Positions 1-62,498 of a stretch of DNA of 62,498 bases are shown here, in pieces. Every line of letters begins with the position of its first letter. Within the stretch, counting starts at the first letter, position 1. The stretch comes from Thiotrichaceae bacterium (GTDB taxonomy: Bacteria; Pseudomonadota; Gammaproteobacteria; Thiotrichales; Thiotrichaceae), in contig WFWY01000079.1 in NCBI GenBank assembly GCA_015490895.1, forward strand, positions 1 to 62,498. The letters are read 5' to 3'. The notes below the pieces were generated by a model that did no database searches, was not told where the DNA came from, and was given only the letters and a program-made list of their open reading frames with translations. A program made the translations under genes and the position numbers.

Positions 1-201
1 CAGTCAGACCACCCCATTAAAAATGGCTATAAAATAGGAAACCCCTGATTCAGCATCCTGTCTCCTGTATAGTCAGGTTGCAAGATCAAAGGTGACATGC
101 GTGAAAAGTGCCGTGCGGGCAGAGAAACAGACTCCTGGTACATCAACCAGTTCCAGGTATCGGTGCTCTGGGAAGCTCGAATGACAGGTTGGCACTGAGA
201 C

Positions 202-237
202 ACGAAACCCAACATCGCATGGTTTGTTGGGCTTCGT
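202..237. repeat. REP-like palindrome
   Basis: The 13-base arm acgaaacccaaca (202-214) pairs with tgttgggcttcgt (225-237) with one mismatch around a 10-base loop. Sequences of the type gttgggtttcgt are common extragenic palindromes in gammaproteobacteria. There is no T-tract after the stem on the plus strand, so a rho-independent terminator is unlikely. Confidence 0.55.
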
Positions 238-250
238 AACCGCCAACCCA

Positions 251-411
251 GGAGGCTATCCGAGAATAGGAAGCATAGCGAAAATCACAGGAGCATCATA
301 AGGTGAGATTATTGGAAGAGGCGAATAGCCGCCGCTGTTTGACGATTTCAATAAGCTCAGATTATGTGTTCATGGAGTCTGCAATAGCTTCTTAGTTTTC
401 GAACAGCCTTC
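251..411. mobile_element. Family-B MITE-like element, copy B1
   Basis: A non-coding element of about 160 bp. It starts ggaggctatccgagaat and ends with a degenerate inverted copy (gaacagccttc). It shares the 20-mer gaagcatagcgaaaatcaca and several interspersed blocks (gaatagccg, tttgacgatttcaa-like, aatagcttct) with copy B2 at 2607-2772. It has no coding capacity. The terminal inverted repeats plus dispersed copies suggest a non-autonomous transposon (inference). Confidence 0.6.
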
Positions 412-616
412 TAGCCCTTTACGTCAATAGATAATTTAAACTGGACGCTTTGTACCATGTACTCCAGCAGGTACTATCCTTGACCAAACAGCAGGCAACA
501 AGGATAAACAGCCTTATGGCATAGCTTCTTGCCCCCATAGCAAAAGCGAGACAACCCCAAACTACCCACCACGATGGGTAGCTGTCAATAACAGTAATAA
601 AAAACCACAAACTAAC

Positions 617-1780
617 GTGAAACCCACAAACGAACTACATTACTGGATTCAGTTATTGCATGTCCCCGGTATAGGCCCTCAACGCTATGCCTCATTACTT
701 GCACATTTTGGCTCTCCCGAGCAGGTATTCGCAGCTTCAGCCAGTCAGTTAAAAAAAAGTGGTCTGAGCGAAAAACTGGCAACAAAAATCTTATCCACAC
801 CTCATTCTATCGCAGACCCGGATATTGAGTGGTTAACTGCCGCCAAAGACCGTTATATTATTGTCCACAGTGATCCTGAATATCCGGAATTACTTCAGCA
901 AATCGAGTACTCTCCTCCCGTTTTGTATGTACAAGGCACACTCACCTTGCTAAATGATCCACAACTCGCCGTGGTAGGTAGCCGAAATCCAACCCAGGGT
1001 GGACGAGAAAATGCTTATGAATTTTCCAAATACCTGGCAAAGAATGGCCTCTGCATTAGCAGTGGCATGGCACTGGGAATCGATGGTTTCAGCCATAAAG
1101 GGGCACTGGATGCACACGCCCCGACTATCGCGGTTACTGCTACCGGACTAGACAGGGTTTATCCTTCCCGACACCGGGATCTGGCGCATGCCATTAGCCA
1201 GCAAGGTGCGATTTTATCGGAACATCCTATTGGCACACCCGTAAGAGCTCAAAACTTTCCGCGTAGAAACCGGATTATCAGTGGCTTGAGTGTTGGTACG
1301 CTGGTGGTCGAGGCAGCTATTAAAAGTGGCTCTTTAATCACTGCCCGCTATGCCAGCGAGCAGGGCAGAGAGGTATTCGCCATTCCTGGCTCTATTCATA
1401 ACCCTTTGGCACGAGGCTGTCATCAACTGATTCGCCAGGGAGCCAAACTCGTTGAAACAGCCGAACACATTCTCGAAGAAATTAGCCCCGCTCTAGATAC
1501 CTTTCTGAATAGGCCACCCCCTGCTCATGCCACAAGCGGTGACACCAGAATACCGGCTGACACCACTTCCAGCGGTCATGAGAACCTGCTTGACGCTGAT
1601 CAACGGCTAGTTTTGAATGTCATGGGATACGATCCCCTACCAATAGACGTATTGGTCGTACAAACGGGATTGACGATTGATACCATTTCCTCCATTCTAT
1701 TGATACTTGAACTCCACGGACATGTTGAGGCATGCGGTGGCGGCCAATATATTAGACTTAAACCGAGTGTCCCCGCATGA
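617..1780 (+). CDS. dprA: DNA processing protein DprA (Smf)
   Basis: DprA binds incoming single-stranded DNA during natural transformation and loads RecA onto it in the cytoplasm. The 387-residue protein matches the family length. Residues about 10-65 form a helix-hairpin-helix/SAM-like region (HVPGIGPQRYASLLAHFG). Residues about 75-285 form the Rossmann-like core, with VVGSRNPT, SGMALGIDGFSHKGAL, FPRRNRIISGLS and SGSLITARYASEQGREVFAIPG. A C-terminal winged helix follows a variable linker. The start is a GTG; no strong Shine-Dalgarno is visible and no better upstream start exists. The stop overlaps smg by 4 bases (ATGA), so the two are probably co-transcribed. comM at 54483 is a second transformation gene in this window. 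Confidence 0.95.
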   Translation: MKPTNELHYWIQLLHVPGIGPQRYASLLAHFGSPEQVFAASASQLKKSGLSEKLATKILSTPHSIADPDIEWLTAAKDRYIIVHSDPEYPELLQQIEYSPPVLYVQGTLTLLNDPQLAVVGSRNPTQGGRENAYEFSKYLAKNGLCISSGMALGIDGFSHKGALDAHAPTIAVTATGLDRVYPSRHRDLAHAISQQGAILSEHPIGTPVRAQNFPRRNRIISGLSVGTLVVEAAIKSGSLITARYASEQGREVFAIPGSIHNPLARGCHQLIRQGAKLVETAEHILEEISPALDTFLNRPPPAHATSGDTRIPADTTSSGHENLLDADQRLVLNVMGYDPLPIDVLVVQTGLTIDTISSILLILELHGHVEACGGGQYIRLKPSVPA

Positions 1781-2247
1781 AAGAAAATACACTGGATGTG
1801 CTTTTTTATCTGTTTGATCATTTTTCCGATGATGCCGATACCCATCAAAATCGTGAAGTCATGCATAATCATTTACAAAATGCCGGCTTCCCGGATGGCC
1901 AAATCAGCAAGGCATTTGACTGGCTGGAAAGTCTGGGCGATGAAGAACACCATACTTTGCTACAACACAACCCACAATCTATCCGGATCTTCTCCGTCAG
2001 AGAAAAACGCTGGCTAAATCCGGACTGTCTGAACTACTTGCTTTTCTTACAACACTCTGGCGTTCTCAGTGCAGATACTCGTGAATTTATTATTGATAAG
2101 GTATTGGCCTTGCGTGATGTTGATTTTGATCTAGATAAACTCAAATGGGTTGTGCTGATTATTTTGCTGAATCACCCGGACAGAGAAGCGGAGTATACAT
2201 GGATGGATGATATTGCCATGAGTGAAGAGCCCCCTGTCTATCATTAA
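1777..2247 (+). CDS. smg: Smg family protein (DUF494)
   Basis: A 156-residue, acidic, helical cytoplasmic protein of the Smg/DUF494 family. The family usually sits directly downstream of dprA in gammaproteobacteria, and its biochemical role is not established. The opening KENTLDVLFYLFDHF and the central FSVREKRWLNPDCLNYLLFL are typical. The ATG overlaps the dprA stop in an ATGA, implying translational coupling. A 570-bp gap rich in repeat elements separates it from topA, so topA probably has its own promoter. Confidence 0.92.
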   Translation: MKENTLDVLFYLFDHFSDDADTHQNREVMHNHLQNAGFPDGQISKAFDWLESLGDEEHHTLLQHNPQSIRIFSVREKRWLNPDCLNYLLFLQHSGVLSADTREFIIDKVLALRDVDFDLDKLKWVVLIILLNHPDREAEYTWMDDIAMSEEPPVYH

Positions 2248-2336
2248 TCAGCAAAGATTTGCCAGCAGAACAAGTGACGGGTCTCGCTTCTATGCTGTTG
2301 CCATACTCAAACCAGACTTGATCAAAGTCTCCTGAA

Positions 2337-2495
2337 GGAGGTTCTGATTAAGTCCGGTCGAATTTCCTGTGAGATGAAATTCGTCAGTTTTTTGATAGAA
2401 ACGTTAGCAATAGTCATTCTATGGGTCACTTTTATAGCGAAAAAATGGGCGATTCTAGTTTCGAGAAAACCGCTCACGACTTAATCAGAGGCTCC
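2337..2495. mobile_element. Family-A MITE-like element, copy A1 (full length)
   Basis: A 159-bp non-coding element. Its left end ggaggttctgattaagtc and right end gacttaatcagaggctcc are near-perfect inverted repeats. The flanks are TGAA on the left and TTAG on the right, a degenerate TTAA-like target. It is the same element as copy A4 (57073-57228) in opposite orientation; both carry gtccggtcgaatttcctgtg and the block cacttttatagcgaaaaaat. There is no open frame for a transposase. A solo right end (2313-2332, gacttgatcaaagtctcc) lies immediately to the left, separated by only the TGAA. Confidence 0.75.
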
Positions 2496-2606
2496 TTAGC
2501 CAACCAGCATTGATTCATGCATGATATGAATAATACTGTATTCTTTGAAACCTTTTAGCTATGATTGAGCGATTTTCGATGCCCCAGATGTTGGGACATC
2601 CGTTCC

Positions 2607-2772
2607 GGGAGGCTATCCGATAACCGGAAGCATAGCGAAAATCACAGCAGTGCCATCAGCAAAAATGACTGGAAGAGGTGAATAGCCGTAGCTATTTAAC
2701 GATTTCAACCAGGCTCAAATTAGGGTACTCACAGGATTTACAGTAGCTTCTCTAATTCGCGGACAACCTCCC
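2607..2772. mobile_element. Family-B MITE-like element, copy B2 (full length)
   Basis: This copy of about 166 bp is bounded by gggaggctatccg at the left and cggacaacctccc at the right, an inverted repeat that extends into ccgg at both edges. It shares gaagcatagcgaaaatcaca, gaatagccg and gatttcaa with copy B1. It ends less than 50 bp before the topA start codon. Confidence 0.65.
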
Positions 2773-2819
2773 GGGAACTTTCATTTTCCAACAGACTACC
2801 CGATAGTGGGCAAGCAACT

Positions 2820-5489
2820 ATGAGTAAAAATCTGGTTATTGTAGAGTCTCCTGCAAAAGCAAAAACCATTAATAAATATCTTGGCAATAGTTACATTGTG
2901 AAATCCAGTGTGGGTCATGTACGCGACCTTCCCAAAGGTGGTAACACCAGAAACAGCAAAAAGAAAGCCCCCACCCTGGCTCAACAAACCAAAGGTATGA
3001 GTCCAGAAGAAAAAGCAGCCTTCAAGAAAAAACGGGATACCAATAACCTGATTCGTCGTATGGGTATAGACCCGGAACATGGCTGGTCGGCCCGCTACGA
3101 AATTTTACCTGGCAAAGAAAAAGTTGTTTCTGAACTGAAAAAGCTGGCTAAAAAGTCTTCTAAAATCTATCTTGCGACCGATCTGGATCGTGAAGGAGAA
3201 GCGATTGCCTGGCACTTGAAAGAGGTCATTGGGGGAGATGAAGACCGCTTCGCCAGAGTTACCTTTAATGAAATTACCAAAGCAGCTATTCAGGAAGCCT
3301 TTGAAAGCCCTTCACATCTGGATACTGACCGGGTGAATGCACAACAGGCCAGACGCTTTCTGGATCGTATCGTGGGTTTTATGGTATCCCCCTTACTCTG
3401 GTCAAAAATAGGGCGAGGTCTTTCTGCCGGACGTGTGCAATCCGTTGCAGTACGTCTTATTGTTGACCGCGAACACGAAATAAATGCCTTCAACCCTGAA
3501 GAGTACTGGGATATTCACGCCGATCTGACAACGCAGGCCGGAGAAGCCTTACGGGTACAAGTTTCCAAAGATAACGGCAAGCCCTTCAAGCCAGTCAACG
3601 AAAAGCAGGCGATGGCAGCCATCGAAAAGCTGAAGCCGGCTGACTACTCATTGCTCAAACGAGAAGATCGTGCTACCCAGAGCAAACCCAAGGCACCTTT
3701 TATTACCTCAACCTTGCAACAGGCAGCCAGTACCCGTTTTGGTTATGGAGTCAAGCGCACTATGGGTCTGGCACAACGGTTGTACGAAGCCGGTTACATT
3801 ACCTATATGCGTACCGATTCTACCAACCTAAGCAAGGATGCTCTGGAAGGTGTGCGTGATTTTATCAGTAAAAAATACGGCAAGGATTATTTACCCCAAT
3901 CTGCCAATTATTATGGTTCCAAAAGTGGTGCCCAGGAAGCTCACGAGGCAATCCGCCCTTCCGATGTCAGCGTTATGAAAAGTGCCCTCAAAGACATGAA
4001 CGAGGATGCAAAAAAATTATATGAACTGATCTGGCGTCAGTTTGTTGCCTGTCAAATGACACCGGCACAGTATGATTCTACCCGTCTGACCATTCAGGCA
4101 GGGCAATATCACCTGACAACCCGCGGACGTACTCTGCGCTTCCCAGGCTGGACAAAAGTTCTGCCTCCCATAAACAAAAAGGATGACCCTCAGCTGCCTG
4201 CCATTGAGGAAGGCGATGTACTCCAGCTCATTGAACTGGATCCACAACAGCATTTCACCAAGCCACCCCCTCGCTACACAGAAGCCTCCCTGGTAAAAGA
4301 GCTGGAAAAGCGCGGCATTGGCAGACCTTCTACCTACGCCTCTATCATCTCTACCATCCAGGATCGTGGCTATGTAAAAGTTGAATCACGACGTTTTTTT
4401 GCTGAAAAAATGGGAGAGGTCGTTACCAAACGACTAATTGGCAGCTTCGAGAACCTGATGAACTTTGACTTTACTGCCGAGATGGAAAAGGAACTGGATG
4501 AAATCGCTGGTGGTAAACTTAAGTGGAAAGATGTTCTGGATGACTTCTATAAAGATTTCAAGGTCAAGCTGGAAAAAGCCGCCGCACCTCCAGAAGAAGG
4601 AGGTATGAAACCCAATGAAATGGTACTAACGGATATTAAATGTCCAGACTGTGGGCGTAATATGGGTATTCGCACTGCTACTACAGGCGTATTCCTGGGG
4701 TGTGATGGCTACAACTTGCCCCCCAGGGAGCGTTGCAAAAAAACTCTTAACCTCACCCCGGCAGAAGAATCCATTGACCTCAATAATGAAGATGCCGAAA
4801 CCGAAGCATTAATGGCCAAGCGCCGTTGTCCTAAATGTGACACCGCCATGGATAGCTATTTTATTGATGAGAGCAAAAAACTTCATGTTTGTGGTGACAA
4901 CCCGGAATGCGATGGTTACATCGTCGAAAAGGGCACTTTTAAACTAAAAGGCTACGATGGGCCGGTCGTCGAATGTGAAAAATGTGGTGAAGATATGCAC
5001 CTGACTACAGGACGTTTTGGCCCTTATATGAAATGCAGTCATGCAGAATGTGGTAACACCCGCAAGATTTTACGCAATGGAGAAGTTGCTCCACCACGGG
5101 AAGATCCGGTACATCTAACCGAATTAAAATGCGAACAGTCCGATGCCTATTTTATATTGCGGGATGGTGCAGCCGGTATTTTTCTTGCCGCCAGCACCTA
5201 CCCTAAATCACGTGAAACACGCGCGCCCCTGGTCGAAGAACTGATTCGCTTTAAAGATCGAATTTCACCCAAGTTCCATTATTTGACAGAAGCTCCAGTA
5301 GAAGACCCGGATGGTAATAAAGCTGCTGTCCGTTATGCCCGCAAAACCAAGGAACAATATGTACGCACTGATATCAATGGCAAACCTACGGGCTGGTCTG
5401 CCCACTATATTGATGGTCACTGGGTAGAAACACTGGCCAGGAAAAAAACGCGCAAGAAAACGACCAAAAAAGCTGTCACTAAAAAGTGA
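2820..5489 (+). CDS. topA: DNA topoisomerase I
   Basis: Type IA topoisomerase that relaxes negatively supercoiled DNA through a 5'-phosphotyrosine intermediate. The 889 residues are slightly longer than E. coli TopA (865). The Toprim domain has Glu9 in [12 protein letters not shown] and the DxD of [10 protein letters not shown] (Asp121, Asp123). The catalytic tyrosine is Tyr329 in [11 protein letters not shown]. Three zinc-ribbon repeats start near Cys608, Cys670 and Cys719 ([27 protein letters not shown]), and a Lys/Arg-rich tail ([15 protein letters not shown]) closes the protein. Family-B elements flank the gene on both sides. It is probably monocistronic, because tsaC follows only after 110 bp. 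Confidence 0.97.
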
Positions 5490-5512
5490 ACCCTGTACAA
5501 AGCACCACACCA

Positions 5513-5545
5513 GGGGAGGCTGTCCGAGAATAGAAAGCTCCTGCT
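5513..5545. mobile_element. Truncated family-B end, copy B3
   Basis: The sequence ggggaggctgtccgagaata at 5513 matches the family-B terminal repeat and then diverges after about 30 bases. No opposite end is visible before tsaC. It looks like a relic end between topA and tsaC. Confidence 0.4.
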
Positions 5546-5599
5546 GTCAAAAATAAGCCTCTGTCTGACTAAAACAAACAGAAAGATAAAGAATTAGTA

Positions 5600-6175
5600 A
5601 TGTTAATTACCCGCCTCCCTCAAGATCTTATCACCGTTTTTCAACAAGGCGGTATTTTTGCGTACCCCACTGAAGCTATTTATGGGTTAGGTTGTGATCC
5701 TGATAATGAAACAGCCGTCAGGAATTTACTCGCACTGAAAAAACGTGCAGCTGATAAAGGTCTGATTCTCATTGCTGCAGACCTCACCCAGGTTGAAAGA
5801 TACCTCAAGCCCCTGAGCACCCGGCAACGTCAACAGCTTTCCCCCAGTTATACTACCTATACTTTTCCTGCCAGGGATACGGTTCCAACCTGGTTGCGTG
5901 GCAATTATCATTCTCTCGCTATCCGTATCACCCGACACCCCCTGGTCAAACAGTTATGTCTTGAATTAAACAGCCCTGTTGTTTCTACCAGTGCCAATGT
6001 TTCCGGTAAGCCACCTGCCAGAGACTTTGCTGAGGCTTTGGCATGGGCGAAGCAAGTTTTACAAAAAACCGCTGATAGCAGAGCCATTGACGCCATTCTT
6101 GAAGGGGAAACCTGTGGCTTAACCCGACCCAGTATGATCCGTGACGGTGTAACCGGGCAAATACTGCGCTCCTGA
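5600..6175 (+). CDS. tsaC: L-threonylcarbamoyladenylate synthase TsaC (YrdC/Sua5 family)
   Basis: The enzyme makes threonylcarbamoyl-AMP from threonine, bicarbonate and ATP, the first step of the tRNA t6A37 modification. The 191 residues match the short single-domain TsaC form. Family signatures are present: FAYPTEAIYGLGCD (residues about 20-33), the Lys/Arg-rich ALKKRAADKGLILI and the STSANVSGKPPARDF nucleotide-binding segment. The Shine-Dalgarno is weak (aaaga). Genomic order dprA-smg-topA-tsaC is widespread in gammaproteobacteria and supports the call. Confidence 0.94.
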   Translation: MLITRLPQDLITVFQQGGIFAYPTEAIYGLGCDPDNETAVRNLLALKKRAADKGLILIAADLTQVERYLKPLSTRQRQQLSPSYTTYTFPARDTVPTWLRGNYHSLAIRITRHPLVKQLCLELNSPVVSTSANVSGKPPARDFAEALAWAKQVLQKTADSRAIDAILEGETCGLTRPSMIRDGVTGQILRS

Positions 6176-6288
6176 GCACACCTCATCTTTCATATTTTCA
6201 ACATGTTAAGGATATTTCTTGGCAAGAATCTTATTTTTATCCTATAACCACTGGGGTAAGCAGGTTTTTTAACTCAGGAGTAATGTGT

Positions 6289-6558
6289 ATGGAAGTCATG
6301 GAAATAGTAACTATGCTGGTTATTGGTGCTGTCGCTGGCTGGTTGGCCGGCCTGGTAATGAAGGGTGGTGGGTTTGGTTTGATTGGTAATATTATCCTGG
6401 GAATTCTTGGGTCCGTTGTCGGAACCTTTATAGGTGGATTTATTTCCGGAGCAGTTACCTTGCCTTTTTCCGGCCTACTGGGAACCCTAATCTGGGCAGT
6501 CATCGGAGCTATAGTGCTACTGGTCGTTCTTGGTTTTCTCAAGAAACTGTTCAGTTGA
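6289..6558 (+). CDS. GlsB/YeaQ/YmgE family small membrane protein
   Basis: A Gly-rich integral membrane protein of about 89 residues with three hydrophobic segments. The opening MEVMEIVTMLVIGAVAGWLAG and the repeated GN/GxxGG motifs are typical of the YeaQ/YmgE (transglycosylase-associated) family, whose function is unresolved and which is often stress induced. Two start codons are possible. The ATG at 6283 lies only 2 bases after the AGGAG (6276-6280), whereas the ATG at 6289 lies 8 bases after it, so I prefer 6289. Confidence 0.85.
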   Translation: MEVMEIVTMLVIGAVAGWLAGLVMKGGGFGLIGNIILGILGSVVGTFIGGFISGAVTLPFSGLLGTLIWAVIGAIVLLVVLGFLKKLFS

Positions 6559-6575
6559 CCAGGTAGGAACCCTGC

Positions 6576-7622
6576 TTATAGATACCATGCCTGCTGTATC
6601 TCGTCAGCAGGCATGGGGGTCACTGCCAGCTCCCTCGCCTCTGTGGAATGATCGCCAATCCCCACTATTACCTCGGCTGCATCTCTTCCCTGAGAGTATC
6701 GAGCCGTAATACTGGCCGCAAGCTGCAAATCTTCTGCTGACAGGTTCTCACCATCAATAAGTGTCAGTGGGCCACCGTGACTCACCGTCTTGATCCAGAT
6801 AAATTGTTTTTTGTAGCCTTGCATAAATCGGGTTTCCCCTTCTTCACGCGCAATAATCATCTTGAAATTGGCACGAGGACGTAGATGTCTCCCTGTTTTA
6901 AGTAACATAATATCGTCAAGCTCATAATATTTATCACCACGGTGTGCCCAAAGGTCTTTTAACTTGTCAGAGTAGTTTGCATCAGTAAGAAAGCAGCAGC
7001 CTCCTGCCGGCTGTGCATATTCTTCTATGTTATAGCGATTTGCCAGTGCCATTTGTGGTTTACGACTGCGCCCGGAAAAATCAAACAGCTTATCCCGATC
7101 CACCCATCCTTCTCGTTCCGGTCTGGTAGGGGGCAAATTTCTGGCACATAATGGACGTAGCAGCAAATCATCTGCCCCGGATTCGTTGGCGATAATGGGC
7201 ATGGTTTCCCGGCGCTGTGACTTGGGTCGCTGACCAATCACCTCTCCGGTAATAATAAAATCAAAGTCATGTGCTTGCATCCATTCCCTGGCTTTGTTGA
7301 CCATAAATATTTTGCAATCCAGACAGGGGTTCAGATTGGCACCATAACCATGCTGGGGGTTTATCACGACATCCTTGTATTCTTCTACTATATCAACAAT
7401 ATGCAGCTTTATACCAAGTTGTTCTGCCACCCATAGTGAGTTATTTCGCTGGGGCTTGTTTTGCTTCTTTTTTCGAATACTGTGAGTGTGGCCTTCCACA
7501 CAAAATCCGGTAAAAAAGTTGATGCCTTCCACATGGATACCCTGCTCAAGCATGGCTTTGGTAGCCAGCATAGAATCCAGGCCACCAGAAATCAGAGAAA
7601 CGGCTTTACGTTGCTTGCTCAT
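6576..7622 (-). CDS. PP-loop ATPase, MnmA/ThiI-like tRNA thiolase relative
   Basis: A 348-residue cytoplasmic protein with an N-terminal adenine-nucleotide alpha-hydrolase fold. The PP-loop SGGLDSML is at residues 12-19. A CxxC pair (Cys100 and Cys103 in NPCLDC) and a second motif GGCCFL (Cys209, Cys210) could carry or relay sulfur. The protein is not MnmA itself: it lacks the overall MnmA layout, and its C-terminal third (KTGRHLRPRANFKMIIAREEG...) is different. Related proteins are annotated as MnmA-like or tRNA methyltransferase-like in sulfur-metabolising and anaerobic bacteria. A role in sulfur transfer to tRNA is an inference. The gene stands alone, opposite to both neighbours. Confidence 0.75.
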   Translation of the reverse strand: MSKQRKAVSLISGGLDSMLATKAMLEQGIHVEGINFFTGFCVEGHTHSIRKKKQNKPQRNNSLWVAEQLGIKLHIVDIVEEYKDVVINPQHGYGANLNPCLDCKIFMVNKAREWMQAHDFDFIITGEVIGQRPKSQRRETMPIIANESGADDLLLRPLCARNLPPTRPEREGWVDRDKLFDFSGRSRKPQMALANRYNIEEYAQPAGGCCFLTDANYSDKLKDLWAHRGDKYYELDDIMLLKTGRHLRPRANFKMIIAREEGETRFMQGYKKQFIWIKTVSHGGPLTLIDGENLSAEDLQLAASITARYSQGRDAAEVIVGIGDHSTEARELAVTPMPADEIQQAWYL

Positions 7623-7759
7623 GTTAAATTCAACACCTAAAAAAACCGATTATACGGACTAGCGGTGCATTCGACTATTTTCCTGGCCACTTTTTGGTTC
7701 ACTGCCTGACAATAGCGTATACTTGCGCGATTCACCAAATACGACAAGAAATACAGAAA

Positions 7760-8674
7760 ATGAAATATGATGTATCAACATTTCAGGGACTCATTTTAGC
7801 CCTGCAAAATTACTGGGCCGAGCAGGGCTGCGTCATCCTGCAACCTTATGACATGGAGATGGGCGCCGGAACTTTTCACCCCGCCACCTTTTTGCGCTCT
7901 ATAGGCCCCGAACCCTGGAATGCCGCTTATGTACAACCCTGTCGGCGCCCCACAGATGGTCGTTATGGTGAAAATCCCAATCGCCTGCAACACTACTACC
8001 AGTTCCAGGTGATGCTAAAACCTTCACCTGACAAGATACAGGAGCTCTATCTGGAATCCCTGCAACAACTGGGGTTTGACCCGCTGGTACATGATATCCG
8101 CTTTGTAGAAGACAACTGGGAATCCCCCACTCTCGGCGCCTGGGGGCTAGGCTGGGAAGTATGGCTGAATGGCATGGAAGTCACCCAGTTCACCTATTTT
8201 CAGCAAGTAGGTGGGCTAGAGTGTGCACCGGTTACAGGTGAAATCACCTATGGGCTGGAACGTATCGCCATGTATCTGCAAAATGCGAAAAGTATCTATG
8301 ACCTCATATGGACAGAAGGCCCTCAGGGGATTGTCACCTATGGCGATGTCTTCCATCAAAATGAAGTCGAGCAATCGGCTTACAATTTCGAGCAAGCCGA
8401 CACCGATTTGCTGTTTGAGCAGTTTGATCACTGTGAATCAGAAAGCCAGCGCCTGATAGATGCAGGCTTACCACTCCCTGCCTATGAGCAAATGCTAACG
8501 GCCTCCCACCTCTTTAACCTGCTGGATGCTCGCCATGCCATCTCTGTCACTGAACGCCAGCGATATATTTTACGGGTGCGCGCCCTGTCACGAGCTATCG
8601 CTCAGGCCTATTATGATGCCAGACAAACACTCGGGTTTCCGTTGACTAATCCAGCGCAGGAGATAACAGCATGA
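7760..8674 (+). CDS. glyQ: Glycyl-tRNA synthetase alpha subunit
   Basis: Catalytic alpha chain of the alpha2-beta2 glycyl-tRNA synthetase. With the ATG at 7760 ([19 protein letters not shown]) it has 304 residues, against 303 in E. coli. An in-frame ATG at 7694 would add 22 residues that the family lacks, so I reject it. Class II motifs are nearly identical to E. coli: [38 protein letters not shown] and FTYFQQVGG. The stop overlaps the glyS start by 4 bases (ATGA), giving coupled translation. Confidence 0.97.
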
Positions 8675-10734
8675 AACAGGATCTTCTCATTGAAATCGGT
8701 ACCGAAGAACTACCGCCCAAGGCACTATTAAGCCTCTCAGAAGCCTTCACAAAAGGTATCGTAGAAGGCTTAAACAACGCGAGAATCGAGACAGGAGAAG
8801 TCACATCATTTGCCACTCCACGACGCCTTGCCTTACGTATTCGTGATGTTGCAACACAGCAACCCGACCAGGAAATAGAACGCAAAGGCCCGGCAGTAAA
8901 AGCTGCTTTTGATGCAGAGGGAAAACCCACCAGAGCTATTGAAGGTTTTGCACGATCCTGTGGTGTCACGATAGGTGACCTGGATCAGCAGGAAACGGAT
9001 AAAGGTGCCTGGTTCATATTCCGTAAACAGGAGAAAGGTCAAGCTACAACGCAAATTCTCGAAGCGATTATCCAGGCATCACTACAGAAACTTCCTACTC
9101 CCAAACGTATGCGCTGGGGAGATAAAACCGAGGAGTTTGTACGTCCGGTACACTGGTTTGTTTGTCTGTTTGGTGACAATGTCGTAGAGATTCAGGCGAT
9201 GGGGCTCACTGCGGGGCGTAACACGCGAGGACACCGCTTTCATCACCCTGACCCTATTGCCATCCGCTCACCGAACCACTATGAAACACAGCTTGAGCAA
9301 GGCTATGTCATGGCTCACTTTGAACAGCGCCGGGAAAAAGTCCGCCATGGTGCGGAAACCGTGGCAAACTCCCTGGGCGGAAGGGTGATTATTGATGACG
9401 AGTTGTTAAACGAAGTCACTGCTCTGGTTGAATGGCCTGTTGCTGTTGCTGGCAACTTCGAACAGCGCTACCTGCAAGTACCCCAGGAATGTCTCATTAC
9501 CACTATGGAAGATAACCAGAAATACTTCGCCGTTGTCGATCAGAATAATGCCCTGATGCCACACTTTATTACCACCAGTAATATCGAAAGCCGTGATGTA
9601 CAAAAAGTCAGTGAAGGCAATGAACGTGTTATCCGCCCCCGTTTTAGTGATGCTGAGTTTTTCTGGGAGCAAGATAAGAAACAGCCCCTGTCGGCACGTA
9701 TTACATCTACCCGGAGCATTCTATTCCAGAAACAACTGGGAACCCTGTTTGAAAAAACACAGCGGGTCACACACCTGGCCGGAATCATTGCAAAGCAGAT
9801 CGGTGCCAATGTTTCCGAAGCGAAGCGAGCTGCCGAGCTTTCAAAATGTGACCTGATGACGGATATGGTTGGTGAATTCCCCAAATTACAGGGAATTATG
9901 GGGCGCTATTACGCACTACACGATGGTGAAACAAAAAACATTGCCTACGCACTGGAAGAGCAGTATAGGCCGCGCTACGCGGGCGATCTGCTTCCTGCCC
10001 ACGAAGCAGGTATCATTTTATCTCTGGCCGACCGGCTGGATACCCTGATGGGTATATTCGCCATCGGACAAAAACCCACAGGAACCAAAGATCCCTTCGC
10101 ATTACGCCGGGCAGCTCTGGCTATTTTACGTATCATTGTGGAAAAGAAACTGGATCTTGACCTTAAACTACTGTTAACCGAAGCAGCCAGGCAACTAACC
10201 GACAAGGTTGATGCTGTCCCCATAATTGACCATACCTTTGAATATATTCTGGAACGCCTCAATGCCTATTATAAAGACCAGGGAATACCTGCCGATGTCA
10301 TTGAAGCCGTTGCTAAATTAAAACCCGGCAAACCGCTTGATTTTCACAAACGGGTAAATGCTGTAAGCCAGTTTCGCCAGCTACCCGAAGCAGAAGCGCT
10401 GGCAGCAGCTAACAAGCGCATTAGTAATATCTTGAAGAAACAAGCGGATAACAGCTACCCGGAAATCGACCCCCACTTGCTCAAAGATACTGCTGAAAAA
10501 AACCTGCATGTTGCCCTGCTAGCTCAACAAAATGCGGTGGAACCCCTGTTCCAACAGGGTGACTACACCGCTGTATTACAATCACTAGCGAGTTTGCGTG
10601 AGCCTGTTGACCGTTTCTTTGATGATGTGATGGTCATGTCAGATAATGCAACATTGCAAGCCAATCGTCTGGCTCTGTTAAACCAGCTACGCAACACCTT
10701 TCTCAGAGTCGCAGATTTGTCTATCTTGCAGTAA
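8671..10734 (+). CDS. glyS: Glycyl-tRNA synthetase beta subunit
   Basis: The beta chain binds tRNA-Gly and is required for aminoacylation together with GlyQ. The 687 residues match E. coli GlyS (689). The opening [16 protein letters not shown], the central [22 protein letters not shown] and HD-domain-like segments ([29 protein letters not shown]) are family hallmarks. It forms a two-gene operon with glyQ. A small family-A element follows about 70 bp after the stop. Confidence 0.97.
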
Positions 10735-10807
10735 AAAACTCAAAAGAGAAGAGCATCTCGTTGCAGCTTCTATTCGATCGAACATTGCCAGCTTTGTAGA
10801 CGTTTAA

Positions 10808-10875
10808 GAAGACTCTGCTCAAGTCCCAATCGTTTTCCTGAGGCTGAAATTCGACCGGACTTAATCAGAGGCTCC
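10808..10875. mobile_element. Internally deleted family-A element, copy A2
   Basis: A 68-bp derivative with gaagactctgctcaagtccc at the left and gacttaatcagaggctcc at the right. It is flanked on both sides by TTAA (10804-10807 and 10876-10879), which gives the clearest target duplication in the family. Its left half matches the left half of A4 (caagtcccaatcgttttcct) and then jumps directly to the opposite terminus, so the middle is missing. Confidence 0.7.
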
Positions 10876-10898
10876 TTAACAAAAAACGACTGTAAGAA

Positions 10899-11678
10899 TC
10901 AGCGTGGCGCATGAAATGTCATGACCAGTACATCCCGATAAGCTTCCCGGGTCTTATCTTCTGCTTCAACCGGACTCACCCCGTGCCAAACTTTTTTATC
11001 ATTAATCAGGATGAGTTCTCCAGTTTGTCGCAGCGTTGTTCGATACAACAAATCTCCCGCTTCATTGTATATTGTATTACAACCACCCCGAACATTTTTT
11101 CGCTCCAGTAACAAAATTGATACATAATCAGCCCCATCCTGGTGTATTCCTTCCGGTGACGGTTTTCCCACTTCCGCTTTACTGGCAACAATGCGGAACT
11201 GATGGCACTGGATACGCCAGTTTCTGGAAGTGCCCGGAGTAATTAATGCTATATTCCAGGCCATTATCTGTTCCAGTACCGGGTAAATAACCTCCGGCAG
11301 GATGTCGCTGTAATGCCGATATATCCCACCATGCACGTGATTATAATGAATGCTTTGATAATGGGGTTCAGTAGGGAGCTGTATAATCTTTCCGTTATTT
11401 TGCTGAAATACGGAATAACGCCGATACCGGTAAGTGCCTGAATCCTGCAAATACCTGTCCATCGGTAATGCATTCCAGCTTGCTTTAAATGTAGCTAATG
11501 CTGCTTTCGGAGACAATTGTTGCCACAGACTGCCCGTCCCAAGATGAAGGTACCCCTGCTGTTGTAGATAACCTTTTATAGCAATGGTCTGTTGAACACT
11601 CATAACTCGAACATTGGGTTGAAGTTGGTGGAAACAAGATAGTAAAGTATTTCCATAATACGCTATCCAGGGTCTCAT
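10899..11678 (-). CDS. 2-oxoglutarate/Fe(II) dioxygenase family protein
   Basis: A 259-residue cytoplasmic protein of the 2OG-Fe dioxygenase family (PF10014-type, which includes free-isoleucine hydroxylases). The iron ligands are predicted as His179 and Asp181 in GIHQDGADYVS and His232 in VWHGVSP, with Arg244 a candidate 2-oxoglutarate ligand. The substrate is unknown; a free amino acid is the best guess from the family. The ATG lies directly at the TTAA flank of element A3, whose end supplies an AGAGG 8 bases upstream. An internal ATG at 11603 (MSVQQTIAIKG) is an alternative start. The gene is isolated between two family-A elements. Confidence 0.8.
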   Translation of the reverse strand: MRPWIAYYGNTLLSCFHQLQPNVRVMSVQQTIAIKGYLQQQGYLHLGTGSLWQQLSPKAALATFKASWNALPMDRYLQDSGTYRYRRYSVFQQNNGKIIQLPTEPHYQSIHYNHVHGGIYRHYSDILPEVIYPVLEQIMAWNIALITPGTSRNWRIQCHQFRIVASKAEVGKPSPEGIHQDGADYVSILLLERKNVRGGCNTIYNEAGDLLYRTTLRQTGELILINDKKVWHGVSPVEAEDKTREAYRDVLVMTFHAPR

Positions 11679-11682
11679 TTAA

Positions 11683-11733
11683 GGAGCCTCTTATATCTCA
11701 CAGGAAATTCGACCAAACTTATTCAGAGACTCC
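11683..11733. mobile_element. Minimal family-A element, copy A3
   Basis: A 51-bp remnant, ggagcctct at the left and agagactcc at the right, containing cacaggaaattcgacc from the subterminal region. Flanks are TTAA (11679-11682) and GTAA (11734-11737). It lies in the intergenic space between the divergent oxygenase and SCP2-like genes. Confidence 0.65.
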
Positions 11734-11752
11734 GTAAGGAAGCTCAATTTTA

Positions 11753-11781
11753 TTGACAAAGATCATTATAAAACTGGTAAT
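11753..11781 (+). promoter_or_regulatory. Putative sigma-70 promoter of the SCP2-like gene
   Basis: A perfect -35 TTGACA (11753-11758) is followed after 17 bases by ggTAAT (11776-11781) as -10. It lies about 80 bp upstream of the start codon of the gene at 11860 and points toward it. Confidence 0.55.
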
Positions 11782-11859
11782 ACAGAGACAAAACTGATAA
11801 ATATTAAACCTTAACCGTAAAATCTTAACCGCTAACCGCTACATAAAAGGAGAAGAAAT

Positions 11860-12264
11860 ATGGCTGAAATGTTTTCAGAGGAATGGATGCAGGCTTTTCA
11901 ACAAGGATGGAATGCTGAACCAGGGATTAAGGATGCCCTGGCAGAAATTGGATTTAATTCTACGATTGGCTTTGGCATCAAGGGTGATGCACAGGCCACC
12001 GGTGTGATGGTCGTTGAAAATGGTGAGTGTACACAGGCCGGTGCCTATAACGGTGAAGATCTGGACTGGGATATCCGTGCTGACAAAAAGAACTGGCTGA
12101 AATGGCAAAAGAAAGGAATTGGTATGGCTGGTCTGGGTATGGCCTATGCCAGTGGAAAAATGAAGTTTGTTACCGGTGACTACGGTGCCATGATGAAAAA
12201 CCCAAAAATGGCAGGTCCCTTTATCAAGTGCTTTGGGTTGATGAAGACTATCGAAACTTCATAG
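11860..12264 (+). CDS. SCP2 sterol-transfer-like protein
   Basis: A 134-residue soluble protein with the SCP2 fold pattern: an acidic helical start, a beta-rich middle (STIGFGIKGDAQATGVMVVENG) and the closing helices GKMKFVTGDYGAMMKNPKMAGPFIKCF. The family binds lipids or other hydrophobic ligands in a tunnel; the bacterial ligand is unknown. A strong Shine-Dalgarno (aaaggagaa) precedes the ATG by about 8 bases, and a good promoter lies upstream, so the gene is probably well expressed as a single transcript ending at the hairpin at 12326-12355. Confidence 0.8.
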   Translation: MAEMFSEEWMQAFQQGWNAEPGIKDALAEIGFNSTIGFGIKGDAQATGVMVVENGECTQAGAYNGEDLDWDIRADKKNWLKWQKKGIGMAGLGMAYASGKMKFVTGDYGAMMKNPKMAGPFIKCFGLMKTIETS

Positions 12265-12325
12265 CTGACCGGTTGTCAAGGCGACTGTTATCCGCAACGG
12301 ACTTGCCCTTGATAACAAATTTGAT

Positions 12326-12355
12326 AAAAAGCCACTGATTTTAGAGTGGCTTTTT
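12326..12355. terminator. Bidirectional rho-independent terminator
   Basis: The stem aaaaagccact/agtggcttttt (11 bp, loop gattttag) has A- and T-tracts on both sides. It ends transcription of the SCP2-like gene on the plus strand and overlaps the stop of the converging membrane-protein gene on the minus strand. Confidence 0.9.
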
Positions 12356-13202
12356 ATTTGCCAGCTTTCAGGAAAGGCGCTACTTTTAACAATGACTTTT
12401 TTCTGTCTACAGGCAAAGGTGGTGGTTGTGAAGTCTTGCTTGAGTGTGTCGATAACACAGGGGAGCAAGCGACAGGTGAGACTTTGTCCTGATGGAGCGC
12501 TTCCGTTGCCTGAGGTACTGCCCTTGGTCGTTTGAGACGCGGTGGATTTAGAGTATGCGACTTGCCATAAATATTTTTCCGGGGCAAAGGGGGAGGTACT
12601 GCTGTTTTCCATTGCCGAAGTAACACCCTTTTTTCTTTTCTCAGTACGGGAACAATCTTGCGTATCGCTTTTGCACCAGCTTGTCTTTGTAGCTCTTTTT
12701 TCTGCCCCGGCGACGTTTCCAGTACATCGTGATTAGCGGAAAGTTCTTCCTCAATACTTCCCCAGGCTACCAGACGAAACAAAATGGAAAATGCCAATAG
12801 ATAAAAGCTCAAATACCAGCTATAAAAACCAAGACCGTAATCCAGTACAGGGTCATTTTTTCCAAACGGAATATCCGTAAAAGAAAAGGCTGCTGAGGCC
12901 ATAACAATAGCCATAATAGATAAAAACAATCCCAGCTGGGGAGAGGTTCTTGAGACATAAAGCGCCAATAGTGAAAAGGGGGCGGCATACCAGGCAAACT
13001 GAAAGGTAACAAAACCGAGCCAGCCCATAGCCAGCACCCAGTAGCCATAGATGTCATTATTCTGGGTGATAAATACTGGTAAAAAAAGTGAGATAACAAA
13101 CAGGACAGCAGCTCCAACGAGCGCTGCCAATGACAACCGCATAAAAGGGTGCAACTCTCCATAGGCTGTATTGCCTGGGTAGGATGGTGAATCTGGGGAC
13201 AT
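12354..13202 (-). CDS. Membrane protein with proline-rich basic tail, unknown function
   Basis: I do not recognise the family. The 282-residue protein has about four hydrophobic segments in its first half (roughly residues 22-44, 53-82, 89-108 and 124-147). They are followed by a soluble tail of about 130 residues rich in Lys, Arg and Pro, with two copies of a PPPLP motif (PPPLPRK near 200 and PPPLPVDRK near 262). Such tails usually mediate protein contacts, but no partner can be named. The gene is the last of the sucC-sucD-nadE-tmcA run, 20 bp after tmcA, so it is probably co-transcribed. Confidence 0.7.
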   Translation of the reverse strand: MSPDSPSYPGNTAYGELHPFMRLSLAALVGAAVLFVISLFLPVFITQNNDIYGYWVLAMGWLGFVTFQFAWYAAPFSLLALYVSRTSPQLGLFLSIMAIVMASAAFSFTDIPFGKNDPVLDYGLGFYSWYLSFYLLAFSILFRLVAWGSIEEELSANHDVLETSPGQKKELQRQAGAKAIRKIVPVLRKEKRVLLRQWKTAVPPPLPRKNIYGKSHTLNPPRLKRPRAVPQATEALHQDKVSPVACSPVLSTHSSKTSQPPPLPVDRKKSLLKVAPFLKAGK

Positions 13203-13222
13203 ACTGCTATTATAGTGACTTC

Positions 13223-15253
13223 TTAGAGTATTGCTACAATCTCTTGAATCGCTTCCCTTAGTTTCTGTATAGCCTGGCGTTTTCCAGAATAGCCCATCCT
13301 TTCAATCACGCTTGACCAGGCGCATTGCCCAATAATTTTGTTTTCCAGCAATAACTGTTGCCTGGAGTGGATCTGACACCATTGCTGTGGTTGTTTTTGC
13401 ACACTTTCTGTTACTTTTTTCAGTGCAGGCAAACAACTTTCATAACCCCGCCTGCCCCAGGCAAAGGAGTGAATATCCAGATAGTCCTGTGCATTCAATA
13501 ACGCTTCAACTTCAACCTTTCCCGATACTTCTCTCGTATAACCCACCCACTCTGAAAACAGAGTGGGAATACCTGAATCCACCAGAGACTCTGCCTGCAA
13601 AAATGGCAATAAACGCTGAAACTGGTATTGGGCACGTTTAAACAGTACCTTTCCAGCCGCTGTCAATGGCTGTATTACCATCACTGATGGGTTACCGCTA
13701 CTGGCATCACGGTTAAACCCGAGTCTTACTGGCGAATAGCCCTGTTTATGCCAGAAGGCCAGTAGTCCTGCTGTGGCAGCAAAACTGCTGCTTAGATAAT
13801 CAACCGTACTATCCTGCTCACACTGTTGTTTCATATTTCTTAACAGTCTCCGTGCTATTCCTTGCCGCTGTAATGCCGGATGTACCACAATACGCATGAT
13901 TCTCTCAGTTTGTAGTCGAGGTGCGATATCAATACCGGCGTGCACCGCCAGTGTCTGGGGAGCCAGGTGACCTCTGGGGCGACGCAGTCCGTAGTAAATA
14001 GCCCGCGATAGTGCGCTATCAAAACCTCCTTCGCGAACACTTAAAGCAGTCGCTACCACAATACCCTGCCAACGCATGACAGATACTGAAATATCCACCC
14101 CGTCCAGCAGGAGACGCAAATCTGTTGGACGTGTCTGATAATGTGCCAATACCAGCAAACCAAAGACCTCCCTGAGTAAAGCCTCATCCCTGGCCAATCT
14201 TGCTCGATCCAGTGTTTCAAACTGACACTCTGACAGCTTCACTGTATCCAGATAGTGTGAATCCACAGGCAGGGCATTTAACAACAGACTATCAAACAAA
14301 ACATTTTCCAGACGATCATTTTCTGCGTAACGTACAGGCTGGGATAAGGTCATTAACTGCCAGCCCGGATACTGCTGACAGAGCCGCTGTTTAAACCGCA
14401 ATGCAAATCCTCTCCCCGTCCCTTCATAGCCATGAACCGTTGTTGAGAACACACTGTTTGGATAATGATCCAGCAAGCCAGCTAATACAGGAGCAGGCAG
14501 AGCAGCGGCTTCATCTACCAGTAAAAGATCCAGGGGTGGCAACTCACGCAGCAACTGATCTGCTGCCCAAAAGTCCAGAGGTGCCCGCGTGCCTGCATGA
14601 CGAAATATAACCTCTGCCGTTTTTCGCCGCGGTGCTGTCACACCGATACGCCCGCTAAACAGGGGAACCAGTCTGGCTACCAGCATACCCAGCAATGCAG
14701 ACTTCCCCCGACCTCTATCTGCTTCTACTACGACCGGTGCCGCTTTCTTGTATCGCACATGTGCAAGCAATCTCAGTAATACTGTTTGTTGATCCCGCGT
14801 CTTGAAGTCCTCAGCTCGATGAAGTAAATCGGGAATGGGAAGACTCACTACGGTACTGTTTTCTGCCTTCAGGAACTGCACAAAACCGGCACCTTGTAGT
14901 TGAGTCACGAAGCGCTTGATAAAACGTCCTGTCATCTGCTTCGCAGGGCATGACCATTTTGTGATACGCTCTGTAAAAGGATCTGCATACCCAGGCCATT
15001 GGTCTAACGGCGGTGTAACAAGTAGCAATACACCACCTGCAACAAGGGTACCCCCTGCGGCTGCCAGAAAATCCGGATCAAACCCCTGATAACTGTTGTA
15101 GATGATACCAAGATACTCTTTCCCCAGTACCTGATGAATAAGAGGGGTATGCTGCAAAACCTGTTCACTAGGAAAATGCCGTAACAGCTGCTTCGCACAA
15201 CGCAGTCCTGAAAGCTCCTCACCACTGATTACAATAAGGTTTCTGGGCTGCAT
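13223..15253 (-). CDS. tmcA: tRNA(Met) cytidine acetyltransferase TmcA
   Basis: TmcA makes N4-acetylcytidine at the wobble base of elongator tRNA-Met, using acetyl-CoA and ATP. The 676 residues match E. coli TmcA (671). Domains in order are an N-terminal DUF1726 region, an RNA-helicase-like ATPase with Walker A VEADRGRGKSALLG (residues about 176-189) and Walker B LLLVDEAAALP, a GNAT acetyltransferase (RIMRIVVHPALQRQGIARRLL) and a C-terminal tRNA-binding part. It lies 27 bp downstream of nadE in the same direction. Confidence 0.93.
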   Translation of the reverse strand: MQPRNLIVISGEELSGLRCAKQLLRHFPSEQVLQHTPLIHQVLGKEYLGIIYNSYQGFDPDFLAAAGGTLVAGGVLLLVTPPLDQWPGYADPFTERITKWSCPAKQMTGRFIKRFVTQLQGAGFVQFLKAENSTVVSLPIPDLLHRAEDFKTRDQQTVLLRLLAHVRYKKAAPVVVEADRGRGKSALLGMLVARLVPLFSGRIGVTAPRRKTAEVIFRHAGTRAPLDFWAADQLLRELPPLDLLLVDEAAALPAPVLAGLLDHYPNSVFSTTVHGYEGTGRGFALRFKQRLCQQYPGWQLMTLSQPVRYAENDRLENVLFDSLLLNALPVDSHYLDTVKLSECQFETLDRARLARDEALLREVFGLLVLAHYQTRPTDLRLLLDGVDISVSVMRWQGIVVATALSVREGGFDSALSRAIYYGLRRPRGHLAPQTLAVHAGIDIAPRLQTERIMRIVVHPALQRQGIARRLLRNMKQQCEQDSTVDYLSSSFAATAGLLAFWHKQGYSPVRLGFNRDASSGNPSVMVIQPLTAAGKVLFKRAQYQFQRLLPFLQAESLVDSGIPTLFSEWVGYTREVSGKVEVEALLNAQDYLDIHSFAWGRRGYESCLPALKKVTESVQKQPQQWCQIHSRQQLLLENKIIGQCAWSSVIERMGYSGKRQAIQKLREAIQEIVAIL

Positions 15254-15280
15254 ACGGTAGGTCTTATGATGCTATTCAGG

Positions 15281-16918
15281 TTACAGATACTTTCGGTAGG
15301 CTGAGCTGATAGGGTAACGTCGATCCTTGCCAAATGCACGTCGCGTGATGCGAATACCCGGTGCACTTTGTCGTCTTTTGTACTCATTCAACAGCACACG
15401 ATTAACGACAAACCGCACGGTTTCTTCTTCAAATCCCTGTGCCACTATTTCATTAACACTATGAAACTCTTCTATGAAGAGGCGCAGTATCTCATCCAGA
15501 ATAGAGTAGGGCGGCAAGCTGTCTTCATCTTTTTGATCAGGTGCCAGCTCTGCTGATGGGGGTCGGGTAATTACCCGTGACGGAATAACCTCACCCTCTT
15601 CACCTTGATTGCGATAGCGGGAAAGTGCATAAACCCATGTTTTATAAACATCTTTAAGAGGTGCGAAACCTCCGGCCATATCCCCGTACAAGGTGGCGTA
15701 GCCCATGGACATCTCACTTTTGTTTCCAGTAGCCAGTAGCATCTTTCCCAGCTTATTCGATAATGCCATCAGAATCACACCCCGGCTACGTGCCTGAATA
15801 TTCTCTTCCGTTACATCCCGCTCCAGACCAGCAAATTCTTTGCCAAGAGTTTTCATGAAACTGTCGAATATACGCTCGATAGGAATCTCCCGATACCGTA
15901 CACCCAATGTTTCTGCCTGCTGCCGGGCATCGTGAATACTAATGTCAGCTGTATAATGAAAGGGCATCATAACCGCTTCGACGTTTTCTGCACCCAGTGC
16001 ATCAACCGCAAGCACCAGCGTTAGTGCAGAATCAATCCCTCCCGACAGACCCAACATCACCGCTGAAAAGCCATTTTTTGCAACATAGTCACGTACACCA
16101 GTAACCAGAGCCTGATAAACCTGTGCCTCCTGGGAAGCAAGCTCAAGGGATTGTGGCTTCACTGAAACAGTAGCGGCAGCACTTACAGGCACCGTTACGA
16201 CATAAGTATCTTCAGTGAAGGTTCTCCCCTGAAACAGCAGCTGACCCTGTGCATCCAGCACCAGAGAATGTCCATCAAAAACCAGTTCATCCTGTCCACC
16301 AACTAAATTACTATAAAGGATGGGGAGCCGATGTTTTTTGGCATGGCGCTCCAGCAGGGCAAAGCGTTCCTGTGCCTTGTTAGAGCGAAAAGGCGATGCA
16401 TTCAGGACGATAACAGCCTCTGCTCCTTCTTTTTTGAGTTGCCGGATGGGAGCAGGTTGCCAGATGTCTTCACAAATCAAAAGCCCGGTGGGTATACCCG
16501 AAATGGGCACGATCACGGTTTGCTTGCCCGTACTAAAGTATCGCTTCTCATCAAAGACACGATAGTTTGGTAAATATTGTTTGGCATATTCCGCAATACA
16601 TTTACCGTCATGATAAACGACAGCCATGTTATATAACTTGCCTTGCCGTTGCAGAGGTGCCCCTATAATGACCGTAATCGCTTTTGATGCCTGGCGAACT
16701 GCCTCCAGAACCCGTCCTACCTGCTGTAAAAAAGCTGGACGAAATAACAGGTCTTCCGGTGGATAACCCGTCACCATCATTTCAGGAAAAACAACAGCAT
16801 CCGCTCGCTGCCCACGCGCCTGTGCAATACTATCCAGTATCTTGTCCCGATTTGCATCAAAATCACCCACACAGGGGTTTAGCTGCGCTATTGCAAGCTG
16901 TAAAACCGACCCGTTCAT
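15281..16918 (-). CDS. nadE: Glutamine-dependent NAD+ synthetase
   Basis: Last step of NAD synthesis: amidation of deamido-NAD with ammonia released from glutamine. The 545 residues show the two-domain form. The N-terminal nitrilase-type glutaminase has the triad Glu46 (FPEMMVTGY), Lys113 (YAKQYLPNY) and Cys149 (LLICEDIW). The C-terminal synthetase has the PP-loop SGGIDSAL at 292-299, and the usual [21 protein letters not shown] block is present (family segment, not unusual). The start overlaps the sucD stop by 4 bases, so it is translated from the suc operon mRNA. Confidence 0.95.
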
Positions 16919-17784
16919 GTCAGTTTGTTACGCATCTCCTGACCCATATCGGCCAGTGACTTTACGGTAGTGACATTGGCAGCTTCCAGTGCAGCATATT
17001 TTTGCCGAGCGGTACCTTTTCCGCCAGAAATAATCGCACCCGCATGCCCCATGCGTTTGCCGACAGGAGCCGTCACACCAGCAATATACGCAACTACCGG
17101 TTTACTGACATGCTGCCGGATGTAGTCAGCTGCCTGCTCTTCAGCAATCCCTCCTATCTCTCCGACCATAACAATACCTTCCGTCTGCCCATCAGCTTCA
17201 AACAGGGCCAGACAATCAATAAAGTTCATGCCCTGTATCGGATCCCCACCAATACCAATACAGGTGGATTGCCCCAGCCCTGCCAGGGTTGTCTGATGCA
17301 CGGCTTCATACGTCAATGTCCCTGAGCGTGAGACTATACCTATTTTACCAGGCTGATGGATGGAGCCTGGCATAATACCTATTTTGCACTCGCCAGGAGT
17401 GATAATACCCGGACAATTAGGACCAATTAACCGGGCACCTGTATCAGCCAACGTAGCTTTAACCTTGATCATGTCCAGTACAGGAATACCTTCTGTGATA
17501 CAGGCAATGACCTTGATACCTGCATCTGCCGCCTCCAATACTGCATCTGCTGCAAAGGCTGCTGGTACATAAATCATGCTGGCATCGGCTCCTGTTTGCT
17601 GAACTGCCTCAGCTACGGTATTAAATACCGGCCGGTCAAGGTGTGTTTGCCCACCTTTTCCCGGTGTGACTCCACCCACCAGCTGGGTACCGTAATCAAT
17701 GGCCTGTTGTGAGTGAAAGGTTCCCTGTTTTCCGGTAAACCCCTGACAAATAACCCGGGTATTCTTGTCAATCAGGATACTCAT
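16915..17784 (-). CDS. sucD: Succinyl-CoA synthetase alpha subunit
   Basis: The alpha chain carries the phosphohistidine in the TCA step that converts succinyl-CoA to succinate with ATP or GTP formation. The 289 residues match E. coli SucD. The CoA-binding Rossmann start is [19 protein letters not shown], and the active histidine is His247 in [17 protein letters not shown]. It overlaps sucC by 4 bases upstream and nadE by 4 bases downstream. Confidence 0.97.
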
Positions 17785-18950
17785 GCCTGTGCTCCTGCAG
17801 CTGTGATGACTTTTTGTGCCGCATCAGTCAGGCCATCTGCGGTAATAATATTTAAACCACTGCTTGCCAGCATCGCTTTCCCTTGCTCCACATTCGTACC
17901 TTCCAGCCTGACTACAACGGGTACTGTAATACCCATCTCAGCCACTGCGGTAATAATACCTTCTGCAATCAGGTCACAGCGTACAATCCCGCCAAATATA
18001 TTCACAAGAACCCCTTTAACAGCAGGATCCGAAAGGATGATTTTAAACGCTTCTGCCACTCGTTCTGCTGTCGTACCACCGCCAACATCCAGAAAATTGG
18101 CAGGTTCACCGCCATGTAGCTTGATCAGATCCATGGTAGCCATAGCCAATCCGGCACCATTGACCATACAACCTATATTGCCGTCCAGATGAATGTAGTT
18201 CAGCTCATGTTCGGCAGCTCTGGCTTCACGTTCATCCTCTTGTGAGATATCCCGCATGGCCAACAGGTCAGGGTGCCGGTACAGGGCGCTGCTATCAATG
18301 TTCAGTTTTGCATCCAGTGCCAGCAAATCACCATGATCATCTATAACGAGTGGGTTGATTTCCAGCAAGGAGGCATCCTGTTCCACAAAAAGTTGAACCA
18401 GTGCCGCCAGTAAACTGCCAAACTGGCGAACTTGTTGGCCTTCCAGCCCCAGTGCAAAAGCCAGCTTACGACCTATATAACCCTGATAGCCAGCTGCCGG
18501 GTGTAGTGTCTCCGTCACTATTTTATCCGGTGACTCTACAGCGACTGTTTCAATATCCATCCCCCCCGCAGCCGATGCCATGATAATAATACGTTCGCTG
18601 CTGCGATCTACCAGCAAACCTAAATACAGCTCTTGCTGAACAGGAGTGAGTGATTCAATCAGTACTGTATTAACCGGCAGACCCTGAGGGTCTGTCTGAT
18701 GTGTCACCAGGCGTGATCCCAATAATGCCCTGGCTGTCTCCACTAGCTCCTCTTTACCCGTTACTTTTTTAACACCTCCTGCCTTGCCCCTGCCACCGGC
18801 ATGCACCTGCGCCTTGATAACCCAGGTATCTCCGCCCAGCTCAGCAATCACCTGTTCAATATTCTCAACAGATGTGATGGCCTTTCCTGCTAGAATGGGA
18901 ATATGATATTGACTGAATAACTGCTTTGCCTGATATTCATGGAGATTCAT
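17781..18950 (-). CDS. sucC: Succinyl-CoA synthetase beta subunit (ADP-forming)
   Basis: The beta chain provides the ATP-grasp nucleotide site. The 389 residues match E. coli SucC (388). The opening [15 protein letters not shown], the [16 protein letters not shown] grasp segment and the closing [16 protein letters not shown] are family signatures. It is the first gene of a minus-strand operon that continues through sucD, nadE, tmcA and probably the membrane protein at 12354. The other TCA genes (sucAB) are not adjacent. Confidence 0.97.
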
Positions 18951-19040
18951 TGGTCACTGCCTTACGATTAGTTGACACCGGAACTGTCTGGGAGAGTCCT
19001 GGCTGTCTCTTTATTTTTTGAGATTCGAGTTTACACCATT

Positions 19041-19283
19041 ATGCGCTTGCTATTCATCATCATTCTGTTTGTAGTCAGCTACTTTGTTATAAAATCCATT
19101 ACCAACAAGCTGGATAAAAATAAACCTATTGGTCATCGTCGTGCAGAAAAGCCGGGTAAACCAGTACAAACAAAGATGCTCAAGTGTGATGAATGCGGTT
19201 TGCATATCCCTGAGCATGAAGCTATCAGACAGGGGAACCACGTATTTTGCAGTCTCGAACACGCCAGACAGCGTCTAGAATAA
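19041..19283 (+). CDS. PP0621-like small membrane protein with zinc-binding motif
   Basis: An 80-residue protein when started at the ATG 19041 (MRLLFIIILFVVSYF). A longer in-frame start at 18972 adds 23 residues without family character. It has one N-terminal membrane helix, a short basic linker and a C-terminal metal-binding-like module (Cys49 and Cys52 in CDECG, Cys70 and His74 in FCSLEH). The PP0621 family is of unknown function and is often found directly before pilS, as here. Its end overlaps the pilS start by about 37 bases. Confidence 0.75.
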   Translation: MRLLFIIILFVVSYFVIKSITNKLDKNKPIGHRRAEKPGKPVQTKMLKCDECGLHIPEHEAIRQGNHVFCSLEHARQRLE

Positions 19284-20893
19284 GTTATGATTATGATATA
19301 ACGCCTGTTGACTTTTTCAGCCCGTCCAGCACACCCTGGGCTCAGCTTCAACTCTATAATATCTACCGCCTCGTTCTGGCAGGTGCTTTACTACTGGTCG
19401 GGCTAACCGAGCATTTATTACCAGAAGACATTATTATTAATGTGAAATTGTTTCAGGATGTCATTGCCATTTTTACCGTGGTCGTGATACTGGAAAATAT
19501 AGCAGGCTATTTAAAATGGCCGGCGTACGAAGCGCAGATATATATAAACTCTGTCACTGACATTCTTGCATTACTATTAATTATTTATGCCAGTGGGGGA
19601 GTCAGTTTTGGCCTGGGCATCTTGTTGGTACTGCCTGTTATTATCCCAAACCTGTTTAAACCGGGTCAGTTTTCGCTATTTATTACTGCACTGACCATTA
19701 TTTCACTGATTGCAATAGAGGTACACATTCAGTCCCGTGGCCAAACCATGTTAAGCGAGCTATCTATGACGGGTATTCTATCCCTGTTTATGATGCTCAG
19801 TTCATGGGTTGCCAGTAACTGGTCAGGCTATGTACAACGCACAGCAAAACTGGTTTTGCGACGAGAGCTGGATCTGGCCAGTATGTCGCAGTTAAACCAG
19901 TCTGTGCTGGATCAGCTACAAACAGGCGTTATTGTCATTCGTGACTCACGCCGTATACAGCATATGAATAATGCAGCTATTGAAATGCTGGGAACCCCAC
20001 AGAGCTGGAAAAGCAAAATACTCAGTAGCTTTGCCCCAGAGCTGGATGCCTGGTATCAATACTGGACCGACAACCAAAGACCCAAGGTTGCCAGCTTTGA
20101 TGTCAACCATCAGGGAGCAATGACCATGCGGGCACGCTTTGTTCAGCTCGGTGCACGGGCCAGTGAAACATCTCTGATTTACTTACAGGACACACAGGAG
20201 GAACGAGAAAAACTACAAGACTTGAAACTCGCTTCGCTCGGACAGTTAACGGCTAGCATTGCTCATGAGATACGTAATCCTTTAAGTGCTATCAGCCACG
20301 CAGCACAATTGTTAACAGAGTCGAATGAACTCTCACAGGCTGAGGATCGCCTGGCACACATTATTATTACTAATTCACACCGTATGGATGCCATTATAGA
20401 ATCTGTTCTCAACCTGTCACGGCGCAAACACCCCAAGCGAATCAATATTCGTTTAAAACACTGGCTCAACACATTCTTCGAGGATTTTCTGCTACAAAAC
20501 GATTTGCATAAAAGCCAGTTTAGCCTGTTTATTGAACCCGCTAATCTCGAAGTGAATTTCGATCCGGCTCACCTGCAACAAATTATGTGGAATTTAAGTC
20601 AAAATGCTGTTAAATATGCAAAAAAAGATAAGAAAAAACTCTCTCTTCTAATCCAGGCAGGTATTCCTGACCATACTAAAAATGTAGTTCTTAACATCAT
20701 TGATAATGGCAATGGCATCTCCCGGGAACAACAGGACAGACTCTTTGAACCTTTCAACACGACAAGTACCCGGGGAACAGGTTTAGGCTTGTTTATGTGC
20801 AGGGAACTTAGCCAGGCCAATGGCGCTACTCTGGAATATGTAGAACTGGCTACCACAGGAAGCTGTTTCAGGTTGAGTTTTGCCAGCCGCTAA
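19247..20893 (+). CDS. pilS: Sensor histidine kinase PilS
   Basis: PilS phosphorylates PilR to switch on sigma-54-dependent pilin transcription. The 548-residue protein has about six membrane helices (residues about 40-195), then a PAS-like region. The kinase core has the H-box SIAHEIRNPLSAISHAAQLL (His340), an N-box (NLSQNAVKYA) and ATP-lid glycines (DNGNGI, GTGLGL). The only usable start is a TTG at 19247 with AGGGGA 10 bases upstream, inside the preceding gene; no in-frame ATG exists before the first helix. The gene for pilin itself is not in this window. Confidence 0.88.
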   Translation: MQSRTRQTASRISYDYDITPVDFFSPSSTPWAQLQLYNIYRLVLAGALLLVGLTEHLLPEDIIINVKLFQDVIAIFTVVVILENIAGYLKWPAYEAQIYINSVTDILALLLIIYASGGVSFGLGILLVLPVIIPNLFKPGQFSLFITALTIISLIAIEVHIQSRGQTMLSELSMTGILSLFMMLSSWVASNWSGYVQRTAKLVLRRELDLASMSQLNQSVLDQLQTGVIVIRDSRRIQHMNNAAIEMLGTPQSWKSKILSSFAPELDAWYQYWTDNQRPKVASFDVNHQGAMTMRARFVQLGARASETSLIYLQDTQEEREKLQDLKLASLGQLTASIAHEIRNPLSAISHAAQLLTESNELSQAEDRLAHIIITNSHRMDAIIESVLNLSRRKHPKRINIRLKHWLNTFFEDFLLQNDLHKSQFSLFIEPANLEVNFDPAHLQQIMWNLSQNAVKYAKKDKKKLSLLIQAGIPDHTKNVVLNIIDNGNGISREQQDRLFEPFNTTSTRGTGLGLFMCRELSQANGATLEYVELATTGSCFRLSFASR

Positions 20894-20932
20894 CAAAATA
20901 CAGGAAGTGCCTCCTGATACAGTAAATGTAAC

Positions 20933-20963
20933 GCTGAAAATGCACAATACAAGTATTTTCAGC
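20933..20963. promoter_or_regulatory. Inverted repeat between pilS and pilR
   Basis: A perfect 9-bp inverted repeat, GCTGAAAAT and ATTTTCAGC, with a 13-base loop. It is not followed by a T-tract, so a classical terminator is unlikely. It could be an operator or an mRNA hairpin that sets the pilS/pilR ratio (inference). Confidence 0.4.
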
Positions 20964-20998
20964 ATGTTAAAAATAGCAACAACAACAATAAATAAACT

Positions 20999-22420
20999 AT
21001 GAGTAAACAAAGCGTATTAATAATTGATGATGAGCCGGATATTCGTGAGCTACTGGAAATTACTTTACTACGTATGGGGCTAGAAACGTATAGTGCCTCA
21101 ACGGTACAAGAAGCCCTGACTCGCCTAAAAGAAAACAAACCGGACTTATGCCTCACCGATATGAAATTACCAGATGGTACCGGTATCGATATTGTAAATT
21201 ATATTCACCACAACCTGCCACATATTCCAGTCGCTGTCATCACCGCCTTTGGCAGCATGGAAACAGCTGTCGAAGCCCTGAAAGCCGGTGCCTACGACTT
21301 TGTTTCCAAACCGGTTGATTTACACAAGCTACGCGAACTCATTGAAACCGCCCTGAAACTGTCCGAGAAAAAATCTGCGGCCCAAAGCCAACAACCTGTT
21401 ATCACACAAACCATACCGAAACCAGACAGTCCCCTGATTCTCGGTGATTCACCCGCTATCAAAAAACTGTTGCTGACCATAAGAAAACTGTCGAAAAGCC
21501 ACGCCCCGGTCTACATAAATGGTGAGTCCGGTAGTGGTAAGGAACTGGTAGCAAAAAGTATACATCTGAGTGGTCCGCACAGTGAGGCCCCTTTTATTCC
21601 CGTTAACTGTGGTGCCATTCCTGAAAACCTGGTGGAAAGTGAATTTTTTGGACACATTAAAGGGAGCTTTTCAGGTGCTATTACTAATAAGGAAGGTTTA
21701 TTTCAAGCAGCTAATGGTGGAACCTTATTTCTGGATGAAGTGGCTGACCTGCCACTGGACATACAGGTCAAATTACTACGCGCCATACAGGAACAGGCTA
21801 TCAAGCCCGTTGGAGGGACAAAAGAAATCCCTGTAAATGTGCGAATACTAAGCGCCACTCATAAAAAGCTGGAGCACGAAGTCGCCGCCAAACGGTTTCG
21901 TGAAGATTTGTATTACCGACTCAATGTTATCAAGCTCGAAGTACCTGCACTGAGAGAACGAGACACTGATATTCTGATTCTGGCAGAATATTTTCTGCAA
22001 CAAATTGCTACCAACTGGGGACTCGACCATGTCACGTTAACACAGGAAGCGCAGTATGCCTTACTCAATTATTCGTTTCCAGGGAATGTTCGTGAACTGG
22101 TTAATATCCTGGAACGCGCATGTACCCTGAGTGATGATGGCATCATCACTGCTGAGGATCTGCAACTACCGGAGCTTGACCTTAAGACACCCACATCTCC
22201 AGTAATAACTTCTCCAGCACCAGCAGCAACCCGTTCACTGCCTCACTGGGAAAAAGGCTCTATCAGTGACCGGGATGAAAAACGAGTGATTGAAGTCACA
22301 CTGGAAAAAAACCGCTGGAACCGAACCAGGGCAGCTGAAGAGTTGGGGATGACACTGCGTCAACTGCGATACCGAATCAAGAAATACAATCTGGAAAAAT
22401 ACCAGACCAGTCCCGTTTGA
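20999..22420 (+). CDS. pilR: Sigma-54-dependent response regulator PilR
   Basis: NtrC-class activator partner of PilS. The 473 residues contain a receiver domain with phospho-acceptor Asp54 (CLTDMKLPDG), an AAA+ domain with Walker A NGESGSGKE (residues about 174-182) and Walker B GTLFLDEVADL, and a C-terminal Fis-type helix-turn-helix (NRTRAAEELGMTLRQLRYRI). The sigma-54 contact loop reads GSFSGA (222-227) instead of the canonical GAFTGA, so the key threonine is a serine. The start follows the pilS stop by 105 bp. Confidence 0.92.
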   Translation: MSKQSVLIIDDEPDIRELLEITLLRMGLETYSASTVQEALTRLKENKPDLCLTDMKLPDGTGIDIVNYIHHNLPHIPVAVITAFGSMETAVEALKAGAYDFVSKPVDLHKLRELIETALKLSEKKSAAQSQQPVITQTIPKPDSPLILGDSPAIKKLLLTIRKLSKSHAPVYINGESGSGKELVAKSIHLSGPHSEAPFIPVNCGAIPENLVESEFFGHIKGSFSGAITNKEGLFQAANGGTLFLDEVADLPLDIQVKLLRAIQEQAIKPVGGTKEIPVNVRILSATHKKLEHEVAAKRFREDLYYRLNVIKLEVPALRERDTDILILAEYFLQQIATNWGLDHVTLTQEAQYALLNYSFPGNVRELVNILERACTLSDDGIITAEDLQLPELDLKTPTSPVITSPAPAATRSLPHWEKGSISDRDEKRVIEVTLEKNRWNRTRAAEELGMTLRQLRYRIKKYNLEKYQTSPV

Positions 22421-22446
22421 AGGTGTGTTCCCAAAAGTTACGGAAC

Positions 22447-22464
22447 AAACCTGAGAACAGGTTT
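22447..22464 (+). terminator. Possible weak terminator after pilR
   Basis: A perfect hairpin AAACCTG-agaa-CAGGTTT lies 27 bp after the pilR stop, but it is followed by caatcttg rather than a run of T, so termination would be weak or need a factor. Confidence 0.35.
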
Positions 22465-22474
22465 CAATCTTGAC

Positions 22475-22595
22475 CGGGAGTCCTGTCGACTATAGAGAAG
22501 CTGCCGCAAATCCCACAAATACCTATCCATGCTGACGGTACTCCTGTGATTTACAGTAGCTTCTTATTGGTAGCTTCCGCTTCCTATTCTTAGAA
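22475..22595. mobile_element. Divergent family-B-like element, copy B4
   Basis: On the minus strand this stretch reads gaataggaagc...aaatcacaggag, as in copy B1. At its other end (22477) the plus strand reads gggagtcctgtcgactatag, a degraded form of the family-B terminus. It abuts the 3' end of the next minus-strand gene and appears to supply its last bases. The match is partial, so the assignment is tentative. Confidence 0.4.
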
Positions 22596-23192
22596 CGCTA
22601 CACCATTGTGCCCAAACGCCACCATACACATCAGCATTGGAATGGACAGCAAGGTATTGGTTCGGGAGGCCATCAGTGCAACACCTTTTGCCCTGGCAAT
22701 CGTATCTGCATCTGCCGAGACGATACCCAAAATTTTCTTCTGGTTTGGCCAGATCAGTACCCAAACATTAAATAACATGATAGTGCCTAGCCATGCACCA
22801 ATACTCAGTGCTATCGCCGCTTCACCCGTATTCTGAAACAGGAAGGATTTCACCACACCCAATCCCATCCCTTCCAGCATAGCAGCACCCGTCAGCCAGG
22901 TAACCACTGCTCCCCAGCGAAACCAAAGTAGCGCACGGGGTGCAACATATTTGTTGATAGCTGCCGGACCAGGCTCTTTATCTGCCAGAGCTTGTCCAAC
23001 GGCCGGCACCTGCACAAAATTAAAATAGTAAAGCAGACCGATCCATACAACACCTGCCATCACATGGAACCAGACTACCAGAGAACCAATATTCAGCTTG
23101 AAACTGATCGCTGACGGTAACAGCAACGCTATGACAATTGCCAGAATAAAACCGGAAACAATCGTTCCCAATACAGACTTTAACGGATTCAT
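22590..23192 (-). CDS. PuuD-like integral membrane protein
   Basis: A 200-residue protein with about five membrane helices, resembling the N-terminal membrane domain of PuuD-type urate hydroxylases (DUF989): VVWFHVMAGVVWIGLLYYFNFVQVP and later VVTWLTGAAML and WLGTIMLFNVWVLIWPNQKKILG. Histidines in the membrane helices (WFHVMAG near residue 42, and FGHNG near the end) could bind haem, as proposed for related families, but there is no cytochrome c domain here. The real role in this organism is unknown, and urate oxidation should not be assumed. The gene stands alone with repeat elements on both sides. Confidence 0.65.
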   Translation of the reverse strand: MNPLKSVLGTIVSGFILAIVIALLLPSAISFKLNIGSLVVWFHVMAGVVWIGLLYYFNFVQVPAVGQALADKEPGPAAINKYVAPRALLWFRWGAVVTWLTGAAMLEGMGLGVVKSFLFQNTGEAAIALSIGAWLGTIMLFNVWVLIWPNQKKILGIVSADADTIARAKGVALMASRTNTLLSIPMLMCMVAFGHNGVAF

Positions 23193-23325
23193 GAGGTATA
23201 CCCTCCAAGGCTACATTTTATCCAGATAACTTGATTATAATCAAAAAAATTGAAATGATTTGCCAGTCTATGCAAATAGACTGTAGAACACAATAAACAA
23301 TACAAACACTGGTACCTTATGGAAT

Positions 23326-23349
23326 CGCTCGGACTTGATCAGAGTCTCC
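23326..23349. mobile_element. Solo end of family A, copy A5
   Basis: The sequence cggacttgatcagagtctcc matches the right terminus of family A. No left terminus is visible within 200 bp, so this is a relic end in the gap before the gene at 23416. Confidence 0.5.
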
Positions 23350-23415
23350 TATAGTACTTAATTTGTAGCTGGATAAATAATAGACAGGTTGCTTCGCGAT
23401 CTAGGGATAAGCACT

Positions 23416-23778
23416 GTGATATCAAACAATACCTTCATGAAATGGCTAGATCAGGTACGCGAAAACCTTGCCATGCGTAAAGAACAGCAGTTGCTGGAAA
23501 AAAACCGCCAGCAACATAGCCAGCAAAGCGCGACCCCTGATACTCACAAGGTGGTTGAATCTTTTGTGGCTCCACCGCCTTTTTTACTGTATTTGTGGGC
23601 TACAACACCTCTCCTGTTGATTTCAACCTACCAGGACAATGCCATTATCACAGGGGTTGTTTCAACTATTTTTAATTTTTTCCTTATTCATCTGGATACC
23701 TTCCAGTTTGTTCGTTTCCTGCTCTCCAGTGGAGTCCTGATCGTGGCTCTACTTCTTTATCATTTCAATATAATTTAG
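23416..23778 (+). CDS. Small hypothetical membrane protein
   Basis: I do not recognise this protein. From a GTG at 23416 (AGGGA 8 bases upstream) it has about 120 residues; an ATG at 23437 (MKWLDQVREN) is the other likely start. A charged Gln-rich N-terminal part (residues about 8-50) is followed by two or three hydrophobic segments (PPPFLLYLWATTPLLLIS, then GVVSTIFNFFLIHL and FVRFLLSSGVLIVALLLYH). Its 3' end overlaps the 3' end of the converging ycaO gene by 14 bases, which argues for a compact, real gene pair. Confidence 0.55.
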   Translation: MISNNTFMKWLDQVRENLAMRKEQQLLEKNRQQHSQQSATPDTHKVVESFVAPPPFLLYLWATTPLLLISTYQDNAIITGVVSTIFNFFLIHLDTFQFVRFLLSSGVLIVALLLYHFNII

Positions 23779-25489
23779 CGACCTTTGCCCTATGGAGCTT
23801 TTGATAAGCTTCAACAAGTAACCGCTGCCAGTCATTCATCAGGTTAAAATCCTGTACCTCTCCCTGTATTAGTGCCTTTGCTTGCTTCAGTACTGTCCGG
23901 GGATACAATCCTTGCAGTGCCTTTTCATAGTCTTCCTGCGCTGTACCCATTTCCAGTAAGTTCATGACACAGTGGTATAGCTGTAATCTAGATTTTTCCA
24001 GTTGAGCAAAACCCAGCAACCATTGACACCCTTGCAGCAAAATCTCTCGTTGCCCAGATATCGCGGCTAAGAGTGTTTTTAGCTCAGCAATTCGAAAATC
24101 CTGCCATACCGTTTCCGTCTGCATGGGCAATCCTACCAATGCTGCTACGGGTTGGAGATCATCAATATCACTCTCTTCCAGTGACTTTAGTAAAGCCCCT
24201 GCAGACCTGGGTGACAGGGAAGGGAATGATAAAATATCCTGCCGTATGGCAAGGCCTGAGTTGTTATTCTCCCAAAGCAAATCTTCACAGGTATAGATTT
24301 CAGACATGGAAGGAACCAGGACACGGCAGGCGTAAAGCCCCAGATAATCATAATCTGCAATATAGATATCTTTGTCACTACCCTGTATCAACTGACATAG
24401 CCAATCAAATTCCTGTTCAGTCGTACCTTCAAAATGACACATGGAGAATTCAAAATCCGGCTGATTTTTAAAAAATGACCAGCTCAATAAACCACTGGAG
24501 TCAATAAAGTGGGTTTCCAGATTTTCTGCTGATGCCACTTCTTCGATATCAAAAACTGGAGCAGGAAATACATCAAGATTCTTGAGCTCACGCCCTTGCA
24601 ATAATTCCGTTAATGCACGTTCCAGTGCAACTTCAAACCGTGGATGTGCGCCAAAACTTGCATAGCACCCCTGATTATCGGGGTTTAGCAAAGTGACATT
24701 GACAACCGGGTAACACCCACCCAGAGAAGCATCCTTAACCAGAACCGAAAAGCCATTTTGTTGTAAAGTTTCAATAGCTGACCGGATAGATGGATAACGT
24801 TGCAATATCGGCTCGGGAACATCCGGCAAACATAGGCCATCCGCAATGATTGTAAACTTTACATAACGTTCAAAGATTTCCGACAGTGCCTGAACACGAG
24901 CTTCATAGACTGAATTACCAGCAGACATTCCATTGCTGACATACAAATTACCAATAATATTGACCGGAAAATAAAGACACTGCTGATCTCGCTGTCGTAT
25001 ATAAGGCAAAGCACAAATACCCCGTTCACTCTGTGCTGAGTTGATATCAACCAGCCGAGACATTGGCAATGACTGATGGGGGTCATAAAAACGGATAAGC
25101 TCTTCTGATAACAGGCCTTTGGGCCATTGTTTATCCCCTTTAATGGCAAACCAGCGCTCATCCGGATAATGGACAAAAGCATGCTGGTGTATTTCATCAC
25201 CCAGGTAGTAGTCCGCCCAGAAATAATTGGTGGCCAGACGCTCAAAGAACTCACCCAGTGCACTCGCAAGCGCCGCTTTTTTAGATGCTCCTTTACCATT
25301 TGTAAATAACAGGGGGCAATCACGATCCCGTATATGTACCGACCAGACATGGGGCAGGGGATGTAACCAGGTCTTCTCTTCAATATTAAATCCCAACCGG
25401 GATAGCTGCTGTTGCATCCTTGCAATGGAGTTTTCCAGCGAATCATCCTTTCCTGTGATATAGGTTTTCCCAGAAGCTTTTTTTTCCAC
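23765..25489 (-). CDS. ycaO: YcaO family protein (E. coli YcaO-type)
   Basis: A 574-residue protein closely parallel to E. coli YcaO (586 residues), including GKDDSLENSIARMQQQLSRL, VWSVHIRDRDCPLLFTNGKG and KKAALASALGEFFERLATNY. YcaO enzymes use ATP to activate peptide amides. This subtype has been linked genetically to beta-methylthiolation of ribosomal protein S12, although its reaction is not firmly known. It has the ATP-binding YcaO core (residues about 60-400) and the C-terminal extension of this subtype. It lies 2 bp downstream of the CDF transporter gene in the same direction. No RiPP precursor or partner cyclase is next to it. Confidence 0.88.
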   Translation of the reverse strand: MEKKASGKTYITGKDDSLENSIARMQQQLSRLGFNIEEKTWLHPLPHVWSVHIRDRDCPLLFTNGKGASKKAALASALGEFFERLATNYFWADYYLGDEIHQHAFVHYPDERWFAIKGDKQWPKGLLSEELIRFYDPHQSLPMSRLVDINSAQSERGICALPYIRQRDQQCLYFPVNIIGNLYVSNGMSAGNSVYEARVQALSEIFERYVKFTIIADGLCLPDVPEPILQRYPSIRSAIETLQQNGFSVLVKDASLGGCYPVVNVTLLNPDNQGCYASFGAHPRFEVALERALTELLQGRELKNLDVFPAPVFDIEEVASAENLETHFIDSSGLLSWSFFKNQPDFEFSMCHFEGTTEQEFDWLCQLIQGSDKDIYIADYDYLGLYACRVLVPSMSEIYTCEDLLWENNNSGLAIRQDILSFPSLSPRSAGALLKSLEESDIDDLQPVAALVGLPMQTETVWQDFRIAELKTLLAAISGQREILLQGCQWLLGFAQLEKSRLQLYHCVMNLLEMGTAQEDYEKALQGLYPRTVLKQAKALIQGEVQDFNLMNDWQRLLVEAYQKLHRAKVAKLY

Positions 25490-25491
25490 AT

Positions 25492-26454
25492 TTATCCTTG
25501 TTTGCTATCGCGTTGAGCCTGCTGTTCCTGAGCTTTTACGCGTAAATAATGAGAACGACTCTCTGCCTCAATAAATATTTTTTTCACAATGGGAAAACGC
25601 TCTTTTATCCGGGTCTCCAAAACTGCAATGGAGCGTTCCACCTGATCCGAACTTATTCCAGGTGCGAAATCTGCACTGATATTAACTAACAGAAATTCTG
25701 GCCCTATATGCAGGGTCAGGGCTTCATTGACGGTATCAATTTCATCAATCTCGTTCACCAGTTCATTAATACCTTCCCGAATAGGCAAATTGGCACTCTC
25801 ACCAATTAACAGGCTTTTGGTTTCAACGGCCATCCAGATAGCAGTAACCGCCAATATAAGCCCAATAATGACCGAAGCAATGCCGTCAAACACATAGTTA
25901 CCGGTTAATTGCGCCAGTAATACACCGAGAAAGGCCACAACCAGACCCAGCATTGCAGCACTATCTTCAAAAACCACAACAAATAAAGAAGGGTCCTTGC
26001 CTTGTTGTACCGCTTCTATATATCCCAATGTACCTTTGGCAGCACGGAACTCGCGCAAGGCAAAAAGCAGGGCAGCCCCTTCAAACAACATGGCCAGACC
26101 CAGTACAATATAATTAATAACCGGGTTACTGATCGCCTCTGGGTAACGAATATGATGAACCCCTTCATAAAGAGAAATACCCGCACCCAGCGCAAAAATC
26201 ATGATAGCTACGACAAAGCTCCAGAAATAAATTTCTTTACCATGGCCATAGGGAAATTGCTCATCTGCTGGTTTTCTTGCCTGCTTCATACCATGCAGGA
26301 GTAAAAACTGGTTCCCGGTATCAACCAGTGAATGAATACCTTCTGATAACATGGCCGAACTGCCCGTGATAGAGGCAGCTATAAACTTGGTAATAGCAAT
26401 CATAGTATTACCAGCCAGGGCCGCTATGATCACTTTTTTGGATCCTGATGACAT
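25492..26454 (-). CDS. Cation diffusion facilitator transporter
   Basis: A 320-residue inner-membrane metal/proton antiporter of the CDF superfamily, closer to the SLC30A9/ZnT9-like branch than to FieF. About six membrane helices precede a short cytoplasmic domain. The first metal site is in MLSEGIHSLVDTGNQ (His40 and Asp44 region) and the second near VFEDSAAMLG, where the usual HxxxD is altered. The conserved FPYGHGKEIYFWSF segment is present. The metal (zinc, iron or manganese) cannot be deduced. The last residues are Gln-rich and charged. It lies 4 bp downstream of the small hypothetical gene and 2 bp before ycaO. Confidence 0.85.
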   Translation of the reverse strand: MSSGSKKVIIAALAGNTMIAITKFIAASITGSSAMLSEGIHSLVDTGNQFLLLHGMKQARKPADEQFPYGHGKEIYFWSFVVAIMIFALGAGISLYEGVHHIRYPEAISNPVINYIVLGLAMLFEGAALLFALREFRAAKGTLGYIEAVQQGKDPSLFVVVFEDSAAMLGLVVAFLGVLLAQLTGNYVFDGIASVIIGLILAVTAIWMAVETKSLLIGESANLPIREGINELVNEIDEIDTVNEALTLHIGPEFLLVNISADFAPGISSDQVERSIAVLETRIKERFPIVKKIFIEAESRSHYLRVKAQEQQAQRDSKQG

Positions 26455-26458
26455 AAAA

Positions 26459-26944
26459 CTACTCGTTGGCTAATTGCATTTTCTGGATAACCAGCACCCC
26501 TCTCTGGCTTTGGGCATTATAGATCAGACTAATGCGATTACCCTGATCTTCACCTGTAAACCAGGTTTCACGTTGCAGCGCTTCAGGTTGCCACCATGGA
26601 AGGCTTTTATCAGTAAAAACATGCTGCATTATTTCCGCCGTTAAAGGCTTTTGTACAAGATGTTTATGTTGAATAAACGAACGAACATGGTTCGGTGAGG
26701 TGCTAAAAGAAAAACGTGACCATTGTTTACCTGGCGCGGATTGACGAATACCCTGTACGTCATTTAGCACATCAGGTGGTGCCTTAAACCAGTCTGCCAG
26801 TGCCATTCTGGCCATCTCAGGCCTGGCCATTTGCCCACTTGTACCGGCGGATGAGAAAAACAAACTACCTGCAAAAGGAGTCAATGCCAATAATAATCCA
26901 ACCAGAATGACTATGGTCATTAGTAAAATAGCAATGCTTTTCAT
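26459..26944 (-). CDS. Hypothetical membrane-anchored protein
   Basis: From the ATG at 26944 (MKSIAILLMTIVILVGLLL) the protein has 161 residues, with one N-terminal membrane helix or uncleaved signal and a soluble periplasmic domain. A longer start at 26983 would overlap tatD and bury the signal, so I reject it. The domain ends in a beta-rich part (NRISLIYNAQSQRGVLVIQKMQ). No family is recognised. It lies between tatD and the CDF gene in one minus-strand run. Confidence 0.6.
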   Translation of the reverse strand: MKSIAILLMTIVILVGLLLALTPFAGSLFFSSAGTSGQMARPEMARMALADWFKAPPDVLNDVQGIRQSAPGKQWSRFSFSTSPNHVRSFIQHKHLVQKPLTAEIMQHVFTDKSLPWWQPEALQRETWFTGEDQGNRISLIYNAQSQRGVLVIQKMQLANE

Positions 26945-26948
26945 AAAT

Positions 26949-27719
26949 TTATACCAGTGGCAAATTAAAGAGCCTTTGTGCATTCTGGCTGGTTACACGC
27001 GCAAGCTCACTCACTTCAATCTCTCTTAATGCTGCAATCTGCGTGGCAATCCTGGGTAGGTTTGCCGGTACATTACGCTCACCCCTGTGCCAGCTATCCG
27101 GCTGATCTGGTGCATCCGTTTCCAGAAGTAAGCTGTGCAAGGGTAACTCCGTGACCAGTTTGCGTAACCTCAGGGCGCGAGTATAGGTAACCGGGCCACC
27201 AAAGCCTAGTAAAAAACCCTGATTAATGCAGTAATGGGCCTGCTGTAGACTGCCTGAGAAGGAATGTATAACCCCCCTGATATTTTTATGCTGTCTTAAG
27301 TATTTCAATACAATATCCAGTGATTTTCGTGCATGTATAATAACGGGCAATGACATCTCATCAGCCAGTTTTAACTGCTCGACAAACAACACTATTTGCT
27401 GTTCTTTACTGCTATGGCGGATAGAGAAATCCAGCCCGCATTCACCTACTGCAACCGCTTTGTTCGCAAGCAGCCAGATTCGTAAATCAGCGATATCACT
27501 AAGCTGATGATCTGCCATAAACATGGGATGTAATCCGTAAGCTGCTTTCACGAGAGTATACCTGTGTGCTGTCTTGCGTACTGCTGACCAGTTCTTTTTG
27601 CCGATCGCAGGCACGATGATCTGTTTAACCTGTTCCTCTTGTGCAGCGTTGACGACCTCATCTCGATCCTGGTCAAATACTGGAAAATCCAGATGGCAAT
27701 GGCTATCAATAAGTTGCAT
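26949..27719 (-). CDS. TatD family metal-dependent hydrolase
   Basis: From the ATG at 27719 (MQLIDSHCHLDFPVFDQDRD) the protein has 256 residues, matching the TatD/YcfH/YjjV family. An upstream ATG at 27761 adds 14 atypical residues. Metal ligands are visible as HCH near residue 8, Glu in VGECGLDFS, His in VIIHARKS, His in GVIHSFSG and Asp in LLETDAPDQP. The family contains 3'-5' DNA/RNA exonucleases and D-aminoacyl-tRNA deacylases. The sequence does not tell which member this is, although the HCHLDFPVF start is YjjV-like. It is divergent from gpmI. Confidence 0.88.
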   Translation of the reverse strand: MQLIDSHCHLDFPVFDQDRDEVVNAAQEEQVKQIIVPAIGKKNWSAVRKTAHRYTLVKAAYGLHPMFMADHQLSDIADLRIWLLANKAVAVGECGLDFSIRHSSKEQQIVLFVEQLKLADEMSLPVIIHARKSLDIVLKYLRQHKNIRGVIHSFSGSLQQAHYCINQGFLLGFGGPVTYTRALRLRKLVTELPLHSLLLETDAPDQPDSWHRGERNVPANLPRIATQIAALREIEVSELARVTSQNAQRLFNLPLV

Positions 27720-27810
27720 AAAGAGTCGACTCAACAGAGCAGGGTGGTGATCATTTCGCATTCATTGTAGTATTGCACGCTATCGCAAACAAATAACCAG
27801 ACCAGAATTT

Positions 27811-29376
27811 ATGAATAAAATATCTGTTCCACGTAGTCCGACATTATTAGTTATTTTGGATGGCTTTGGCGTTAACCCCAGCAAAAAAAATAATGCTGTA
27901 AATGAAGCCAACACACCCAACCTTGATCGTTACTTTGAACACAATCCACATATCACATTAACCGCCTCTGGTCGTGCCGTAGGACTCCCTAAAGGACAAA
28001 TGGGAAATTCCGAAGTCGGTCATTTCACTATCGGCTGTGGCAATATTTATATGCAGGATCTGGTACGCATTAATGATGCAATCAGCGATGGTAGTTTTTA
28101 TGAAAAACCCGTGCTGCTAAATGCTTTTAATCGAGCCAAGGAGAATGGCCGACCTATCCATCTGGTCGGCCTGGTATCAGATGGCGGTGTGCATAGCCAT
28201 ACCGACCATCTTTGTGCCTTGTTGAAGATGGCCAAAGATCTTGGTGTAAAACCCGTATTGCATGTAATTACTGATGGTCGTGATACTCCACCACGCTCGG
28301 CCCACAAGTTTCTGGAACCCCTGCAAGTCTCTATAGAAGAAAGTGGAGGAGAAGTTGCAACCGTCTCAGGTCGCTTTTATTCCATGGACAGAGACCGGCG
28401 CTGGGAACGCACAAAAACTGCCTTTGACGCTATGATCCATGGTATTGGTATACCTGCTGACAATATGATAGCTGCCATTGATGATGCTTATGCAAAAGGC
28501 GAATACGATGAATTTATCAAACCCCGAATCATGCCACACGCAGAACTGGTGCGTGAAGATGACCAGCTTATCTTCTTTAATTTTAGAAATGATCGTCCTC
28601 GCCAGCTAGCGGATGCTCTGGGTAGTGATACCTTTACCTGCTTCGACCGGGGTGGTTACAACGCCATTATGGTTACCTGTTTGACCGAGTATGATAAAAA
28701 ACTGCTTGCACCCGTTGTCTTTACCCCAGAGCGACCTGCGACCAACCTGGCTCATACCATTAGTCTTGCGGGCTACAAACAACTACACGTTGCTGAAACC
28801 GAAAAATATGCCCATGTTACTTTTTTCTTTAATGGAGGAAGGGAAACCCCTTATGCCGGTGAAGATCGTATTATGATTGATTCTCCGGACGTTGAAACTT
28901 ATGATCTGAAACCGGAAATGAGCGCCAAAGAAGTGGCAGATACGGTTATCAATGCACTCGAAAAAGGCGATCATTCCTTTATTGTAGTGAACTTTGCCAA
29001 TGGTGATATGGTCGGACATTCTGCGATTAAAGACGCTGTTATTAAAGCCGTTGAAGCTCTTGACCGTGAGGTTGGGCGCGTGCTGGATTGTGCCGTGAAA
29101 AATGAATTCTCTGTGATATTAACATCTGATCATGGAAATTGTGATGAGTATGTTGATCCTCTCACTGGAGAACCTCATACACAACACACTATTTATCCCG
29201 TTCCCTGTTTAATTCTGGACAAATCTTTTTGGCGCCTCGGTACCTGTGGTGGCCTTTCTTCAATCGCACCAACTGTTTTACAGCTTATGGGACTGTCCCA
29301 ACCTGAAGCCATGCATGGCGAGTCTGTACTCATGGAAGAGATACCCAAAGACCAGGTGACCGCCCCAGGAGACTAA
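27811..29376 (+). CDS. gpmI: 2,3-bisphosphoglycerate-independent phosphoglycerate mutase
   Basis: Glycolytic and gluconeogenic interconversion of 3- and 2-phosphoglycerate with two Mn ions. The 521 residues match the family. The alkaline-phosphatase-like core has LVILDGFGVNP and the phosphoserine Ser67 in GQMGNSEVGH. Metal ligands lie in NFANGDMVGHSA and TSDHGNCDEY, and the substrate domain has HSHTDHL, DGRDTPPRSA and GRFYSMDRDRRWERT. Its promoter must lie in the 50-90 bp shared with the divergent tatD gene. Confidence 0.97.
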   Translation: MNKISVPRSPTLLVILDGFGVNPSKKNNAVNEANTPNLDRYFEHNPHITLTASGRAVGLPKGQMGNSEVGHFTIGCGNIYMQDLVRINDAISDGSFYEKPVLLNAFNRAKENGRPIHLVGLVSDGGVHSHTDHLCALLKMAKDLGVKPVLHVITDGRDTPPRSAHKFLEPLQVSIEESGGEVATVSGRFYSMDRDRRWERTKTAFDAMIHGIGIPADNMIAAIDDAYAKGEYDEFIKPRIMPHAELVREDDQLIFFNFRNDRPRQLADALGSDTFTCFDRGGYNAIMVTCLTEYDKKLLAPVVFTPERPATNLAHTISLAGYKQLHVAETEKYAHVTFFFNGGRETPYAGEDRIMIDSPDVETYDLKPEMSAKEVADTVINALEKGDHSFIVVNFANGDMVGHSAIKDAVIKAVEALDREVGRVLDCAVKNEFSVILTSDHGNCDEYVDPLTGEPHTQHTIYPVPCLILDKSFWRLGTCGGLSSIAPTVLQLMGLSQPEAMHGESVLMEEIPKDQVTAPGD

Positions 29377-29398
29377 ATAGCCAAAGCGATGATTTATT

Positions 29399-29977
29399 AT
29401 GAATATCCGTATGCCCCGAACTTTGCTGGTTTTTACAATAGCTGTATCATTAGCAGCCTGTAGCCCTGTATCCAGCGCTCAACAGGGTTCCAAGCCCCAC
29501 AATCTTCGTGTGAATCCACAACAAATTTTATCCGCGCATAACCGGGTTCGTTCACGCTATCGCTTGCAGCCTTTAACCTGGTCTGACTCATTAGCCCATT
29601 TTTCCAGCCAATGGGCTAATCACCTTCGGCAAACCAATGGCTGCAAAATGCGTCACCGTCCCCATTCCGGACAATACAAAACGGACTATGGTGAAAACCT
29701 GTTCTGGGCAAGTCCGCTACGCTGGTCAGATGGTCGTGTAGAAATACAGGCTGTTGAGTCTGCCAGAGTTGTAAATGAGTGGGCCTCTGAAGCAAAATTC
29801 TATCGTTACCAGAGCAACCGTTGTCAAGCAGGTCAGCAATGCGGACATTTTACTCAAATTATCTGGAAAGATACCCGCAAGGTAGGCTGTGCCATGTCCA
29901 TATGCCCGGATAAGTCACAGGTATGGGTCTGCAGTTATGATCCACCAGGTAACTGGCAAGGACAACGTCCTTACTAA
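29399..29977 (+). CDS. CAP-domain (SCP/PR-1-like) lipoprotein
   Basis: A 192-residue exported protein with a lipoprotein signal (SLAAC, Cys about residue 21) followed by a full CAP domain: LSAHNRVRSRYRLQPLTWS, the histidine-containing GCKMRHRP and YGENLFW, the CAP signature CGHFTQIIWKDTRKVGC and the closing YDPPGNWQGQRPY. Putative metal-binding His and Glu residues are kept. The layout is close to plant PR-1 and eukaryotic-type CAP proteins. The function may be sterol or lipid binding or a cell-wall role and is not known for bacteria. It follows gpmI by 22 bp on the same strand. Confidence 0.85.
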   Translation: MNIRMPRTLLVFTIAVSLAACSPVSSAQQGSKPHNLRVNPQQILSAHNRVRSRYRLQPLTWSDSLAHFSSQWANHLRQTNGCKMRHRPHSGQYKTDYGENLFWASPLRWSDGRVEIQAVESARVVNEWASEAKFYRYQSNRCQAGQQCGHFTQIIWKDTRKVGCAMSICPDKSQVWVCSYDPPGNWQGQRPY

Positions 29978-29991
29978 CCTTGTGCAACCCG

Positions 29992-31113
29992 TTAGCGGGA
30001 GATAAACTCATGACTGGCTTCACGGTGGGTGGTCAAGGCATACTTCTCTTTATCCACAAAGGACGGTCTTTGCTGGATAATATCGGTGAGAAGTTGTGCA
30101 GAGGCTAACCCCATCACAACCCCGTAGCGATAATGCCCCGTATTCACATAAAGCCCTGAAATCTCCGGGTGTTCGCCAATATAGGGCACCCCGTTAGGGG
30201 ATCCTGGCCGCAAACCACTCCATTGCTTAATGATCTCAAACTGTTTTAACCCGGGAATCATGGCTAAAGCAGCAGCGTATAATTCCTTTCTAACTCGATG
30301 ACTGGTGACTTTTTCAAAGCCATTCCACTCGATCGTTGAACCACACAACAGATGCCCATCCGCACGTGGAATCACATACTTCCCAGCTCGCATAACAATT
30401 CGTGTCAACCATCCAGGGCTGGTTTTAAAGAGTATCATTTGCCCCATCACTGGCCGTACATCGAGCATGGAAAGTGCGCTGAACTGTCCACTCCACGCCC
30501 CCCCTGCAATGATAATTTTATCAGCAGGATAAACTCCATCCCGGCTACGCACAGCTATAGCCCTGTTATGAATGGTGTCTATTTTCTCAATCGCTGTATT
30601 TTCAACAAACTTAACTTTTTTATTGGACAGATAGGCTTTAAGGGATCGTACCAGCCAGGGGTTTCGTACCTGGGCTATATCAGCCTGATACAGTGCCTGT
30701 TCAAATCTTTTGTTTACCCGTGGTTCACAATACGGAATACCTTCCTGGTTCATTGGCTGAAGCCGTTTTTGGTAGTGTGTCGCCCATGTCTTTATAGCCT
30801 GTTGAGAATCTTTACATTCAAGCATAAGCAAGCCTGAACGCAACCACTCCGGATTGACCCCTGTTTCAGCGTAGAGAGTCTCGCTCAAGGCCTGGTAGTG
30901 CTGCTGACTATACTGGGAGAGAGTATTAATGGGGTCAGGATAACGCCATGGGTACAGTGGTGACAAAATTCCTCCCCCTGCCCAGGAAGACTCTCTACCC
31001 ACTTCACCTTTATCAACAATGGTAATACGGGCACCCTGCTGTTCCAGTAAATAGGCAGATAACAGGGAGATCACCCCACCACCCACAATCACGATATCAG
31101 TCTGTGAGGTCAC
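29992..31113 (-). CDS. thiO: Glycine oxidase ThiO (FAD-dependent)
   Basis: ThiO oxidises glycine to the imine used for the thiazole ring of thiamine. The 373-residue protein has an N-terminal FAD Rossmann motif (IVIVGGGVISLLSAYLLEQQGARITIVDKG), the typical GRESSWAGGGILSPLYPWRYP segment and a C-terminal GLRPGSPNGVPYIGEHPEISGLYVNTGHYRYG. No other thi genes are adjacent. The gene begins 8 bp after yajL in the same direction. Another FAD-dependent amino acid oxidase of the DAO family is possible. Confidence 0.85.
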   Translation of the reverse strand: MTSQTDIVIVGGGVISLLSAYLLEQQGARITIVDKGEVGRESSWAGGGILSPLYPWRYPDPINTLSQYSQQHYQALSETLYAETGVNPEWLRSGLLMLECKDSQQAIKTWATHYQKRLQPMNQEGIPYCEPRVNKRFEQALYQADIAQVRNPWLVRSLKAYLSNKKVKFVENTAIEKIDTIHNRAIAVRSRDGVYPADKIIIAGGAWSGQFSALSMLDVRPVMGQMILFKTSPGWLTRIVMRAGKYVIPRADGHLLCGSTIEWNGFEKVTSHRVRKELYAAALAMIPGLKQFEIIKQWSGLRPGSPNGVPYIGEHPEISGLYVNTGHYRYGVVMGLASAQLLTDIIQQRPSFVDKEKYALTTHREASHEFISR

Positions 31114-31121
31114 TCTTTTCC

Positions 31122-31685
31122 TTACGGTCTTACCAAAGGGACTTCGACTCTCTCTCTAGCATCTTTACCTGCCAGTATTTCAATCAACTCTAACGCAAAA
31201 TCCATTGCCGTTCCTGGCCCTCTTGATGTCACAATCGTACCATCTTTGACAACCACCTCATCAAGCAGGTTTAAACGGGAACGCTGCGCTGTATCAAGGT
31301 GATCCAGTGAACCGGGATAGGCGGTCAATTTTTCCAGTCCGATATTGGCACTAACTAAAACCCGAGGGGCAGCACAGATTGCCCCCACATACCCCCCCTG
31401 TTCATGGGTCTTTTTCAACAGGGCATGCAGGCGCTCGTCATTATTCAAGTAATCTGCACCAGGCAATCCACCAGGTAGTACAATCAGATCAAATTTATCG
31501 TCCATAACAGCAGCCAGGGTAGTATCAGCAACCAGACGCGTATTCCGCGAACAGATTACTTCCTTTTGATCCTTCAGGCTAGCAGTAATGACATCAAAAC
31601 TGGCGCGTCGTAGCAGGTCTATGAGAGTAACTGCTTCGAGTTCTTCACAACCTTCCGCGAGTGGTATAAGAATTTTTTTGCTCAT
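31122..31685 (-). CDS. yajL: DJ-1/PfpI family protein (YajL-like)
   Basis: A 187-residue cytoplasmic protein of the DJ-1/YajL branch. The nucleophilic elbow is GAICAAPRVL with the reactive cysteine near residue 104, plus the Glu in LAEGCEELEA near residue 15 and the closing TSRGPGTAMDFALELIEIL. YajL acts as an oxidative-stress chaperone and has been proposed to repair glycated proteins and bases. A strong AGGAGG lies 5 bases before the ATG, and a 19-bp tandem repeat lies directly upstream (31705-31790). Confidence 0.9.
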   Translation of the reverse strand: MSKKILIPLAEGCEELEAVTLIDLLRRASFDVITASLKDQKEVICSRNTRLVADTTLAAVMDDKFDLIVLPGGLPGADYLNNDERLHALLKKTHEQGGYVGAICAAPRVLVSANIGLEKLTAYPGSLDHLDTAQRSRLNLLDEVVVKDGTIVTSRGPGTAMDFALELIEILAGKDARERVEVPLVRP

Positions 31686-31704
31686 TCAGACCTCCTTTTT
31701 GGTT

Positions 31705-31790
31705 ATTTCCCGTTGACGACTCTATTTCCCGTTGACGATTCTATTTCCCGTTGACGACTCTATTCCCCGTTGACGACTCTATTTCCCGTT
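31705..31790. repeat. 19-bp tandem repeat, 4.5 copies
   Basis: The unit ATTTCCCGTTGACGACTCT occurs at 31705, 31724, 31743 and 31762 with single-base changes (T for C at one site, C for T at another). A partial fifth unit (ATTTCCCGTT) begins at 31781. The array fills the whole gap between the ctpA stop and the yajL ribosome-binding site. The unit length is not a multiple of three, so the array is not a coding repeat. Confidence 0.97.
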
Positions 31791-31799
31791 AATAGCTTC

Positions 31800-33191
31800 T
31801 TACTCTTGATGACTCCTGCCATACCACAGTTTCATTCCCTTTAATATATTCAAGGCTTCAAACAGCTGATAGTCTTTTTCTAATAAATCATTATTTTTAT
31901 TGGTTTTTAGCGCAGGGTCCTGCTTCTCTTTAGTTTGGGTATCCGGTATAGAATCATTTGATTCTGTAGGTGCTTTAGTCTCACTTTCTTCTTTTTCTTT
32001 CTTTTCCTTTGGGTTGAGCAGGTGTCCACTTAAGTCTGCTTCAGTTTGAGGTGTAAAAAGATCATCCTTATCTTCCTGACTGAAAGTTAATGGTTTCACC
32101 ACGATATCGGGTTCTATTCCGGTTGCCTGAATCGAGCGACCAGATGGTGTATAGTATCGCGCTGTTGTCAGTTTTAGTGCTGTCGTTGCATCCAGCGGTA
32201 ATACAGTTTGCACTGAACCCTTTCCAAATGTTTTTTCACCAAGAATCAATCCTCTTTTTTGATCCTGAAGCGCACCCGCAACAATTTCTGATGCTGAAGC
32301 AGATCCCTGATTCACCAGTACGACTATCGGTGCTCCTTCCAGAATATCACCGTCATGAGCAGTTTCTGTCATTTTCGCATCACTGACACGTCCATCAGTT
32401 GCAACAATTTTCCCCTCCTTGAGAAACAGATCAGAAACCCCCACTGCAGCACCCAATATTCCCCCGGGATTATTTCTCAGATCCAGAATCAGACCGCTTA
32501 ATTTCCCCTTATTTAACTTTTCCAGCTGACGGATAGCCTTTTTTGCTGCAAGTGTCGTATTGGACTGAAAAGAGACGATACGCAAATAGCCAAAGCCCGG
32601 TGCCAGTAGCCGCTGCTTCACACTTTTAATTTTAATGATATCTCTCACTATTCTGATTTTCAGCGGCTTACTTTCTCCCTCTCTGACAATGGTCAATACA
32701 ATAGGCTCCCCGACTTTTCCACGCATAATCTTGACGGCATCGTTCAAGCTTTTACCTTTAACATGCTCATCATTCAGACGAATAATCAAATCTCCCGCTT
32801 CCACCCCAGCCCGTTGGGCCGGGGTATCATCAATAGGTGCAATTACTTTGACAAAGCCATTTTCCATACCAACTTCGATCCCAAGACCACCAAATTTCCC
32901 ACTCGTATCGACTTGCAGCTCCTTGAACTCTTCGGTGTCCAGGTAGGCCGAATGTGGATCAAGCCCTGCCAGCATTCCCCTGATAGCGTCGATAATCAGT
33001 TTTTCATCATCCACCTCTTCCACATAATCCCGCTTAATGCGTGCCATGACTTCAGCAAATTTTTTTAACTGGGCAATAGGGATTTTCTGGCTTGTTGTAT
33101 CCTCATCCAACTGGAAAGCAAAGACACTATATGAAAAACTCATTAACAGTATCAGGATAGTGCTTAATATCGTATTTTTTATTCTTTTCAT
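31800..33191 (-). CDS. ctpA: Carboxy-terminal processing protease (S41 family)
   Basis: A periplasmic serine protease of the tail-specific CtpA/Prc type. The 463 residues start with a signal or anchor (STILILLMSFSYSVFA) and continue with a PDZ domain (residues about 100-170, FGGLGIEVGMENGFVKV) and the S41 domain. The catalytic pair is predicted as Ser299 in NQGSASASEI and Lys324 in TFGKGSVQ. The last 70 residues are a charged, low-complexity tail (KEKKEKEESETK). It follows envC by 42 bp on the same strand, a common pairing: CtpA proteases often work with LytM-type factors on the cell wall. Confidence 0.93.
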   Translation of the reverse strand: MKRIKNTILSTILILLMSFSYSVFAFQLDEDTTSQKIPIAQLKKFAEVMARIKRDYVEEVDDEKLIIDAIRGMLAGLDPHSAYLDTEEFKELQVDTSGKFGGLGIEVGMENGFVKVIAPIDDTPAQRAGVEAGDLIIRLNDEHVKGKSLNDAVKIMRGKVGEPIVLTIVREGESKPLKIRIVRDIIKIKSVKQRLLAPGFGYLRIVSFQSNTTLAAKKAIRQLEKLNKGKLSGLILDLRNNPGGILGAAVGVSDLFLKEGKIVATDGRVSDAKMTETAHDGDILEGAPIVVLVNQGSASASEIVAGALQDQKRGLILGEKTFGKGSVQTVLPLDATTALKLTTARYYTPSGRSIQATGIEPDIVVKPLTFSQEDKDDLFTPQTEADLSGHLLNPKEKKEKEESETKAPTESNDSIPDTQTKEKQDPALKTNKNNDLLEKDYQLFEALNILKGMKLWYGRSHQE

Positions 33192-33233
33192 GAATCTCTT
33201 ACCTTACAGCTTCTTTACTTACATGCCATTTTA

Positions 33234-34445
33234 TCAGCGACACCATTTTGCCGGGTTCCGGGGGGATGCGCCTTTTCGTATCTCAAAATATAAGGCATTT
33301 CTCTGTTGCCCACCGGAATTACCAACGGCAGCAATAACTGCGCCACCTTTCACTACTTGTCCTGACCGAACGTAAACCGCCCTGTTATAACCATAGAGAC
33401 TCCGGTAATTATTATCATGCCGAATAATGACCAGGTAACCGTAGCCTGTGAACCAGCCAGCAAACTCTACCTTGCCCTCAGCAATGGCCCGTACCTTTTG
33501 TCCCCCACGAGCCGCGATGACGGTTCCTTTCCAACGCTGTTTTTCGTTTCTTTTCTCACCGTATGAATGAAGAATTTTGCCTTTCACTGGCCAGGACAGC
33601 TTTCCCCGCAGTGATGAGAATCTTTTATTCGCATAAAACGTTGAAGAGCTAACCTGTTTGGACTGTTTCTTCTGCTGTTTTTTTGCTGGTTTCTTTCCTT
33701 TATTTTCCTGTTTTTTCTGCTTTACTTCTGGCTCGACACGTGCGGTCTGTGCGACCAGGCGCTCTATCTTGCTTTGTAGTTTGGCTTCCTTCCGCTTTAG
33801 CTCACGCAGTTGCTGTTTTTTCTTTTTTACTCTTTTATTACTTTTTTTGAAGGCACGCTCACGCTGCTCAAGTATTTGCTGACTCGCTTTTTTTTCCTTC
33901 AGGAGGTTTGCCTGCAAATGCTGCAACCTGGTTTTATTTTTTTTAACTCGTTGTGTCACTTCAAGAAGTTGCTGAAGTGTAGCCTTGATTCCCTGTATTT
34001 TTTTTATCCGACTCCTGTTCAGGTACTCAAAATACTTTACCGTTCGACCTATATCTGAAGGGTCATCTTGCTTCAATAACATGCGTAGGTGTGATTGTTC
34101 TCCTGCACTATAAAGCGCCTGCATTTGCTGGGATAAGCCTTTTTTCTGTAGTTTTAACTCTGCTTCCAGAACCTTTTTTTCGGTATTGGCCTGATCCAGG
34201 CGTTTAACAACCTGTTTGATTTTTTTTTCGATAGCGTATGCCTTCCGGGTTTGCTCTCCCAGCTTCTGCTCTAAGGTTCTTACTTCTGCTCTCAGCGCCG
34301 CAGCTTTTCTCTCTTCCCGGCTAAGCCGACTGTCTAGCACCTTGATATCTTTCTGGATCTGTTGTCGACTGGATAAATTATCAGCCTTCACACTAATACT
34401 CAACAAACAAAAAAATAACAAGAGCCCTGTTAACTGCCCCCCCAT
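33234..34445 (-). CDS. envC: Murein hydrolase activator EnvC
   Basis: EnvC activates amidases AmiA/AmiB at the division septum. The 403-residue protein has an N-terminal signal sequence (LTGLLLFFCLLSISVKA), a long coiled coil (residues about 22-250, rich in Lys, Gln and Leu) and a C-terminal LytM domain. The LytM domain is degenerate as in E. coli EnvC, with LYGYN in place of the metal-binding YGHN and LYFEIR in place of HxH. This fits an activator rather than an enzyme. The start overlaps the prlC stop by one base. The linker contains a very basic KKKQENKGKKPAKKQQKKQ-like stretch. Confidence 0.9.
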   Translation of the reverse strand: MGGQLTGLLLFFCLLSISVKADNLSSRQQIQKDIKVLDSRLSREERKAAALRAEVRTLEQKLGEQTRKAYAIEKKIKQVVKRLDQANTEKKVLEAELKLQKKGLSQQMQALYSAGEQSHLRMLLKQDDPSDIGRTVKYFEYLNRSRIKKIQGIKATLQQLLEVTQRVKKNKTRLQHLQANLLKEKKASQQILEQRERAFKKSNKRVKKKKQQLRELKRKEAKLQSKIERLVAQTARVEPEVKQKKQENKGKKPAKKQQKKQSKQVSSSTFYANKRFSSLRGKLSWPVKGKILHSYGEKRNEKQRWKGTVIAARGGQKVRAIAEGKVEFAGWFTGYGYLVIIRHDNNYRSLYGYNRAVYVRSGQVVKGGAVIAAVGNSGGQQRNALYFEIRKGASPRNPAKWCR

Positions 34446-36499
34446 TAATGAATTCCTGAATGCCTGAGTAGTGCGCCGATATCTGGCTCCCTACCTCTAT
34501 ACTGGATAAATGACTCCCGCGCAGGTCGGGATCCCCCTTTTTCAAGAATTTCAGTCAAAAACTGTCGTGCCGTTGATTGATTAAACAAACCTGTTTCTTC
34601 AAACTTTCCAAACGCATCTGCTGATAATACTTCGGCCCATAGATAGCTATAATATCCTGCAGCGTAACCACCCGAAAAAATATGTGAAAAAGAATTCTGA
34701 AAACGGTTAAAAGAGGGTACGGGTAGTAAAGTGGTTTGCTGGCGAACACTTTTCAATATATCACTGATTTCCTGGTATTTTTTAACCTCTCCATAGGTAT
34801 GTAAATACATATCAAACAGGGCAAACTCTAGTTGTCTCAACATTGATAGGGCACTATTAAAGTGTCTGGTTTTCAACATCTTTTGGTAAAGCTCATCTGG
34901 CAAGGGGGTACCGCTTTCATAGTGTCTGGCAAATAAATCCAGAGAAGCTTTTTCCCAGCACCAGTTTTCCATAAACTGGCTAGGTAGTTCAACCGCATCC
35001 CACTCGACCCCATTGATGCCAGAGACATCCAGGTAATCAGCCTGAGTCAGCATATGATGCAACCCATGCCCAAACTCATGAAAAAGTGTAATGACTTCAT
35101 TGTGTGTAAACAATGCCGGTTTACCGCTTTCGTCAGGTGGTGTTAAATTACAGGTTAGATAAGCAACGGGCAACTGTCGTTCATTATTCACTTTGAAACG
35201 ACCACAAAGGGCATCCATCCAGGCACCACCACGCTTGTTTTCCCTGCTGTACAGGTCCAGATAGAAACGTGCCATAGCCTTGCCATTTTTATCCAGTATT
35301 TCATACACCTTTACATCAGGGTGCCAGCAGTCTACAGGGTCTTGCTGTAAGCGTACAGAATAGCCATAAAGTCGCTTTACCAAATCAAACAAACCATTGA
35401 GCACCTGATCCACACTAAACCAGGGTTTTATTTCTTCTTCTTTATACGCGAATGATACCTGTTTCAGCTTTTCAGCAACGTAGGCTTGATCCCATATTTG
35501 CATCGCTGGCAATGATAGTGTATCGGTCGCGAACTGCTTGAGCTCTTTCATTTCCTGCTCAGCCTGGGGTTTCACTTTAGCCAGCAGGCCTGTCAGAAAA
35601 GTAATAACCTCATCTGCATTCGCTGCCATTTTCTTATACAGCGATTGTTCTGCATAATGCTCAAATCCCAATAGCTTTGCGCGCTGTGTACGCAAGTTGA
35701 GTATTCGCTGCATAGAGAAACTGTTATCGTACTGATGATCATCTGATTGATCAGATGCTCTCGTACAGAAACGGGTATACATTTCTTCACGTAGTGTCGA
35801 GTCATCTGCGTAGGTAATAACAGCATGATAAACCGGGTAATCAAGGGTGAGTAACCATCCCTCAAGCCCTTTTTGTCGAGCTGCTGTTTTCAGGGTGCCC
35901 AGTGCACTTGGAGGTAAGCCACGCAACTCTGTTTTATCTGTAATCAAACGACTCCAGCCTTGTGTGGCGTCCAGTACATTATCTGAAAAAGCTGATTGTA
36001 AACGGGAGAGCTCTGAACTCAGAGCTTTATATCGTTTCTGCTTATCACGCGTTAGATGTATACCTGCCAAGGTAAAATTTTTCATATAGTTGTCATAGAC
36101 AGCTCGCAGTGCTCCTTTGATATCACCGACCTCCTCCCCAGCGGTTTTCAGGCATCGATAAAGCCCCTGGTGCTGCCCTAGTTCAGTCGAATAAGCACTT
36201 AGGAGAGGTAAACAGGCTGTATAGGCTTGTCTTATTTCAGTCGTATTCATTACAGCATTCAGATGTTTGACTGGTGACCATACGCGCTCGAGTCTATTTT
36301 CCAACTGTTGCAGTTGCTGGATAATATGGTGCAGGGACTCATGCCTGGAACCACTACCAACTAATTGATTAATATGTTTTTTATTGTCTGTTATAACTTG
36401 CTTGAGTGCAGGTACAACCTGCTCCGCCTTGATGCTAGAAAAAACGGGTAAGCTATTTACTTCCCCAACAGCAAGCAATGGATTATTTAAAGTATTCAA
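34445..36499 (-). CDS. prlC: Oligopeptidase A (M3 family)
   Basis: A cytoplasmic zinc metallopeptidase that degrades signal peptides and other oligopeptides. The 684 residues match E. coli OpdA/PrlC (680). The zinc motif HEFGH is at 474-478 in TLFHEFGHGLHHML with a downstream Glu in GVEWDAVELPSQFMENW. The N-terminal helical lid and the closing GGYAAGYYSYLWAEVLSADAF are typical. It lies 2 bp downstream of gyrB and overlaps envC by one base, so it is probably part of a long origin-region transcript. Confidence 0.95.
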   Translation of the reverse strand: MNTLNNPLLAVGEVNSLPVFSSIKAEQVVPALKQVITDNKKHINQLVGSGSRHESLHHIIQQLQQLENRLERVWSPVKHLNAVMNTTEIRQAYTACLPLLSAYSTELGQHQGLYRCLKTAGEEVGDIKGALRAVYDNYMKNFTLAGIHLTRDKQKRYKALSSELSRLQSAFSDNVLDATQGWSRLITDKTELRGLPPSALGTLKTAARQKGLEGWLLTLDYPVYHAVITYADDSTLREEMYTRFCTRASDQSDDHQYDNSFSMQRILNLRTQRAKLLGFEHYAEQSLYKKMAANADEVITFLTGLLAKVKPQAEQEMKELKQFATDTLSLPAMQIWDQAYVAEKLKQVSFAYKEEEIKPWFSVDQVLNGLFDLVKRLYGYSVRLQQDPVDCWHPDVKVYEILDKNGKAMARFYLDLYSRENKRGGAWMDALCGRFKVNNERQLPVAYLTCNLTPPDESGKPALFTHNEVITLFHEFGHGLHHMLTQADYLDVSGINGVEWDAVELPSQFMENWCWEKASLDLFARHYESGTPLPDELYQKMLKTRHFNSALSMLRQLEFALFDMYLHTYGEVKKYQEISDILKSVRQQTTLLPVPSFNRFQNSFSHIFSGGYAAGYYSYLWAEVLSADAFGKFEETGLFNQSTARQFLTEILEKGGSRPARESFIQYRGREPDIGALLRHSGIH

Positions 36500-36501
36500 C
36501 C

Positions 36502-38940
<2,439 letters not shown>

Positions 38941-39051
38941 TTATTAGCCGTCTAAAAGCACGGGAAATTGTACCACATTATAACCCAACACATCCTTTAA
39001 ACCTTTATAGCCTGCATGTGTGTAATTAACCCTGTCTCCATACAGATTTAA

Positions 39052-39067
39052 TGTTTCACGTGGAACA
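39052..39067 (-). promoter_or_regulatory. parS centromere site 1
   Basis: TGTTTCACGTGGAACA is the exact reverse complement of the ParB-binding consensus TGTTNCACGTGAAACA with N = C. It lies in the gap between gyrB and recF. parS sites are bound by ParB for chromosome segregation and cluster near the origin. Confidence 0.92.
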
Positions 39068-39073
39068 GACAGT

Positions 39074-40147
39074 CTACCTTTTCCGTGTGAAGTTTCCTTG
39101 TTCCACGTGAAACATCGCAGCCTGGGTATCTGTTTGATCTATGGGTTCTGTACTTGTGATAAACAGTTGTCTTTCCAACTCGTTCACAAACCTCAGGAGT
39201 TTTTTATAGTTACTATGATCTATTTCAGCAGAGAGATCATCTATAGCAATAATCCCTCTGGGCTGGATTGTCAGGCTTTGAGCTACATGTAAAAGAAGGG
39301 ATATGATTTTGTTTTGCCCTCGTGAGGCAGAGGTTGCTGCAGGTTTGCTTTTCAAGGTGATGGTTAAATCGGCAGCATGGATTCCACTCGTTGTTCGGCC
39401 TCTTTTTTTATCTAGATGTTTTTTCCTTTCGTAAAACTGTATAAGGGATTCTGCTTCGAGTATCTGGGAGGAAGGAAAGCCTGTTGTTAAAGTCACCTCT
39501 GGTATATAGCTATAAAGAAAAGAGGGAGTGGTTTCATGCAATGTGTGCTTGAATTGGGCTAGTGCAGCTTTTCTGAAGTTATATATTGGTTCCTGTAACT
39601 GACAAAGCTCGGTGGTTAGATGCTCTATCGCATAATGAAGATCTGGGTGTTTTAATGCCGCATTACGTTGCTTGAGTAAATGATTATACCTCTTCCATAG
39701 TGTGTGAAATTCAGGGTATAGATAGAATGCAATCCAGTCAATGAATCGCCGTCTCCGGGAAGATCCTTCTGTAATGACCTGATACGATAGAGGGTGTACT
39801 ATTGTTACAGGTAGTATTTTACTGAGTCTTGCCTGTGTTTTTATTCTTTTCCGGTTTACCCGAATCTGTGTTTTATGCGGCTGTTTCTCTATTCCTATCC
39901 GGGTATCACCTGTGCTGTCACTATTTATGTTTGCACTGACCAGTAACGCTTTTTTTTCGTATTGTATGACTTCGCTTATTCGGGAGGTTCTAAAGGAGCG
40001 ACCGTATCCCAGAACAGAGAGGGCTTCTATAAAACTGGTTTTACCCGAGCCATTACTTCCCGTTATCAGGTTTACATGTGGGCTAAATTCCAGGTTCGCC
40101 TTTTTGATATTCCGGCAATGCTGAATCGTTAATTCAAGTAGCCTCAT
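39074..40147 (-). CDS. recF: DNA replication and repair protein RecF
   Basis: SMC-like ATPase that helps load RecA at single-strand gaps. The 357 residues match E. coli RecF (357). Walker A is GSNGSGKTSFIEAL (residues about 30-43); the signature motif is the SRGQNKIISLLLHVAQ segment and Walker B is GIIAIDDLSAEID. It sits between dnaN (18 bp upstream) and gyrB. Its last codons contain a second parS site (39099-39114), so the coding sequence doubles as a ParB target. Confidence 0.95.
   Translation of the reverse strand: MRLLELTIQHCRNIKKANLEFSPHVNLITGSNGSGKTSFIEALSVLGYGRSFRTSRISEVIQYEKKALLVSANINSDSTGDTRIGIEKQPHKTQIRVNRKRIKTQARLSKILPVTIVHPLSYQVITEGSSRRRRFIDWIAFYLYPEFHTLWKRYNHLLKQRNAALKHPDLHYAIEHLTTELCQLQEPIYNFRKAALAQFKHTLHETTPSFLYSYIPEVTLTTGFPSSQILEAESLIQFYERKKHLDKKRGRTTSGIHAADLTITLKSKPAATSASRGQNKIISLLLHVAQSLTIQPRGIIAIDDLSAEIDHSNYKKLLRFVNELERQLFITSTEPIDQTDTQAAMFHVEQGNFTRKR
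39099..39114 (+). promoter_or_regulatory. parS centromere site 2 (inside recF)
   Basis: TGTTCCACGTGAAACA matches the parS consensus TGTTNCACGTGAAACA at all positions. It lies within the 3' end of recF, 47 bp from site 1 and in the opposite orientation. Confidence 0.92.
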
Positions 40148-40165
40148 GCACTTTCATTTATCATT

Positions 40166-41275
40166 CTATAACCGAACAGGCATAACCACACTTATGCTTT
40201 CAGGGTTATCAGGGCTAGTGATTAAGCTGCTGGATTCTACATTATTTAATGCAAAGGTAATGCTATCGCCTGATAAATTATTAATAGCGTCCAGTAAGTA
40301 GCTAACATTAAAACCTACTTCAAAATCATCACCGCTGTAATTCAGATCTATTGTTTCTTCTGCAGTTTCTCTTTCTGGATTATTGGAGCGGATCGTTAAA
40401 GTACCTTCGCTTAGCTTCAGCAAAACACCACGGAACTTGTCATTGGAGAGTATCGCAACCCTGGAAAGGGATTCTTTGATCTGTGCACGATCCAGCTCAA
40501 TCGTGTGTTTAGTGTTCGCTGGTATTGCAGCCTCATAATCTGGATATTTTCCATCTATTAATTTAGAGGTGAATCGCACATTTTCTTTTTGCAAGCGAAT
40601 ATGATTATCACTAATTTGAAGTTCTATCTCCTGTTCGCTCTTTTCTGACAGCAATCGTGCTAATTCATGAACTCCTTTCCTTGGAATTATAATACTGAGG
40701 TTACTATCAGTACTGATGTCCGTAATAGCTACACTGCAACACGCTAAGCGATGTCCATCTGTCGCGACTGTTGTTATTCGTCCATCCTGTTGCGTGAGGA
40801 GCATGCCATTTAAATAATACCTCACGTCATGCTGAGCCATGGCATAACCTGTTTGTGATATCACATTCGAAAACAGTGCTTCTTTAAGACGTATGCTATG
40901 GTCAAAGGAGATAGAGTCTAACACTGGGAAGTCATCTGGAGGCAATGTGGATAGCTTAAATATACTTCTCATACTGACAAGCGTGAGTGTGTTTCCTGTC
41001 AGCTCAAGTTCCAGCAGGCTATCTTGAGGAAGTGACTTGCATATATCAAGCAGTTTTTTGGCTGGTGCAGTGACAGATCCGTACTTTTCTATCCCAGTAT
41101 TATCGATATACCCTGATATCTCAGTATCCAGGTCTGTTCCTGTTAGACGCAAGCCTTTTTCAGAGGCTGATATAAGTAAATTCGACAGGACGGGAGAGGT
41201 GGATTTATTTTCGAGTACACCTTGTGTTTTTTCCAGCACTGGTAACAGTGATTCCCGGTTGATAGTTAGCTTCAT
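40166..41275 (-). CDS. dnaN: DNA polymerase III beta clamp
   Basis: Sliding clamp that tethers DNA polymerases. The start is the ATG at 41275 (MKLTINRESLLPVLEKTQGVL), which gives 369 residues against 366 in E. coli. An in-frame ATG at 41338 would add 21 residues of no family character inside the DnaA-box region. The three clamp domains and the C-terminal PVRL (E. coli MPMRL) are present. It is 242 bp downstream of dnaA, an unusually long gap that may have a regulatory or origin function. Confidence 0.96.
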   Translation of the reverse strand: MKLTINRESLLPVLEKTQGVLENKSTSPVLSNLLISASEKGLRLTGTDLDTEISGYIDNTGIEKYGSVTAPAKKLLDICKSLPQDSLLELELTGNTLTLVSMRSIFKLSTLPPDDFPVLDSISFDHSIRLKEALFSNVISQTGYAMAQHDVRYYLNGMLLTQQDGRITTVATDGHRLACCSVAITDISTDSNLSIIIPRKGVHELARLLSEKSEQEIELQISDNHIRLQKENVRFTSKLIDGKYPDYEAAIPANTKHTIELDRAQIKESLSRVAILSNDKFRGVLLKLSEGTLTIRSNNPERETAEETIDLNYSGDDFEVGFNVSYLLDAINNLSGDSITFALNNVESSSLITSPDNPESISVVMPVRL

Positions 41276-41323
41276 AATTAACTTTTTATATATGATAGTA
41301 GTAGTAATAGGTTGATGCTGATA

Positions 41324-41464
41324 CTGTGTGTAACTCACTATGTTAGCGATACACTTACCTTTTTTTTCCTTTCATACAGGTTTTTTTGGTGTATAAGTGT
41401 AATGCTTGTTGTGCATGTCCTGTGTATAACTTGGTGTTTGAATATTATCCCTCTTTTTTCCACA
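41324..41464. promoter_or_regulatory. DnaA-box cluster between dnaA and dnaN
   Basis: Against the consensus TGTGNATAA (or its complement TTATNCACA) the gap holds one perfect box, TGTGTATAA (41421-41429). It also holds three one-mismatch boxes: TGTGTGTAA (41324-41332), GGTGTATAA (41388-41396) and TTTTCCACA (41456-41464). T-rich tracts lie between them. This may be an origin, a DnaA autoregulatory site or the dnaN promoter region. Confidence 0.55.
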
Positions 41465-41517
41465 GTTTATAACGTTCTTTGTGTACAGCGGTATTGTTGC
41501 TCTTGCTTGCGTGCTTA

Positions 41518-42885
41518 TTACGTGGTTAATGAGCGTCTCAGTATTCTATATGCCTCTTCCATTATAACATCCTCTTTTACCTGTTTATTCATAGTCTTAT
41601 GTGCATGTAGAACTGTGGTATGGTCTCTGTTTCCGAAATATTTACCTATCTCGGGAAGGCTATGTTGGGTGAGCTGTTTGGATAGATACATCGCAAGTTG
41701 ACGGGGCCGGGTAACTGCCCGTGCACGGCTTTTGGATTCCAGATCTGAGACTCTAATATTAAAGTAGTCAGCAACACCCTTTTTTATGGTGGGGATTGTT
41801 ACCATCTTGTCCTGACTAGCGAGCTGGTCACGTAGTGCTTCCTGTACGAAGTCCAGGGATATGTCTGTCTGGTTTCGGAAGTTCACTGTGGCGATGAGTT
41901 TGCGTAATGCACCTTCCAGATCCCGGATGTTGGATTTGAAGCGTTGGGCAATAAAAAAAGCAACATCATTGGGAAGTAGTAAGCCGGATTCCTCTCCTTT
42001 TTTACGTAATATAGCGACACGAGTTTCCAGATCAGGGGGTTCTATAGCAACACTTAGCCCCCAGCTGAAGCGTGATTTTAATCGGGCATCTATACCTTCG
42101 ACATCGCGTGGGAAACGGTCGCTGGTTAATATTATCTGCTTGTTGCCTTCCAGCAGAGCATTGAAGGTATGAAAAAACTCCTCCATAGTACGTTCTTTAT
42201 TGGCAAAAAACTGAATATCGTCAATCAGCAGGGCATCGACTGACCGGTAATATTGTTTGAACTTTTCCATTCTGTTGGTACGTAAGGCGGATACCATATC
42301 ATTAACGAAAGCTTCTGAATGGAGGTAGACGACCGTGGCATCAGGGGTATTGCTTAATATATGATTACCTACGGCATGCATTAGGTGTGTTTTTCCAAGA
42401 CCCACACCTCCATAAATGAAAAGAGGATTATATGAATGTCCTGGATTATCCCCTATCTGCATTGATGCTGCACGTGCCAGCTGATTGGACTTCCCTTCTA
42501 CGAAGTTATCAAAGACCATTTTTCGATTGAGTGAGTTGGTAAATTTCCCCTGTTTTTCTGGGGGGATAAGAGGCTCTTTTTGTTGGTCTGGCAGTGGTTG
42601 GGGGGGATGTTTTTCTGATGTTCCGTTAACAGCTGTTTGGGTGTTCATCACTTCTGTGCCTATTTGCAATATGACATCGTACTCATGGTTGCCACTGAGT
42701 TGACGCGCATGTTCGACGATAAGTGGGATATACTGCTCGTGGACATGTTGTAGTACTAATGGATTGGGAGCCAGCAAATAAAGGCCATGTGTTTTTTCAC
42801 GTGCATGTAGAGGTAATAGCCAGGTATTTATATCAGAGTCAGAGAGTTGCCTCTCTAAGCGTTTTAGACACTCAGACCAGAGCAT
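41518..42885 (-). CDS. dnaA: Chromosomal replication initiator DnaA
   Basis: Binds DnaA boxes and melts the origin. The 455 residues match the family (E. coli 467). Domain I is at the N-terminus (LWSECLKRLERQLSDSDINTW) and a short variable linker follows. The AAA+ domain has Walker A GGVGLGKTHLMHAVG and Walker B LLIDDIQFFANKERT. The C-terminal DNA-binding domain has the signature GNRDHTTVLHAHKTMNK. Upstream on the minus strand a possible promoter (CTGAAA, 16 bases, TATTAT) lies around 42930-42960. Unlike most gammaproteobacteria, rpmH does not lie upstream; an unrelated divergent gene does. Confidence 0.97.
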   Translation of the reverse strand: MLWSECLKRLERQLSDSDINTWLLPLHAREKTHGLYLLAPNPLVLQHVHEQYIPLIVEHARQLSGNHEYDVILQIGTEVMNTQTAVNGTSEKHPPQPLPDQQKEPLIPPEKQGKFTNSLNRKMVFDNFVEGKSNQLARAASMQIGDNPGHSYNPLFIYGGVGLGKTHLMHAVGNHILSNTPDATVVYLHSEAFVNDMVSALRTNRMEKFKQYYRSVDALLIDDIQFFANKERTMEEFFHTFNALLEGNKQIILTSDRFPRDVEGIDARLKSRFSWGLSVAIEPPDLETRVAILRKKGEESGLLLPNDVAFFIAQRFKSNIRDLEGALRKLIATVNFRNQTDISLDFVQEALRDQLASQDKMVTIPTIKKGVADYFNIRVSDLESKSRARAVTRPRQLAMYLSKQLTQHSLPEIGKYFGNRDHTTVLHAHKTMNKQVKEDVIMEEAYRILRRSLTT

Positions 42886-43134
42886 AGAAAGTTACCTTGA
42901 AAAATACAAATGGGGGGAACAAGTATAGCGTATAATAGCCATCTGGATATAGTTTTCAGGGTCGATTTATTAATATTTAATCACCTGCTTAACGAAAATT
43001 CTCTCTAAAATATCAATAAGATAAATACTATCCGTTGGTTAGGGAAATGAGTTAAGAGTTCGCTAGAAAAAAACCTTGTGAGTGATCAATTAACGGTGAC
43101 TAAAATAAAAACAAGTGATGGAAAGGCATAATAT

Positions 43135-43656
43135 ATGTTTACTCTTATGGATGTATTTATGCATAAATTTAGTCAGAAAAAGGTACTTTGGCTGACAGGT
43201 TTGTTACTGATAGTTGCTTCGATTATTGCGTTTCAGACAGGTGGGCAGGTAGAGGATAACTCGCCGCATGCGGAACAGCAATGGCATCACCTGCTCAAGC
43301 AAAAAGACAGCATTCGTTTACACTGGTTGCGTACTCTTAATCCCTTTATCCGTAAAACCGAAGGAGGGTTGGTATGGAATAATAAGCGTCAGCAAGGCGT
43401 GATGCGCTTCGTCAATTTACCACGTGCAAAAACGGAGCAAAACTATCACCTCTGGATCTATGACTTATACCAGCCACAGGAAAAGCCGGTATCTGCAAGT
43501 GTTTTCCGTCTTAAAAAGGGAACCGGGAATAGCTATTATGTTGCTTTTGAACCAGAGAAACCGGTACGCTCACCCTATAAGTTTCTGCTAACATTGGAAA
43601 ATGAGGGTGATGAGCGTTTTTCCAAATCACAAAGTTTGCTGTTAGCTCAACCTTAA
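43135..43656 (+). CDS. RskA C-terminal-like membrane-anchored protein
   Basis: A 173-residue protein with one N-terminal membrane helix (VLWLTGLLLIVASIIAF, residues about 20-36) and a periplasmic beta-rich domain. The domain matches the C-terminal (sensor) part of RskA-type anti-sigma factors: GGLVWNNKRQQGVMRFVNLP, YHLWIYD and a final VRSPYKFLLTLENEGD. The cytoplasmic zinc anti-sigma domain is absent and no sigma-factor gene is adjacent, so it is probably not an anti-sigma factor. A ribosome-binding site (ggaaagg) precedes the ATG at 43135. It is divergent from dnaA across a 249-bp AT-rich gap. Confidence 0.65.
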   Translation: MFTLMDVFMHKFSQKKVLWLTGLLLIVASIIAFQTGGQVEDNSPHAEQQWHHLLKQKDSIRLHWLRTLNPFIRKTEGGLVWNNKRQQGVMRFVNLPRAKTEQNYHLWIYDLYQPQEKPVSASVFRLKKGTGNSYYVAFEPEKPVRSPYKFLLTLENEGDERFSKSQSLLLAQP

Positions 43657-43665
43657 AACGGAAGC

Positions 43666-44361
43666 CTACTGAACAGGTAGTCGGGATCGCAGCTCCTCTT
43701 TATCGTACCACCACTCCCCTTCGACAATAGCTTCCAGTATTTGAGCCATGCGAGGCAGGAATTTTTCAGGATCATTCAGTTCCAGTTTCATCATCCAGCC
43801 ATTCATCTGTGACTGATCCTTGACGTTACTATGACGCTCAGCCACTTTACTTAACATGCTGCTGGTAAGGAACATGGTGCTTTCCCGTTTTTCATCTTGC
43901 AGTCGCAGGTCCGCTATATAATGAGCTGTTGCTGCTGCAACGGCAGCACCATCGGAGGTAGCGGGTGTATCTTCGATGAGATTGTTCAGCATGATAATGG
44001 AAAGCTCCGGGTCAATTGGATACGTCACAGCCAGCCACAAGCCATTCCCCAGTGCTGTAACAGCAGCGGGAAGTTCAGTTCGATAGAGTGTGTCGCTGGC
44101 ACGCACGGCGCCCTCCCATTCACTTTGCTCCATAAAGAGGAGAAAGGATTCCTTGGCATATCCCCAGGCTGCTTCAGGCATTCCCGGTTCAGCAATTTCC
44201 AGCATTATATCGGCAACTTCCAGCTGAAGTTCTGCCCGCTCAAGTGGTGGCGTATCCAGTTTCATTTGTTGAAGCAGTGCTTGCTTCTCTTGCAGCGTCT
44301 GGGCAAGAAACTGTCTGGTTTCTTCAGCTGCTGTGAATTCAATAGGTGTATGGTCTGTCAT
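43666..44361 (-). CDS. Conserved-looking helical protein, unknown function
   Basis: A 231-residue acidic soluble protein without signal peptide. Its helical, Leu/Ala/Glu-rich pattern (residues about 10-120) resembles TPR-like repeat folds, but no repeat is clear. The end is aromatic and charged (GEWWYDKEELRSRLP). It is the second gene after the Rieske ferredoxin in the same direction (36-bp gap), so the two may be co-transcribed and functionally linked. I do not recognise the family. It converges on the RskA-like gene with only 9 bp between the ends. Confidence 0.6.
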   Translation of the reverse strand: MTDHTPIEFTAAEETRQFLAQTLQEKQALLQQMKLDTPPLERAELQLEVADIMLEIAEPGMPEAAWGYAKESFLLFMEQSEWEGAVRASDTLYRTELPAAVTALGNGLWLAVTYPIDPELSIIMLNNLIEDTPATSDGAAVAAATAHYIADLRLQDEKRESTMFLTSSMLSKVAERHSNVKDQSQMNGWMMKLELNDPEKFLPRMAQILEAIVEGEWWYDKEELRSRLPVQ

Positions 44362-44397
44362 GAAGATGTCCGTAGTGATCGTAAAAAGGTAGTCGGG

Positions 44398-44733
44398 TTA
44401 ATTAGATTCCACTTCAATGAGGACTTGTTTATCCTGGATAATTGTTTTATAGGTGGTCAGGCTGGTTTCAGCCGGCTCAGCAGTGGCGGCACCGGTGATG
44501 ACATTGAAGCGACCACCATGCAACGAGCATTCCACTTCGTTACCTTTCAGGCAGCCGAGGTAGAGTGAAGCATCTTCGTGTGTGCATATATCATCCACGG
44601 TATAAAAAGCACCATCGACATTGCAGACTAATAGTGTCTTGCCAGCGGCAGTGATACGCTTCATCTTTCCGGGTTTGATATCGTCCGTCGTACCTATAAT
44701 GATCAGTGAGGTTTTAGGAGAATGTTCAGTCAT
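44398..44733 (-). CDS. Rieske [2Fe-2S] ferredoxin
   Basis: A 111-residue soluble ferredoxin. The cluster ligands are Cys50 and His52 in DICTHED and Cys69 and His72 in CSLHGG, the standard CxH...CxxH spacing of oxygenase-type Rieske ferredoxins (NirD/BphF-like). No oxygenase or reductase partner is adjacent. Its start overlaps the start of the divergent gene at 44722 by 12 bases, so the two 5' ends and their promoters interlock. It probably passes electrons to an unknown redox enzyme; the gene at 43666 is the best candidate partner. Confidence 0.85.
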   Translation of the reverse strand: MTEHSPKTSLIIIGTTDDIKPGKMKRITAAGKTLLVCNVDGAFYTVDDICTHEDASLYLGCLKGNEVECSLHGGRFNVITGAATAEPAETSLTTYKTIIQDKQVLIEVESN

Positions 44734-45636
44734 AAAAATCCTGTTAAAAAGGTCTGGATTATAGGCTACGGAGATATAGGCCGTAGAGTCGCTGACTTAT
44801 ACCAGATACGTGGCGTTCAAACCAGTATCACTGTTCGCAGTAAGGAATCCTGCCAGGCTGCAAGAAAAAAGCATCACTTACACACCGTACGTCTGGATCT
44901 GGATGAAGGTGATTTGACAGCACTCGTACGTTTACGAAATGACAGGCTGCAGGGTGTCACAGATATTTTTTACTTTGTACCTCCTCCCCGGCAGGGGAAA
45001 AAAGACTATCGTCTTTCTCGGTTTTTGGAAGTGCTAGGAGCTATTCCTCAGCGTATCGTCTTGATTAGCACAACGGGTGTGTACGGTGATTGTAAGGGCT
45101 GTTGGGTGGATGAAACGCAGCCACTTGCGCCTCGGGTCGAGAGAGCCTGGCGCAGAGTGGATGCAGAACGACAGTTACAAGCCTGGGCCAAAGAACATCA
45201 GCGGGAATATATTATTTTACGGGTTCCAGGGATATATGCCGCAGACCGTTTGCCATTAGCCCGGATAAAAAAAGGCTGGCCTGTAGTCAATGAAGCCGAA
45301 TCACCCTGGACCAACCGTATTCATGCTGATGATTTGGCAATGGCTTGCTATTTATCTATGAACTCCACCGAGCAGAATGAAATTTTCAATATCAGTGATG
45401 GTAACCCCTCCACAATGACAGCTTACTTTAACCAGGTAGCAGATGCTGTTGGTTTGCCTCGTCCACCACAAATCAGTTTACATCAGGCACAAGAACAACT
45501 TAGCCGGGGTATGCTTAGCTATATCAAGGAGTCGCGTAAAATCAACAATCAAAAAATGCTGGACAGGTTAGGTATTTCATTACGCTACCCTTGTCTGGAT
45601 GATGGGCTAAAAGCGCTAGGGGGTGATTTCCCCTAA
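44722..45636 (+). CDS. NAD(P)-binding SDR/epimerase family protein (YeeZ-like)
   Basis: A 304-residue Rossmann-fold protein of the extended short-chain dehydrogenase superfamily. The cofactor motif is GYGDIGRRVADLYQ (residues about 15-28). The region ISTTGVYGDCKGCWVDE corresponds to the catalytic TSxxYG area and is close to E. coli YeeZ. The C-terminal half shows epimerase-type motifs (NRIHADDLAMAC, FNISDGNPSTM). The substrate is unknown. The start overlaps the Rieske gene on the other strand. Confidence 0.8.
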   Translation: MFSHKNPVKKVWIIGYGDIGRRVADLYQIRGVQTSITVRSKESCQAARKKHHLHTVRLDLDEGDLTALVRLRNDRLQGVTDIFYFVPPPRQGKKDYRLSRFLEVLGAIPQRIVLISTTGVYGDCKGCWVDETQPLAPRVERAWRRVDAERQLQAWAKEHQREYIILRVPGIYAADRLPLARIKKGWPVVNEAESPWTNRIHADDLAMACYLSMNSTEQNEIFNISDGNPSTMTAYFNQVADAVGLPRPPQISLHQAQEQLSRGMLSYIKESRKINNQKMLDRLGISLRYPCLDDGLKALGGDFP

Positions 45637-45653
45637 TGTTTGTTTTAGTAATG

Positions 45654-45681
45654 CTTGAAAAATTTAAGCATCACCCCATTA
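45654..45681 (+). promoter_or_regulatory. Sigma-32 heat-shock promoter of htpG
   Basis: A CTTGAAA -35 (45654-45660) and CCCCATTA -10 (45674-45681) are separated by 13 bases, which matches the RpoH consensus CTTGAAA-N13-CCCCATNT closely. It is about 115 bp upstream of the htpG start and points toward it. Confidence 0.88.
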
Positions 45682-45795
45682 TTTAGCCATTTCCAGTATC
45701 ACGAGCCAAGCCACAATTATACTGGCAGATATCCAAAATGGCATGTGGCAAGTGGCTAGTACTCCTTAAAATCAGGAAGAACAGGATGAGATATT

Positions 45796-47706
45796 ATGAC
45801 TAAAGTAAAAAAGAAAGATACCAAAAATGGTAAAGAAACCATGCAGTTTCAGACAGAGGTTGATCAACTATTACATTTGATGATTCACTCTCTGTATTCG
45901 AATAAGGAAATTTTCCTCCGGGAGTTAATATCCAATGCTGCAGATGCTTGTGACAAGCTTCGTTTCGAAGCGCTTTCCGAAGAGTCACTCTATGAAGGGG
46001 ACAGTGATCTGAGGATAGAAATTGAAGCAGATGAGAAAGCCGGCACAATCACGATCAGGGATAACGGTATTGGGATGAGTCGCGACGAAGTCGTTACCAA
46101 TATTGGTACCATTGCCAAATCAGGAACCAAGGAGTTTATTCAGAAGCTGAGTGAAGAACAGAGTAAAGACTCGAATATGATCGGCCAGTTTGGTGTAGGG
46201 TTCTATTCTTCTTTTATTGTCGCGGACAAGGTGACAGTAATAACACGTCGCGCAGGTGAAGAAGCTACGGCAGGGACTCGTTGGGAGTCAGACGGGCAAT
46301 CAGGTTATACTATCGAAGCAACAGAAAAAACAGCGCGTGGTACTGAAATCATTCTGCACCTGAAAGAGGAAGAAAAGTCATTGGCCAATGACTGGCAGAT
46401 TCGCAGCATTATCGCCAAATACTCGGATCATATCTCGGTTCCCATTAAAATGCATAAACAGGATGAAGAGGGTAAGGCGACAGATGAGTGGGAGGTAGTT
46501 AACAAGGCCAGTGCCCTGTGGCGGCGTCCCAGGAATGAAATCAAGGATGAGGAGTATAAGGAATTTTACAAGCATGTTGCCCATGACTGGCAGGATCCTT
46601 TAGCCTGGGTACATAATCGGGTTGAAGGCAAACTGGAGTATACCTCCCTTTTATATATACCCTCCAAGGCACCTATGGATTTGTGGGATGCCCAGGCAAA
46701 AATAACAGGAATCAAATTATATGTGCAGCGCGTCTTTATTATGGATGACTCTGAACATTTGATGCCACGATACCTGCGCTTTGTCAAAGGCGTACTGGAC
46801 TCCAACGACCTGCCGTTGAATGTTTCACGAGAGATTTTGCAAAGTAATCGCGTGATTGACAGTATGCGTAAATCTTCCACCAAGAAAATATTGGGGTTAC
46901 TACAGAACATTGCCAACAATGATCAGGAGAAGTATCAGATATTCTGGAATGAATTTGGTAATGTGCTGAAAGAAGGGCCAGGTGAGGATATTGCCAATAA
47001 GGAAGCGATCGCAAAACTGTTACGTTTTTCATCGACACACAATGATAGTGAAACGCAGGATATTTCCTTGCAAGATTATGTTTCACGGATGAAAGAAGGT
47101 CAGGAAAAAATCTACTATATTACGGCAGACTCATTCTCTGCGGCTAAAAACAGTCCACATCTGGAAGTCTTTCGCAAGAAAGGTCTGGAAGTATTATTAC
47201 TACATGACCGTGTAGACGAATGGCTAGTGAGTCACTTGCATGAATTCGATGGTAAAGCCTTACAATCAGTTGCCAAGGGCGAGCTGGACTTAAGCAAGTT
47301 TGATAGTGAAGAAGATAAAGCGGAGCTTAAAAAAGCAGAAAAAGAAGCCCAAAGTATTATCAAGCGGCTAAAGAAAAAACTTGGTGACAAGGTTGAAGAT
47401 GTCAGGGTATCCCATCGCCTGACAAACTCACCTTCTTGTATCGTGTTGAATGAACAGGATATGGCGCTATATATGCAGCAATTAATGAAGCAGGCAGGGC
47501 ACGAAATGCCCTCTAACAAGCCGGTACTCGAGATTAACCCGACGCATCCTGTGATCAAACGCATGGAAAAAGAAAAAGATGAGCAGCATTTTTCTGACTG
47601 GTCAGATATTTTATTTGATCAGGCCATCCTTGCTGAAGGTGGGCAGTTGGAGGATCCTGCCGGTTTTGTTAGCAAGCTGAATAAGATGATGCTGGATATC
47701 CAGTAA
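45796..47706 (+). CDS. htpG: Molecular chaperone HtpG (Hsp90)
   Basis: Bacterial Hsp90, an ATP-dependent dimeric chaperone of the cytoplasm. The 636 residues are close to E. coli (624). The N-terminal GHKL ATPase has [28 protein letters not shown] and [17 protein letters not shown]. The middle domain has [11 protein letters not shown] and the [11 protein letters not shown] catalytic loop, followed by the dimerisation domain. The first 14 residues are a Lys-rich extension that E. coli lacks. A sigma-32 promoter lies upstream, so it is heat induced. Confidence 0.98.
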
Positions 47707-48107
47707 TCACTCAACTGGTAGCAAACAAACAGAACGGGACTTTTGCACGAAAGATATAGTAATGGATTTAAATGACTTGAATCCCCTACTCCTCTCTATT
47801 TCTTAGCAGAAACAGAGGAAACCAGGCTTATTTACCCCGCCATCCTTTCATGTAAAAGTCTCTAAAAATTTATGTAACTACTCACTCACCCTCTATTTTT
47901 ACCAATAGCTGCCTCACCCTCACCTACAGGGACGATGCAGGTGAAGAGCGATAGCAGGATGTGGAAACTTTGAAAGTGCTCATTTATGTTTATAAACTAG
48001 GCGCTTTCGCCTTGCTCACGGACAGCAGGAGGGCAGTTCGAGCTGTTACGGATTATGCTGAGTAGTTACAAACTCAAGAGCAAAACAATGTGTTTTTCCC
48101 GTGAGCA
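47707..48107. other. Gap after htpG
   Basis: No coding frame is supported. The right half is occupied by a 198-bp inverted-repeat element (47873-48070). The first 165 bases show no clear feature; a terminator for htpG is not obvious. Confidence 0.5.
47873..48070. mobile_element. Family-C inverted-repeat element (MITE-like)
   Basis: A 198-bp non-coding stretch bounded by a perfect 12-bp inverted repeat (TGTAACTACTCA at 47873-47884, TGAGTAGTTACA at 48059-48070). Inside, small hairpins are visible (AGGCG-cttt-CGCCT and TCACCT...AGGTGA). It has no coding capacity, and no other copy is recognised in this window. A non-autonomous transposon is the likeliest explanation; a structured RNA is the alternative. 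Confidence 0.55.
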
Positions 48108-49061
48108 TTAAAGATGGATGGAGATAGTCCGGTTTCGGCCTGAGGCTACACTAAACTTTTTCTCAAGCTTCTTTCCGCTAACAGAGAGCTGTGCAGTATA
48201 GCTGCCGGGCAATAGTGACAGTCGGTGGGTACGTGTCCTGGCCTTAGAGACCACTCGTCCTGAAGCATCATAAACAATCCAGGAGGAGTGTTTTGTCATC
48301 AAGGGTTGTTTACCTTTTTCAAACGCACGTAACCATACTTTGGATAAACGCGGCATTTTCACTGTGGTTTCCTTAATAGCACCATTTCTAACAGTAACGA
48401 CATTTCTGTTGTGGTGTTTGCTGCCGTAAGCGACTTCTACGGTATATTTCCCTGGAGGCAGCAAGCTTTTAATGGAACGCCCTTTGGAAGACAGGATGAC
48501 CTTCCCGGAGCGGTTTTTCACATAAATACGGGTACTCTTATTATTGGTTTTACTTTGAGTGCCGGTATAGACCTTAAGCAATCCTGCTTTTACCGGGATT
48601 GAAAAAGACTGGATATTATTCCTGTTTTTGCGAACACGGATAATTTTATGTTGCGTATATTTACCAATTCTCAAGCTAACCCGATATTTACCAGGAGGGA
48701 GCGTTGAGGTAGAAACCTTGCCGCGAGTATATTCGGTTTTCCTCCCACTCAGGCTTTTGATTGTCCACTTAACATCGTAGTTAGCAATACCCAGCTTTCG
48801 GGGAAATCTGGATATTAACCGTACTTTGTTAGAGTTTCGGGGAGTAAATTTGAGCCGGGTGTTACCTTTTAGGCGATTGCTGGAATAATACCCTCCGAGT
48901 GTTTTATGGGGAGAGCTTTTCAGGTTCCGGGTATTATATAATAATCGCGTGGCTTCTTGAGCCATAGTAGTTGGGGCTGTCTGTGCATGAGCAGTGAGTG
49001 GTAATAACCATGATGCTGACAGAATAAACGCCACTAGCGTATGAAACAATCCTTTTTTCAT
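48108..49061 (-). CDS. Secreted cationic repeat protein, unknown function
   Basis: A 317-residue exported protein with a Sec signal peptide (LVAFILSASWLLPLTAHA, cleavage near residue 26). The mature part is very basic (many Lys and Arg) and shows three related beta-rich modules. Each contains a PGKY/PGSY turn: LPPGKYRVSLRIG at 121, LPPGKYTVEVAYG at 201 and LLPGSYTAQLSV at 283, about 80 residues apart. The turns resemble PEGA-like or immunoglobulin-like surface domains, but I do not recognise the family. The positive charge suggests contact with lipopolysaccharide or polysaccharide (inference). A GGGAAGG-type ribosome-binding site precedes the ATG. Confidence 0.7.
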   Translation of the reverse strand: MKKGLFHTLVAFILSASWLLPLTAHAQTAPTTMAQEATRLLYNTRNLKSSPHKTLGGYYSSNRLKGNTRLKFTPRNSNKVRLISRFPRKLGIANYDVKWTIKSLSGRKTEYTRGKVSTSTLPPGKYRVSLRIGKYTQHKIIRVRKNRNNIQSFSIPVKAGLLKVYTGTQSKTNNKSTRIYVKNRSGKVILSSKGRSIKSLLPPGKYTVEVAYGSKHHNRNVVTVRNGAIKETTVKMPRLSKVWLRAFEKGKQPLMTKHSSWIVYDASGRVVSKARTRTHRLSLLPGSYTAQLSVSGKKLEKKFSVASGRNRTISIHL

Positions 49062-49284
49062 AACGAACCTTCCCAGGTAAAATATTACGAGCCGACACTA
49101 AAGCCCTTTCCTTGGGCTAATTGTAGTTAATACTGATAATAATATCACTATTAATTTATTTATAGACTTTATCAATAGAATAGATAGAAACAAGACCAGT
49201 TTATTAACCCAGTTTAAGCTACAAAATTAGGAAGGAGTGGGATCTTGAGGAGCTGAGATCGAGTCATTTGTGAGGCCTGGACGG

Positions 49285-50856
49285 TTAGCACTTTTGCTCG
49301 ATCAGGTTATTATTTTCCAGTACAGATAATAATATATCCACCCGTTTTTTTATATTGTTTTTTTTATGGTGTTGATTAAAAAACAAATATTTTCTTTTAG
49401 TGTTATTATTATGTGATAATAAAAAAATAGTTTTGTCAATTAGCTCCTGTCTGTGAGTACCGTGATAAATAAGTTCTAGTGCAGTCATACTTAACTTATC
49501 TATATCAATAGCTTGCTGGAGAGGAGTGGGGATGAACCCCTGTGTTTTTGCATACTCAAAACTGAGTCGAGATATAAAAACAGGCTTTTCCCAGTCTATA
49601 TCAGTCCTGCTACTAGCAGTTGTATCAAGACTGATCCAGTCATTATTCACCAAAAAATAAAACTCCTGATAAAAAGGCTGAATATGATCCAGGAACGGCA
49701 TCCCCTTGTGGTTCGCAACATGTTGACAGGATTGTTGCAGCAGATCCATGTAGTGAATCGAAGCAGGGTAAGCGTGAGATAAAATATGCACAGCAGCTTT
49801 GGTGACAGGGTGTGATAGTTTGATAAAAGTACCCGGATCTTTACCCTGATAGAATTGACAGGTTCTATCACTATTAAAGGCAGGTTTACGCTTGCTGTAA
49901 AGTTTTGCCCGGTAAGCTATACCTGTCATATGCTCAGGAGAGAAGCTCTGGCGGATAGACTGGTGCTTATGACATAACAGGCTGCGACGGAAGCGTTGGT
50001 TAATCATAAAATCCATATATTGAAGTCGCTTGATACGGTGATCAAATTTATCCAGAAAGGCGTTACGCTGTTCGCCAAGTAAAACTGTATTGTCAAAGGC
50101 CTGTAAGGCATCTGTAAGATATTGCAGGCCATTTCTGTCAGCCAGTTTTACAAAATCAGACAGATATAAGGGGTGATTGTTGGTTTCCAGAAACTCGTGA
50201 TACAGGTATTTTTCCGGATGTCTTTCAAGGGCTGCCAGACGCCGGGTGTAGTAGGTTGAAAGTTCATTATCCGCAGTGTTGAAAAAGTCCTTAAAGTACT
50301 GGATAGCAGCAGGGATTCTACGTATTTCTTTGTTTGGATCAGGACTGTTTCCAGTATCTGAGCAGTGAAGTAGCAGGGCATCCCGAAGTACCATTTGTGC
50401 ATGCCATCCAGGGTAGGTGTTGTAACTGATATAGATCATACCCTGATCACTTAACAGTGCGTGTGTTTTCTCCAAAATTGTTTGTTGTAGCTCCGGTGTA
50501 ACCCAGGAGAAGACACCATGCAGCAGAATATAGTCAAACCTGTCCTGTTTTTCTGTATTCAGTTGGGCAATATCTTGCGTGTGTAGCTCAATATTATTCA
50601 GTGCGAGACGCTCTATCATTTTCTGACCCGTGCGGATTTGTCGTCCGGACAGGTCAATACCCACAAACTGGCTTCTGGGGTAATACCAGGCCATGGGAAT
50701 AATATTATTACCCTCTGCACAGCCAATTTCCAGTACCCGGCAGTTATCCGGGCTAACTGTCTCTAGTCCGTACAACCTGCCAAGTGCTGCAAGGTGGGGC
50801 AGGTAGGTATAGGAGACAGGCAGTGACTCGTAGGGAATCGTATTGTAACTACTCAT
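49285..50856 (-). CDS. Class I SAM methyltransferase with methyltransferase regulatory domain
   Basis: A 523-residue cytoplasmic protein. The N-terminal class I methyltransferase has motif I VLEIGCAEGNNIIP (residues about 41-54), FVGIDLSGRQI, IELHTQDIAQL and DYILLHGVFSWV. A methyltransferase regulatory domain (PF10119-type, residues about 215-300) and a C-terminal winged-helix-like part (HRQELIDKTIFLLSHN) follow. Such proteins occur beside secretion and surface-modification genes, but their substrates are unknown. The C-terminus is unusually Asn/Lys rich with AT-rich codons. It is divergent from apaH. Confidence 0.75.
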   Translation of the reverse strand: MSSYNTIPYESLPVSYTYLPHLAALGRLYGLETVSPDNCRVLEIGCAEGNNIIPMAWYYPRSQFVGIDLSGRQIRTGQKMIERLALNNIELHTQDIAQLNTEKQDRFDYILLHGVFSWVTPELQQTILEKTHALLSDQGMIYISYNTYPGWHAQMVLRDALLLHCSDTGNSPDPNKEIRRIPAAIQYFKDFFNTADNELSTYYTRRLAALERHPEKYLYHEFLETNNHPLYLSDFVKLADRNGLQYLTDALQAFDNTVLLGEQRNAFLDKFDHRIKRLQYMDFMINQRFRRSLLCHKHQSIRQSFSPEHMTGIAYRAKLYSKRKPAFNSDRTCQFYQGKDPGTFIKLSHPVTKAAVHILSHAYPASIHYMDLLQQSCQHVANHKGMPFLDHIQPFYQEFYFLVNNDWISLDTTASSRTDIDWEKPVFISRLSFEYAKTQGFIPTPLQQAIDIDKLSMTALELIYHGTHRQELIDKTIFLLSHNNNTKRKYLFFNQHHKKNNIKKRVDILLSVLENNNLIEQKC

Positions 50857-50891
50857 ATTGTCAATCCAGATTAGAGGATCTTGTGATCATC

Positions 50892-50920
50892 TTGGGCTAA
50901 ATGATTTTTACCAGTATAAT
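50892..50920 (+). promoter_or_regulatory. Putative promoter of apaH
   Basis: A perfect -10 TATAAT (50915-50920) lies 17 bases after TTGGGC (50892-50897, only the TTG matching the -35). It is about 110 bp upstream of apaH and points toward it. Confidence 0.5.
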
Positions 50921-50927
50921 CCGAAAC

Positions 50928-51026
50928 ATGAATTCATTTATAAAAAGCCTTAAAAGCTTTACTATCCTCCCCTGCTTTGTCGTATCCTGGTTTTGTATCG
51001 TAATATTGTTGGGGCTTAACGGGTAA
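50928..51026 (+). CDS. Possible 32-residue membrane peptide before apaH
   Basis: An ATG frame of 33 codons (start MNSFIKSLKSF, then a hydrophobic run ILPCFVVSWFCIVILLGLNG) ends 4 bases before the apaH start. It would be translated directly after the promoter at 50892, almost leaderless, with no Shine-Dalgarno. The pattern of a small basic N-terminus plus one membrane helix is that of a real small membrane protein, but the frame may be fortuitous. Confidence 0.25.
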   Translation: MNSFIKSLKSFTILPCFVVSWFCIVILLGLNG

Positions 51027-51030
51027 GGTT

Positions 51031-51885
51031 ATGGCAACCTATGCAATAGGAGATATTCAGGGCTGCTACAGTGCGTTGATGAGGCTGCTGGATAAACTGG
51101 CCTTTGATCCAGCTGAGGACAGGTTGTGGTTGGCCGGTGACCTGGTTAGTCGGGGTGAAGACTCGTTATCCGTTTTACGTTTACTGAAACAGCTGGACAA
51201 AACGGTTGACTGTGTGCTGGGGAATCACGATATTTCATTGCTTGCCATGCATTATGGCGTATTAAAGCCCCACCCTTCCCTGTTGTCCCTGCTTAATGCA
51301 CCGGATCGGGAGGAACTCATTATCTGGCTATCATCACAACCCCTGATTCAGGTTGATGAGGCAAAAAAGCTGTGTCTGGTACATGCCGGTTTACCACCTA
51401 AGTGGAAGGTTTCTGCTGCACAGCGCTATTCACAGGAGATTCAGCAACAGTTACAATCACCCTGTGCCGGGCAGTGGTTGGCACGTGTCTATGGAGATCA
51501 GCCCAAAAAATGGAAAAAGTCCTTAACAGGAGATGACCGGCACCGGTATATACTCAATGCGTTCACGCGCATGCGTTTTTTGGAAAAAGATGGAGCGTTG
51601 ACTTTTAGAAGCAAACAGTCGCCCAAGTTTCACAAAAGACACATTCCCTGGTTTGCTTACAAAAAAAGGAAAAATACGAACTATACGATTTTATTTGGTC
51701 ACTGGGCAAGTCTGGGCTTTTACCAGGGAAATAATGTAATAGGTCTGGATACGGGTTGTGTCTGGGGAAATGCTTTAAGTGCGATCAAGCTGGATGATAT
51801 TAATCACAATGAACAACTTGTCGCGGTTTCCTGCAAAGATGCAGGAAAGCAGGCAGATGAAGTAAATGATAGGGCAATACGGTAA
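51031..51885 (+). CDS. apaH: Symmetrical diadenosine tetraphosphatase ApaH
   Basis: Cleaves Ap4A to two ADP and removes NpnN caps from RNA. The 284 residues match E. coli ApaH (280). Metallophosphatase motifs are GDIQGC (residues 7-12), GDLVSRG, GNHDISLL and VHAGLPP. A ribosome-binding region gggtaagg precedes the ATG. The stop and the next start share the bases TAATG, so the downstream gene is translationally coupled. Confidence 0.95.
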   Translation: MATYAIGDIQGCYSALMRLLDKLAFDPAEDRLWLAGDLVSRGEDSLSVLRLLKQLDKTVDCVLGNHDISLLAMHYGVLKPHPSLLSLLNAPDREELIIWLSSQPLIQVDEAKKLCLVHAGLPPKWKVSAAQRYSQEIQQQLQSPCAGQWLARVYGDQPKKWKKSLTGDDRHRYILNAFTRMRFLEKDGALTFRSKQSPKFHKRHIPWFAYKKRKNTNYTILFGHWASLGFYQGNNVIGLDTGCVWGNALSAIKLDDINHNEQLVAVSCKDAGKQADEVNDRAIR

Positions 51886-52382
51886 TGGCAGACGAGAGCA
51901 AACCCGTGTCTTTAATGGGTACAATACATATTCCTATCAAAGTACAGGGCAAGGAAACGGAGTTTCATTGTCAGATTTCTGCGCCGGGACCAATGGCACC
52001 GGTGGAGGATCTGGAAAAGGCATTGAAAATAAACCGTGATCTTTTGAATGAGTCACAAAAAGATATGGTTGATAACTTGAAGAAAGATTATTTTGAACGC
52101 GATCCTCCCTGGTTGCTAAATTATGAGGGGCCAGTACAAAATGCCCTGGTGGCACGATTTAATATTAATGTCCTTATCCCCTTGATTAACATTAAAGGTG
52201 GGAAGGAAAAATTCAGCAAAATGGAGTCATGGCCAGTAAAAAAGCATATTGAAAAGATGCTGGTAAAGGCGGAAAAAGCAGCACTGGAGGATCAGATTAA
52301 ACGTGCAGCACCGTTCCATTACGCTTTTGCTATTTCAATGGTGGTAGCGGCTTTTGTGATTCTTTATGTAACGATTACCTGA
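51885..52382 (+). CDS. Hypothetical tail-anchored protein coupled to apaH
   Basis: A 165-residue protein that I do not recognise. A soluble charged domain (residues about 1-140, with GTIHIPIKVQGKETEFHCQI and NINVLIPLINIKGGKEKF) is followed by a single C-terminal membrane helix (YAFAISMVVAAFVILYVTI) and almost no tail, which suggests a tail-anchored inner-membrane protein facing the cytoplasm. The TAATG junction with apaH indicates coupled translation. The 3' end overlaps the converging tyrA by 8 bases. Confidence 0.6.
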   Translation: MADESKPVSLMGTIHIPIKVQGKETEFHCQISAPGPMAPVEDLEKALKINRDLLNESQKDMVDNLKKDYFERDPPWLLNYEGPVQNALVARFNINVLIPLINIKGGKEKFSKMESWPVKKHIEKMLVKAEKAALEDQIKRAAPFHYAFAISMVVAAFVILYVTIT

Positions 52383-53238
52383 CCTTCATTGCCCGATCAC
52401 GTGCTTCTTTAGCGTCAGTAAAAGTAGCCAAAATGGCATCAGCTTCTTCGTTTTGTATGGCTGCTTTTAGTTGGGACAGGCTCGCCTCAAATGCATCCAC
52501 CCTGTCCAGAATCGCTGTTTTGTTTTGCAGGCAGATATCCCGCCACATGACAGGGTCACTCGAAGCAATTCGAGTAAAATCTTCGAAGCCACCAGCGGCA
52601 TAGTCAAAAATATTTTCGGTAATGGATGAATTGGCCAGGGTTGAAACCAGCTGAAAGGCAAGGATATGTGGCAGGTGACTTGTTGCTGCCAGTACCTGGT
52701 CATGTTCCTGTACGCCCAGCTGGTTAACCTGGGCGCCAGTGGCTTGCCACATTTCAGTAACGGTTGCCAAAGCACGTTTGTCCGTAGTTTGTGTTGGGGT
52801 CAAAATAACCTTGCGTTGTTGATAGAGGCTATCAATAGCAGCATCAACACCGCTTTTTTCGCGTCCCGCGATAGGGTGTCCAAGGATAAAACGGGGGGGG
52901 AGTTCTCCAAAAACAGCTTCAGCTGCCTGTTTAACACAGGTTTTGGCACTGCCTCCATCCGTCAGAATAGCATCAGGTGGCAGAACATCCCTGATTTGCT
53001 CCAGCAGCCCCCGGATTGCCCCCAGGGGAACCGAAAGGAAAATAATATCTGCCTGGTGAATGGCGGTTGCAGGATCTGTTGTGTACTCATCGATAACCCC
53101 CAGCGCCCTGGCTTGTTGCAGGTGTGATTCCTGACGGCTACAGCCGATAATGCTATCGCAATAGCCAGCTTTACGTAACGCCATTGCCAGCGAGCCACCG
53201 ATCAGGCCCACACCAAAGATACACAGGCGTTTAATCAC
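52375..53238 (-). CDS. tyrA: Prephenate/arogenate dehydrogenase
   Basis: Tyrosine biosynthesis: NAD(P)-dependent oxidative decarboxylation of prephenate or arogenate. The 287-residue monofunctional TyrA has a Rossmann start (CIFGVGLIGGSLAMALRKAGY), the FILGHPIAGREKSGVDAA segment with the catalytic histidine and ATSHLPHILAFQL. It is not fused to a chorismate mutase. The start overlaps hisC by 8 bases, as in the common hisC-tyrA-aroA arrangement, but aroA does not follow here. Confidence 0.93.
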   Translation of the reverse strand: MIKRLCIFGVGLIGGSLAMALRKAGYCDSIIGCSRQESHLQQARALGVIDEYTTDPATAIHQADIIFLSVPLGAIRGLLEQIRDVLPPDAILTDGGSAKTCVKQAAEAVFGELPPRFILGHPIAGREKSGVDAAIDSLYQQRKVILTPTQTTDKRALATVTEMWQATGAQVNQLGVQEHDQVLAATSHLPHILAFQLVSTLANSSITENIFDYAAGGFEDFTRIASSDPVMWRDICLQNKTAILDRVDAFEASLSQLKAAIQNEEADAILATFTDAKEARDRAMKVR

Positions 53239-54361
53239 GTTGTAATACCTGTTGCAAGGTATCGATACAGCGTCTGTTTTGCTCTTCCGTACCGATGGTT
53301 ATTCGCAGGTGATGTGGGAGGTTGTAATTGGCAACAGGGCGTACAATGACACCCTTTCGGAGGAGGGCTTCATAGACAGCACCGGCATCACGTGCCACAT
53401 CGACACAAATAAAATTACCAACTGAAGGAATAAAGGACCAGTTATTCTGTTGGCAGGCATGCTCCCACTGATGTAGTCCAGCATGATTGACAAGGATGCT
53501 CATTTTCAGTTGTTCTTCATCATCCAGTGCTGCAGTGGCGGCAGCTAGTGCCATACTGTTGATATTGAAAGGTTGCCGGATACGATTCAAGAGGTTGGCA
53601 ATCGCTGGGCTAGAGGCAGCATAGCCGACTCGCAATCCGGCCAGGCCGTAGATCTTTGAAAAGGTTCGCGTCACAATCAGGTTGTCATAATGCTCTAGCC
53701 ATTGCAGAGTATCGGGGTACTCTTCTTCAGTCACATATTCAAAGTAGGCTTCATCAACCACGACCACGACCGTATTTGGAACGCGCAACATGAAACGTTC
53801 CAGTGCATCAGCCGGTAACCAGGTTCCGGTTGGATTATTAGGGTTGGCAATGAAAATTACCCGGGTTTGTGCGTCAATCAGGGTCAGCATTGCTTCCAGG
53901 TCATGCCCGTAGGGCATGGCATGATCCTGACTATTAGCGCTCGCAACCTTTGCTGCTGCACCAACAGCTTGTGTGACGATAGGATAAACTGCAAAGGCAT
54001 GTTCAGAGAAGATGGCATTTCGCCCCTTGCCCAAAAAACACCGTGCAACCAGGTCAAGCACATCGTTTGAGCCATTGCCCAGTGTTACCTGGTCTTGTTG
54101 TAGAGAGAGTCGCTCCGCCAGCTTGTTTTTCAGTATAAAACCACTACCATCCGGGTATAAGTGGAGCGCTTGTAAAGGGTCTTGCAAGGCTCGCAAGGCA
54201 TTGGAACTGGCTCCGAGAGGGTTTTCATTGGATGCCAGCTTCAGGGTGTCGGTTATTCCCAGCTCACGTTCCAGTTCTTCAATAGGCTTGCCTGGCTGAT
54301 AAGGATGTAAGCCTTGAATACCCTGCATGGCCAGTGCTGAAAAATCGGTAATTTCCATCAT
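53231..54361 (-). CDS. hisC: Histidinol-phosphate/aromatic aminotransferase
   Basis: A PLP-dependent aminotransferase of subgroup I beta (376 residues). The PLP-lysine motif is RTFSKIYGLAGLRVGY; IFIANPNNPTGTWLP and the C-terminal GVIVRPVANYNLPHHLRITIG are typical. In this hisC-tyrA arrangement the enzyme often acts on both histidinol phosphate and aromatic acids (the HisC2/HisH type). The position ahead of tyrA suggests a tyrosine or phenylalanine role here. Confidence 0.9.
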   Translation of the reverse strand: MMEITDFSALAMQGIQGLHPYQPGKPIEELERELGITDTLKLASNENPLGASSNALRALQDPLQALHLYPDGSGFILKNKLAERLSLQQDQVTLGNGSNDVLDLVARCFLGKGRNAIFSEHAFAVYPIVTQAVGAAAKVASANSQDHAMPYGHDLEAMLTLIDAQTRVIFIANPNNPTGTWLPADALERFMLRVPNTVVVVVDEAYFEYVTEEEYPDTLQWLEHYDNLIVTRTFSKIYGLAGLRVGYAASSPAIANLLNRIRQPFNINSMALAAATAALDDEEQLKMSILVNHAGLHQWEHACQQNNWSFIPSVGNFICVDVARDAGAVYEALLRKGVIVRPVANYNLPHHLRITIGTEEQNRRCIDTLQQVLQRD

Positions 54362-54482
54362 GTAGCAGAGTATCTCAAGAATCAGGTAGTACTGTAAACG
54401 CCTTTAGGCGGAGAAACGTGGCATTCTCGAATGGGGAAGGTATATTCGCTGATTCATTGTCGTTGAAATAGAACCTTCTTTT

Positions 54483-56027
54483 ATGTCACTGGCTATTATT
54501 TACAGCCGAACCAATAATGGTATTGATGCACCACTCGTTAGTGTGGAGGTGGATATTGGCAATGGCTTGCCAAGCCTGTCCATCGTGGGCTTGCCGGAAA
54601 CGGCAGTAAAGGAAAGTAAGGACAGGGTACGTGCTGCTATTCTTAATTCCCGGTTTGAGTTTCCCGCCAGGCGTATTACGGTTAACCTGGCACCTGCGGA
54701 TATCCCCAAAGATGGTGGGCGTTTTGATTTACCTATTGCGTTGGGAATTCTGGCTGCGAGTCAACAAATTCCCATGCAGGGGATACAAGATCATGAATAT
54801 ATAGGGGAATTGTCTTTGGGTGGGCAAGTGAGGACGGTCAAAGGGGTATTGCCCACTGCCTTTGCGGTGAATGCGGCAGGGCGAAGTCTGTTTGTGCCCC
54901 AGGGTAATGCCGAAGAAGCTGCATTGATTGGCGAGCTTGTGGTGTACCCTGTTACGCATTTGGGGCAGGTAACAGCGCATTTGCTGGAACTTGAGAAAAT
55001 TACTCCACAAAGCGGTCAGTTACGCAGACAAGCTGCGAATTATTCGGTGGATATGTGTGATGTTAAAGGGCAACTGCAGGCCAGGCGTGCTTTGGAAATT
55101 ACCGCAGCAGGTGGTCATAACTTGCTAATGGTCGGGCCACCAGGTACTGGAAAAACGATGCTGGCATCACGCCTGGCAACCATTCTTCCGCCCATGACTG
55201 AAGCAGAAGCACTGGAGACTGCGACGATTGCCTCTATCAGTGATCAGGGTTTCTCAGTAAAAAACTGGGGCTTGCGGCCGGTGCGAGATCCTCATCATAC
55301 GAGCTCTGGTGTTGCTTTGGTAGGTGGTGGGGCTAAAGCACGTCCGGGCGAGGTTTCGCTGGCACACAACGGTGTTTTGTTTCTGGATGAACTGACCGAG
55401 TTTGATCGTAAGGTACTGGATGTATTGCGTGAACCTCTGGAGAAGGGTGAAATCAGTATTTCGCGCGCTGCCCGCCAGGCGACTTATCCGGCACGTTTTC
55501 AGTTTATTGCCGCTATGAACCCCTGTCCCCAGGGTTATGATTGTGATTTCAGGGATCACTGTCGCTGTACACCCGAACAGCAAAAAAGGCACCGCTCACG
55601 GTTATCCGCTCCCTTTCTGGATCGTATTGATTTACAGGTTGAAGTGCCTCGCCTACCTCGACAGGATTTGCAAAGTGGTTCAGCTGGAGAAGGGAGTGCA
55701 GTTATTCGGGAGCGGGTTGTTGCGGCAAGGGAACGACAATATTTACGGCAGAGGTGTAGTAATGCTGCACTGGATGGGGCGGCGGTTGATATGCACTGTA
55801 AACTGGATGCTACCGGGAGTGCCCTGTTGTCCAGAGCTATGGACAAATTCAGGTTATCTGCGCGTGCTTATCACCGGATCTTAAAAGTGGCTCGCAGTAT
55901 TTCGGATCTGGCACAAAGCGAGCAGATACAAACCACGCATATTGCAGAGGCGCTGGGATATCGTTCGCTTGCCTTGTTTGAGACAGCAGCACAGAATGAA
56001 ATCACCTTCAAAGGCCAGGAGCCTTGA
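54483..56027 (+). CDS. comM: Mg-chelatase-like AAA ATPase ComM/YifB
   Basis: ComM is a hexameric helicase that drives branch migration during natural transformation. The 514 residues match the YifB/ComM family. An N-terminal Lon-like domain (SLSIVGLPETAVKESKDRVRAAI) is followed by the AAA+ domain with Walker A GPPGTGKTMLASRL and Walker B GVLFLDELTEF. A zinc-binding insert with several cysteines (AMNPCPQGYDCDFRDHCRCTP) and a C-terminal magnesium-chelatase domain follow. Together with dprA it suggests competence for DNA uptake. Confidence 0.93.
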   Translation: MSLAIIYSRTNNGIDAPLVSVEVDIGNGLPSLSIVGLPETAVKESKDRVRAAILNSRFEFPARRITVNLAPADIPKDGGRFDLPIALGILAASQQIPMQGIQDHEYIGELSLGGQVRTVKGVLPTAFAVNAAGRSLFVPQGNAEEAALIGELVVYPVTHLGQVTAHLLELEKITPQSGQLRRQAANYSVDMCDVKGQLQARRALEITAAGGHNLLMVGPPGTGKTMLASRLATILPPMTEAEALETATIASISDQGFSVKNWGLRPVRDPHHTSSGVALVGGGAKARPGEVSLAHNGVLFLDELTEFDRKVLDVLREPLEKGEISISRAARQATYPARFQFIAAMNPCPQGYDCDFRDHCRCTPEQQKRHRSRLSAPFLDRIDLQVEVPRLPRQDLQSGSAGEGSAVIRERVVAARERQYLRQRCSNAALDGAAVDMHCKLDATGSALLSRAMDKFRLSARAYHRILKVARSISDLAQSEQIQTTHIAEALGYRSLALFETAAQNEITFKGQEP

Positions 56028-56072
56028 TCTGTTTCAGAGTTGGCTTATGAGCACAGGCACTATAATGTTTAA

Positions 56073-56933
56073 TTATTCGTCATAAAATGGCGGGGTAGTC
56101 GCAGAGAAGCGAACATCATCGATGTAGATGTGTTCCTCTTTACGGGGAGCCCAGTCTTTTCCGTAGCCACCGAAAAAGGATGCAAACTGAAAGCGGCTGA
56201 TTTTCAGCTTGCTGACATCACGAAAACGCATGTTTTCTTTTGTAAGCACTTTCTTGCCGTCTAGCCAGGTGACAATTTTACCGTCGTACTTGCCGGGTGT
56301 GTTGAGTTCAACCAGGGTCTGAACGGTATGCCATACACCACGTTCAATTTCACCTACCACATCGAAATACAACACGTCACCGTATTGTCCTTCCTGATCG
56401 GGGTGGTAAACATACTGCACTAATCGGCCTTTTCCGTCCCACATCATGCGTACGCTCCAGCCATCTTTGCCCGTAGGTATCTGCCCACCGGCGTTGCCTT
56501 TGCCCCCGGCGATACCTGGCAGCTTGCCTCCCTTGATAAATTCAAAGTCATCGCCAAGTTTAAAACGGTAACCGTAGTACAGTTTCTCCAGCTTGACCCC
56601 CAAATTCACAGGCCAGTTAATACATCGTTTGCGCCCTTTGCAACTGGAGATACCCTTGGGGTAGGTGAGTTTTAATGCCCGGCCTGAAAAAGCAATGTCC
56701 TCTCCCTCAACCACGGATACCAGATTGCGTCCCATTTGCCACTTCGGTCCTGACCAGTCCAAATATAACTGTAACCAGGTATAGGGCCCCGGCTCATGAT
56801 TGTCAAAATCAATTAACCAGGTTTCACCTGACTCCAGCGGTGTTTTTCCAAAATCAAAAAGGCTGGCATAGCTATTAGTCGTGGCCAAAAAGGCAAGACC
56901 AAAAACTACAGGGATAAAGGCGTGAAGAGTCAT
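56073..56933 (-). CDS. Secreted polysaccharide lyase, PL14-like
   Basis: A 286-residue exported protein with a Sec signal (AFIPVVFGLAFLATTNSYA) and a jelly-roll lyase domain of the PL14-like/heparin-lyase-like fold. The family block YGYRFKLGDDFEFIKGGKLP, followed by GIAGGKGNAGG, is clear, as are the strands WSVRMMWDGKGRLVQYVYHPD and IYIDDVRFS. It probably cleaves an anionic polysaccharide such as alginate or glucuronan, but the specificity cannot be assigned. No other polysaccharide genes are nearby. Confidence 0.75.
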   Translation of the reverse strand: MTLHAFIPVVFGLAFLATTNSYASLFDFGKTPLESGETWLIDFDNHEPGPYTWLQLYLDWSGPKWQMGRNLVSVVEGEDIAFSGRALKLTYPKGISSCKGRKRCINWPVNLGVKLEKLYYGYRFKLGDDFEFIKGGKLPGIAGGKGNAGGQIPTGKDGWSVRMMWDGKGRLVQYVYHPDQEGQYGDVLYFDVVGEIERGVWHTVQTLVELNTPGKYDGKIVTWLDGKKVLTKENMRFRDVSKLKISRFQFASFFGGYGKDWAPRKEEHIYIDDVRFSATTPPFYDE

Positions 56934-57390
56934 TCGGCATGATCCGGTCTATGATTGAAAGTAGCTAAATCCTGATTGACTATGAGAAAGGTTAATCCAC
57001 GTAGATTCACATGGCCGGATTATACCACTAAAAAAAACAGAAATTGTGGTGTTGCCGGTTCTTCTTGTTTGAGGAACCTCTGTTCAAGTCCCAATCGTTT
57101 TCCTGAGGCTGAAATATCGCCATTTTTTCGCTATAAAAGTGACCAATAGAATGACTATTACTCTTTTCTATCAAAAAACTGATGAATTTCATCACACAGG
57201 AAATTCGACCGGACTAATCAGAGCCTCCTTAATTAAGAAGAACATGACACTTGTTGTAACAGGGTAGCATTTGTCAGGAACCCGCCAGGTGATGGGAGAA
57301 TACTGAGAGGTTTTTCAGCAGCAAATCCAGCAGGTTCCTGGCCTTTTATGAAGAAGCCGAAAGGCTAAGTATTAATACTATATCTAACGG
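56934..57390. other. Gap between lyase gene and EGKCG-peptide gene
   Basis: The gap holds a full family-A element (57073-57228). The first 139 bases contain the lyase gene's upstream region. The last 160 bases have a short imperfect repeat (caggttcctg) but no gene, and no clear terminator for the peptide gene. Confidence 0.5.
57073..57228. mobile_element. Family-A MITE-like element, copy A4 (full length)
   Basis: A 156-bp element, ggaacctctgttcaagtccc at the left and ggactaatcagagcctcc at the right, flanked by TTGA and TTAA. It is the same as copy A1 on the opposite strand and shares the left-end sequence caagtcccaatcgttttcct with A2. The left end contains a tRNA T-arm-like string, which is coincidental. 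Confidence 0.75.
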
Positions 57391-57603
57391 TTAGTGACTT
57401 CCACAATGCCCTTCTTTCTTACCTTTTTTCGCACCACATTTACCTTCACCTTTATTGGCACCGCATTTGCCTTCTTTAGCGGTGCTCCTGGACGAGCTTG
57501 TTGCGGTAGAACCGGTGTCTTTGTAGCTATTACTACATGATACGACACTGGCTGCGAGGGTTGTGGTGACAGCGATGACCAGGAGATCTTTACGTGAAAT
57601 CAT
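57391..57603 (-). CDS. Orphan EGKCG-motif exported peptide (HvfA/bufferin-like RiPP precursor)
   Basis: A 70-residue protein. The N-terminus is a signal peptide (basic ISRKD, hydrophobic LLVIAVTTTLAASVV) ending at Cys23 (VVSC), which allows either ordinary cleavage or a weak lipobox. A Ser/Thr-rich linker (24-42) precedes a Gly/Lys/Cys tail with EGKCG at 44-48, EGKCG at 53-57 and EGHCG at 64-68, ending in SH. Repeated EGKCG motifs are typical of HvfA-type precursors. In those precursors an MNIO enzyme (DUF692, HvfB) with partner HvfC converts the cysteines to oxazolone/thioamide-type copper ligands. Neither partner is in this window. A ribosome-binding site (aaagga) precedes the ATG by about 7 bases. 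Confidence 0.7.
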   Translation of the reverse strand: MISRKDLLVIAVTTTLAASVVSCSNSYKDTGSTATSSSRSTAKEGKCGANKGEGKCGAKKGKKEGHCGSH

Positions 57604-57728
57604 ATTTTATTCCTTTGTTGGTTAAGAAAATAGTGTACTTGTATTGTGTGATACAGGTAGCTAACCGGTAGTTACGCAGCGCCCACTGCTTTGGATTCAT
57701 GGCCTGAGAAATAAAACAGGCAGGTTTT

Positions 57729-58457
57729 TCAATAACGAATTCGGGGTAGTGTTATTTTCCAGTACATCATGAGCAAGAAACCGATCAAGGCACCACCTAC
57801 GTGTGCGAAATGAGCAACGCCTCCTCCGAAAATAGAGAAGCCGGTCACTCCTGAAAACAAGTCCAGCGCAATAATGGCAGGAATGAAGTACTTGGCAGCA
57901 ATAGGTACAGGAAGAAAAATCAGCATCAGCTTGGTGTTGGGAAACAAGAATGCGAAGGCAACAAGTACTCCATAAATCGCGCCGGATGCACCCACCATGG
58001 GGGTATGAAAGATTTGATAAAAGCTGCCAAAAGTTTCTTCAGAGATAATTTTGGCGGGATAGCTTGCTGTTTCCAGCATGGAACGAATGATCTCCGGACT
58101 GACGCCATTATCAATAAGCTGGGTATAAGTCGCATTAAATTGTACATAATGTATTGCTGTATAGAATATCGCGGCACCCATACCAGAAATGAAATAAAAG
58201 AGAAGGAAGCGGGAGCGCCCCCACATTTGTTCCAGCGGGGTACCGAACATCCACAGGGCAAACATATTAAATAATATATGGGCAAAACCGGCATGCATAA
58301 ACATATGGCTCACGAGTTGCCACAGAGCGAAATGTTCATTTTTCGGAAAATACAGGGCGAGACTGTCGAGCAGTTGTGAGCCCTGGGATTGGCTGGCAAA
58401 AAAAACGAGCAGGTTAATGGCGATCAGGCCATTAACGGCAGATAAATAAGGTCGCAT
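57729..58457 (-). CDS. Rhomboid family intramembrane serine protease
   Basis: A 242-residue inner-membrane protease with about six helices. The catalytic serine is Ser158 in GASGAIYG and the histidine is His219 in AHFAHVGGALIGF. The oxyanion-loop WR-type motif is replaced by HMFMHAGFAHILFNMFALWMFG with conserved HxxxN (His60, Asn64 region). An insertion of about 40 residues (residues 107-150, between the second and third helix) is longer than in GlpG. The natural substrate is unknown. It lies upstream of the EGKCG peptide and downstream of the S24-like gene on the same strand. Confidence 0.9.
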   Translation of the reverse strand: MRPYLSAVNGLIAINLLVFFASQSQGSQLLDSLALYFPKNEHFALWQLVSHMFMHAGFAHILFNMFALWMFGTPLEQMWGRSRFLLFYFISGMGAAIFYTAIHYVQFNATYTQLIDNGVSPEIIRSMLETASYPAKIISEETFGSFYQIFHTPMVGASGAIYGVLVAFAFLFPNTKLMLIFLPVPIAAKYFIPAIIALDLFSGVTGFSIFGGGVAHFAHVGGALIGFLLMMYWKITLPRIRY

Positions 58458-58474
58458 AGGAAAGTTGAGCCGGC

Positions 58475-58873
58475 CTAGTCGTAGAATTTATGATAGCTGC
58501 GTTTTCTGCCAGCACGCTGGGTGATGACTCCCTCAATATATTCAATACCCGGAATTTCAAAGGCTGATGCCTGGTACTTCTCATTGGTTGGTGTCAGGAT
58601 GTAGCGGCCTTCCCTGATTCTGACCTGCCGAAAAATATACTCATCACCCAGGTCTTTGGCGAAAACATAAGAGCCATCTCTGACGACACCGGTTGGGTCA
58701 ATAATAATAATACAACCCTTGGCAAATTCTGGCTCCATGCTGTCATCAATAACCTGTAAGGCAAAGGGTTCAGATTCAGCACAGCTACCACCATCTCCCA
58801 TATTGTGTTTAAAGTCGCCTTTTAAAGCGTCCTGAATATTAATCTTGATTTCTTGCATATCATTTAGGCTCAT
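58475..58873 (-). CDS. S24/LexA-like peptidase domain protein
   Basis: A protein of about 132 residues from the ATG at 58873 (MSLNDMQEIKINIQDALKG). A longer start at 58915 overlaps cysG by 56 bases and is less likely. The S24 peptidase fold is supported by the serine in QVIDDSMEPEFAKG (Ser59 in the long form) and the partner lysine in GSYVFAKDLGDEYIFRQV (Lys87). There is no N-terminal helix-turn-helix, so it is not a LexA repressor; it may be UmuD-like or a free S24 domain. The start still overlaps the cysG stop by 14 bases. Confidence 0.75.
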   Translation of the reverse strand: MSLNDMQEIKINIQDALKGDFKHNMGDGGSCAESEPFALQVIDDSMEPEFAKGCIIIIDPTGVVRDGSYVFAKDLGDEYIFRQVRIREGRYILTPTNEKYQASAFEIPGIEYIEGVITQRAGRKRSYHKFYD

Positions 58874-60287
58874 TTTTGCTAAATTCGGTAGCGGCGACGT
58901 GTCGCTCCGGTTCATACCAGTGGAGTTTTTCGTGGAGTTTCACCACATTTCCAATAATCGTCAAGGTTGGAGCTCTGACTCCAGATGTTATCACCAGTTC
59001 TGGCAGGTTTTCGACGGTGCCAATATGCACCCTCTGATTGCGGGTTGTTCCCTGTTCGATGAGGGCTGCTGGAGTGTTTTTTGGCATACCGTGTGCTTGT
59101 AGCTGCTCACTGATGACGCGGATCCCGGTAAGTCCCATATAAAAGACGACGGTATGGTTGGGCTGTACCAGCTGCTCCCAGTTCAGGTTAATGCTACCAT
59201 CTTTGAGGTGACCTGTGGCAAAACTGCAGGATTGGGCATAATCACGGTGTGTCAGTGGGATGCCAGAATAGGAGGCACAACCGGAAGCCGCTGTAATACC
59301 AGGCACAACCTGAAAGGGAATCCCTTCTGCAGCGAGCGTTTCTATCTCTTCTCCACCCCGACCAAAAATAAAGGGATCACCCCCTTTTAGGCGTAATACC
59401 CGCTTGCCTTGCGTGGCAAGCTCAACCAGCAGGTCATTAATTTTGTCTTGTGGGACGGCATGATTGTCTTTTTCTTTGCCGACATAAATACGTTCTGCAT
59501 TACGGTTTGCCATGTCCAGAATGGTTTTGGAAACCAGGCGGTCATAGACCATTACATCAGCCTGTTGCATCAGGCGTACTGCCTTGAAAGTGAGCAAATC
59601 CGGATCACCGGGGCCTGCGCCTACCAGGTAGACTTCACCTATGGGTGATTCACCATCACCTTGTTCCAGCAGCTTGTCCAGCAAGTGACGGGCTTCGTCA
59701 AGCTGACCGGCATAGACCAGCTCGGCGAAAGGTCCGCGCAAGGCATTTTCCCAGAATTTTTTGCGCTGCTCGGTTGTTTCAAAGCGTGCTTTTACGGCAT
59801 CACGGTAGGCTTCTGTAATAGCTGCCAGCTGGCCGCAGCTAGAGGGTACTATTGTTTCCAGCTTCATACGTAGCTGTCGAGCCAGTACCGGAGAAGCACC
59901 TCCGGTTGAGACGGCGATAGTTACCGGGGAGCGATCTACCACGGAGGGTACAATGTAACTGCAAAGTTCGATGTTGTCGACAACATTGACCAGCGTTTGC
60001 TGCTGGTGAGCCAGCTCCGCGATTTGTTTATTTAATTTGGAGTTATCGGTAGCGGCGACCACGATAAAAGCCTGTTGTAGATCGTTATCCTGAAACATGC
60101 GTTGCTTGAGAGTGATCGCTCCCTGAGTTGATAGTTGTTGCAGGTAGTCGGTAATGTCGGGAGAAACCAGAGTGACCTGGCTTCCGGCACTGAGCAGGGA
60201 ATCTACCTTTCTCTCGGCAACCGTACCGCCACCTATTACCAGGGAAGGGCGACCTTTAAGATTTAAAAAAACAGGATAATGTTCCAT
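58860..60287 (-). CDS. cysG: Siroheme synthase (multifunctional CysG)
   Basis: Makes siroheme from uroporphyrinogen III by methylation, oxidation and iron insertion. The 475 residues are a little longer than E. coli CysG (457). The N-terminal dehydrogenase/ferrochelatase part has VIGGGTVAERKVDSLLSAG and STGGASPVLARQLRMKLE. The C-terminal uroporphyrinogen methyltransferase has VYLVGAGPGDPDLLTFKAVR, LRLKGGDPFIFGRGGEE and FYMGLTGI. Siroheme is the cofactor of sulfite and nitrite reductases; the DsrS-like gene in the same cluster suggests Dsr-type sulfite reductase as its user. It begins one base after the gene upstream (TAATG-like contact). Confidence 0.95.
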   Translation of the reverse strand: MEHYPVFLNLKGRPSLVIGGGTVAERKVDSLLSAGSQVTLVSPDITDYLQQLSTQGAITLKQRMFQDNDLQQAFIVVAATDNSKLNKQIAELAHQQQTLVNVVDNIELCSYIVPSVVDRSPVTIAVSTGGASPVLARQLRMKLETIVPSSCGQLAAITEAYRDAVKARFETTEQRKKFWENALRGPFAELVYAGQLDEARHLLDKLLEQGDGESPIGEVYLVGAGPGDPDLLTFKAVRLMQQADVMVYDRLVSKTILDMANRNAERIYVGKEKDNHAVPQDKINDLLVELATQGKRVLRLKGGDPFIFGRGGEEIETLAAEGIPFQVVPGITAASGCASYSGIPLTHRDYAQSCSFATGHLKDGSINLNWEQLVQPNHTVVFYMGLTGIRVISEQLQAHGMPKNTPAALIEQGTTRNQRVHIGTVENLPELVITSGVRAPTLTIIGNVVKLHEKLHWYEPERHVAATEFSKNEPK

Positions 60288-60769
60288 TAGCTACGCTTCC
60301 GTTTTGGACGACTTTTATAATGAACAATGCCCTGCACAATTTCACTGTAGGGGAATTGCTCGATGCTGCCATATTGTGCCAGTGCAGTATTTACTATAGC
60401 GAATATGTTGGCCGCTTTTTCCGGCTGTTTGTGCAGGGAGTCTGCAGGGGCTATCTTTTGTTCGGGAAAGAGAATTTTCTGTAGTTGCAAACAGCCCCCT
60501 GCCTGTACCTGTAGCTCCTTGTTATGGGGCATGGGGCCTTCAATAGTGACGACCCGGAGTGAGAAGCGCGCTTTTTGTCGCATGGTATTCAGGAATTCAG
60601 TACAGCGAGAGAGTGCCGTAGGGGACTGGCAGCCGACAGCCTCTCTGGTTGCGATTAGTTTGCGCTCTTTTTTTTCACAATCACAGCGGCGGTTATTCAG
60701 CGCTTTTTCAAACACACAACGGTTATTGTTTACGGCTTTGTATACGGCACGATATTCATCTTCATCCAT
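60287..60769 (-). CDS. Unknown Cys-rich protein in the cysG-DsrS cluster
   Basis: A 160-residue soluble protein that I do not recognise. It has six cysteines, at residues 18, 29, 31, 47, 56 and 93, in a basic context (NNRCVFEK, NNRRCDCEKKE, GCQSPTALSRC, GGCLQL), which could bind a metal or an Fe-S cluster. The C-terminal half is Gln/Lys-rich and ends PKRKRS. It lies between the 78-residue gene (6 bp upstream) and cysG (overlap of one base), so the four genes DsrS-like, small gene, this gene and cysG read as one operon. Confidence 0.65.
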   Translation of the reverse strand: MDEDEYRAVYKAVNNNRCVFEKALNNRRCDCEKKERKLIATREAVGCQSPTALSRCTEFLNTMRQKARFSLRVVTIEGPMPHNKELQVQAGGCLQLQKILFPEQKIAPADSLHKQPEKAANIFAIVNTALAQYGSIEQFPYSEIVQGIVHYKSRPKRKRS

Positions 60770-60775
60770 AGGGGA

Positions 60776-61012
60776 TTATTTTTCCCACTCCATGACGACG
60801 CTTTCTTCACGTTTTTCCATTAGTATTTCTTCTGCTGCTAACTGGTTAGATGCGTGGATCATTTTTACCGTCACACCACTATCCAGAGGCAGTTCTTTGC
60901 GTAACTCTCGCGCCAGGGCACGAGCGTCTTTGTATTTTTCAAAGGCATCCTGAAAATCCAGGTTCTTGATCAGCTCGGTAGGCTGAGTAATTTTGAAAAC
61001 ATAATAAGGCAT
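60776..61012 (-). CDS. Small conserved-looking protein in the cysG-DsrS cluster
   Basis: A 78-residue protein from the ATG at 61012 (MPYYVFKITQPTELIKNL). A GGAGAGG lies 6 bases upstream. A TTG at 61027 would place the start inside that ribosome-binding site, so I reject it. The protein is alpha/beta, charged, without cysteines and has no signal. It starts 40 bp after the DsrS-like gene. Function unknown; the position suggests a role with sulfur oxidation or siroheme. Confidence 0.6.
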   Translation of the reverse strand: MPYYVFKITQPTELIKNLDFQDAFEKYKDARALARELRKELPLDSGVTVKMIHASNQLAAEEILMEKREESVVMEWEK

Positions 61013-61052
61013 CGTAAACCTCTCCAATAGTCAAGTAGCACACCAAAACAGA

Positions 61053-62171
61053 TTATGCCATTAATTGTGCTATCCGTTCTAATATAGGGGTTGTTACAGG
61101 CTCCAGTCTGCGGCGCATCACGGATCCTACAGAATCATTGCCTGCAAATATGGGGATTAATGTGTCTTCTCCAAGTTGTGCCAGCATTAAAGTAGCATTA
61201 AGCAGTGGCCAGTGTGAGGGTTCGAGTGTATCAAGCACTTCCACTAATGCAGCAGGGCAGTCTTCCTCCTGGCGACAGAGCTGTTCGGCTCGATTGCAAG
61301 CTTGCTCAATTTCCCGTACACCAGATGATTCTGGAAAAGGGAGTGAAAAATGTTGTTGAATGGCAACAAACAGTGCGATAACAACATCCTGATCGACAGG
61401 CTTTCGTAAGGATTGCTGTAGGGCATAGAGCCATTTTTGTCCATTTGCGGACAACAGGCCACAAAGTTGCTGGGCATAGCAGTTGTTGTTTTTAAGTAAT
61501 GGTTTAAGGCAAGAGGTAATCGTCAGGTAGTCAGGGTGAGCGGGTTTTTCGATAGGAATGGTCTTTTCAGAGGAAATAAAACCCACATAATAGGGGTTTT
61601 TTCGCTTGGCGCGTTTCCACAATGCCTTTTTTTGTTGCTGTGTAGTGAGGTTTCCTTGCAGACACAATTTTACAGTATCGACGATGTTTTTTTGTTGCTC
61701 TTCAAAGGGTAGAAATTCCAGTAAGTAGCTGGCCAGCTCTTTTCCCAGATCTCCTGCTACAACATCCGGATAATGAAGTAGCCTGCGTGCCACTTCTGTT
61801 GTTGGATTTGCCCACCAGGCATATTGTGCTTGCTCATGGGTTAAATGAGGTGCGTGAACCATAGCGACGATAGCTTCAGGTTCCCCCAGAAGTAGCATAT
61901 GCTCCAGTGTATTATCCGTATGCCCCATACGAGTCCAGCGTTTCATAAAAATGGGGTAACCCCCCGGTGAGCCGGTAACTTTCATGGAAATCAGTTCACG
62001 TACCCAGCGCAAGTATTGTTCATCTCGTGTTGTAGGGTTCAGCTGCACTTTGGCTTCACCTTTATCTGTTAATGCATGAACCGTCATGGTTCCTTCATTG
62101 ATACGCAGCGCTTTGAGTGACTGAGCGAGTAAAACATTAAGACGCAAATTGTCTTCATTTGATAGTTGCAT
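61053..62171 (-). CDS. dsrS: DsrS-like protein of sulfur oxidisers
   Basis: A 372-residue soluble, mostly helical protein. Its length and overall sequence resemble DsrS, the last gene of the dsr cluster of purple sulfur bacteria, a cytoplasmic protein that affects Dsr gene expression at the transcriptional or post-transcriptional level. Segments such as YPIFMKRWTRMGHT and ARRLLHYPDVVAGDLGKEL are what I associate with it. No catalytic motif is visible. The assignment is from memory of the family and is moderate. It is the first gene of the minus-strand group DsrS-small gene-Cys-rich gene-cysG. Confidence 0.6.
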   Translation of the reverse strand: MQLSNEDNLRLNVLLAQSLKALRINEGTMTVHALTDKGEAKVQLNPTTRDEQYLRWVRELISMKVTGSPGGYPIFMKRWTRMGHTDNTLEHMLLLGEPEAIVAMVHAPHLTHEQAQYAWWANPTTEVARRLLHYPDVVAGDLGKELASYLLEFLPFEEQQKNIVDTVKLCLQGNLTTQQQKKALWKRAKRKNPYYVGFISSEKTIPIEKPAHPDYLTITSCLKPLLKNNNCYAQQLCGLLSANGQKWLYALQQSLRKPVDQDVVIALFVAIQQHFSLPFPESSGVREIEQACNRAEQLCRQEEDCPAALVEVLDTLEPSHWPLLNATLMLAQLGEDTLIPIFAGNDSVGSVMRRRLEPVTTPILERIAQLMA

Positions 62172-62498
62172 AGTGAGTGGTTGAGATATAGAGCAGCATG
62201 ATTGTGATGTGCAAGGTATACGCTAATACACCGTGATTGTCAGCCAGAATGTGGTAGAAAGCAATATCCTGATGGAGAGGTAATGAAGGTTACTCCTGAG
62301 GTTTATGGTTGAATCTACGGTGAAATAGATTAAAAAATAATCAAAGTAGTGCATTAAATAAATACCAAGATGAACCCAATACTCAATTGAGTGTGTGGAT
62401 GGTGAACCTATAAGGCTGTGGATAACTTATTGGATAACTCTCTTAAGTAAAAGAAAGATAAAGTCTTATTGTAAAAAAAGAATGTACTGTAGAAACAC
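62172..62498. other. Gap at the window end, AT-rich with DnaA boxes
   Basis: No gene is supported. An AT-rich region (62320-62370) is followed by a perfect DnaA box TGTGGATAA (62417-62425). Two weaker boxes, TGTGGATGG (62394-62402) and ATTGGATAA (62429-62437), lie beside it. The promoter of the DsrS-like gene must lie near 62180-62250. The sequence stops before the neighbouring gene. Confidence 0.55.
62394..62437 (+). promoter_or_regulatory. DnaA-box cluster at the window end
   Basis: One perfect (62417-62425) and two 7-of-9 DnaA boxes (62394-62402 and 62429-62437) lie in the same orientation next to an AT-rich segment. This could be part of an origin of replication or a DnaA-regulated promoter. 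The cut at 62498 prevents a decision. Confidence 0.4.

Follow-up and report, generated by a model that had tools for sequence, protein, structure and literature searches.

A lipoprotein-type EGKCG-repeat precursor in a Thiotrichaceae genome, candidate substrate of a distant HvfBC pair

The closest described relatives of the peptide analysed here are the precursors of the HvfA/oxazolin/captophorin family (Buf_EGKCG), which includes Haemophilus HvfA and fontiphorin FonA. These are small, Sec-exported peptides with repeated EGKCG motifs that are usually, but not by definition, encoded beside MNIO, DUF2063 and DoxX genes. The available part of the bufferin survey of Antoine et al. 2025 (PMC12452194) describes Buf_EGKCG/oxazolin clusters, some of them with oxidoreductase-molybdopterin (MsrPQ-like) and ferric-reductase-like genes, as well as stand-alone bufferin/Buf_EGKCG genes lying away from the MNIO genes of MNIO-bearing genomes, whose products, the authors suggest, are modified by enzymes encoded at another locus; the proportion of lipoprotein signals in that part (16%) is given for Buf2 only. 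Separately, a lipidated EGKCG peptide has been reported, NedA of Neisseria dentiae (a lipidated oxazolin, or DAG-RiPP), which has a lipobox and three EGKCG-type motifs and showed lipidation together with a 12-Da loss on co-expression with NedBC, a mass consistent with modification of all three motifs (PMC12636315). Lipidation and MNIO-dependent modification are thus compatible on a single EGKCG peptide.

Within a 62,498-nucleotide stretch of the genome of a Thiotrichaceae bacterium (the window), we confirmed an open reading frame encoding a 70-residue product (MISRKDLLVIAVTTTLAASVVSCSNSYKDTGSTATSSSRSTAKEGKCGANKGEGKCGAKKGKKEGHCGSH) followed by a stop codon (Table 1). As originally predicted, the product has the features of an exported peptide (a basic N-terminus, a hydrophobic core and a lipobox, read from the sequence and conserved in paralogues), and the motifs EGKCG, EGKCG and EGHCG follow the signal peptide, which ends in VVSC. 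The repeated motifs are those of HvfA-type precursors, and VVSC, at residues 20-23, gives the type II signal peptide with lipobox that characterizes DAG-RiPPs. Against the NCBIfam HvfA-family domain NF050137 the peptide scored 19.3 bits, just under the cut-off of 19.5, and its orthologue in the congeneric genome G003 scored 23.9. The narrow HvfA equivalog NF050188 (at least 95 bits) did not report the window peptide at E values up to 1, and the best sister peptide scored (L118) reached 49.7 bits against that cut-off of 95; we therefore do not file the window peptide under HvfA in the strict sense. A degenerate DNA pattern for EGK/QCG matched 15 sites in the 2.78-Mb genome, every one of them within four short exported ORFs, and the reversed pattern, used as a control, gave 0 and 1 matches, so that peptide ORFs of this type exceed chance expectation. 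A scan for promoter- or terminator-like sites around the gene found none.

Table 1. Features of the EGKCG-repeat precursor gene and its neighbours (window positions)
Feature	Position	Strand	Basis
EGKCG-repeat lipoprotein precursor gene	57391..57603	-	ORF; NF050137, 19.3 bits; same-locus orthologue in G003, 76%
Shine-Dalgarno-like AAAGGA 5' of ATG	57611..57616	-	sequence; upstream alignment, conserved in G003 orthologue
Type II (lipoprotein) signal peptide, residues 1-22, M-x-S/T-R-K-x-L-L style	57538..57603	-	sequence; identity to cluster-borne signal peptides
Lipobox cysteine, residue 23 (VVSC), predicted lipidation site; next residue Ser	57535..57537	-	Cys23 in 8/8 unlinked genus precursors
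Core motif 1, EGKCG, residues 44-48	57460..57474	-	sequence
Core motif 2, EGKCG, residues 53-57	57433..57447	-	sequence
Core motif 3, EGHCG, residues 64-68; EGKCG in G003 orthologue	57400..57414	-	sequence
Rhomboid protease, GxSG and His motifs, upstream neighbour	57729..58457	-	PF01694, 5.7e-30; syntenic in G003
Polysaccharide lyase family 14-like protein, downstream neighbour	56073..56933	-	PF21294, 3.3e-35; syntenic in G003

Within the genus, this site is shared with G003 only, where the orthologue (76% protein identity) has four motifs and lies in the same position between the polysaccharide lyase and rhomboid genes. Comparison of the two genes gave a dN of 0.16 with dS saturated, and this excess of synonymous change indicates purifying selection on the peptide. 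The gene could instead have arisen by duplication of a cluster precursor and be decaying, with its signal peptide kept and its function lost, as its three motifs against four in the orthologue, the altered EGHCG and the score just below the family cut-off might suggest. However, the reading frame, lipobox and ribosome-binding site are intact, and the substitution pattern points to a gene kept by selection; we regard decay as very improbable and, judging from the sequence, the peptide as genuine and functional-looking.

No MNIO, HvfC or DoxX homologue is present anywhere in the window, which extends the earlier observation that neither the enzyme nor its partner lies within 5 kb. The further claim that the peptide is an orphan without modifying enzymes did not hold, and a truly enzyme-less state was rejected, since a search of the rest of the genome, as the original prediction had proposed, recovered HvfB, HvfC and DoxX on other contigs. 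The single MNIO of the genome (PF05114, 1.7e-102; contig C153:10913-11764) is of the HvfB type (NF003818, 435.7 bits, cut-off 360) and is followed by hvfC (297 bits, cut-off 142) and then by msrP and msrQ. The DoxX/HvfX gene is split, with its start at the end of contig C10 and its remainder preceding hvfB on C153, and our joining of these two contigs rests on the two halves of this one gene. Just 5' of doxX, C10 carries two tandem precursor genes, hvfA1 (5978-6301; two EGKCG motifs) and hvfA2 (starting at 6394; five EGQCG motifs). The resulting order, precursor-precursor-doxX-hvfB-hvfC-msrPQ, matches that of published Buf_EGKCG clusters, including the MsrPQ-like genes. A second unlinked precursor, with six EGKCG motifs, is encoded on C32, where a TauD-like gene and dsrA lie downstream of it. 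Because the enzyme pair is in the same genome as the window peptide but far from it, the products of several dispersed precursor genes are probably modified by the same enzymes.

Features of HvfB bear on which cysteines it could modify. MNIOs acting on EGKCG-type substrates share a pair of neighbouring arginines close to the N-terminus, and their catalytic aspartate is followed by a phenylalanine (PMC13097082), and the HvfB of this genome carries both (R14-R15 and D250-F251), as do the HvfB proteins of G001, G004, G005 and G021. In G001, G003 and G004 the additional MNIO is of the DUF2282 type and lacks both the second arginine and the phenylalanine, and an enzyme of this type is disfavoured as the modifying enzyme because it lacks the diagnostic residues and is absent from this genome. 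Since FonBC tolerates histidine before the cysteine in one variant, as well as several changes at position 3 (PMC13097082), EGHCG is a plausible substrate. The minimal FonBC substrate requires two motifs, which in that case are adjacent 5-mers (PMC13097082), whereas the cysteines of the window motifs are 9 and 11 residues apart; this spacing argues against modification by the distant enzymes, an objection softened by the similar spacing in hvfA2.

To place the window peptide among its relatives, we compared precursors from five genomes of the genus, comprising eight unlinked and five cluster-linked genes, of which the paralogues are not independent data points. The unlinked precursors (the window gene and C32; G003 C300; G005 C170 and C112; two tandem genes on G004 C146; and G001 C75) all have the lipobox cysteine exactly at residue 23, and VVSC, previously considered unusual, is therefore an ordinary lipobox. 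By contrast, the linked precursors (two on C10, one on G004 C133 and two on G005 C76) all have soluble-type signal peptides; those of G005 were counted as linked by analogy, C76 breaking just 3' of the precursors and C171 beginning just 5' of doxX. Signal-peptide pattern and core motif are common to both classes, and over the first 20 residues the lipoproteins are on average 58.5% identical to the cluster-borne signal peptides (50-65% for the window peptide), compared with 15% for a small, loosely selected control set of signal-peptide-like N-termini. In the unlinked precursors Cys23 is followed by serine or glycine, from which the Lol rule predicts sorting to the outer membrane. Conservation of the motifs includes the glutamate and the glycine of each, in addition to the cysteine. 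In a class-wide sample, which consists of the highest-scoring loci, is biased towards them and says little about stand-alone genes, all linked precursors were without a lipobox and in most the signal peptide was followed by an NPFxxxxLxxGYM segment. This segment is absent from the precursors of the genus studied here, which bears on their recognition by HvfC and also weighs against modification in trans.

Each of the five genus genomes that are at least 90% complete encodes HvfB/HvfC as well as the peptide type, and G002, which is 69% complete, has neither. The hvfB gene of G003 is cut by a contig end, and a true absence was rejected, as the contig ends inside the gene, whose last bases read QAKYETTKVTGTHG-stop directly before hvfC. 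The dsr-linked site is common to the genome of the window (G000), G001, G004 and G005; the TauD query used for this locus in G003 and G002 itself matched nothing and so is uninformative about a peptide there. At this site G004 has two tandem lipoprotein precursors (C146; L119 8956-9792), suggesting local duplication. In G001, which is 100% complete, the hvf cluster lies mid-contig with the order doxX-hvfB-hvfC-msrPQ and contains no precursor gene, and about 180 bases 5' of doxX are followed by an unrelated gene. The only EGKCG peptide found in G001 is the dsr-linked lipoprotein on C75, and HvfBC therefore appears to have been kept there for an unlinked substrate. Single pattern matches on G001:C1 and G004:C91 fell in short or closed frames and were rejected as additional precursors.

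These data make it probable that the window gene encodes a lipid-anchored precursor of the HvfA family (EGKCG, oxazolin/captophorin) whose modification is carried out in trans by HvfBC from its distant locus, one of the possibilities raised in the original prediction. The peptide would be synthesized in the cytoplasm, where HvfB and its partner HvfC would turn the EGKCG and EGHCG cysteines into copper-binding heterocycles, either 5-thiooxazole or, by an earlier assignment, oxazolone-thioamide. Sec-dependent export, lipidation of Cys23, LspA cleavage and sorting to the outer membrane would then yield a copper buffer at a fixed surface, with the cluster-borne hvfA1 and hvfA2 products as soluble periplasmic forms. 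Grounds that had been named in advance for abandoning the prediction, namely EGKCG-less homologues belonging to another family or a lack of MNIOs in peptide-bearing genomes, were not encountered.

Alternatively, the unlinked lipoproteins may go unmodified, their free motif thiols binding copper or other soft metals in the manner of a membrane-anchored metallothionein. No enzyme is linked to the window peptide, and in the available part of their survey Antoine et al. count Buf_EGKCG genes without any MNIO in 67 of 2583 assembled genomes and allow that unlinked precursors go unmodified (PMC12452194). Yet every peptide-bearing genome of the genus that is at least 90% complete also has HvfB/HvfC, these enzymes are retained in G001, where no EGKCG peptide other than an unlinked one was found, and conservation of the motifs goes beyond their cysteines. 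We consider this alternative unlikely.

A role tied to the neighbouring genes was also weighed, with the peptide processed by the rhomboid or S24 protease, or forming part of a surface-polysaccharide or sulfur-metabolism unit, and any metal function secondary. The identical neighbours in G003 and the position of the sister lipoprotein upstream of dsrA in four genomes fit such a role. Relatives of the rhomboid occur in four other congeners (65-67% identity in G005 and G002, 54% in G001 and G004), and the peptide gene is not beside any of them, although exact orthology is uncertain; this makes a part for the neighbouring proteases in the mechanism unlikely. Moreover, apart from its signal peptide the window peptide contains no transmembrane segment, and it lacks a GG-CTERM tail; S24 peptidases of the type encoded in the window work in the cytoplasm, and LspA is the peptidase expected to cleave at the lipobox. 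The earlier suggestion of rhomboid or S24 processing is thus unsupported, we give a role with the neighbours hardly any credence, and neither the rhomboid nor the polysaccharide lyase is considered a member of the system.

The window peptide differs from each of the described systems. Compared with the HvfA/oxazolin/captophorin precursors, it is unlinked and carries three spaced motifs, including EGHCG, behind a lipoprotein signal peptide, with no NPFxxxxLxxGYM segment, although its genome encodes the same HvfB-type MNIO, HvfC, DoxX/HvfX and MsrPQ. NedA shares the lipobox and the three motifs but was found by mining MNIO gene neighbourhoods (PMC12636315), whereas the window lipoprotein lies far from the enzymes and the precursors encoded beside them are soluble in this genus. 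Like the stand-alone Buf_EGKCG genes, the window gene lies away from the MNIO of its genome; the available part of the survey does not connect those genes with lipidation or with a conserved place such as dsr (PMC12452194). Open-licence main texts yielded no report of a division into linked precursors that are soluble and unlinked ones that are lipidated, of the conserved dsr linkage, or of a precursor-less cluster accompanied by a lone lipoprotein, which does not amount to proof of novelty, and nothing relevant on DUF692 with dsrA was found in open-licence papers. Because searches usually start from the neighbourhood of the enzyme gene, unlinked lipoprotein substrates would escape mining.

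More broadly, we tentatively suggest, as a possibility that may well prove wrong, that in this genus a single HvfBC pair serves both the soluble cluster precursors and scattered lipid-anchored ones, one of them conserved beside dsr, that in one species the lipoprotein is apparently the only substrate, and that the anchored form represents the core function, perhaps connected with how the envelope handles metals or sulfur. With its split between the two classes, and with one species whose enzymes have no precursor beside them, the genus lends itself to a direct test of modification in trans and lets soluble copper buffers be compared with membrane-anchored ones in a natural setting.

Several other features of these loci were observed. 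Upstream of the hvf precursors, C10 (L007 32-4574) encodes a MerT-like protein, a thioredoxin-like protein, a DsbD-like membrane protein, a heavy-metal-associated (HMA) protein and a CobW-type GTPase. The second cluster precursor, of the hvfA2 type (L007 6394-6768; L162 531-914), has EGQCG motifs in G000 and EGKCG and EAKCG motifs in its G005 counterpart. A second MNIO system, of the DUF2282 bufferin type or one related to it, is present in three congeners (L166 892-4206, which is G001 C36; L167; L168), and in G001 a relative of the window rhomboid lies about 540 bp downstream of it. The listed relatives of the window rhomboid itself are nearly all from Bacteroidota (up to 56% identity), with one from Thiotrichaceae at 64%; inter-phylum transfer is possible, as is the absence of the organism's own close relatives from the list. 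Finally, an interspersed repeat of about 165 bp lies 3' of the window gene and also 3' of hvfA2 on C10, with copies at 57070-57232, 2335-2496 and 10802-10879 of the window, at L007 5347-5511 and 6856-7018, and at L008 1061-1232; full copies are 84-91% identical, and the repeat looks like a small non-autonomous mobile element.
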